The translations under genes were made by a program, and so were the position numbers. Below, one piece after another: positions 1 to 36,154 of a stretch of DNA of 36,154 nt (the first letter of the stretch is position 1; every line of letters begins with the position of its first letter). The DNA is from Tolumonas sp. (GTDB taxonomy: Bacteria > Pseudomonadota > Gammaproteobacteria > Enterobacterales > Aeromonadaceae), in assembly GCA_008015085.1 (NCBI GenBank), contig SSEX01000007.1:1-36154 (forward strand), given 5' to 3'. Under the pieces are notes generated by a model. That model saw only the letters and a program-made list of their open reading frames with translations. It was not told the DNA's origin and made no database searches.

Positions 1-457
1 GACTGGTGGTGTAACTGAGAGTGCCTTGTGCATGGCCACCATTCTTTTTTACAGCCTGTAAGGCACAACGCATAGTGCGCGGATCATTCATCGCATCAAA
101 GACACGGAAGACATCGATCCCCGTTGAAACTGCCCGCTCGACAAAGCGTTCAACTACATCATCCGCGTAATGCCGATAACCCAGCAGGTTTTGTCCACGA
201 AGCAACATCTGATGGCGAGTTTTCGGCATCGCTTTTTTCAGCTGGCGCAAACGATCCCACGGATCTTCCCCAAGGAAACGAATACAAGCATCAAATGTTG
301 CACCCCCCCAGGTTTCTAAAGACCAGTAACCGACTTCATCCAGCATTGCAGCGGCCGGTAACATATCATCAAGGCGTAAACGGGTAGCGAATAATGATTG
401 GTGAGCATCACGAAGAACTACATCAGTAATAGCAACAGGGCGCGGAGTAACAGTCAT
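1..457 (-). CDS. oadA: Oxaloacetate decarboxylase (Na+-pumping) alpha subunit, N-terminal part
   Basis: Only the first ~152 codons are present; the gene runs off the left edge. The reverse strand translates without a stop. It contains [16 protein letters not shown] near residue 14, [13 protein letters not shown] near 50 and [10 protein letters not shown] near 123, which are hallmarks of the carboxyltransferase domain shared by OadA and the pyruvate carboxylase family. OadA is the soluble, biotin-carrying subunit that decarboxylates oxaloacetate; with the membrane subunits OadB and OadG it drives Na+ export. It lies 41 bases downstream of oadG on the same strand, the usual oadG-oadA-oadB order. 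Two tandem ATG codons (457 and 460) follow a GGAG; 457 gives the better spacing. The biotin domain is outside the window. Confidence 0.95.
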
Positions 458-498
458 CATCTATCTCCAACAATCAAGGAAAATCAGGCGTTCAGATC

Positions 499-750
499 TC
501 AGCCCCGGCGGTGGTGATGAATTGCAGCAGCCAATACCACCTTTATGTGTTCGTTTTCAGCAGACTGGGGGGCGATTTCGCTTGTCACAGCTGGTTTTGT
601 CTCAACGGCAGGCTCAGGGGTAAATCGGATCACCAGATAAGACATAAGTTTGACGGCATAAACCAGGATGATCAGGAACATGTACACGAAACCCATCCCG
701 AACACCATCAGATAAAAACCTTCAAGGAGTAACCCGGATCCAGACATCAT
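499..750 (-). CDS. oadG: Oxaloacetate decarboxylase gamma subunit
   Basis: An 83-residue protein with one N-terminal membrane helix (about residues 8-38, rich in F, V, L and M, with GMGFVYMFL), followed by a proline- and glutamate-rich stretch and a short histidine-containing tail (AAIHHHRRG). This is the typical layout of OadG, the small subunit that anchors the OadA-OadB complex; its C-terminal histidines are thought to bind zinc. It is the first gene of the oad operon and directly precedes oadA. A GAGGTGA lies just upstream; two adjacent ATGs (750 and 747) are possible, with 747 better spaced. Confidence 0.9.
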   Translation of the reverse strand: MMSGSGLLLEGFYLMVFGMGFVYMFLIILVYAVKLMSYLVIRFTPEPAVETKPAVTSEIAPQSAENEHIKVVLAAAIHHHRRG

Positions 751-1137
751 TCACCTCAAAATCAAAGAATGAACGCAGACTTAAAGCGGATATGCCCGAT
801 TACCGATTCAGCCACCCCGCTACAGTAAGATTAACCATAGCACAACGAACAAGCACAACGGCTATGACTGCATTCGCAAATGTGATGGCCTGCATAATTT
901 TATCCAGATCCGTATAACACCAACCATGAATGGCTATCGAATTAACCGGGTTGGTGATAATTATTTGATTTATAAAATTTTGAGGCATTCCTTATCGCCG
1001 GATCTCTCTGCTTTCCTTTTTCCTCTGTCAGGAACTGCCCCAGAAAGCGATACAATTGAATACTCCGTTTACAAAGCCCGAATTAAACATCTACTGATCC
1101 TGCACCTCGCTCTATGTCAGCAGCTAATATTATTTAA

Positions 1138-1219
1138 CAGGGCTACCTGATGTAGTAAGCCACTCCCGGCAGAAGAATTTGAAACATTACTGCGGAAAAA
1201 CCACAACCTGCTGGCCTGA
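1138..1219 (+). pseudogene. Decayed 3' end of an EAL-domain (c-di-GMP phosphodiesterase) gene
   Basis: Codons 1138-1152 read QGYLM. If the single T at 1153 is skipped, 1154-1219 reads SKPLPAEEFETLL, then RKNHNLLA and a TGA stop. QGYLxSKPLPxxEFExLL is the standard C-terminal signature of EAL-domain cyclic-di-GMP phosphodiesterases. The frame is broken by the one-base insertion at 1153, and TAA lies immediately before the CAG at 1138. I could not recognise the rest of the EAL domain further upstream (motifs such as DFGTG or EGVET), so this looks like a deletion remnant. The match is short but specific. Confidence 0.6.
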
Positions 1220-1265
1220 GACCCTCTTTTATTGTTTATGCTCTGCGTACTTGACGTTGTCGCCA

Positions 1266-1295
1266 TAAAAAAACAGCCCCCGCAAGTGCAGGGGC
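1266..1295 (-). terminator. Rho-independent terminator of the DUF1127 gene
   Basis: On the minus strand an 8-bp stem (GCCCCTGC/GCGGGGGC, one U-G wobble) with an ACTT loop is followed by TG and seven Ts. It sits 22 bases past the stop codon of the gene at 1318-1542. Confidence 0.85.
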
Positions 1296-1317
1296 CTGAT
1301 AACAGCTAACTTCAATG

Positions 1318-1542
1318 TTAAGGTTCCCAGAATGATTTATTCAGCTCCTCCTGCCGTTGGGACTCCGTTAACCCGATATCGCGCAGATCCTCTGCACTCA
1401 GTTGTGCCAGTTGACGACGGGTCTGCCAGTTTTGCTTCCACATCATCAGTAAGTGTTTGATATAAGAGAAACCAGATGGGTCTCGTTCAGGGCGTTGTGC
1501 ATATTGCGGTATTTTGGCATGCACAAAAGAATGCTTAGTCAT
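1318..1542 (-). CDS. Small DUF1127 protein
   Basis: A 74-residue protein. Its C-terminal half (WKQNWQTRRQLAQLSAEDL then RDIGLTESQ) is the DUF1127 motif of small arginine-rich bacterial proteins. Some family members are reported to bind RNA and affect phosphate or carbon metabolism; the function here is unknown. I chose the start at 1542 because GGAGGT lies 4-5 bases upstream; the open frame extends 20 codons further without a comparable site. It is monocistronic with its own terminator and diverges from the SulP gene across a ~256-base region in which I see no clear promoter. Confidence 0.85.
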   Translation of the reverse strand: MTKHSFVHAKIPQYAQRPERDPSGFSYIKHLLMMWKQNWQTRRQLAQLSAEDLRDIGLTESQRQEELNKSFWEP

Positions 1543-1798
1543 AGATACCTCCGCGGCTCGTAGCGTAATGCGAGGGGGATGCGCCAGATACTCCAGCAGC
1601 ATATGCTATTAATTCTAGCTTATCGCAGAGAATGATATGGGATCTTCACCGCAAATCCTGCACAAAAATCCGGTCTATTGGCGATTACTGCTAAGCCAGA
1701 ATTTTTTTGATTTGCTTTCATGATCTTCACCAGCGGAAGGCGTAGAATGCGCCAATAGTTATCACCATATGTTAATGGTATTAGTATTTGAGGTGGTT

Positions 1799-3478
1799 AT
1801 GATTGCAATACTGGAGGCGAAGCAGGCAGGATTGCTTCGTATTAAAAACTGGCTACCGAATCTGGTCGCCGGGATCATCGTCGGTGTCGTGGCACTCCCC
1901 TTAGCCATGGCATTTGCAATTGCCTCAGGAGTCAAACCGGAACAAGGGCTATATACCGCAATGGTGGCAGGTGCAGCCGTATCCATTTTTGGTGGCAGTC
2001 GTCTGCAGATTGCCGGACCAACCGGTGCCTTCATTGTTATTCTGGCCGGGATCACCGCAAAATTCGGGGTCAGCGGCCTGCAGCTAGCCACCATCATGGC
2101 CGGAATCATCCTGATGCTCATGGGCTTCAGCCGCCTCGGCAGCATCATTAAATTCATTCCAGCACCTGTTATCGTCGGCTTTACCAGCGGGATTGGCGTC
2201 ATCATCTGGGTCGGACAGTGGAAAGATTTCTTCGGCCTTCCCAGTGTCACGGGTGAGCATTTCCATGAAAAACTGTGGCACCTGATCCAGCAGTTTCCTC
2301 ATGCCAATCTAACCACCAGTGCTCTCGCATTATCCAGTCTGGCACTGGTGATCTTCGCCCCTAAACTCCCCTATATGAAGAAAGTACCAGGTCCGCTGGT
2401 TGCCATGGTGTTTTCTACACTGATAGTCTCTTTTTTCCACCCGCAAGGCGTAGCCACCATTGGCAGTGCTTTCGGCGGAATTCCACAGAAATTACCAGAT
2501 TTTGCTCTGCCAGAGTTCACCTTCAGTCAGCTGGTTCAGTTGATCGGTCCGGCATTCACTATTGCGATGCTCGGGGCGATTGAATCGCTGCTGTCTGCTG
2601 TGGTTGCTGACGGGATGGCAGGTACCAGTCATGACTCCAATCAGGAGTTAATCGGACAAGGTCTGGCAAACATCATTGCACCGCTGTTTGGCGGATTTGC
2701 TGCAACCGGCGCTATTGCCCGTACAGCCACCAACATTCGTAATGGCGGGAACAGCCCGCTGGCCGGCATTATTCATTCCGTCGTGTTACTGATGATCCTG
2801 CTGTTTCTTGCACCACTGGCTAACAACATTCCACTGTGTGCACTAGCAGCTATCCTGTTTGTCGTTGCCTGGAACATGAGTGAACTGCCGCATTTTGTCG
2901 AAATGGTGAAAAAAGCACCGAAAACTGATACAGCTATTCTGCTCATCACCTTTCTGCTGACGGTATTTACCGATCTGGTGGTTGCTGTAAATATCGGGGT
3001 CATTCTGGCTGCATTCAGCTTTATGCAGCGAATGGCCAGTGCCGTGGAAGTGCAGCAATTCAGCAGCGAAGATTTGACCAAAGAACTGCAGTTCATCGGA
3101 CACCCGAAGTTACCCGCCAACGTGATGGTTTACAGCATTGATGGCCCGCTATTCTTTGGTGCCGCCGAAACCTTCCAGCGGGCGCTGGCTCAAACCCACT
3201 CAGAGCCGAAAGCATTGATTCTTCGGCTGGCACACGTCCCGTTCATGGACTTCACTGCCCTGCAATCGCTGGAAAAAGTGATCCATATTCTGGAGAAGCA
3301 CAAAGTCACCGTGCTGCTGTGCGAAACCAATAAAGCCGTACAGCAGAAACTGACAAAAGCCGGAGTAATTGAATTGCTAGGCGAAGGCCACTGCTTTGCG
3401 ACCTTTGATGAAGCCCTGAATTTCTGTGAATTACGCTATGCCGAAAATAGTGAGCGTATCACTGCAAATTCACTCTGA
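1799..3478 (+). CDS. SulP-family anion transporter with C-terminal STAS domain
   Basis: A 559-residue membrane protein. The N-terminal ~400 residues form the SulP (SLC26) transport core: LPNLVAGIIVGVVALPLAMA near residue 20, the substrate-site segment AGPTGAFIVILAGI near 80, and many further helices. The last ~110 residues form a STAS domain (VMVYSIDGPLFFGAAETF ... RLAHVPFMDFTAL). Relatives carry sulfate, bicarbonate or, in E. coli DauA, C4-dicarboxylates; the substrate cannot be decided from sequence alone. The start at 1799 follows GAGGTGGTT; an upstream in-frame start at 1769 has no such site. Single gene with a terminator-like hairpin after it. Confidence 0.92.
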   Translation: MIAILEAKQAGLLRIKNWLPNLVAGIIVGVVALPLAMAFAIASGVKPEQGLYTAMVAGAAVSIFGGSRLQIAGPTGAFIVILAGITAKFGVSGLQLATIMAGIILMLMGFSRLGSIIKFIPAPVIVGFTSGIGVIIWVGQWKDFFGLPSVTGEHFHEKLWHLIQQFPHANLTTSALALSSLALVIFAPKLPYMKKVPGPLVAMVFSTLIVSFFHPQGVATIGSAFGGIPQKLPDFALPEFTFSQLVQLIGPAFTIAMLGAIESLLSAVVADGMAGTSHDSNQELIGQGLANIIAPLFGGFAATGAIARTATNIRNGGNSPLAGIIHSVVLLMILLFLAPLANNIPLCALAAILFVVAWNMSELPHFVEMVKKAPKTDTAILLITFLLTVFTDLVVAVNIGVILAAFSFMQRMASAVEVQQFSSEDLTKELQFIGHPKLPANVMVYSIDGPLFFGAAETFQRALAQTHSEPKALILRLAHVPFMDFTALQSLEKVIHILEKHKVTVLLCETNKAVQQKLTKAGVIELLGEGHCFATFDEALNFCELRYAENSERITANSL

Positions 3479-3484
3479 TACTAC

Positions 3485-3518
3485 AAAAAATAAACCCGGC
3501 ACAACAAGCCGGGTTTAT
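3485..3518. terminator. Bidirectional terminator between sulP and the RHH gene
   Basis: A 9-bp perfect stem (AAACCCGGC/GCCGGGTTT, 3492-3500 and 3508-3516) with a 7-base loop. Six As at 3485-3490 give a U tract for the minus-strand gene; the plus-strand side has only a weak T run (ATTGTT). Confidence 0.8.
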
Positions 3519-3535
3519 TGTTAGAGACTCAGATC

Positions 3536-3736
3536 TCAGGATGTAGTTTCGTTTTTGACCTTGGTGCCCAGCTGGCTTTTGGTCGCATAGGTCACCCCAT
3601 GCTCATCCAGATAATCACGGATCATCTGGCGCACAACCTGCGACGGGGTCAGATCCTGCGCCGTACAGAGATCTTCAAAGGCTTTTTTCTTCACTGGATC
3701 AATCAGCAAAGTTAACCGTGCGGTCTTCTTTTCCAT
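3536..3736 (-). CDS. Small ribbon-helix-helix (CopG/Arc-like) DNA-binding protein
   Basis: A 66-residue protein. The N-terminal KKTARLTLLIDPVKKKAFED gives a beta strand and first helix; it is followed by LTPSQVVRQMIRDYL, a second helix typical of ribbon-helix-helix repressors. Such proteins dimerise and bind palindromic operators through the paired strand. No toxin gene lies beside it, so an antitoxin role is not supported. A 19-bp palindrome overlaps its own promoter, which suggests autorepression. The start at 3736 follows AGGGCG at a slightly long spacing. Genome-wide targets are unknown. Confidence 0.8.
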   Translation of the reverse strand: MEKKTARLTLLIDPVKKKAFEDLCTAQDLTPSQVVRQMIRDYLDEHGVTYATKSQLGTKVKNETTS

Positions 3737-3751
3737 CGTCGAACGCCCTGT

Positions 3752-3778
3752 ATGTTAATTCAATTAACATGCATTATA
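3752..3778 (-). promoter_or_regulatory. Promoter and palindromic operator of the RHH gene
   Basis: A perfect -10 hexamer TATAAT reads on the minus strand (3778-3773). Immediately downstream, covering the expected transcription start, lies the palindrome ATGTTAATTCAATTAACAT (3752-3770; 9-bp arms around one central base). The -35 region is poor (TGGAGC, 17-bp spacing). A palindrome over the start point fits repression, most simply by the RHH protein itself; that link is inferred. Confidence 0.65.
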
Positions 3779-3810
3779 ACGGTATGACCTATCAGGCTCC
3801 AGCAGCAAAC

Positions 3811-5706
3811 TTAACCAATCTCAGTATCTGCCAGGTTACCTTTTGTCTCTAACCATTCCCGCCGATCTGACGATCTTTTCTTCGCCAGTAACATATCCAT
3901 CAGTTTCATGGTTTCTTCGGTTTCATCGAGCGTCAGCTGCACCAGACGGCGGGTGTTCGGATCCATGGTGGTTTCACGCAGCTGTTTCGGATTCATTTCA
4001 CCCAGCCCTTTAAAGCGGGTGACTTGTGGCGTGCCACGTTTTTTCTCGGCCTTCAAGCGATCCAGGATGCCCTGTTTCTCGCCTTCATCAAGGGCATAAA
4101 ACACCTCTTTGCCGAGATCGATACGGAACAACGGCGGCATAGCGACATAGACATGACCGTTTTCAACCAGTGAGCGGAAATGTTTCACAAACAGCGCACA
4201 CAGCAGCGTCGCGATGTGCAGACCGTCAGAGTCGGCATCAGCCAGAATACAGATCTTGCCGTAACGCAGGCCACTTAGATCATCAGAGTTTGGTTCCATG
4301 CCGATCGCCACGGAAGTATCATGTACTGCCTGCGACGCCAGCACCTCTGAGGCATCTACTTCCCAGGTATTGAGGATCTTACCGCGCAGCGGCATGATCG
4401 CCTGAAACTCACGCTCACGCGCCTGCTTGGCACTACCGCCCGCAGAATCCCCTTCCACCAGGAACAGTTCACCCTGCAGCGGATCAGAGCAGTTACAGTC
4501 TGTCAGCTTGCCTGGCAGCGCTGGCCCTTGGGTGATCTTCTTACGCACCACAGTTTTCGCGGCACGCAAACGTCGCTGGGCGCTGCTGATACACAATTCA
4601 GCCAGCTGCTCGGCCAATTCGATATTGGCATTCAGCCACAGACTGAAGGCATCTTTCACGACACCGGAGACAAACGCCGCACTCTGACGGGAAGACAGAC
4701 GCTCTTTGGTCTGGCCGGCAAACTGCGGATCCTGCATCTTGATCGACAGGATATAAGCACAACGATCCCAGATATCATCCGGCGTCAGTTTTACACCGCG
4801 AGGCAGCAGGTTACGGAACTCGCAGAATTCACGCATCGCGTCCAGCAGGCCCTGCCGCAGGCCGTTAACATGAGTACCGCCTTGTACGGTCGGAATGAGG
4901 TTGACGTAAGATTCTGTGATCAGCTCGCCCCCTTCCGGCAACCAGCACAGCGCCCAATCGACTGCTGAGTTATCAGCCGAAAACTGACCGGTAAACGGTT
5001 GCTCCGGCAGGCGAACGAATTCTTTTAAGTTATCCAGCAAGTAGTCGCGCAGACCGTCCTGATAGCACCAGTCATAGGTTTGCTGGTTCACCTTGTCTTC
5101 AAAGTGTATGGTCAGCCCCGGACACAGTACCGCCTTGGCTTTGAGAATATGCACCAGACTGCGGGACGAGAATTTTGGTGAATCAAAATACTTTTCTTCC
5201 GGCCAGAATTTCACACGGGTACCGGTGTTGCGTTTGCCACAGGTGCCGGTGATGGTCAGATCGGAAACCTTGTCACCGTGCTCAAACGCCATTTCATAGA
5301 CGTTACCATCACGGCGTACGGTCACTTCCACCCGGCGTGACAACGCGTTCACCACTGAAATACCTACCCCGTGCAAACCACCGGAGAACTGGTAGTTCTT
5401 ACTGGAGAATTTACCACCGGCATGCAGCTTACAGAGGATCAGTTCAACCGCCGGCACCCCTTCTTCCGGGTGAATATCAACAGGCATACCACGCCCATCG
5501 TCAATCACTTCCAGCGACTGATCTTCATTCAGGATGACGTCAATCCGGCTGGCGTGACCAGCCAGCGCCTCATCGACACTGTTATCAATAACTTCCTGCC
5601 CGAGATGATTCGGACGGGTGGTATCGGTGTACATGCCGGGGCGACGACGCACCGGCTCAAGACCATTGAGAACCTCAATGGATTCGGCGGTATAAGCTTG
5701 ATTCAT
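3811..5706 (-). CDS. parE: DNA topoisomerase IV subunit B
   Basis: A 631-residue type IIA topoisomerase ATPase subunit, near the E. coli ParE length of 630. Visible elements are the GHKL ATPase site (EVIDNSVDEAL near 38, DDGRGMP at 69-75, GGLHGVG at 109-115), the TOPRIM motif EGDSAGG at 418-424, the acidic DADSDG near 490, and the C-terminal RFKGLGEMNPKQL. It lacks the insert found in most gammaproteobacterial GyrB proteins, which supports ParE. With ParC (not in the window) it decatenates replicated chromosomes. It is last in the nudF-yqiB-cpdA-yqiA-parE run, 19 bases after yqiA; no obvious terminator follows. Confidence 0.97.
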   Translation of the reverse strand: MNQAYTAESIEVLNGLEPVRRRPGMYTDTTRPNHLGQEVIDNSVDEALAGHASRIDVILNEDQSLEVIDDGRGMPVDIHPEEGVPAVELILCKLHAGGKFSSKNYQFSGGLHGVGISVVNALSRRVEVTVRRDGNVYEMAFEHGDKVSDLTITGTCGKRNTGTRVKFWPEEKYFDSPKFSSRSLVHILKAKAVLCPGLTIHFEDKVNQQTYDWCYQDGLRDYLLDNLKEFVRLPEQPFTGQFSADNSAVDWALCWLPEGGELITESYVNLIPTVQGGTHVNGLRQGLLDAMREFCEFRNLLPRGVKLTPDDIWDRCAYILSIKMQDPQFAGQTKERLSSRQSAAFVSGVVKDAFSLWLNANIELAEQLAELCISSAQRRLRAAKTVVRKKITQGPALPGKLTDCNCSDPLQGELFLVEGDSAGGSAKQAREREFQAIMPLRGKILNTWEVDASEVLASQAVHDTSVAIGMEPNSDDLSGLRYGKICILADADSDGLHIATLLCALFVKHFRSLVENGHVYVAMPPLFRIDLGKEVFYALDEGEKQGILDRLKAEKKRGTPQVTRFKGLGEMNPKQLRETTMDPNTRRLVQLTLDETEETMKLMDMLLAKKRSSDRREWLETKGNLADTEIG

Positions 5707-5725
5707 GATATTCCGTGAAGACGGT

Positions 5726-6301
5726 TTATAACTGCAGGAATCTTACAATCTGAGCACAGTAACGTTCAAATCCTGTGAAGGCGTGATTGCCACCCTGCTC
5801 AACGGTAGTCCGTGCAAAATGATAAAATTGTAGTGCGTGGCGATAGTCTAACACTTCATCGCCCTGTTGCTGTAATAACCATAACCGTTCCGGATGCTGC
5901 AACACAGGAATACCGAGCAAACGCAGCTCTTCCACATGCTTCGGTTCCAGCAGATACTCCTCACCGGAATAAGGATTACGTTGCGGCCCGAGCAGGCTTT
6001 GCAGCAGATAATGCGGGTGTACAGCCGGATTAATCAACACTGCTTTGTGGCCATATTCTTCTGCCACTTTGGTGGCCCAGAAGCCCCCCATCGAACTGCC
6101 TACCACCCCGATTTTACGATCACCCAGTGTTGCCAGCGTTTCCTGAATCGCCCGCCAGGAAGCGGCTGGCGTATTGGGCAGTTTCGGCACACAAATCTGA
6201 ATGTCCGGCAGCTCTTTTGCCAGATAGTCGGTCATTTGCAGCGCTTTTACAGAATTTGGTGTGGAATTAAAGCCGTGCAGATAAATCAGCGTTGGTGACA
6301 T
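5726..6301 (-). CDS. yqiA: YqiA-type alpha/beta-hydrolase esterase
   Basis: A 191-residue hydrolase. LIYLHGFNSTP at the N-terminus is the oxyanion-hole region, GVVGSSMGGFWA holds the nucleophile serine, and QGGNHAF near the C-terminus supplies the catalytic histidine. E. coli YqiA has esterase activity on short acyl and palmitoyl-CoA substrates. The ATG at 6301 is one base after the cpdA stop codon, so translation is probably coupled. The position between cpdA and parE is the same as in E. coli. Confidence 0.93.
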   Translation of the reverse strand: MSPTLIYLHGFNSTPNSVKALQMTDYLAKELPDIQICVPKLPNTPAASWRAIQETLATLGDRKIGVVGSSMGGFWATKVAEEYGHKAVLINPAVHPHYLLQSLLGPQRNPYSGEEYLLEPKHVEELRLLGIPVLQHPERLWLLQQQGDEVLDYRHALQFYHFARTTVEQGGNHAFTGFERYCAQIVRFLQL

Positions 6302-6302
6302 C

Positions 6303-7127
6303 TCAATAACCTGTGGATTCTAAATCGGGCGTGAATTGTCCCGGAGCCAAACGCCATACCTGCGTCGCAATTTCACCGTTCGGATACAGCTGTAAATAAC
6401 GCCAGCCAGGGGACATGGTATCCAGTGCGAAATCCACACTTAACGGTTTGAACTGAATACAGGTAGAAGGGGATGTCAGGAAACGGATCCCCTGATGATA
6501 CTGATCATATTCCTGATGCACATGGCCACACACTACCGCTTTTACTTGCGGATAACGTGCCAGTACAGCCAGAAAATCGTTCGCATTCTTCAGATCGTGC
6601 TGATCCAGCCAGATCGAGCCAATCGGAAAGGTGTCATGATGCAGACAAATCAGGGCATGCTTTTCCGGATGTTGCTGTAATGCCGCTTCCAGTTGTTCCA
6701 GTTGCAGATGGCTCAGCCAGCCGTGTGGGGTGCCATACACCTGACTGTCGAGCAGGATCACTTGCCAATGCTCGCTGACCAGTTGCATTTCCGGACGGAT
6801 ACCAGCTGCGTGCAACTCATTTTGCATCAGAACACGGTGATCGTGATTGCCGGGCAGCCAGTGGATAGGTTTTGGCAATGCAACAGACGCCATGCGGGCA
6901 AAACGCTGGTAAGACTCAGCAGAGTGATCCTGCGACAGATCTCCCGTAGCGAGCACGACATCGTATGCCTGAGGCAATTCAGTAATAGCATCCAGTACCG
7001 CCTGAAAACTGTCTGCCGTAGCAATCCCCAGCAGATCCCGAGTTGAATCAGCGAACAGATGCGTGTCTGAAATCTGCAACAGCCGGACGATGCCATCTCC
7101 CGTGTTATTTAACGTGCAGGTTTCCAA
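6303..7127 (-). CDS. cpdA: 3',5'-cyclic AMP phosphodiesterase
   Basis: A 274-residue calcineurin-type metallophosphoesterase. The metal-binding motifs appear in order: ISDTHLF (near 19), GDLSQD, GNHDHR, CLHHDTF and CGHVHQE. CpdA hydrolyses cAMP to AMP and so tunes CRP activity. The best N-terminal match to E. coli CpdA (MES.. versus METC..) requires a TTG start at 7127, preceded by purine-rich GATAGAGAGAAAT; no ATG or GTG gives a full-length protein. The rare start codon may keep expression low. It lies between yqiB (84-base gap) and yqiA (1-base gap). Confidence 0.93.
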   Translation of the reverse strand: METCTLNNTGDGIVRLLQISDTHLFADSTRDLLGIATADSFQAVLDAITELPQAYDVVLATGDLSQDHSAESYQRFARMASVALPKPIHWLPGNHDHRVLMQNELHAAGIRPEMQLVSEHWQVILLDSQVYGTPHGWLSHLQLEQLEAALQQHPEKHALICLHHDTFPIGSIWLDQHDLKNANDFLAVLARYPQVKAVVCGHVHQEYDQYHQGIRFLTSPSTCIQFKPLSVDFALDTMSPGWRYLQLYPNGEIATQVWRLAPGQFTPDLESTGY

Positions 7128-7211
7128 AATTTCTCTCTATCTCGACGGACAATGCCCTGATTTCGCTGTCATGCATGGCAATACAGGCGATTGGCATTGT
7201 CTCCATAATTT

Positions 7212-7655
7212 TTAATATACCAGCGCTTGTGCGCTATACCCGTGTGCCAGACAGAAACGCAGCCACTCTGCCAGAAAGTGATTACACTGCTCTTTTTCAT
7301 CCCGCTGATGCATTGCCGGATTCGGATAATCATAGCTGGGGAGTAAACGGGAAATCTGCTGGCTGACACACACTTCCGCCATACGTGCATCGTGGTATAA
7401 CCGAACTTGCATGTGGCTTCGCAGAAAATCGGGTAACTCGTCATTGTGCTGACAAATTTCCAGCAAGGTGGTGTAACGGGTGTTTTCCAGAATGCGAACT
7501 GCAAATTGTAATGATTGTGCGACGTTATACAACCTTGCTCCGCCCTCATCGGTAGACGGCAGCAGTTTCATCAATGCCATGTAGTTGGTTTCATAGGCCC
7601 GGTGCAACTCTGGCAGATCGGGCACATGGCGACGGGTAGCGCACTGCGTGGTCAC
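7212..7655 (-). CDS. yqiB: DUF1249 protein YqiB
   Basis: A 147-residue protein matching the YqiB/DUF1249 family by its conserved features: PDLPELHRAYETNYMALMKL near the N-terminus, VRLYHDARMAEVCV in the middle and KEQCNHFLAEWLRFCLAHG near the end. Its molecular function is not established. The start codon overlaps the nudF stop by four bases (ATGA), so the two are probably translationally coupled. The same neighbours occur in E. coli. Confidence 0.9.
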   Translation of the reverse strand: MTTQCATRRHVPDLPELHRAYETNYMALMKLLPSTDEGGARLYNVAQSLQFAVRILENTRYTTLLEICQHNDELPDFLRSHMQVRLYHDARMAEVCVSQQISRLLPSYDYPNPAMHQRDEKEQCNHFLAEWLRFCLAHGYSAQALVY

Positions 7656-8293
7656 AATTCACCCAGCCAGCGACGTTGTAAATCGGCATGGTGCAACTGC
7701 AACCATTGCAGTGCGATCACGGTGGTCGCATTATCAATACGGCCTTCTTCCACCCAGCGGTAGGCTTGTTCACGGCTGACCACATGCACACGAATATCTT
7801 CGCCTTCATGCGCCAGACCATGCAGGCCATTTGCCAAAGAAGAGTCGATTTTGCCGACATACAGATGAATGCGTTCGGTGGTGCCACCAGGGCTCACCAT
7901 ATAGCTCAGGATAAAATCAGCCCGTTGCAGTTTCAGGCCGGATTCTTCTTCTGCTTCGCGGTGGATCACGTCATCTGGCTGCTCGCCTTCTTCGATGATA
8001 CCCGCCACCAGCTCCAGCAACCACGGCTCCTGTTTGGTTTCATAGGCACCAAGACGAAACTGTTCCAGCAATACAACCGTATCATTTTCAATATCGTAAG
8101 GCAGAACAGCCGCCGCATGACCACGCTCAAACATTTCGCGCTGGATCACCGGGCCCCAGCCACCGGCAAACAATTTGTGACGCAGGTGATAACGGTTAAT
8201 GCGGAAAAACCCCTTGAAACAAGGTTCACATTTGATGATTTCAACATCATTACGATCATAATGCTGATCAGGGGCTAAGGCTTGATTTGTCAT
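7652..8293 (-). CDS. nudF: ADP-ribose pyrophosphatase (Nudix hydrolase)
   Basis: A 213-residue Nudix hydrolase. The Nudix box is complete (G-x5-E then REAEEESGL), preceded by ELVAGIIEEGE. The N-terminal segment (RNDVEIIKCEPCFKGFFRI) and the WGPVIQREMFERGHAAAVL region match NudF, which splits ADP-ribose into AMP and ribose-5-phosphate. The start at 8293 has GGGAG 8 bases upstream; an in-frame ATG at 8317 lacks a site. It heads the minus-strand run ending in parE. In E. coli the divergent neighbour is tolC; here it is a TetR-led exporter operon. Confidence 0.93.
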   Translation of the reverse strand: MTNQALAPDQHYDRNDVEIIKCEPCFKGFFRINRYHLRHKLFAGGWGPVIQREMFERGHAAAVLPYDIENDTVVLLEQFRLGAYETKQEPWLLELVAGIIEEGEQPDDVIHREAEEESGLKLQRADFILSYMVSPGGTTERIHLYVGKIDSSLANGLHGLAHEGEDIRVHVVSREQAYRWVEEGRIDNATTVIALQWLQLHHADLQRRWLGEL

Positions 8294-8383
8294 TTTATAC
8301 GCTCCCGTGCCGGCCATCTGCCGAAGGCAGGCAGGTTACTCCGAAGATGACACTGGGGCAATAGTGATTCTCGCTACGATAAA

Positions 8384-8403
8384 ATTAGAAATTTTTTTCT
8401 AAT
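8384..8403. promoter_or_regulatory. Upstream TetR-type operator
   Basis: Perfect inverted repeat ATTAGAAA-TTTT-TTTCTAAT, 20 bp. It has the same outer half-sites (ATTAGAAA/TTTCTAAT) as the second palindrome at 8436-8455. Centre-to-centre distance is 52 bp, about five helical turns. It lies between divergent nudF and the tetR gene and is probably bound by that regulator (inferred). Confidence 0.7.
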
Positions 8404-8435
8404 TTCACTTGCGGTTGCTGAATTAATCGCCAATT

Positions 8436-8455
8436 ATTAGAAAAGATTTTCTAAT
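8436..8455. promoter_or_regulatory. Proximal TetR-type operator
   Basis: Perfect inverted repeat ATTAGAAAA-GA-TTTTCTAAT, 20 bp, ending 12 bases before the GTG at 8468 and directly adjoining the alternative TTG start at 8456. It repeats the half-sites of the element at 8384-8403. Its place at the 5' end of a TetR-family gene fits autorepression of the exporter operon. Confidence 0.75.
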
Positions 8456-8467
8456 TTGGATTTCAGT

Positions 8468-9121
8468 GTGGCAAATATTCCAGAAAATGGCAGCAACACG
8501 CACGGCGATGAAACCCGTCTGAAATTGATCGCGGCGGCCACCACGGTATTTATTGAACAAGGCTTTCGCTCGGCACGGGTGCAGCAAATCGCCGAGAGCG
8601 CCGGAGTCAGACTCTCCGCGATTAACTACCATTTCGGTGGTAAAGAAGGGCTTTATCTTGCCGTACTACGTCACCATGGTGAACAGGCGATTGCGCAGCA
8701 ACCCTTATTCAGCGATAGCCAACAGACCTTACAGGAACAGTTTCGTTTTATGATCCACAGCTTGCTGCTGCGCATGCTCGACGAGCAGCAAGGCTGCCAA
8801 ATCGCACCACTGATCCTGCGGGAAATGGTCAGCCCCTCCGCCGCACTGGATGATGTCTATCAGCGTTTCCAGCAACCGCAGCTAAAGCAGGTACTGAGCC
8901 TGCTTCAGAAGATCCTGCCTCAGGCCGATCAGCCTACGCTACTACGCTGTGCGCTCAGCCTGTTCGGACAATGCATTATTTACGTGCTGGCGCGGCCGCT
9001 TATTGTCCGTGTGCATCCGCAATTACTGCTACAACCTGACGCGTTGAACGACATTGAAAGCCATATTGTGCGTTTCAGCTGGGCCGGGCTGATGGCCATT
9101 CAGGAGGAATTCCATGCGTAA
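8468..9121 (+). CDS. TetR-family regulator, CecR-like
   Basis: About 217 residues. The N-terminal helix-turn-helix is typical of TetR (LKLIAAATTVFIEQGF, VQQIAESAGVRLSAINYHF, GGKEGLYLAVL). The larger C-terminal ligand domain and the gene order resemble E. coli CecR (YbiH), which controls ybhGFSR. No ATG is available: GTG at 8468 has GGA 7 bases upstream, while TTG at 8456 abuts the operator; both keep the whole HTH. Two palindromes upstream suggest autoregulation. It overlaps the next gene by 8 bases, so it is the first gene of the exporter operon. Confidence 0.88.
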   Translation: MANIPENGSNTHGDETRLKLIAAATTVFIEQGFRSARVQQIAESAGVRLSAINYHFGGKEGLYLAVLRHHGEQAIAQQPLFSDSQQTLQEQFRFMIHSLLLRMLDEQQGCQIAPLILREMVSPSAALDDVYQRFQQPQLKQVLSLLQKILPQADQPTLLRCALSLFGQCIIYVLARPLIVRVHPQLLLQPDALNDIESHIVRFSWAGLMAIQEEFHA

Positions 9122-10067
9122 TGTTCTGTTACCGTTCTGTCTGCTCGGGTTAGCCGCCTGCCAGCAGGAGACCACTGCTACCCTGCCCGGTTATGTTGAA
9201 GGCGACTATGTGCGGATTGCCACGCCGGTAGCGGGTTATTTACGAGCACTGGCCGTCACTGAAGGTCAGACCGTCAAAGCCGGTGAACCGTTATTCCGGC
9301 TGGAAAACAGTGAAACCAGTACGAATCAGCAATCGGCCCAGGCCTCGCTGAAAAAAGCGCAGGCGCAGTCCGCCGATCTGAGTAAAGGTAAACGCAGTGA
9401 AGAGATTTCGGCGCTGAATGCACAACTGGATGCGGCACAGGCGGCATTACGCTTAAGTGAACAGGAACTTGCCCGTCAACAACGACTGAGACAGCAGGGT
9501 TTCAGTAATCAGGCTGCTTTAGATCAGGCCGTCAGCACCCGCCTGCAGGCTCAGGGGAAAGTGCGGGATCTGAAAGCCCAGCTGGCGTTAGCTAATCAGG
9601 CTGCCCGCAGCGACTTACAGCTGGCGGCACAGGCTGACATCACCGCTGCAGAAGCCAAGCTGACGCATGCCGATTGGCTGGTCACTCAGGCTTCACCGGT
9701 CAGCCCGGTTAACGCGCGAGTCGAAGAAACCATCTATCAGCAAGGTGAATGGGTGCCTGCCGGATCACCAGTCATTACGTTATTAGCGGCGGATGCAGTC
9801 AAAATCCGTTTTTATATTCCCGAAACACAGTTTGCCGGTATTCATACCGGACAAACCATTTCCGTCAGCTGCGACGGTTGCAACACCACGATTCCTGCTC
9901 GCATCAGCTATATAGCCAGCGAGGCCGAATACACACCTCCGGTCATTTACAGCAAAGAAAACCGCGCCAAACTGGTGTTTATGGCAGAAGCTAAACCTAT
10001 TGATACCGCCAAACTGACATTGCATCCGGGGCAACCGGTAGCCGTTTCGTTAACCCAGACGGAGTGA
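9114..10067 (+). CDS. HlyD/YbhG-like periplasmic adaptor, probable lipoprotein
   Basis: A 317-residue membrane-fusion protein. MRNVLLPFCLLGLAAC ends in a lipobox (LAAC), so it is probably lipid-anchored; the residue after the Cys is Gln, not Asp. A biotinyl-lipoyl-like half motif (GYVEGDYVRIATPVAGYL) is followed by a long Ala/Gln/Glu-rich coiled-coil hairpin (about 70-190) and beta-barrel segments (VNARVEETIYQQGEWVPAGS, VKIRFYIPETQFAGI). Adaptors of this kind bridge an inner-membrane transporter to TolC. Start with GGAGG upstream. It overlaps tetR by 8 bases and the next gene starts 6 bases after its stop. Confidence 0.9.
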   Translation: MRNVLLPFCLLGLAACQQETTATLPGYVEGDYVRIATPVAGYLRALAVTEGQTVKAGEPLFRLENSETSTNQQSAQASLKKAQAQSADLSKGKRSEEISALNAQLDAAQAALRLSEQELARQQRLRQQGFSNQAALDQAVSTRLQAQGKVRDLKAQLALANQAARSDLQLAAQADITAAEAKLTHADWLVTQASPVSPVNARVEETIYQQGEWVPAGSPVITLLAADAVKIRFYIPETQFAGIHTGQTISVSCDGCNTTIPARISYIASEAEYTPPVIYSKENRAKLVFMAEAKPIDTAKLTLHPGQPVAVSLTQTE

Positions 10068-10072
10068 GCGAT

Positions 10073-10999
10073 ATGCAAAGCGAAGGGTGGATCATTGATG
10101 TCGAAGGGCTGAATAAACGTTTCGGCGATAAACTGGTGGTCGATAACCTGAATATGCAAGTGCGGCCTGGCGAGATCTACGGTTTCCTCGGGCCAAACGG
10201 CAGCGGTAAAACGACGTCGATTCGCATGATGTGCGGCCTGCTCACCCCCGACAGCGGTTCTGGTCATACGCTGGGTTATGACATCGTCAGTCAGGCCAGT
10301 GAGATCAAACGCCATGTGGGCTATATGACGCAACGCTTCGGCCTGTATGACGATCTCAGTCTGCGGGAAAATCTCGATTTCATTGCCCGGATCTACGGTA
10401 TGCCAGATCGCCGGCAACGGGTACAACAGGCATTAGAACGACTCGGTTTACAAGGGCGGCAGAATCAGCTGGCCGGAACGTTGTCTGGCGGCTGGAAACA
10501 ACGACTGGCACTGGCTGCCTGTATGCTGCATAACCCCAGACTACTGCTGCTGGATGAACCTACTGCCGGGGTGGATCCGAAAGCCCGCCGCGATTTCTGG
10601 GATGAGATCCACCAGCTGGCTGCCGAAGGCATGACCGTGCTGGTCTCAACTCATTACATGGATGAAGCCGAACGGTGTCACCGTCTGGGCTATATCGCCT
10701 ATGGCAAACTCCTGGCGAACGGCACACCGCAGGAACTGATCCGTCAAAGTCAGTTTTCCACCTGGCTGGTGGAAGGGAATGTCGACTCACTGTTACCTGT
10801 TTTGCAATACCATCCGGCCGTCACCCTGATCACCCGTTTTGGTAGCAGCTTGCATCTTAACGGGCTGGATGCTGCGCAATTAGCTTCTGCGATTGAACCA
10901 TTCCGGCAGCAGCCCGATCTGCACTGGCAATTGATCTCACCGCAGCTGGAAGATGTGTTCATTCATCTGATGCAGCAAAGTCAGGATAATTTTCGCTAG
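10073..10999 (+). CDS. ABC exporter ATPase, YbhF-like with a single nucleotide-binding domain
   Basis: A 308-residue ATPase. Walker A is GPNGSGKTT (40-48), the signature is LSGGWKQRL, Walker B is LLLLDEPTAGVDP, and the H-loop is STHYMDEAERC. A C-terminal ~80-residue accessory domain follows. E. coli YbhF is a tandem two-domain ATPase of about 578 residues; this one has a single domain, so it must dimerise. I prefer ATG 10073 (GGAG 8 bases upstream) over GTG 10064, which overlaps the adaptor stop. It powers the permease encoded 8 bases downstream. Confidence 0.93.
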   Translation: MQSEGWIIDVEGLNKRFGDKLVVDNLNMQVRPGEIYGFLGPNGSGKTTSIRMMCGLLTPDSGSGHTLGYDIVSQASEIKRHVGYMTQRFGLYDDLSLRENLDFIARIYGMPDRRQRVQQALERLGLQGRQNQLAGTLSGGWKQRLALAACMLHNPRLLLLDEPTAGVDPKARRDFWDEIHQLAAEGMTVLVSTHYMDEAERCHRLGYIAYGKLLANGTPQELIRQSQFSTWLVEGNVDSLLPVLQYHPAVTLITRFGSSLHLNGLDAAQLASAIEPFRQQPDLHWQLISPQLEDVFIHLMQQSQDNFR

Positions 11000-11007
11000 A
11001 GGTGCTT

Positions 11008-12144
11008 ATGGAACAGGTTTTAAGCTGGCACCGGTTGCTGGCTGTCATCATCAAAGAGTTTATTCAGCTGCGACGTGATCGGCTTACGTTTGCCATGATG
11101 GTTGGCATCCCGCTGATCCAGCTGGTGCTGTTTGGTTATGCGATTAATGGCGATCCGAAACATCTGCCAACGGTCGTTGTGACCCATGAGCAAACTCCGT
11201 TTACCCGTGCAATTGTGCAGAGTCTCGAAAACAGCGGTTATTTTCAGCTGGTCGCCGCCAATCTGGGCGATGCAGAAGCCGACAAATGGCTAGAACAAGG
11301 AGACGCACAGTTCGCCGTTATTGTCCCTGCGGGTTTCAGCAAGAAACTGCAACGCGGTGAACGGCCGCAACTGCTGGTAGCCGCTGATGCGACTGATCCC
11401 TCTGCCACCGCTAATGCCATCGGTGCATTACAGCAGCTGAGTCAGCAATGGTTACAACACGAACTGTCGGGACCACTCAATACACTGCAAGGTAAAACAC
11501 AACCCTATGAGTTGGTGATCCAGCGCCGTTTTAACCCTGAGGGACTGACGCAATACAACATCGTACCGGGTCTGATGGGAGTGATCCTGACCATGACGAT
11601 GATCATGATGACGGCACTGGCGGTCACGCGGGAAGTCGAACGCGGCACGATGGAAAATCTGTTAGCCACGCCAGTGCGCCCACTGGAAGTGATGCTGGGT
11701 AAGATCTTACCCTATGTGCTGATTGGTTTTGTGCAGGTTGGCGTGATCCTGGCTGCTGCTGAGCTACTGTTTGAAGTACCGTTTATCGGCTCTGTCAGCT
11801 GGCTATTACTCGGCGTGCTGATTTTTATCGCAGCGAATCTGAGTGTCGGTATCACTATTTCCAGTGTGGCCCGGAATCAGACACAAGCAATGCAAATGAC
11901 TTTCTTCTTTTTCCTGCCATCCATGCTGCTGTCCGGTTTTATGTTTCCATTCCGGGGCATGCCATTCTGGGCACAGCAGATTGGTGAAATATTACCGCTG
12001 ACACACTTTATCCGTCTGACCCGCGGCATTATGTTAAAAGGAAATAACATAACAGATTCATGGCCTCACATGTGGCCTTTACTGTTATTCTTATTCACTA
12101 TGCTGTTGGTGGGCGTTTTGCGTTTTCGTAAAACGCTGGATTAA
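11008..12144 (+). CDS. ABC-2 type permease, YbhS/YbhR-like
   Basis: A 378-residue membrane subunit. One N-terminal helix (about 20-40, RLTFAMMVGIPLIQLVLFGY) is followed by a ~130-residue extracytoplasmic domain and five more helices from about 180. The ABC-2 hallmark VTREVERGTMENLLATPVRP sits between helices 2 and 3, and LPSMLLSGFMFPFRGMP near 310. E. coli has two such permeases (YbhS and YbhR); here there is one, so a homodimer is likely. GAGG lies 7 bases before ATG 11008. Only 70 bases without a clear terminator separate it from tolC, so read-through is possible. Confidence 0.92.
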   Translation: MEQVLSWHRLLAVIIKEFIQLRRDRLTFAMMVGIPLIQLVLFGYAINGDPKHLPTVVVTHEQTPFTRAIVQSLENSGYFQLVAANLGDAEADKWLEQGDAQFAVIVPAGFSKKLQRGERPQLLVAADATDPSATANAIGALQQLSQQWLQHELSGPLNTLQGKTQPYELVIQRRFNPEGLTQYNIVPGLMGVILTMTMIMMTALAVTREVERGTMENLLATPVRPLEVMLGKILPYVLIGFVQVGVILAAAELLFEVPFIGSVSWLLLGVLIFIAANLSVGITISSVARNQTQAMQMTFFFFLPSMLLSGFMFPFRGMPFWAQQIGEILPLTHFIRLTRGIMLKGNNITDSWPHMWPLLLFLFTMLLVGVLRFRKTLD

Positions 12145-12214
12145 ACCAACCCGGCCCAATGAAATAATAAAAAAGTCTCCGCTAATACGGGGCACCACCA
12201 GAGAGTATGTACCG

Positions 12215-13528
12215 ATGAAAAAAACATTATTATCTGCTTTGATACTGTTGGGATTAACCCCCTTCGCCTATGCAGAAAACCTGCTGGATATTTATCATCA
12301 GGCTCAGGAAAAAGACCCGCAATTACAGGAAACGCAGGCACAGCGTGATGCGGCTTTTGAGAAAATCAATGAAGCGGATGCCGCCAAACTGCCGCAGATT
12401 GGTTTGGATGCCAACGCCGGTTATCAGAAATCTAACCGGGATGATTATTATACTGCACGGACTGCCGGCGCCGGCATTTCCCTGACTCAGGCGCTGTTTC
12501 GTCAATCCGTCTGGATGAATTCCGACATCACCAGCAAACAGGCATTATCCAGCGATGTTGCACTGAATCTGGAAAAGCAAAATCTGATGCTACGTACCGC
12601 TCAGGGATATTTTAGTGTACTGGCCGCACTGGATGCTCTGGAATATGCAACCGCCAATGAGAAGGCATTACAGCGTCAGCTTGATGAAACCCAGCAACGC
12701 TTTAATGTCGGCATGACCGCAATTACCGATGTACAAGAAGCCAAAGCCGCGCATGATCTCGCGGTTGCTGACAGCATCAATGCGCAAAACACGCTGGCAA
12801 ACAGCTATGAATCGCTGCGCCAGCTCACCGGGTCTGAACACAAATTTCTGGATACACTGAACACCGAGCGTTTCAGTACCAGCCCAATGACGCAGAATGC
12901 CGACCAATGGCTGAAACAAGCACAGGATCACAACCTGACGCTCAACCAGCTACGCATCAATAAAGATGTCGCCAAACAGCAGATTGACCTGGCCAAAGCA
13001 GGCCACCTGCCAACACTGGATCTGAAACTGGGCGCCAATTCTGATTACACCAATTATGAAAAAAATACGGCCTCCAAAGAGGACGGTACCATTCAGCAAG
13101 GCACAATCGGCCTGCAATTTAATCTGCCACTCTATTCCGGTGGTGCAACCCAGTCACAGGTCAAACAAGCACAGTTTAACTACGTCGCTGCCAGTGAAAA
13201 TCTGGAAAAAAATTACCGCACAATTCAGGCCGATTTATACAAATATTACAACAATGTCTTTGCCGGGATCGGAACCATCAATGCCTATCAGCAATCGGTG
13301 ATTTCGGCAGACAGTGCACTGACGGCCACGCAGGCGGGCTATCAGGTTGGTACCCGCACCATAGTCGATGTGCTGAATGCCACGACCAAGCTTTACTCCG
13401 CCAAGCAAAAACTCTCCGATGCCCGTTACAACTACATCCTGAACAGCCTGCAGCTCAAACTCACCGCCGGTACGCTGACCGAGCAGGATCTGCTGGATAT
13501 CAATAATGGGTTGATAACGAAAAAATGA
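12215..13528 (+). CDS. tolC: Outer-membrane efflux channel TolC
   Basis: A 437-residue outer-membrane factor with a signal peptide (MKKTLLSALILLGLTPFAYA, cleaved before EN). Two internally similar halves are visible. N-terminal features include LLDIYHQAQEKDPQL and the first strand segment AGAGISLTQALFRQ; the matching second half has GLQFNLPLYSGGATQSQVKQ and QAGYQVGTRTIVDVLNA. TolC forms the trimeric channel used by tripartite efflux pumps and type I secretion. Its order after nudF matches E. coli apart from the inserted exporter genes, which would supply a partner adaptor and transporter. Confidence 0.95.
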   Translation: MKKTLLSALILLGLTPFAYAENLLDIYHQAQEKDPQLQETQAQRDAAFEKINEADAAKLPQIGLDANAGYQKSNRDDYYTARTAGAGISLTQALFRQSVWMNSDITSKQALSSDVALNLEKQNLMLRTAQGYFSVLAALDALEYATANEKALQRQLDETQQRFNVGMTAITDVQEAKAAHDLAVADSINAQNTLANSYESLRQLTGSEHKFLDTLNTERFSTSPMTQNADQWLKQAQDHNLTLNQLRINKDVAKQQIDLAKAGHLPTLDLKLGANSDYTNYEKNTASKEDGTIQQGTIGLQFNLPLYSGGATQSQVKQAQFNYVAASENLEKNYRTIQADLYKYYNNVFAGIGTINAYQQSVISADSALTATQAGYQVGTRTIVDVLNATTKLYSAKQKLSDARYNYILNSLQLKLTAGTLTEQDLLDINNGLITKK

Positions 13529-13551
13529 TATATTGACTACATGATTTATTT

Positions 13552-13582
13552 AAAAGCCCTGTGTTGTCTGCAGGGCTTTTTG
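13552..13582 (+). terminator. Rho-independent terminator after tolC
   Basis: Perfect 10-bp stem AAAAGCCCTG/CAGGGCTTTT with a 9-base loop and a T-rich tail. It lies 24 bases past the tolC stop and also reads as a potential terminator on the other strand. Confidence 0.9.
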
Positions 13583-13611
13583 TTGCTCAGAACAATAAGG
13601 AGCAAACAGCA

Positions 13612-14544
13612 ATGACGTCCCGACATATTCCCGCCTCGTTCTTTGGTATGGTTCTCGGCTTATCCGGTCTCGGTCAGGCATGGCGGATCGCCGCTCATCT
13701 TTGGTCGTTACCGGCACCGATTGGCGAAGGACTTCTTTTACTTGCCGGATTGGTGTGGGCAATATTACTCAGCAGCTATGTACTGCAGACATTTCGTCGT
13801 TTTGAATCCGTCAAAGCTGAATTTTTGCATCCGGTACAGGGCAGCACCCCCGCATTGCTGGGTGTATCGACGTTACTGATTGTGCTGGCAATCCGGCCTT
13901 ACTCCACCACAGCCGCATGGATATTAACAGGTGCCGGGATCAGCTGGCATCTGGTGTTTTCGTTATGGCATACCGGCACCTTGTGGCAAGGTGGCCGTGA
14001 TACGCTCGATACCGCTCCGACACTGTATCTGCCTACAGTCGCCGGTAACTTCACCAGTGCAGCCGCGCTCGGTGCACTAGGACACGCAGACTGGGGCTGG
14101 TTGTTTCTGGGTGCCGGTGTATTCTCCTGGCTGGCGCTGGAATCACTGATCATTCAGCGCTTGTGGCATCCGAAAACCATGCCGGTGGCACAACGTCCAT
14201 TACTGGGCATTCAGTTTGCTCCGCCGGTCGTCTGTGCAATGGCCTGTCTGATGTTGATGCCGGGTAGTACGGCGCCGTGGTTACTGATGCTCTGGGGCTA
14301 TGGCCTGTTTCAGTTATTGCTGGGCTTGCGTCTGGGTCGCTGGCTGGGAGCACAGGCTTTTGCTCCTTCCTACTGGGCTTATACTTTTGGTGTTGCGGCA
14401 ACGACAATTTGTAGTTTAAAACTCGCCGTTGCGGGTTTACCTTCCGCCCAGTGGCTGGCCATTCCTGTCTTTACCGGCGCCAATCTGTTTATCGGTTATC
14501 TCGCACTACGAACATGTCAGATGCTGTGGCGTAAGCAGCTATAA
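13612..14544 (+). CDS. tehA: TehA/SLAC1-family transporter
   Basis: A 310-residue protein of about ten hydrophobic helices. The first segment (IPASFFGMVLGLSGLGQAWR) is the signature of the TehA (tellurite-resistance/dicarboxylate transporter, C4dic_mal_tran) family, homologous to the plant anion channel SLAC1. E. coli and Haemophilus TehA are anion channels linked to tellurite resistance when overexpressed. No tehB methyltransferase is adjacent. The start at 13612 has AAGGAG 9 bases upstream; an upstream in-frame start would lie inside the tolC terminator. Separated from tolC by that terminator, so it probably has its own promoter, which I could not identify. Confidence 0.88.
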   Translation: MTSRHIPASFFGMVLGLSGLGQAWRIAAHLWSLPAPIGEGLLLLAGLVWAILLSSYVLQTFRRFESVKAEFLHPVQGSTPALLGVSTLLIVLAIRPYSTTAAWILTGAGISWHLVFSLWHTGTLWQGGRDTLDTAPTLYLPTVAGNFTSAAALGALGHADWGWLFLGAGVFSWLALESLIIQRLWHPKTMPVAQRPLLGIQFAPPVVCAMACLMLMPGSTAPWLLMLWGYGLFQLLLGLRLGRWLGAQAFAPSYWAYTFGVAATTICSLKLAVAGLPSAQWLAIPVFTGANLFIGYLALRTCQMLWRKQL

Positions 14545-14547
14545 CGT

Positions 14548-14573
14548 AAAACGGCCAGAATTCTGGCCGTTTT
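14548..14573. terminator. Bidirectional terminator between tehA and the flavocytochrome gene
   Basis: A 26-base perfect palindrome: AAAACGGCCAGAA followed by its exact complement TTCTGGCCGTTTT. It serves the convergent genes on both sides, with U tracts in both directions. Confidence 0.88.
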
Positions 14574-14588
14574 CATTTCTATCCATCA

Positions 14589-15860
14589 TCAGCGGAAATC
14601 AAACTGCTCATAATGCAACTGGGAAGAGGGTATGCGTGTCAGTAACATGTCTCGCAGACGTTTTGGCCCACAAAACCAGATCTGCGTATCTTCGGTAATT
14701 TCCAGACTGGAGAGATCTAAATCACCATCAGTACGCCGATCAACTTGCGTAATTTTAACCCCCGTCAGCTTCGACAATTGTTGCAGACGTTCGGTGTAAA
14801 TCGCATCCTCTTTATGAACACAGTAATAAAGCTGCGTACCGGGGCGCCGTTCACCCTCAGCAACCAGACTCTCTAGCCATGCGATAAAGGGAGCAATACC
14901 AATCCCGCCTGCGATCCAATATTCCGGAAAGCCAGACTCAGGCAATACGAATCGTCCGAATGGCCCTTCTACCGAAACCTGATCGCCGACGTGCACTCGT
15001 TCAGCCAGTTGCCTGGTATAATCACCCAATTGCTTGATCGCAAAGATAATACTGCCATTTTGTATATCTTCACGCAGAATAGTAAACGGATGTGACCCTT
15101 CGTCTTTGTGCAGTGTCAGCAAGGCAAATTGCCCCGGTAAATACTCATCCTGAAAATCAGCCGGTAATCGGACTTCCAGTTCCAGAATTTTTCCCGAAGG
15201 TTGCCGAACTGCGATGATTTCACCCGCATACCGATTCAGCTTACCAATTTGCCCGGACAAACTGATCAGCGCCGCGACTGAACCAATAATCGATACCGCC
15301 AGAATCAAAATTCCGAAAGGTGCCCAGCGCAGGTTATCTGGGGTCAGATAGACACTGTGAAACGCCGCCATCAGGAACAGAACTGCACCGACCTTGTGGA
15401 TCTGGCGAAAACGACCATACGGTAACACCTTGACCAGACTGACGATGATAAAAATGACCATCGCATAAAAAGCAATTTCACCGGCTTCCTTGGCAATACC
15501 GCGTAGTGCATCAACCACATGAGACCCGGCAGGTCTGGGCCCCAGCTGCAGTAGCCCCCAGTCAGACAGCCAGCGCGGTGATTTGGTCAGAAACCAGTGC
15601 AAAAGCACCACTGTCCCTGCTGAAATGCCGCTCCATTTATGTAGCTGATAGAGGTGATCCAACCCGCCTAAGCGGCGTTCCAGCCAGAGAGGGCGTAATG
15701 CCATCAGCATCAGCGTACCCATTAGGGCTATCGCCAGCACTCCGGATAATAAAATCCCCTGATTACGCCAGAACATGAAACCCTGCTGTAAGGCATCAGA
15801 AGGTAACGCGATCCCCCAGCAGAGCAACGAAATAAAAAGAAGCGAGAAGAGATAACGCAT
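14589..15860 (-). CDS. Ferric-reductase-like flavocytochrome (membrane cytochrome b plus FAD/NAD reductase)
   Basis: A 423-residue fusion. The N-terminal ~200 residues form a ferric-reductase-like membrane domain with two His pairs spaced for haem: LHKWSGISAGTVVLLHW and IHKVGAVLFLMAAFHS. An FAD-binding barrel follows (LPGQFALLTL, then HPFTI), then an NAD(P)-binding domain (AGGIGIAPFIAWLESL, WFCGPKRLRDML). It would move electrons from NAD(P)H through FAD and haem to an acceptor outside the membrane; metal reduction or a redox partner protein are both possible. The start at 15860 has AGGA upstream; an ORF extension to 15938 lacks a site. It converges with tehA on a shared terminator. Confidence 0.85.
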   Translation of the reverse strand: MRYLFSLLFISLLCWGIALPSDALQQGFMFWRNQGILLSGVLAIALMGTLMLMALRPLWLERRLGGLDHLYQLHKWSGISAGTVVLLHWFLTKSPRWLSDWGLLQLGPRPAGSHVVDALRGIAKEAGEIAFYAMVIFIIVSLVKVLPYGRFRQIHKVGAVLFLMAAFHSVYLTPDNLRWAPFGILILAVSIIGSVAALISLSGQIGKLNRYAGEIIAVRQPSGKILELEVRLPADFQDEYLPGQFALLTLHKDEGSHPFTILREDIQNGSIIFAIKQLGDYTRQLAERVHVGDQVSVEGPFGRFVLPESGFPEYWIAGGIGIAPFIAWLESLVAEGERRPGTQLYYCVHKEDAIYTERLQQLSKLTGVKITQVDRRTDGDLDLSSLEITEDTQIWFCGPKRLRDMLLTRIPSSQLHYEQFDFR

Positions 15861-15981
15861 ACTAAAGCATCCTGTCAGTTTGGGATTATCTTCAGTAAAG
15901 CAGAGAGACATGGCAAGGCTATGCCATAAGTGTGACAAAGTGCGACAACCGGCACCGTATGATGCCGGTTTCTGATAAAAG

Positions 15982-17427
15982 CTATTTACATTCCCGCTCG
16001 ATGATCGTTTTTACGATATTGCTGGTCGAGCAACCATCTTCAAAATGCAGTACGCGGACTTCACCACCATTGGCGGTCACTTCCGCATAACCGGCAATCT
16101 CTTCCGGCTTATAGTCACCACCTTTCACCAGCAGATCCGGCAGAATGCCGGCAATCACCCGCTGTGGTGTGTCTTCACTGAACGGTACCACCCAGTCGAC
16201 CGAGTCCAGTGCTGACAACACAGCCATGCGTTGATCTTCCGGTACGATCGGGCGTTTTTCGCCTTTCAGGCGACGAACGGACGCATCGGTATTCACCGCC
16301 ACAATAAGACGATCACCGAGTCTACGCGCCGCTTTCAGATAAGAAACATGACCGGCATGCAGAATATCGAAACAGCCGTTGGTCATCACAATCTTCTCAC
16401 CACGGCGACGTGCCGCCAGTACTGCAGTTTTCAGCTCGGCTTCGCTCATGACACCAAATGCCTGCTCCATACTGCTATGCTCATGCAGTGCCTGCGCCAG
16501 CTCCTGCGGGCTGACCGTCGATGTGCCCAGTTTCGCCACGACAACACCCGCAGCGCTGTTGGCAATAGCGCAGGCTTCTTCCAGAGATTTACCTGCAGAT
16601 AATGCCGTTGCCAGCGTACCGACGACCGTATCACCGGCACCAGTCACATCAAACACTTCCCGTGCCTGAGTGCGCAGTGTCAGCACCGCACCGCCGCGGC
16701 GAACCAGCAGCATGCCATTTTCTGATCGGGTCACCAGCAAGGCCTCCAGATCCAGTTCATTCAGCAGATTTTTGGCTTTTTCGATCAGATCGTCTTCGTT
16801 TTTCACTTTGCCAACGATCGTCTCAAATTCCAGCATGTTGGGTTTGATTAAAGTGGCACCACGCTATTTCTCAAAGCTGGTTCCTTTCGGATCAACCAGC
16901 ACCGGCACCTTATGCTTACGCGCCAGCTGAATAATATCCTGCACACAAGTCAATGCCCCTTTGGCATAGTCGGAGAGGATCAACACATCAAAATCAGGCA
17001 GTGCCGCATCAATTTTCGCCAGTAAGGGGGCAGGATCGGCCGTAGAGAATGAGTCTTCAAAATCCAGACGGATCAACTGTTGGTTACCGCTCAGAATACG
17101 CAGTTTGGTAATGGTCGGCAGCTCGCTAACCTTCACCAAATCAAAACTGACTTTATGCTTGTTTAATTTGGCTTCCAGGCTGTCAGCAGCTTCATCTTGT
17201 CCGACAAAACCAATCAGGGTCGTTTTACCACCTAAGGCTGCGACGTTCAGCGAGACGTTCGCGGCACCTCCCGGACGATCTTCATTCTTCTCGACTTTCA
17301 CCACTGGCACCGGCGCCTCCGGCGAAATACGGCGGGTCGGGCCGCTCCAGTAGCGATCCAGCATGATATCGCCCACAACCAGAACACGGGCAGAAGAAAA
17401 ATCAGGTAAGGTGATACGCATCGTCAT
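15982..17427 (-). pseudogene. hldE: hldE (heptose kinase/adenylyltransferase) interrupted by an in-frame amber codon
   Basis: Read through, the frame gives ~480 residues aligned along the whole E. coli Hld[39 protein letters not shown], the kinase GAGD site (DVTGAGDT), and the nucleotidyltransferase [12 protein letters not shown]. Codon 188 (16864-16866) is TAG, where the conserved sequence reads DPKGTxFE-K/R-Tyr-RGATL; the flanking residues FEK and RGATLIKPN are in the same frame. One base change from a Tyr codon explains it. The 187-residue N-terminal product lacks the GAGD catalytic site. The 284-residue distal frame begins at ATG 16836 with no ribosome binding site. HldE makes ADP-heptose for LPS core. 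Confidence 0.85.
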
Positions 17428-17557
17428 AGTGTTTACTCAAGACTAATTCTGAATTGCCGGCAGTCTAACACAGCCATGAGGATGATTCGCCACCCCGCCG
17501 GTCATTTGCTAGACTAGGCGGGCTTTTATCATCTAATCGTATCTCTGGTTACTCGTC

Positions 17558-18511
17558 ATGCAATTAAAACAGCTTCCGGATAATGCTCCTCGTCTGACCG
17601 CAGCCCTGTTTCATCCCCGCTACTGGCCGCAGTGGTTCGGGCAAGCTGTGTTATGGCTGGTTGTGCAACTTCCTTATCCCGTATTGATGTATCTGGGAGC
17701 GGGTTTAGGCTGGCTCTCGATGAAACTGTTGCCCCGCCGGGTCAGAATTGCCCGCACTAATCTGCAGCTAGCCTTCCCGGAATGGGACGACGCCACACGC
17801 GAAGCTTGTCTTAAAGAGAACTTTGCTAACGTCGGCCGGGCTATTTTTGAAACTGGTATTGCCTGGTTCTGGCCTGATTGGCGGGTGCGTAAAATTATGC
17901 ATGTCACCGGAGCTGAACACGTTGAACAGGCCGTTGCCAACAAACACGGTATGCTGCTGTTATCTGCCCATTTTATGACGCTGGAACTCAATGCACGGAT
18001 GTTCGGCTTGCTGCGTCCCGGCGTGGGAGTCTATCGCCCGAATACCAATCCGGTGCTGGAATACGCACAGTATCATGGCCGCTGTAAGAGCAATAAGTAT
18101 CTGGTTGACCGGGCGGATGTGAAAGGCATGATCAAGGCTCTGCGTCAGGGTGAAGCACTCTGGTACGCACCGGATCATGACTACGGACCGCATGCCAGCG
18201 TATTTGTTCCTTTTCTCGGTGTCAGCGATGCAGCAACAATAACGGGTACAGCAACGCTGGCACGTGTGAAAAACACTGTTGTTCTGCCTTGTTACAACAT
18301 CCGCCTGCCGCAAGGCGGTTATCAGCTGATTATTGAACCCCCATTACAGAACTATCCGGTGGGTGATGATGTAGCCGATGCAACACGCAGCAATCAGGTG
18401 CTGGAACAGGCCGTACGCAAAGCTCCTGAGCAATACATGTGGCTGCACCGCCGATTTAAATCCCGCCCGAATGCGAAGAAGTTCCGCTACAACCCGGGCG
18501 AAACCCGCTGA
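17558..18511 (+). CDS. lpxL: Lipid A late acyltransferase (LpxL/LpxP type)
   Basis: A 317-residue inner-membrane acyltransferase. One N-terminal membrane segment (QAVLWLVVQLPYPVLMYLG) precedes the catalytic H-x4-E motif HFMTLE (His138, Glu143), then VYRPNTNP and the LWYAPDHDYGP segment typical of LpxL-like enzymes. It adds a secondary acyl chain (usually laurate) to Kdo2-lipid IVA. Whether the donor is a saturated (LpxL) or cold-induced unsaturated (LpxP) chain cannot be told. It diverges from hldE, so two LPS genes share a ~130-base promoter region. No strong Shine-Dalgarno precedes the ATG. Confidence 0.9.
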   Translation: MQLKQLPDNAPRLTAALFHPRYWPQWFGQAVLWLVVQLPYPVLMYLGAGLGWLSMKLLPRRVRIARTNLQLAFPEWDDATREACLKENFANVGRAIFETGIAWFWPDWRVRKIMHVTGAEHVEQAVANKHGMLLLSAHFMTLELNARMFGLLRPGVGVYRPNTNPVLEYAQYHGRCKSNKYLVDRADVKGMIKALRQGEALWYAPDHDYGPHASVFVPFLGVSDAATITGTATLARVKNTVVLPCYNIRLPQGGYQLIIEPPLQNYPVGDDVADATRSNQVLEQAVRKAPEQYMWLHRRFKSRPNAKKFRYNPGETR

Positions 18512-18567
18512 CCGCCGGCTGACTGTACATTTGGTAACAAAACCTCATCTTTTACAGGTCTATACTC

Positions 18568-18597
18568 AAGCGCCTTTTGATAAGGCGCTTTTGTTTT
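18568..18597 (+). terminator. Rho-independent terminator after lpxL
   Basis: A 9-bp stem AAGCGCCTT/AAGGCGCTT with a TTGAT loop, followed by TTGTTTTT. It ends about 37 bases before the carbonic anhydrase ATG. Confidence 0.88.
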
Positions 18598-18633
18598 TGC
18601 ACTGGTTATGATTATTAATTCGGGGTTTCTCAA

Positions 18634-19368
18634 ATGAAAAAAAATCTGCTTTGCGCTGCGATGCTACTGGCCTCCTGTTCCGCTTTTGCTGCTGAACAAC
18701 ATCCTCACTGGGGTTACAGTGGTGACAATGGTCCGGATAACTGGGCTAAACTGACACCAGAATTTGGAGCTTGTGCAGGTAAAAACCAGACTCCGGTTAA
18801 TCTGAGCGGTTTCGTAAAAGCAGATCTGAAACCTTTGAAATTCAGCTATAAAACCGGCGGTAGCCAGATCCTGAATAACGGTCATACCGTTCAGGTTGTT
18901 TACGATGCCGGCAGCAACGTGGTCATCGACGGCGTGGAATACATGCTGAAACAGTTCCACTTCAATGCACCAAGTGAAAACCAGATCAAAGGGGAATCTT
19001 TCCCATTAGAAGGTCACTTTGTGCATGCCGATAAAGACGGCAATCTGGCTGTTGTCACTGTGATGTTCAAAGAAGGCCACGAAAACGCGGCACTGAAAGA
19101 TCTGTGGGCTCACATGCCAGCAAAAGAAGGCGATAAAATCGCACTGTCACCAGCATTCGATGCTGCCAAACTATTCCCTAAAAATCATGAGTACTACCGT
19201 TTCAGCGGTTCTCTGACCACACCACCTTGCACTGAAGGTGTTCGCTGGATCGTACTGAAAAAACCGGTATTCGTATCTAAAGCACAGATCGACGCATTCA
19301 GAAAAGTAATGGGGCATGACAACAACCGTCCGCTGCAACCAATCAACGCACGCGAAATTCTCGAATAA
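18634..19368 (+). CDS. cah: Periplasmic alpha-carbonic anhydrase with one zinc ligand replaced by Asn
   Basis: A 244-residue alpha-class carbonic anhydrase with a signal peptide (MKKNLLCAAMLLASCSAFAA). LASC also resembles a lipobox, but AFA-AEQ is a good signal peptidase I site. Family features present: WGYSG, KNQTPVNL, NNGHT (His84, proton shuttle), SLTTPPCTEGV (gatekeeper Thr195), the disulfide pair Cys47/Cys199, and NNRPLQP. The zinc ligands should read FHFH...EGHFVH. Here the sequence is QFHFNAPSEN, so His109 and His128 are present but residue 111 is Asn (AAT at 18964-18966) instead of His. CO2 hydration could be weak or lost. Monocistronic, flanked by hairpins. Confidence 0.93.
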   Translation: MKKNLLCAAMLLASCSAFAAEQHPHWGYSGDNGPDNWAKLTPEFGACAGKNQTPVNLSGFVKADLKPLKFSYKTGGSQILNNGHTVQVVYDAGSNVVIDGVEYMLKQFHFNAPSENQIKGESFPLEGHFVHADKDGNLAVVTVMFKEGHENAALKDLWAHMPAKEGDKIALSPAFDAAKLFPKNHEYYRFSGSLTTPPCTEGVRWIVLKKPVFVSKAQIDAFRKVMGHDNNRPLQPINAREILE

Positions 19369-19378
19369 TTTCCACCTT

Positions 19379-19406
19379 AAGATCTCTCCCCGCTGGGAGA
19401 GGTCTT
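19379..19406 (+). terminator. Strong hairpin after the carbonic anhydrase gene
   Basis: A 12-bp stem (AAGATCTCTCCC/GGGAGAGGTCTT, one U-G wobble) with a CGCT tetraloop begins about 10 bases after the stop codon. No U tract follows (ACCAATAACC), so it may be a transcript-end stabiliser rather than a classical terminator. Confidence 0.55.
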
Positions 19407-19491
19407 ACCAATAACCCTGCCTTTCCTGCTTTGATTTTTCGTTTTCCGGCGCGTATGGTGTGCAACATCAGCAACACGTCAGGAGCCCGCC

Positions 19492-19968
19492 ATGTTCTAT
19501 CACCAATATTACCCGATTGATGTCGTCAACGGCCCCGGCACACGCTGCACGTTGTTTGTATCCGGCTGTGAACACCAATGCCGCGGCTGCTATAACCAAT
19601 CAACCTGGCGGATTGATTCAGGCCACCCCTTTACGCAAGAACTGGCTGACAAAATTATTGCCGATCTGAATGATACTAAAATCAAACGCCGTGGTATTAC
19701 CTTCTCCGGTGGCGATCCACTGCACCCGGCTAATCAGGCGGATATTCTGGCACTGGTCAAACGTATCCGGGCTGAATGCCCCGGTAAAGATATCTGGATG
19801 TGGACCGGCTATTTATATGGCGAACTGACAGATAACCAGCGTGAGATCGTAGATCTGATCGATGTGCTGGTTGATGGCAAGTTTGTGCAAGAGCTGGCCG
19901 ATCCGTCGCTGGTCTGGCGCGGCAGTAGCAATCAGATCATTCACTATTTACGCCAGCCTGCGGAATAA
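19492..19968 (+). CDS. nrdG: Anaerobic ribonucleotide reductase-activating protein
   Basis: A 158-residue radical-SAM enzyme. Cysteines are in the C-x3-C-x2-C pattern SGCEHQCRGCYNQ (near 24-36), preceded by the NrdG sequence YYPIDVVNGPGTRCTLFVSG; the SAM-binding FSGGDPL follows. It generates the glycyl radical on NrdD for oxygen-independent dNTP synthesis. NrdD is usually encoded directly upstream, but here a carbonic anhydrase is there, so nrdD must be elsewhere. AGGAG lies upstream of the ATG. The next gene starts 60 bases downstream through a structured leader. Confidence 0.95.
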   Translation: MFYHQYYPIDVVNGPGTRCTLFVSGCEHQCRGCYNQSTWRIDSGHPFTQELADKIIADLNDTKIKRRGITFSGGDPLHPANQADILALVKRIRAECPGKDIWMWTGYLYGELTDNQREIVDLIDVLVDGKFVQELADPSLVWRGSSNQIIHYLRQPAE

Positions 19969-19980
19969 CCTTTTTGCCAC

Positions 19981-20025
19981 CACCTCAACTACACTAAAGA
20001 TAAGTGTTCTGCAGATGTTGAGGTG
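19981..20025 (+). promoter_or_regulatory. Nested hairpin masking the Shine-Dalgarno of the DASS gene
   Basis: A 9-bp perfect inverted repeat, CACCTCAAC (19981-19989) and GTTGAGGTG (20017-20025), encloses a second 5-bp stem ACACT/AGTGT (19991-19995 and 20003-20007) with a 7-base loop. The right arm contains the GAGG ribosome binding site for the ATG at 20029, so the folded RNA would block initiation. This looks like a cis-acting translational control element; its trigger is unknown. Confidence 0.6.
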
Positions 20026-20028
20026 TAT

Positions 20029-21399
20029 ATGGTTAATGACGCCTCTGCGCCATCCCTATTCAAAGCACAATATAAGCCTTTTATCCTGTTACTGGATGTC
20101 GGCTTATTGCTCTTGCTGCTGAACGCTCTTCCCTTCGCTGCTACGATTAATCACGGTCTGTCACTGTTTATCTTTATTGCCATTCTCTGGTTAACCGAAG
20201 CGATCCACGTCACCGTGACCGCCTTGCTGGTGCCCGTTATGGCCGTATTAATGGGCATTAGTGAACTGCAACCTGCTATCAGCCATTTTTCGAACCCGAC
20301 TATCTATCTGTTTTTTGGTGGTTTCGCTCTGGCGGCCGCCTTACACAAACAGCAGATAGACCAATATCTCGCACAGCAGATCCTGACGTTTGCTAAAGGT
20401 CGTTTACAGACAGCTACGCTGCTGTTATTCGGCATCACCGCTTTCATTTCAATGTGGATCAGTAACACCGCCACCGCAGCCATGATGCTGCCTCTGGCCA
20501 TCGGGATATCATCACAGCTGCCGGAAACGGAAAACCGCACCCGCACCTTTATCATGCTGGGGGTCGCTTACAGCGCCAGTATCGGCGGTATAGGTACACT
20601 CGTCGGCAGTCCGCCCAATGTCATCGCTGCGGCACAGGCTCATATTACTTTTATGCAATGGATGATATTCGGTATTCCGGTGACGCTGATCCTACTGCCT
20701 TGTGCCTGGCTGGCTCTGTATCTGGTCTTGCGCCCGGATCTGAACCATCACTGTGCGATACAATCCCAGAAATTTACCTGGACCCATTCTCGCCTGCTGA
20801 CCTTAGCTATTTTTTTCTGCACCGTCATCGCCTGGCTCCTTTCACAACCCATTTCCCTCTGGATGGGGGGTATTGAACAACTGGACACACTGATTGCACT
20901 GGGAGCCGCTGTGGCCATCTGTATCAGTGGCTGTGCTGGCTGGCGCGATGTGGAAAGACAAACGGAATGGGGGGTATTGATGTTATTTGGCGGCGGGCTA
21001 GCCTTATCAGCCATCTTAAAAGAGACCGGCACCAGCCTGTTTTTGGCTCAACACATTACCGAGTGGTTCCGGCACACCCCGGTTTTTATTTTACTGCTGG
21101 CGATAGTAACCTTTGTCATTTTTCTGACCGAATTCGCCTCGAATACCGCCACTGCAGCCCTGATGATCCCGTTATTCGCCACAGTCGCTACCAGTATCGG
21201 CATGTCAGACACCATGATGTCGATTATGATTGCCATTTCTGCTTCCTGTGCCTTCATGCTGCCGGTCGCCACTCCCCCAAATGCCATTGTGTATGCCAGT
21301 GGTTTCGTCGCGCAGCGCGATATGATCCGGGCCGGGCTCGTATTGAACATGATGTGCACAATTTTACTGACTTTACTGGCCTTTTACGGTGGTTTTTAA
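20029..21399 (+). CDS. DASS/SLC13-family sodium:anion symporter
   Basis: A 456-residue membrane protein with the two signature repeats of the divalent anion:Na+ symporter family (VcINDY type): ISNTATAAMMLPLAI in the first half and ASNTATAALMIPLFA in the second, each with the Ser-Asn-Thr substrate motif. The helical hairpin segments VGSPPNVIAA and VATPPNAIVYASG also match. Likely substrates are C4-dicarboxylates such as succinate; sulfate or phosphate cannot be excluded. GAGG lies 5 bases before ATG 20029, within the right arm of a leader hairpin. A weak 5-bp stem with eight Ts (21402-21421) may end the transcript. Confidence 0.9.
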   Translation: MVNDASAPSLFKAQYKPFILLLDVGLLLLLLNALPFAATINHGLSLFIFIAILWLTEAIHVTVTALLVPVMAVLMGISELQPAISHFSNPTIYLFFGGFALAAALHKQQIDQYLAQQILTFAKGRLQTATLLLFGITAFISMWISNTATAAMMLPLAIGISSQLPETENRTRTFIMLGVAYSASIGGIGTLVGSPPNVIAAAQAHITFMQWMIFGIPVTLILLPCAWLALYLVLRPDLNHHCAIQSQKFTWTHSRLLTLAIFFCTVIAWLLSQPISLWMGGIEQLDTLIALGAAVAICISGCAGWRDVERQTEWGVLMLFGGGLALSAILKETGTSLFLAQHITEWFRHTPVFILLLAIVTFVIFLTEFASNTATAALMIPLFATVATSIGMSDTMMSIMIAISASCAFMLPVATPPNAIVYASGFVAQRDMIRAGLVLNMMCTILLTLLAFYGGF

Positions 21400-21590
21400 A
21401 CAAAACCGACAAGTTTTTTTTGCATGAATATGATCGTATAAGCCGTCATTCCGACTTTTTATTCATCAGGAATTAATGCTCAATCAAAACAATCCAAAAG
21501 AGTCTCACCGGTAACAGAAAAAAAGGTTTATCGCAGGAACATTACGCATAAAATACGCCGCGATCAGAAGGGCGCACCAGGGATACTGCC

Positions 21591-21638
21591 ATGCTGCTGA
21601 CACGAACGCGCCCGATACTGCAACGTGAATATTGTTGA
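21591..21638 (+). CDS. Possible 15-codon leader peptide upstream of speA
   Basis: The speA leader (21400-21657, 258 bases) contains a short frame encoding MLLTRTRPILQREYC. It is preceded by AGGGA at 8-base spacing and ends 19 bases before the speA ATG. Three of 15 residues are Arg, the substrate of SpeA. A second mini-frame, MLNQNNPKESHR (21476-21514), also follows an AGGA. Translation-dependent leaders control polyamine genes in other bacteria (speF in E. coli). Frames this short arise easily by chance, so this is tentative. Confidence 0.25.
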   Translation: MLLTRTRPILQREYC

Positions 21639-21657
21639 ATTGAACTGAGGTACCGCC

Positions 21658-23565
21658 ATGGCAAACTGGTCCTGTCAGGACGCCCTGAAAATGTATAACG
21701 TCCCTTACTGGGGGGCAGGTTTTTTCCATATTGATGCGCTGGGCCGTGTCGTGGTTACACCGGATAAAACGCGTCTGGATTGCAAGATCCCGTTGATTGA
21801 TATCATCGATCAGTTAAGCAAACAGGGCTATGCCACACCGGTACTGCTGCGCTTCCCAGATATTATCAAAACCCGGATCAACGCCCTGTTCGGCGCTTTC
21901 GAGCAGGCGATCCAGAGTTACGGCTACAAAGGCCGTTACCAGTGCGTTTACCCGATCAAGGTTAACCAGCAGAATCAGGTGATCGAATCAGTTACGCGTG
22001 CATTTGCTGATAAACCGAATCTGGGTCTGGAAGCCGGTTCTAAACCTGAGTTGCTGGCGGTGCTGTCGCATCACCACGATCAAGGTTCCATTATTGTTTG
22101 TAACGGTTATAAAGACCGTGAATACGTTCGCCATGCTTTGCTCGGCTCGCTGCTGGGCCATCACGTTTACATCGTGGTGGAAAAACCATCCGAGCTGGAG
22201 CTGATCCTCGACGAATCAGCCCGCCTGAACATTACTCCGCGCATTGGTGTGCGCGCACGTCTGGCTTCGCAAAGCTCCGGCAAATGGCAGGCCAGCGGTG
22301 GCGAGAAATCCAAATTTGGTCTGAACGCCGCACAGATCCTGCGTCTGGTGGAGCGTCTGCGTGAAGCCGGTAAACTCGATTGCCTGCAACTGGTTCACTT
22401 CCACTTAGGTTCGCAGATCGCCAACATCCGTGATATCCAGGGCGGTATCCGTGAATGTGGCCGCTTCTACGCTGAACTGCGCCATATGGGCGCGAACATC
22501 GAAGTGGTTGACGTTGGTGGTGGTCTGGGCGTCGATTACGAGGGGTCTCGTTCACAAAGCCATTGTTCCGCTAACTACAACCTGCGCGAATACGCTAATA
22601 ACGTGGTATGGGGCATTGGTGATGTCTGCGAACAATACAACTTGCCGCATCCGATGATCATCAGCGAATCTGGCCGTGCGATTACCGCGCATCATGCGGT
22701 GCTGATCTCCAATGTTGTTGGTATGGAAAGCCAGCTGCCAACTTCGCTGCCAGACGCACCGACCAGCGATGCACCACTGCTGCTGCAAAACATGTGGGAC
22801 AGCTGGAAAGAGCTGCACGAAAAGGAAGATCCGGGTCTGCTGGAAATTTTCCATGACTCTGTCTCTGATCTGGCGGACGTACATACCCAATACACGCTCG
22901 GCATCATGTCGCTGCAACAACGCGCCTGGGCGGAAGATCTGCACCTGAATCTGTGTCTGAAACTGAAAGCTATGCTGGATCCGGTAAACCGGATGCACCG
23001 TAACTTGCAGGATGAACTGAACGAGAAACTGGCCGATAAATGTTTCGTCAACTTCTCACTGTTCCAGTCACTGCCAGATGCCTGGGGGATTGATCAGATC
23101 TTCCCAATCATGCCACTGAGCGGTCTGGATCAACAGCCGACCCGCCGCGGTGTAATCATGGATATTACCTGTGATTCCGATGGTACGATCAAAGAGTACG
23201 TGGATGGTGTGGGTATCGAAAATACGCTGCCAATGCCAGAGCTGCGCCACGATGAAACCAGTTATATGGGTTTCTTCCTGGTCGGTGCTTATCAGGAAAT
23301 TCTGGGCGATCTGCACAACCTGTTCGGTGATACACACAGTGCAGAAGTGTGTCTGAACGATGACGGCACCCCGGTGATCACCAATATCATTAAGGGTGAT
23401 AACGTTGATAACCTGCTGCGCTACGTCAATATTGATCCATCGATGATCCGCAGTGCCTATCAGAAACTGGTTGATCACCCGTCGCTGAGTGCGGAAACCC
23501 GTAAAGAGTTGCTGGAAGAGCTGGAAGCCGGTCTGCAGGGCTACGCTTATCTCGAAGACGAATAG
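21658..23565 (+). CDS. speA: Biosynthetic arginine decarboxylase
   Basis: A 635-residue PLP enzyme of the SpeA family. The PLP lysine lies in YPIKVNQQ (Lys101); LGLEAGSKPELLAVL, HFHLGSQIANIRDI and VDVGGGLGVDYEG follow in order, with the C-terminal DAWGIDQIFPIMPL, GFFLVGAYQEILGDLHNLFG and a YLEDE end matching E. coli SpeA. It decarboxylates L-arginine to agmatine, the first step of the agmatine route to putrescine. It is slightly shorter than E. coli SpeA (658) at the N-terminus. GAGG precedes the ATG. No speB is adjacent; the gene ends in TAG before a strong terminator. Confidence 0.96.
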   Translation: MANWSCQDALKMYNVPYWGAGFFHIDALGRVVVTPDKTRLDCKIPLIDIIDQLSKQGYATPVLLRFPDIIKTRINALFGAFEQAIQSYGYKGRYQCVYPIKVNQQNQVIESVTRAFADKPNLGLEAGSKPELLAVLSHHHDQGSIIVCNGYKDREYVRHALLGSLLGHHVYIVVEKPSELELILDESARLNITPRIGVRARLASQSSGKWQASGGEKSKFGLNAAQILRLVERLREAGKLDCLQLVHFHLGSQIANIRDIQGGIRECGRFYAELRHMGANIEVVDVGGGLGVDYEGSRSQSHCSANYNLREYANNVVWGIGDVCEQYNLPHPMIISESGRAITAHHAVLISNVVGMESQLPTSLPDAPTSDAPLLLQNMWDSWKELHEKEDPGLLEIFHDSVSDLADVHTQYTLGIMSLQQRAWAEDLHLNLCLKLKAMLDPVNRMHRNLQDELNEKLADKCFVNFSLFQSLPDAWGIDQIFPIMPLSGLDQQPTRRGVIMDITCDSDGTIKEYVDGVGIENTLPMPELRHDETSYMGFFLVGAYQEILGDLHNLFGDTHSAEVCLNDDGTPVITNIIKGDNVDNLLRYVNIDPSMIRSAYQKLVDHPSLSAETRKELLEELEAGLQGYAYLEDE

Positions 23566-23594
23566 TCTTCTGAACTGTTTTCTCTCCTTTAAGC

Positions 23595-23627
23595 AAAAGG
23601 GTTCGCATGAGGCGAACCCTTTTTATT
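23595..23627. terminator. Bidirectional terminator between speA and btuB
   Basis: A 12-bp perfect stem AAAAGGGTTCGC/GCGAACCCTTTT with a 5-base loop and a T-rich tail on the plus strand; the A run on the other side serves btuB on the minus strand. Confidence 0.9.
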
Positions 23628-23650
23628 TGCAGAGTATTCAGAAACAGGAA

Positions 23651-25483
23651 TTACATTTGATAAGCAAAGTTCAGATAGTAACTGCGGCCTGGCGTTTCAT
23701 AACCGTAAGCGGTCTGATAATCTTTATCAAACAGGTTATCGATACGACCACCAATACGCAGTTGTGGAAGGAGATGATAACCCGCGGAAACATCCCACAA
23801 GCTATAACTACTTAGAACAACATCTTCATAAGGATAAACATCATAATTGATGTCTGCTCTATGATTTTTGTATACCCAACTGGCCGCTGCATCCCATTTA
23901 TCCCAACTGGTTTCTGCCTGCCATTTATAGGTATTTTTAGCCCGTCGGGTTAATGCTTTATCAGTTGTAGCATCGGTTGGATCAGCAAAATCTGCTGAGA
24001 AATGATGCTTAATAATGCCCGTGACAAAGCCAATTTCTGTTTCAATACCCTGTAAACGCGCAGCACCAATATTGTAGTAATTATACCGTACATCATCATA
24101 CTCGATCATATCTGCCACTAATGAACGATATGCGGTTACTTTCCATTGGAATGGCCCAGTATTACCTTCAACACCAATCTCTCCACCTTTTGCTTTTTCT
24201 GCTTTTAAATCTGGGTTACCCCAAGGTGAATAAAGATTTAATAGTGTAGGTGCCCTGAATGCTGTACTGAAATTAGCAATCAAGCGATAATCTGGAATGA
24301 AAGACCAAGCAACACCGGTGCGCCATGTTTCATGCGAACTATAGCCAGAATTATCATCAACACGCCCGCTTAACTCCCAAGTCCAAGCATTTTGTTCATA
24401 TTGTACTAGCGAATAAGCACCCGTATTGTGGAGTTGGCCATCCAATTCGGTACCTGATGATTCTGAACCATCTTTTAACCGGCTTTCCCTCCAATCAACA
24501 CCTCCACCCAGGCTCCAGCCTTCACCCAGGTTATATTGATTGAACCATCCTAATGAGGTCTGATCATTATAGTTTTTATAGGTAGCGTCATCTTTATCTT
24601 CATTTTTGCCGTAACCGGATAAATAGTTAGTATCAACATATTGAATGCTCCAGTTACTTTGCCACTTATCACTTTGATGCTCCAGCGATGCCTGATAAGC
24701 CTGATCTGCGGTATATTGACTTTTATATGAACCATAAGAATCGTAAGCATTTTGTTTTTGCATCCAACGGCCAGACGTAAATAAAGCCCAGCCATCGTTA
24801 AATTGATGCTCATAATTTGTCTGTGCGCTTTTATTCCAATAACCGTGTTCATCGCCTTCGTTAGCAGAAGATGGATGTACGTTATACCCACTTTCCCGAT
24901 TGTAAGCTGCACCGCCTTTCAGATGATCCTGACTAGTCACATTACCTTTTACTGATCCATCAATATTTGAATAACCCGACGAACCTGTATTCATATTGAT
25001 CTGTGCTGCATGATCACTATTCTCAGAACGAGTAATAATATTAATGACGCCTGCAACTGCATCTGATCCATAAATAGCGGCACGAGCACCACGAATAATT
25101 TCAATGCGCTCAACCTGACTCAACGGAACAGTACTCAAATCAGCACTACCCATTGAACTCCGCCCCAACCGCATACCGTCAACCAGCACCAAAGAATGTT
25201 CTGAGTTGAATCCTCGCATAAAAACAGAAGATTGCTGACCCTTGCCACCATTCGATGAGGTTTCTAGCGAAGGCTGATTTCGTAATATTTCTTCCAGAGT
25301 GGTCCAACCATGACGCTGAATCTGGTCTTTGGTAATAATGGTGAGCGGCGAAGTAGCCGATGCAGTATTTTGTTTAAACCGTGTCGCCGTCACGGTGATC
25401 GGCAGTCCGGTAGATTCTTCGGCATGCGTTGGCGCAGCAATAGCCAGCGCCGACAGCACAGAGGCAGTCAGTCGTTTTGACAT
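23651..25483 (-). CDS. btuB: TonB-dependent vitamin B12 receptor BtuB
   Basis: A 610-residue outer-membrane receptor with a signal peptide (MSKRLTASVLSALAIAAPTHA), a TonB-box-like LPITVTA near residue 27, the plug domain (VFMRGFNSEHSLVLVDGMRL, IEIIRGARAAIYGSDAVAG) and a 22-strand barrel ending in aromatic YYLNFAYQM. The plug sequences and length are close to E. coli BtuB (614 residues). It takes up cobalamins using TonB energy. A cobalamin riboswitch in its 5' leader supports this substrate directly. AGGGA is 7 bases before the ATG. The gene is alone in its transcript. Confidence 0.95.
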   Translation of the reverse strand: MSKRLTASVLSALAIAAPTHAEESTGLPITVTATRFKQNTASATSPLTIITKDQIQRHGWTTLEEILRNQPSLETSSNGGKGQQSSVFMRGFNSEHSLVLVDGMRLGRSSMGSADLSTVPLSQVERIEIIRGARAAIYGSDAVAGVINIITRSENSDHAAQINMNTGSSGYSNIDGSVKGNVTSQDHLKGGAAYNRESGYNVHPSSANEGDEHGYWNKSAQTNYEHQFNDGWALFTSGRWMQKQNAYDSYGSYKSQYTADQAYQASLEHQSDKWQSNWSIQYVDTNYLSGYGKNEDKDDATYKNYNDQTSLGWFNQYNLGEGWSLGGGVDWRESRLKDGSESSGTELDGQLHNTGAYSLVQYEQNAWTWELSGRVDDNSGYSSHETWRTGVAWSFIPDYRLIANFSTAFRAPTLLNLYSPWGNPDLKAEKAKGGEIGVEGNTGPFQWKVTAYRSLVADMIEYDDVRYNYYNIGAARLQGIETEIGFVTGIIKHHFSADFADPTDATTDKALTRRAKNTYKWQAETSWDKWDAAASWVYKNHRADINYDVYPYEDVVLSSYSLWDVSAGYHLLPQLRIGGRIDNLFDKDYQTAYGYETPGRSYYLNFAYQM

Positions 25484-25539
25484 TGGGTTATCCCTAGTTT
25501 CGCGTAGTGGTCCCTAATTGCCATATCAGATGATATGAC

Positions 25540-25713
25540 CCAGATTTTGCTCTGGCAGGTCTTCGGGCTTAGGGGCTGTTATCCTACGGCGATAGCTTCC
25601 CACCTGATGGCAGTGCCTGAGTTTTCACTCGTTCGCTTTCGTTCCCCGATACCGCTGCGCGCCAGCTCCGGATTCACACCGGATTCCCTTTTAAGCAGGT
25701 TATTGCGCCAGAG
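25540..25713 (-). ncRNA. Cobalamin riboswitch in the btuB leader
   Basis: Read on the minus strand, it contains the conserved core GGGAA...CCGGTGTGAATCCGG, GGTGGGAAG and the B12 box AAGCCCGAAGACCTGCC (25571-25555). A closing P1 helix is visible: CTCTGGC at 25713-25707 pairs with GCCAGAG at 25556-25550. The same 3' strand can instead pair with TCTGG at 25544-25540, giving a competing hairpin. A further stable hairpin (CATATCA/TGATATG) lies at 25537-25522. No U-rich terminator is seen before btuB, so control is probably at translation initiation. Confidence 0.93.
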
Positions 25714-25721
25714 AGCCGCGA

Positions 25722-25750
25722 ATTATAGAGAGCCAGCCGGAGGGTGTATA
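25722..25750 (-). promoter_or_regulatory. btuB: Probable btuB promoter
   Basis: On the minus strand TATACA (25750-25745), a 17-bp spacer and a perfect TATAAT (25727-25722). The predicted start near 25714 coincides with the first base of riboswitch helix P1 (25713), a consistent independent check. Confidence 0.75.
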
Positions 25751-25752
25751 GC

Positions 25753-25769
25753 GCCAATTTACAATTGGC
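25753..25769. repeat. Inverted repeat just upstream of the btuB promoter
   Basis: GCCAATT-TAC-AATTGGC, perfect 7-bp arms, ending 2 bases before the btuB -35 element. It could be a regulator site or a hairpin at the end of the DUF5610-like transcript; the sequence does not decide. Confidence 0.5.
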
Positions 25770-25772
25770 TAA

Positions 25773-25805
25773 CAAAAAATGGCGGAACATTGCTGTATCC
25801 GCCAT
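25773..25805 (-). terminator. Terminator of the DUF5610-like gene
   Basis: On the minus strand an 8-bp stem ATGGCGGA/TCCGCCAT with an 11-base loop runs into TTTTTTGTT. It separates the DUF5610-like gene from the btuB promoter. Confidence 0.88.
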
Positions 25806-25830
25806 CACAAATCCATAACCCAATTTGAAA

Positions 25831-27213
25831 TCAGGTCGCAGTACGATCCGTTTCTGATCCGCTATCACCGCTTTGCAATGCAGCCATCACTTGCTGCATA
25901 TGCTGGTTGAAGCTGACAAACTGACTGATTTGTTCATCTGATTTTTCCGGATGCTGCTGTTTAGCAACCCAGCTTTGCAGGCTACCCTGTATATCCGGAT
26001 TAAAATCTGCAATCATCTGATTAAACATGGATTGCAACTGCGTCAGATAATCCCCCAGCTGACTGAATACATCGGGCAATGCCGCTGCAGCTTGCTGATT
26101 ATCCGTCAGAGCAGAGCTGTCTTTGGCCGCCGTTGCATCACTGCCCGTATTCGTCGTAGCGGTATTACTGTTACCTTGCCAGCCAATGGCCTGCTGCTGA
26201 TATAAATCAAGCGACATACTGACCAGTTCACTGTCGGTCAGATCCAGCTGCTGCGCCTGTTGTACCGCATCACTGATATTGCCGCCAAAGAAGCTGTCTG
26301 ACAGATCGCCGACTTTACTTATAATATCAGAGATCGATTTCAGCTCACTGCTGCTAAGATCCCCTTCTACCTTAAAGCTGAACTGTGTTGTGCGACTATA
26401 GTAGGCAGATGCGCTGCTGTCTGTTTTCTTCTGATTTTGACTGTTTCCGGCCAGTTCGCCATAAGCCTGCAAGGCTTTTTTGGCCTTCCCACTGCCCTGT
26501 AATTGCCATTGCTGCTGATCATCAAACTGGATGGTGACTTTATCCCCTTCCTTCGTGGTTAGCTCCAGACTGGCTGATTGCTTGCCAGCCATAGCCGCCA
26601 GAATGGAATTACCAATCTCTTTTGGTGTTTTTACCTGATCGGTTGCGGCTGTATCAGCAGCAGTGGTCTCTGTTGATTCCGAGGTATCGGTCGTGGCGCT
26701 ATCCACTGTTTTACCAAATAACTCTTCTTCGAATTCACTCATCCCCTTTTGGATCAATTCATAGCTTTTATCGATCCCTTCTTTCAGCGGATCAGACAGT
26801 TGACCACTTTTATCGAGTTCAGCCCGGGCATCGCTGAAACCTTTATCAATGCCTTTATAAGCCTGTCCCAGCATTTTCTTTAACGCTTCATTGTCATCAC
26901 CGGCCTGCTGACGCGCACGGATGGTATTGGTGACAAACGACAGCACGTTATCAGCCACTTTCTGATAATCAAACAGCGATTCACTACTGTCATCGTCGGT
27001 CTTCTCTTGAGAACTGACGCTGTAACTTTTACCGTTGAGAGTCAGTGACTGTGACAGTGAAAACTGAATGATTCGGTTGCCTAATCTGGCAGAATGACTG
27101 AGCGATACTTCATCGCCTTGCTGCGTAGCTGCATTTGCACTTTTACCCGTCTGCCGCTGCGTATTTTTCAGCATATTCTGCAGCACAGAGCTGTTTACCT
27201 GATCTAATTTCAT
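25831..27213 (-). CDS. Uncharacterised cysteine-free protein, DUF5610-like
   Basis: A 460-residue soluble protein with no signal peptide, no membrane helix and no cysteine. The N-terminus has GDEVSLSHSARLGNR, a pattern like the D-x-V-x-LS-x-x-A motif seen in several flagellar and DUF5610 proteins. Residues ~80-165 (VADNVLSFVTNTIRARQQAG, MLGQAYKGIDKGFSDARAEL) resemble the DUF5610 helical domain as I remember it; this was not searched. A Ser/Thr/Asp-rich linker (about 170-195), a beta-rich middle (LELTTKEGDKVTIQFDD) and a Gln-rich helical C-terminus follow. Its function is unknown. GGAG lies 6 bases before the ATG; it is monocistronic and diverges from trmA. Confidence 0.75.
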   Translation of the reverse strand: MKLDQVNSSVLQNMLKNTQRQTGKSANAATQQGDEVSLSHSARLGNRIIQFSLSQSLTLNGKSYSVSSQEKTDDDSSESLFDYQKVADNVLSFVTNTIRARQQAGDDNEALKKMLGQAYKGIDKGFSDARAELDKSGQLSDPLKEGIDKSYELIQKGMSEFEEELFGKTVDSATTDTSESTETTAADTAATDQVKTPKEIGNSILAAMAGKQSASLELTTKEGDKVTIQFDDQQQWQLQGSGKAKKALQAYGELAGNSQNQKKTDSSASAYYSRTTQFSFKVEGDLSSSELKSISDIISKVGDLSDSFFGGNISDAVQQAQQLDLTDSELVSMSLDLYQQQAIGWQGNSNTATTNTGSDATAAKDSSALTDNQQAAAALPDVFSQLGDYLTQLQSMFNQMIADFNPDIQGSLQSWVAKQQHPEKSDEQISQFVSFNQHMQQVMAALQSGDSGSETDRTAT

Positions 27214-27288
27214 GATCGTCTCCGAAGCCGGTTACACCTGCGGTTATCTTTATAGCGGCCTGACTGCATAAAACTTGAGCAGAAAAAC

Positions 27289-27316
27289 TGGACAACAACG
27301 CACAACTGCATACAAT
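27289..27316 (+). promoter_or_regulatory. trmA: Probable trmA promoter
   Basis: TGGACA (27289-27294), a 16-bp spacer and TACAAT (27311-27316), about 30 bases before the trmA ATG. A C-rich stretch (CGCCC) follows the -10 near the expected start point. Confidence 0.5.
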
Positions 27317-27347
27317 TTTCGCCCTTCCTGTAGTGACGGAGTACACC

Positions 27348-28448
27348 ATGACATACGCGGCTCATTCTGATGCCCTTTACCAGCAACAGTTGCATGAAAA
27401 ACAGCAACGCCTGACACAATTGCTGGCTCCTTTTCAGGCTCCGGCACCCGAGGTGTTTGCCTCTGCTCCGACGCATTATCGTATGCGTGCTGAATTTCGC
27501 ATCTGGCATGAAGACGACGACCTGTTTTATGTCATGTTCAACAGCGAAACCAAACAGCGTTACTACGTGGAAGAGTTCCCGACCGGCAGCCTGTTGATCA
27601 ATCAGCTGATGCCACGCCTCAAAGCATTGCTAAAGGCCAACCACGCACTGAAACATAAACTGTTTCAGGTCGATTTTCTGACCACGCTGAGTGGTGAAGC
27701 GCTGATCACACTGCTTTACCATAAACAACTCGCCGAAGCCTGGGAACCGGCAGCCAGAGAACTGCGCGAGACTCTCCGGGCTGAATTTGGCGAAGTCGAT
27801 GTGGTCGGCCGGGCACATAAACAAAAGATCGGGCTGGAACGCGAATATGTACTGGAACAGCTGCAGGTGGCCGATCGCACGCTGGAATATATGCAGGTAG
27901 AAAACAGTTTCACCCAACCTAATGCGGCAATGAACCAGCAGATGCTGGGCTGGGCACTGGATGTGACCACTGGCTGTCAGGGCGATCTGCTGGAACTGTA
28001 TTGCGGCAACGGCAACTTCTCGCTGGCACTGGCCAAAAACTTTAACCGAGTGCTGGCGACCGAAATTGCCAAATCATCAGTACATGCCGCCCAGCATAAT
28101 ATCGCCGTGAATCAGATTGAGAATGTGCAGATCCTGCGCATGTCCGCCGAAGAGTTCACTCAGGCGATGAACGGTGTGCGTGAATTTAACCGCCTCAAAG
28201 GCATCGATCTGCAAAGCTATCAGTGCAATACCATTCTGGTTGATCCACCACGGGCAGGGCTGGATCGGGATACTCTCGCCATGATCCAGGCATATGAGCA
28301 GATCCTCTATATCTCCTGTAATCCGGAAACGCTGTGCGATAACCTGAACACGTTATGTCAGACTCATGAGATCAAACGATGCGCCCTGTTCGATCAGTTT
28401 CCGTTTACACATCATATGGAATCGGGCGTCTGGCTGGTGCGTAAATAG
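27348..28448 (+). CDS. trmA: tRNA (uracil-54-C5)-methyltransferase
   Basis: A 366-residue enzyme, the same length as E. coli TrmA. The N-terminal [20 protein letters not shown] matches TrmA. The SAM site is [23 protein letters not shown] and [11 protein letters not shown] carry the catalytic cysteine, and [12 protein letters not shown] at the C-terminus holds the proposed general-base glutamate. It makes m5U54 in the tRNA T-loop. ATG 27348 has GGAG 6 bases upstream; an upstream GTG at 27333 lacks this. In E. coli trmA and btuB are direct divergent neighbours; here the DUF5610-like gene lies between them. Confidence 0.95.
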
Positions 28449-28458
28449 CAGACAAAAC

Positions 28459-28493
28459 AAAACGGCATGCCGGTTTATCTGCATGCCGTTTTT
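28459..28493. terminator. Bidirectional terminator between trmA and hsp20
   Basis: A 12-bp perfect stem AAAACGGCATGC/GCATGCCGTTTT with a 10-base loop; U tracts read out in both directions for the convergent genes. Confidence 0.9.
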
Positions 28494-28505
28494 CCTCACG
28501 TTAGC

Positions 28506-28940
28506 TCAATGGATTTCAATTTCCAGTGGCTTATCACCCGTTGGTGTGCTCTTCAGCATGTGCACATAGAGCATGCCATCACTGAAGTTGGCTGTAACAT
28601 TTTCCGCCTTAACATCATCCGGTAACGTGAAACTGCGACTGAAACTACCATAGTAACGTTCTGTACGATGGTGTTTTTCATCGCTCTTTTCCATCTTACG
28701 TTCGCCGGTAATCGTCAGCGTGCCATGGTTGATCTGCAGTTTGATGGCTTCGCGTGGAATTTCAGGAATTTCGACCTTGAGCTGATACTCGGTCTCATTT
28801 TCCACGATATCCACAGCAGGAACCCAGTCACTGCTGCCAGTCATGGATTCTCTGCCCCAGAACGGGACTGGGAATGAACGCTGATAATTGCGGAAAATAT
28901 CGTCAAGGTCACGGAACGGGTTCCATTTTTCGAGACGCAT
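28506..28940 (-). CDS. Small heat-shock protein (Hsp20/alpha-crystallin)
   Basis: A 144-residue holdase. The N-terminal WNPFRDLDDIFRNYQ is typical of bacterial class A small Hsps. The alpha-crystallin domain runs from VPAVDIVENETEYQLKVEIP through LTITGERKMEK to RSFTLPDDVKAENVTANFSD and GMLYVHM. The C-terminal tail (KPLEIEIH) has an I-x-I element for oligomer contacts. It binds unfolding proteins and hands them to DnaK/ClpB. ATG 28940 follows a perfect AAGGAGGT. A sigma32-type promoter lies about 60-85 bases upstream, so heat induction is expected. Confidence 0.94.
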   Translation of the reverse strand: MRLEKWNPFRDLDDIFRNYQRSFPVPFWGRESMTGSSDWVPAVDIVENETEYQLKVEIPEIPREAIKLQINHGTLTITGERKMEKSDEKHHRTERYYGSFSRSFTLPDDVKAENVTANFSDGMLYVHMLKSTPTGDKPLEIEIH

Positions 28941-28996
28941 ATAAACCTCCTTACGGCGTAGGTGGATCACTCAAATAACGATCACGCCTATTATCT

Positions 28997-29024
28997 ATAT
29001 AGGTCTGTCTGTGTAAATTTCAAG
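28997..29024 (-). promoter_or_regulatory. Sigma32-type heat-shock promoter of hsp20
   Basis: On the minus strand a full CTTGAAA -35 element (29024-29018), a 13-base spacer and ACCTATAT (29004-28997), close to the sigma32 consensus CCCCATNT. Position and target gene support it. Confidence 0.75.
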
Positions 29025-29041
29025 CATCTTGTGAGCGTTTT

Positions 29042-29665
29042 TTATACCAGCGAAACACCATGTCGCAGCAACCCTAACGCAATCAACCACATGATGCTGC
29101 CGACTAGCGCATCTATACATTGTTGAACTCTGAGCCGCTGTAGTTGTGGTGCCAGCCAGCTTGCCAATAACGCTAAGCCAAAAAACCAGAGCAATGAGGC
29201 CGTGATGCTACCCAGAGCAAAACTCAGCTGCTGAGGCCTTGGATATTGCCCGGCAACCGCCCCCTGAATCATCACGGTATCCAAATAAACATACGGGTTC
29301 AGCAAGGTCACTGCCAGCGTCATACTGATCGCTTGCATCCGGCTCATAATTCCTTTTTCAGCCAGCGATTGTGCCGTTGCCTGCCAGGCGCGCTGCAAAC
29401 TGAGCCAACCATAACGCAGCAGAAAAACCGCACCACCTAACGTCAGCAACAACTGTAAAATTAACGACTCCGCAATGATTTTACCGGCACCGCCCACACC
29501 CAGTGCAATCAGGATCATATCACCGAGAAAACATAACCCGGCCACCAGCATGGCATGATTGCGTCGGATCCCCCGCTCCAGCACAAAGGCATTCTGAGCT
29601 CCGATGGGAATAATCAAACTGGCACCGACCAGCATCCCCTGAAGATAAATTGCGCCGTTCAGCAT
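29042..29665 (-). CDS. argO: ArgO-type basic amino-acid exporter (LysE family)
   Basis: A 207-residue membrane protein with about six helices. LVGASLIIPIGAQNAFVLER near the N-terminus is the LysE/ArgO signature, and LLNPYVYLDTVMIQGAVAGQ is the second conserved loop. ArgO exports L-arginine (and canavanine) when cytoplasmic arginine or lysine dipeptide levels rise. It diverges from an ArgP-like regulator, its known activator in E. coli. Start at 29665 with GAGG 9 bases upstream; the open frame continues to 29716 without a site and across the promoter. Confidence 0.92.
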   Translation of the reverse strand: MLNGAIYLQGMLVGASLIIPIGAQNAFVLERGIRRNHAMLVAGLCFLGDMILIALGVGGAGKIIAESLILQLLLTLGGAVFLLRYGWLSLQRAWQATAQSLAEKGIMSRMQAISMTLAVTLLNPYVYLDTVMIQGAVAGQYPRPQQLSFALGSITASLLWFFGLALLASWLAPQLQRLRVQQCIDALVGSIMWLIALGLLRHGVSLV

Positions 29666-29696
29666 TATTTTTCGCCTCAAAATCGAATCTGCGGAC

Positions 29697-29725
29697 ACAA
29701 TAAGAAGAGGATACAATTAAGTAAA
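29697..29725 (-). promoter_or_regulatory. argO: Probable argO promoter
   Basis: TTTACT (29725-29720), a 17-bp spacer and TATTGT (29702-29697) on the minus strand. The palindrome at 29733-29753 lies just upstream of the -35, the usual place for a LysR-type activator. Confidence 0.5.
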
Positions 29726-29732
29726 ATTCATG

Positions 29733-29753
29733 TTTCTTATAGAAGATAAGAAA
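29733..29753. promoter_or_regulatory. Palindromic site between argO and argP
   Basis: TTTCTTAT-AGAAG-ATAAGAAA, perfect 8-bp arms with a 5-base centre, ending 5 bases before the argP ATG. It is a candidate ArgP site serving argO activation and argP autocontrol; binding is inferred. Confidence 0.5.
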
Positions 29754-29758
29754 AACTA

Positions 29759-30661
29759 ATGAACCATCTTGATTACAAACTACTGCAAGCACTTGATGTG
29801 ATCCTGCGGGAGCAGAGCTTTGAACGGGCGGCACAGCAGCTGCACATTACTCAATCCGCCATTTCACAGCGCATCAAGCAGCTGGAGTTACTGGTGGCGC
29901 AACCGGTGCTGATCCGCACACAACCGATACAGCTGACCGCGATGGGGCAATTACTCTTAACCCATTACCAACAGGTACAACAGCTGGAACAGGCTCTGTT
30001 ACCTCACCTGTCCCCCAACACACTGCTGAAGCCTCTGTCTGTCACTATTGCTACTAATGCCGATAGTCTGGCCACCTGGCTGATCCCTGCTTTGACACCA
30101 TTACTACAGCCAGGTTTAATTGAACTGAACCTGCTGATAGAAGATGAAAACCGCACGATTGATCGGTTACGCCGCGGTGAAGCCTTCGGAGCTATCACCA
30201 CCCAGCAGGAGGCGTTACCCGGCTGCCAGTCTGAATTATTGGGTTATATGGACTACGTGTTAACCGCATCACCCAATTTTATTACTCAATATTTTCCGCA
30301 TGGCTTAACAGAAGAAGCACTGCGCAAAGCACCGGGCGTCGCATTTGATCAACGGGACGATATGCATGTCAGTTTTGTGGAAAAACACTTCGGACTGCCA
30401 CCCGGTAGTTATCCCTGTCATACCGTACGATCTTCCGAAGCGTTTGTCGCACTGGCAAAAGCCGGCGTCGCTTATTGCCTGATACCTAAATTACAAATTA
30501 CAGCAGAGCTTACCAGTGGTCAGCTGGTGGAACTGATGCCAGATACCCCGTTACGGGAACGCAGGTTATTCTGGCAACGTTGGATCCTAGAAAAAGGGAT
30601 CTACCGGCAAATATCGCAGCATCTGTTGAATCAGGCGCATCAGATCTTCCCGCAGCAATAA
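29759..30661 (+). CDS. argP: LysR-type regulator ArgP
   Basis: A 300-residue LysR-type regulator. The N-terminal DYKLLQALDVILREQSFERA and QLHITQSAISQRIKQLE form the helix-turn-helix and are close to E. coli ArgP. The effector domain has NADSLATWLIPAL, LNLLIEDENRTIDRLRRGE, and DQRDDMHVSFVEKHFGLPPG, all ArgP features. ArgP activates argO with arginine and blocks it with lysine, and also controls several lysine-biosynthesis genes. It is divergent from argO across a 93-base region with a palindrome. The Shine-Dalgarno is weak (AAGATAAGAAAA), within or next to the palindrome. Confidence 0.93.
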   Translation: MNHLDYKLLQALDVILREQSFERAAQQLHITQSAISQRIKQLELLVAQPVLIRTQPIQLTAMGQLLLTHYQQVQQLEQALLPHLSPNTLLKPLSVTIATNADSLATWLIPALTPLLQPGLIELNLLIEDENRTIDRLRRGEAFGAITTQQEALPGCQSELLGYMDYVLTASPNFITQYFPHGLTEEALRKAPGVAFDQRDDMHVSFVEKHFGLPPGSYPCHTVRSSEAFVALAKAGVAYCLIPKLQITAELTSGQLVELMPDTPLRERRLFWQRWILEKGIYRQISQHLLNQAHQIFPQQ

Positions 30662-30772
30662 AAGAAACTGCCGGAATTTCTGTCAGAGGGTGATGTCCTG
30701 TGGTGGCATAGTCGTGGTAATTGGCTGATAATCAGGCAATCATGCCGACACAACAATAAAACAGGACGGGAT

Positions 30773-32956
30773 ATGTCTTTACGCTACTCATTAACCGGCA
30801 GTTTCATTCTTTTTGCATTGTTTCAGATGCCCGCTCAGGCTTGCAGCGACGACAGTTGCTATCCAACCTGGGATCTGAAACGGGATCAGCTCGATACCTG
30901 CAACAACACCCCATTCCTCTCCCCGGCGAATGACAGCCGAATTAATCTGCAGCTATTACTGGCCGATCAACACCAGCAACCATTAACTGTTCCAACCAGT
31001 GACAGTTATTACAAAGAACAGGGCTACGCGCTGGTACCGTTTCCTGTCGATTTAACTGAGCCGACAGACACGACGGCAACCGGAAATGAAAATGATAAAA
31101 ATCAGCCATCACCGCTCGTCATTCTTGCTCAGCAACTTGGCGTCAGTGCAGATGATGCCAATAATCTGCTGACCCAAACTAGTGTCTGGGAAGGTAGTCG
31201 CTGTACCTCCAATAATCAGCAAACCGCACAAACTTATCTACAGCAGTTAGCGCAGGAAAAAGAACTACCGGCAGAAGAGCGTACCGCACTGGCACAAAGT
31301 CGCTTAGCTATTCTGCAAAGTTGTGACAATGAGCCAGCCGCACAGACTGATTTATTGCCACAGAACATCCACTCCCCTACAGGTCAACTGTTTGCCAGCT
31401 ACCTGCAAGGTGCCCAGGCGTTCTACAACGGCGATTTTACCCAATCTATTGCAGTCTTTAATGCGCTGAGCTTATCAACCCACCCTTGGCTGAAAGAAAC
31501 AGCCATATACATGAAGGGCCGCATTTTCCTCAATACCGCCCAACAAAATGCGTTTGATGAAATGGGATTCCCGGATAACAGCAAAACTGACATGGCCTCG
31601 CTGCAGGCAGCAGAATCCGCATTTAACAGTTATCTGACTGAGTACCCGAAAGGCCAATATGCAGCCTCAGCTAATGGCTTATTACGTCGCGTTTACTGGC
31701 TGATGAATGATCAGTCTCGTCTGGCCCAATCGTATGCTTACTGGTTTACTCATCCGCTGACCGACACCAATATCACAGCCAACCAGCTGGTACAGGAGAT
31801 CGACAACAAATTACTGCTTTCATACAGTGATACCAGCAAAATTGAAGATCCGCAGTTACTAGCCATCATTGACCTGATGCTCATGCGCCGTCGCAGTGAA
31901 GATGATTCCCGCCCACCATTCACGCTGGCGGAACTGCAATCACAGCAGGCTCGTTTTGCCAAACAGCCAGAATTGTATAACTACCTGCTGGGCGCCTATG
32001 CGCTGTATGTTGAAAAAGATGCGGACAAAGCGCTGACGATTCTGCCGGAGATCAACACCGAACAGCTCCTCAGTTATCAAGCATTCAGTCAGCAAACGCT
32101 GCGCGGATTTGCACTGGAAAGCAAAGAACAGTGGCAGGACGCCGAACAGTTATGGCTGAAACTGCTATCAAAGGCCAGTAACCCACTGCAACGCCAGCAA
32201 ACTGAGCTGGCTCTGGCTATGAATTACGAACGTAGTCAGAATATCGACAAGGTCTTTGCAGACAAATCCCCTGTCAAAACACCGATGATCCGCGAGATCC
32301 TGCTACGTAACATTGCCTCCCCGGCACTGCTGCGTAAACAAATCACCCACCCGGTATCGGCACAAGAGCATGACATCGCGCTGTTTACTCTGTTATTCAA
32401 AGACCTGACTCGTAGCGCCTATGCTGATTTTCTGAAAGACATCCAGTTGCTACCAGAGAATACCAGCACCACACCGCTGTTTATGGGCAGCACCTATGCC
32501 ACGCCGCAATCATTGGCACTCTTTAAATGGGATGGCAAAAATGCGACCGATTATCAGTGTCCGGCGCTAACCGAGGTAGTCCAGACTCTACAGAATAACA
32601 ACGCGCATCCGCAGGCACTGAACTGTCTGGGCGAATTCATATTACGGCAAGGACTGGATGATTTTCCGCTGAACAGCCAGCCAGATCTGCATGAGCTGGG
32701 CGGCACCACGACACAGTTTGACGGAAAAGTTTTCTCCCGGCTGGATGGTTATCAGCAGGTCATTGCCAATAAGCAGGCGCCGCACACGGATAAAGCCTAC
32801 GCGCTTTACCGCGCTATCAACTGCTTTGCACCCAGTGGCTATAACGGATGCGGCTCTCAGGAAATCCCCGTTGAAAAACGCAAGCAGTGGTTCCAGACTC
32901 TGAAATCTCAGTTCAGTGATACACCGTGGTCTAAACAGCTGAAATACTACTGGTAA
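30773..32956 (+). CDS. Large periplasmic helical-repeat (TPR-like) protein of unknown function
   Basis: A 727-residue secreted protein I do not recognise. A signal peptide (MSLRYSLTGSFILFALFQMPAQA) is cut before CSDDSC; AQAC is not a lipobox, so it is probably soluble in the periplasm. It has nine cysteines, mostly at the two ends. The middle looks like tetratricopeptide-type helical repeats, for example FASYLQGAQAFYNGDFTQS, LQAAESAFNSYLTEYPKGQY and LLGAYALYVEKDADKALTIL. Such scaffolds usually bind partner proteins. Its stop codon shares a base with the ATG of the DUF3142 gene, so the two are one operon. Confidence 0.82.
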   Translation: MSLRYSLTGSFILFALFQMPAQACSDDSCYPTWDLKRDQLDTCNNTPFLSPANDSRINLQLLLADQHQQPLTVPTSDSYYKEQGYALVPFPVDLTEPTDTTATGNENDKNQPSPLVILAQQLGVSADDANNLLTQTSVWEGSRCTSNNQQTAQTYLQQLAQEKELPAEERTALAQSRLAILQSCDNEPAAQTDLLPQNIHSPTGQLFASYLQGAQAFYNGDFTQSIAVFNALSLSTHPWLKETAIYMKGRIFLNTAQQNAFDEMGFPDNSKTDMASLQAAESAFNSYLTEYPKGQYAASANGLLRRVYWLMNDQSRLAQSYAYWFTHPLTDTNITANQLVQEIDNKLLLSYSDTSKIEDPQLLAIIDLMLMRRRSEDDSRPPFTLAELQSQQARFAKQPELYNYLLGAYALYVEKDADKALTILPEINTEQLLSYQAFSQQTLRGFALESKEQWQDAEQLWLKLLSKASNPLQRQQTELALAMNYERSQNIDKVFADKSPVKTPMIREILLRNIASPALLRKQITHPVSAQEHDIALFTLLFKDLTRSAYADFLKDIQLLPENTSTTPLFMGSTYATPQSLALFKWDGKNATDYQCPALTEVVQTLQNNNAHPQALNCLGEFILRQGLDDFPLNSQPDLHELGGTTTQFDGKVFSRLDGYQQVIANKQAPHTDKAYALYRAINCFAPSGYNGCGSQEIPVEKRKQWFQTLKSQFSDTPWSKQLKYYW

Positions 32957-33657
32957 TGATCCGGCTTTTATTCCTCTTCCTGCTGACAGGAATGCCTTTT
33001 CTGTCAGCTCATGCCAACGTTAATGCAGCTCAGTATGACGAATTCTGGTTGTGGAGCGCTGTCCGCCCGCAACCGGTTCTGGCTCAAGCCAAAACACTGT
33101 ATATCCTGCAGGGGCAAATCAGTGAACAGCGAGGTATCAGTCGCTTTATTCCACAAGGGATCGCCGTTCCTAGATTACATCATGGTCAGGTCTGGCTGAC
33201 TTACCGGGTAGAAACACTCAACTGGTCAGATAATATTTACCGCAGCATCCGCCAGCAGCTCATCCGCTGGCAAAAGCAGGGCAACCCGGTAGCCGGAATA
33301 CAGATCGATTTTGATGCACGGACCTTGCGTATGCAGGAATATATTGCCTTTCTTACAACCCTGCGCCAGCAGCTGCCGGAACAATATGCCTTGAGTATTA
33401 CCGGATTACTTGACTGGAGTAACCACACATCGCCGGAACTGGTGAATCAGCTGGCGGATGTAGTGGATGAAGTGGTGATACAAACCTATCAGGGACGTCA
33501 TACCATCCCAACCTATGCGGCTTATCTGTCCCGACTGGTGAATCTCACAATCCCGTTCAAGATCGGGCTGGTACAGCATGGCGAATGGCAGGCCCCGGCT
33601 TATTTGCAAAAATCAGCCTGGTTCCGGGGCTATGTGGTTTTTCTGCTGAATGATTAA
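32956..33657 (+). CDS. DUF3142 protein, secreted, glycoside-hydrolase-like
   Basis: A 233-residue protein with a signal peptide (MIRLLFLFLLTGMPFLSAHA). It shows the DUF3142 pattern: FWLWSAVRP at the start, PVAGIQIDFDARTLRMQEYI in the middle, then YALSITGLLDWSN, VDEVVIQTYQGR and PFKIGLVQHGEW. These read as successive strands of a TIM-barrel, with IDFD carrying candidate catalytic acids. A carbohydrate role is possible, but the family has no established activity that I know of. TAATG overlap with the preceding gene implies translational coupling. It converges on nudE; the stop codons share TTAA. Confidence 0.8.
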   Translation: MIRLLFLFLLTGMPFLSAHANVNAAQYDEFWLWSAVRPQPVLAQAKTLYILQGQISEQRGISRFIPQGIAVPRLHHGQVWLTYRVETLNWSDNIYRSIRQQLIRWQKQGNPVAGIQIDFDARTLRMQEYIAFLTTLRQQLPEQYALSITGLLDWSNHTSPELVNQLADVVDEVVIQTYQGRHTIPTYAAYLSRLVNLTIPFKIGLVQHGEWQAPAYLQKSAWFRGYVVFLLND

Positions 33658-34244
33658 TCTTGCTGTGCTGATGGCGACTCTTGTCTGCTTTGACGTAAAA
33701 ACAGCAGCAACGCCGCGACACTGCGAGCTTCGTGAAACTGCGGATGATCCAGCAAGGCTTCCGCATCATGTAGCGGCCAGGGCACGACTTCCAGCTCTTC
33801 TGGTTCATCCCCGGCTAACTGCTGTGGATACAGGTCGTGCGCCATAAAGATCGCCATCTTGGCATTCATAAACCCTGGCGCCAGCGACACCTGTTTCATA
33901 AAAGTAAGGGCTCCGGCCGCCATTCCGATCTCTTCCTGCAATTCCCGGTTGGCGGCCTCCTCATCGGTTTCACCGGCGTCTACCAGCCCCTTGGGAAAAC
34001 CAAGCTCATAAGTATGAGTGCCTGCGGCATACTCCCGAATCAACAGCAAAGTATCGTTGTTCAGCACTGGCACAATCATCACTGCATGCCGGTTACCGCC
34101 GGGGATCCGTTCATAAACACGTTCTTCACCGTTACTGAAGCGAAGCTGCAAAGCCTCTACCCGGAACAGCCTGCTCTGCGCCACCACTTCCTGACGCAGG
34201 ATGACAGGCAATGCCTTTTCCGTCTTCATTGATTTATCTGACAT
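33654..34244 (-). CDS. nudE: ADP-compounds hydrolase NudE (Nudix)
   Basis: A 196-residue Nudix hydrolase. The Nudix box reads G-x5-E then RELQEEIGM, preceded by YELGFPKGLVDAGE, which is typical of NudE. The N-terminal SRLFRVEALQLRFSNGEERV and IREYAAGTHTYELGFPKG further separate it from NudF. It hydrolyses ADP-ribose, Ap3A and NADH-type compounds. The stop codon overlaps the convergent DUF3142 gene. It diverges from gspC; a 7-bp inverted repeat (34256-34262 and 34271-34277) lies in its 5' region. The Shine-Dalgarno is weak. Confidence 0.92.
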   Translation of the reverse strand: MSDKSMKTEKALPVILRQEVVAQSRLFRVEALQLRFSNGEERVYERIPGGNRHAVMIVPVLNNDTLLLIREYAAGTHTYELGFPKGLVDAGETDEEAANRELQEEIGMAAGALTFMKQVSLAPGFMNAKMAIFMAHDLYPQQLAGDEPEELEVVPWPLHDAEALLDHPQFHEARSVAALLLFLRQSRQESPSAQQD

Positions 34245-34422
34245 GAAAACCGCACGATGTTAAAAAACAGTAACATCAGTATATCTTTAGCTGTTCTGAC
34301 TGTCTTTGCCGATATTGCTGATTTTAACCACGGTTTTATGCGACTATTACTGCAAACAGTTGTATCAGGTGATATCACATAGCAAAATGTGACCCCCTAA
34401 GCACGGGAATAAGAGAATAAGA

Positions 34423-35274
34423 ATGCAGGTCATTACCATCAGAAACTGGCTGCTCAGCGATGCTTCGCTCCATACCCTGCGAAAGCTTGTGACAGTGTTA
34501 TTGTTGCTCGGCTGCAGTTATCTACTGGCCATCCTGACCTGGCAATTGTTTTCTGCTACACCAGATGTTCGGCCTGTAACACCCCGTTTGCATAATACCA
34601 TGCCTGTCGCTGGCAATCGGCCTGACAGTCAGCGGCTGACAATCATCAACAATGCGGCATTATTCGGCACAGCCGCCAAACCGGAATCAACAGCACAAAC
34701 ATCCGCACCCCGAAGCCGGCTAAATGCTCAGCTTACCGGCATCATGGCCAGCAGTGTTCCCAGTCGTTCTATCGCCATTATTGCCCGTAACGGTCAGCAA
34801 CAAAGCTATGTCACGGGTGATGTCATCCAAGGAACTGATGCCCGTATTACCAGTATCCTGCCTGATCGGGTGATCATCAGCCGCCAGGCTCAGGAAGAAG
34901 CCTTGTTACTCGATGATGATGCGACTACCGCTACGCCCACGGCCAATGCGCCGGCAAACAATGCTATCGCTGGAGTACGCCAGCAAATTCTGAAAAATCC
35001 CGGTCGCTTAATGGATTACATCAACATTTCACCAGTCCGGGAAAATAATCAGCTCAAAGGTTATCGGTTAAATCCGGGACGTAATCCGGCTTTTTTTGCC
35101 CAATCCGGCTTACAGCCTGATGATCTGGCCATCAGCATCAATGGACTGGATCTGCGTAATAACGCTGATGCCGCACAAGCCATGCAGCAGCTGACCCGTC
35201 AGACCGAAATGAATGTGACGGTAGAGCGCAACGGCGTCGAACAGGACATCTACATAAATCTGGAACAACCATAA
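34423..35274 (+). CDS. gspC: Type II secretion system protein C
   Basis: A 283-residue bitopic membrane protein. A single helix (about 22-46, LVTVLLLLGCSYLLAILTWQ) is followed by the periplasmic homology region (LNAQLTGIMASSVPSRSIAI, ITSILPDRVIISRQ) and a C-terminal PDZ-like domain (GYRLNPGRNPAFFAQSGLQP, DLAISINGLDLRN, VTVERNGVEQDI). GspC links the inner-membrane platform to the secretin GspD and helps choose substrates. It is the first gene of the gsp operon, with gspD 2 bases after its stop; it is called exeC in Aeromonas. A 10-bp palindrome GTGATATCAC (34369-34378) lies upstream. Confidence 0.93.
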   Translation: MQVITIRNWLLSDASLHTLRKLVTVLLLLGCSYLLAILTWQLFSATPDVRPVTPRLHNTMPVAGNRPDSQRLTIINNAALFGTAAKPESTAQTSAPRSRLNAQLTGIMASSVPSRSIAIIARNGQQQSYVTGDVIQGTDARITSILPDRVIISRQAQEEALLLDDDATTATPTANAPANNAIAGVRQQILKNPGRLMDYINISPVRENNQLKGYRLNPGRNPAFFAQSGLQPDDLAISINGLDLRNNADAAQAMQQLTRQTEMNVTVERNGVEQDIYINLEQP

Positions 35275-35276
35275 GC

Positions 35277-36154
35277 ATGCAGAGTTATAAAAATAATATG
35301 AAACAGTTTCTCAAACGCAGCCTGGTGATTGGTTGTTTGTGTAGCCAACTCGGGCTTCCGTCAGCATCCGCGGCTGAATACTCTGCCAGTTTCAAAGGCA
35401 CCAATATTGAGGAATTCATTAACACCGTCGGTAAAAACCTCAACAAAACCATCATTGTTGATCCGAGTGTAAAAGGCACAATCAATGTACGCAGTTATGA
35501 TCTGCTGAATGAAGATCAGTATTATCAGTTTTTCCTCAGTGTGCTTGATGTATACGGTTTTGCGGTCGTTCCGATGCCCAATGGCGTACTGAAAGTCGTT
35601 AAAGCGCAGAATGCAAAGACATCGGCCATTCCGGTGGCTGATGATGCCAAACCAGGCAGCGGTGATGAGATGGTCACCCGCGTGGTACCGGTGCGGAATG
35701 TCTCTGTGCGCGAGCTGGCGCCACTACTGCGTCAGCTCAACGATAATGCCGGTGGCGGTAACGTTGTCCACTACGAGCCTTCCAATGTGCTGCTATTAAC
35801 CGGGCGAGCCGCAGTAGTCAACCGACTGGTGGAAATCGTACGCAGGGTCGATAAAGTCGGAAACGAGAATGTTGATGTTATTAAGCTCAAATACGCTTCC
35901 GCCAGTGAAATGGTTCGTCTGATCACGGCCCTGACCAAAAATGAAAAAAACAACCTGACCAGTGTCCTGACGCCCAAAGTGGTCGCCGATGAACGAACTA
36001 ACCCAGTCGTGATCAGCGGTGAAACTCAGGGGCGGCAACGTATTGTTACCATGATCCGCCAACTCGACCGTGAGCAGCAAAGTCAGGGTAATACCCGAGT
36101 GTTCTACCTGAAATACGCGCAGGCCAAAAATCTGGTCGATGTCTTAAGTGGCAC
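35277..36154 (+). CDS. gspD: Type II secretion secretin GspD, N-terminal part
   Basis: The open frame runs from ATG 35277 off the right edge (~292 codons visible). A signal peptide (core LVIGCLCSQLGLPSASAA) is followed by the N0 domain (SASFKGTNIEEFINTVGKNL, IIVDPSVKGTINVRS), N1 (VVPVRNVSVRELAPLLRQL, NVLLLTGRAAVVNRLVEI) and N2 (VIKLKYASASEMVRLI), then the start of N3. GspD forms the outer-membrane secretin channel. It follows gspC by 2 bases. A second in-frame ATG at 35298 gives a more typical signal peptide; neither has a clear Shine-Dalgarno, so translation is probably coupled to gspC. Confidence 0.95.
   Translation, partial: MQSYKNNMKQFLKRSLVIGCLCSQLGLPSASAAEYSASFKGTNIEEFINTVGKNLNKTIIVDPSVKGTINVRSYDLLNEDQYYQFFLSVLDVYGFAVVPMPNGVLKVVKAQNAKTSAIPVADDAKPGSGDEMVTRVVPVRNVSVRELAPLLRQLNDNAGGGNVVHYEPSNVLLLTGRAAVVNRLVEIVRRVDKVGNENVDVIKLKYASASEMVRLITALTKNEKNNLTSVLTPKVVADERTNPVVISGETQGRQRIVTMIRQLDREQQSQGNTRVFYLKYAQAKNLVDVLSG

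Follow-up and report, generated by a model that had tools for sequence, protein, structure and literature searches.

An isolated in-frame TAG in the otherwise intact hldE gene of a partial Tolumonas genome

The question raised by this locus is whether an amber codon in the middle of hldE truncates the product, is decoded, or is absent from the organism itself. The gene lies in the window, the whole stretch of DNA analysed (36,154 nt), which is one entire contig, C125, of the Tolumonas genome G000 (family Aeromonadaceae, an uncultured bacterium). This assembly comprises 1.83 Mb in 172 contigs, is 63% complete and is probably a binned metagenome, judging by its partial completeness and contigs of at least 5 kb. 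A search for near-matches to plasmids found nothing. The hldE product is the bifunctional heptose-7-phosphate kinase and heptose-1-phosphate adenylyltransferase, and the gene is organised as follows.

15982-17427, minus strand: hldE frame, ATG at 17427, 481 codons plus a TAG terminator, interrupted at codon 188
16864-17427, minus strand: upstream open part, 187 codons, covering the N-terminal portion of the kinase domain and ending before the GAGD site
16864-16866, minus strand (CTA on the plus strand): in-frame TAG, codon 188; every readable relative has Tyr here
15982-16836, minus strand: downstream open part, 284 codons, with the remainder of the kinase domain plus the complete adenylyltransferase domain
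15982-15984, minus strand: TAG terminator of hldE; if it were decoded as an amino acid, about 20 extra residues would precede the next stop

Apart from codon 188 the gene is undamaged, with no further stop and no frameshift. When read through, its protein scored 786 bits over residues 3-477 against NF008454, the HldE equivalog family with a curated cut-off of 521, and it also passed the cut-offs of both half-domain families, TIGR02198 and TIGR02199. A single uninterrupted frame for both domains, as a member of NF008454 should have, is prevented by the TAG. The motifs are kept on either side of the stop (GGAAN at residue 53, DPKG at 179, GAGD at 263 and HAGH, of the HxGH type, at 357). The window's gene thus resembles HldE (RfaE) over its full length and across both domains, and as a single-copy ortholog, but differs from it in one in-frame TAG in this assembly. 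The TIGR02198 match spans residues 8-314, so the stop falls within the kinase fold, and a heptose-7-phosphate kinase structure (PDB 4e84) aligns across the site of residue 188. The sequence-only reading had placed the TAG correctly in position, codon number and motif context, and its statement that homologues carry Tyr there was borne out by 103 of 103 readable homologues with TAT or TAC.

Conservation of hldE was compared in ten congener genomes, among them G001, G002, G004 and G007. The gene is single-copy in the congeners and was intact and uninterrupted in nine of the ten, with a protein identity of 88-95%; codon 188 was TAC in all nine. An apparent internal TAA in hldE of genome G027 was rejected, as the TAA is not internal and the gene is intact at 477 codons. 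G001, which is 95% complete in a 730-contig assembly, had neither hldE nor hldD over the cut-off, yet a heptosyltransferase was present; the two missing genes are probably gaps in that assembly.

Both halves of hldE are under strong purifying selection. The dN/dS of the window's gene against eight congeners was 0.04-0.05 before the stop and 0.02-0.04 after it, the same as among the congeners. On the branch to G000, the part after the stop gained about 7 changes at codon positions 1 and 2 (0.0115 per site) and about 108 at position 3 (0.369 per site), as estimated from separate trees for each codon-position class. The nearest congeners show the same ratio over this part; the closest of them (L009) has 0.0092 per site at positions 1 and 2 and 0.289 at position 3. 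Assuming that all of the approximately 7 changes at positions 1 and 2 were neutral, the neutral share of the G000 branch is at most about 7%. A pseudogene under relaxed selection was rejected on the grounds of a dN/dS of 0.02-0.05 on both sides and the lack of further damage. Since selection shows no relaxation after the stop, the stop is either young or not real.

With its one-base difference the TAG stands alone in an otherwise intact gene under selection, and its likeliest source, favoured with somewhat better than even confidence, is a wrong base in the consensus. Such a base would have arisen from low coverage, base-calling or mixed strains, and the main population of the organism would then make full-length HldE. 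This error was ranked somewhat above a recent nonsense mutation because hldE is a core gene, under selection and otherwise perfect, and because the assembly is partial. The ranking is a judgement that sequence alone cannot settle, as a real recent mutation would look exactly like a consensus error.

How often such stops occur was surveyed in 60 contigs or contig parts of G000 (716 kb), compared with about 0.88 Mb of G007 and parts of G004 and G002. This covered 169 distinct genes (171 kb), in which no frameshift was seen and no stop other than the hldE TAG interrupted conserved sequence. Other apparent stops were rejected, being upstream of start codons, in shadow frames or at natural C-termini. 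This counts somewhat against an error, the assembly being not visibly poor. Taken with the 3.6% of substitutions in the window's coding sequence that create stops, one mid-gene stop in 171 kb would fit a substitution error rate of the order of 1e-4 per base, a figure that carries roughly hundredfold uncertainty as it rests on one event and is biased, the window having been picked for its hldE stop. No paper on erroneous stop codons in assembled metagenomes turned up in a literature search.

The next candidate, tentatively entertained here as a credible but less favoured reading, is that the sampled strain truly acquired a nonsense mutation, and did so very recently. The kinase would be lost, and the 187-residue product would end inside the ribokinase-type fold, before the GAGD motif at residue 263, whose absence from this product had been noted from the sequence. 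No ADP-heptose should then be made, leaving a deep-rough, heptose-less LPS that may have been favoured under attack by a phage dependent on the LPS core. The unrelaxed selection is compatible with such a mutation, showing only that the event is young. Heptose-less LPS carries a cost outside the laboratory, which speaks against it. The retention of gmhA, which acts earlier in the pathway and was present in G000 over the cut-off, points the same way. A precedent exists in E. coli C, where selection by PhiX174 repeatedly gave hldE mutations, each of them located in the kinase domain, the first of the two (PMC10368449). The Tolumonas stop resembles these mutants in a kinase-domain change and a predicted heptose-less LPS, but differs from them in being known from one assembly alone.

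Loss of the wider pathway would also have favoured a recent mutation, and neither hldD nor Glyco_transf_9 (waaC/waaF-type) heptosyltransferases were found in the G000 assembly. In G007 and G004, hldD and the heptosyltransferases form one cluster adjoining mal genes. The 40 kb surrounding this cluster in G007, including lamB, malE, malF, malG, malQ and malP, matched G000 only at the level of paralogs or repeats, whereas about 20 kb of the same region is conserved in G004 at 77-89% DNA identity. Because the neighbouring mal cluster is missing too, the hldD-waa gap looks like missing data; pathway loss was rejected in favour of a missing assembly block, and an unassembled block is the simplest reading of the absence. 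The spread of the gap into the mal cluster is counted against a recent mutation.

Two further sequences stood out in these comparisons. One, a repeat some 130 bases long (L170 10062-10190 in G007), is dispersed, with copies in the G000 contigs C2, C141, C149, C165 and C73. It is 82-94% identical between species, folds into a long hairpin with complementary ends and has no Rfam match; in appearance it is a palindromic element of the ERIC or MITE kind. A 208-base stretch is 99% identical between L268 9316-9523, at the end of G000 contig C121, and L169 11589-11796 of G007, whereas hldE of the same two species is only about 80-85% identical in DNA; the stretch is probably the transposase gene end of a mobile element, located at a contig break.

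The suggestion that a spare copy compensates for the stop found no support in the assembled 63% of G000, where PfkB, CTP_transf_like and full-length HldE searches detected neither another hldE nor an hldA or hldC. The matches were rejected as spare copies, being PfkB-type kinases of other kinds and unrelated members of the nucleotidyltransferase fold.

Decoding of a real TAG into full-length HldE, by an amber-suppressing tRNA or by programmed readthrough, is improbable. In its favour, the frame and its selection continue past the stop, and a suppressor could be hidden in the missing 37% of the genome, which includes the tRNA-Tyr genes. However, the assembled G000 tRNAs (genome 63% complete) include none with the anticodon CTA, and the 0.88 Mb of the congener G007 showed none either; two tRNAs truncated at contig ends could be assigned from sequence to Arg and Lys. 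The stop at codon 188 occurs in no congener, and the RNA around it folds into no unusual structure (z -1.8). The pattern expected of recoding, TAG avoided as a terminator or present within several genes, was not seen: TAG terminates four genes of the window, and no second mid-gene TAG occurred in the 169 compared genes. The argument against general recoding already made from speA, trmA and the ABC ATPase gene, whose frames (10064-10999, 21658-23565 and 27333-28448) do end in TAG, stands, and the termination of hldE itself by TAG adds to it. More improbable still is that a natural amber-suppressor tRNA, encoded in the unassembled third, lets a wild Tolumonas lineage live with an amber codon in this core LPS gene.

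That the two open parts are made as separate proteins is scarcely credible: the adenylyltransferase domain does lie complete in the downstream part, which has an ATG about ten codons (27 bases) past the stop at which reinitiation would give a product retaining that activity only, but the break lies inside the kinase fold and not at the natural boundary between kinase and transferase, none of the nine congeners carrying hldE has it split in two, and no Shine-Dalgarno-like sequence was seen before the ATG, in agreement with the earlier view that the distal frame lacks a ribosome binding site.

Of the outcomes that the sequence-only reading had listed unranked, namely a deep-rough phenotype, suppression, a spare copy or a base-calling error, its anti-recoding argument was upheld while neither the spare copy nor the suppressor tRNA was found in the assembled part of the genome, which leaves a consensus error, the preferred explanation, or a recent loss of function. 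A phenotype should not be inferred from a lone stop in a partial assembly. If the TAG were real, it would add one more natural-strain loss of LPS heptose, a kind of mutation already known.
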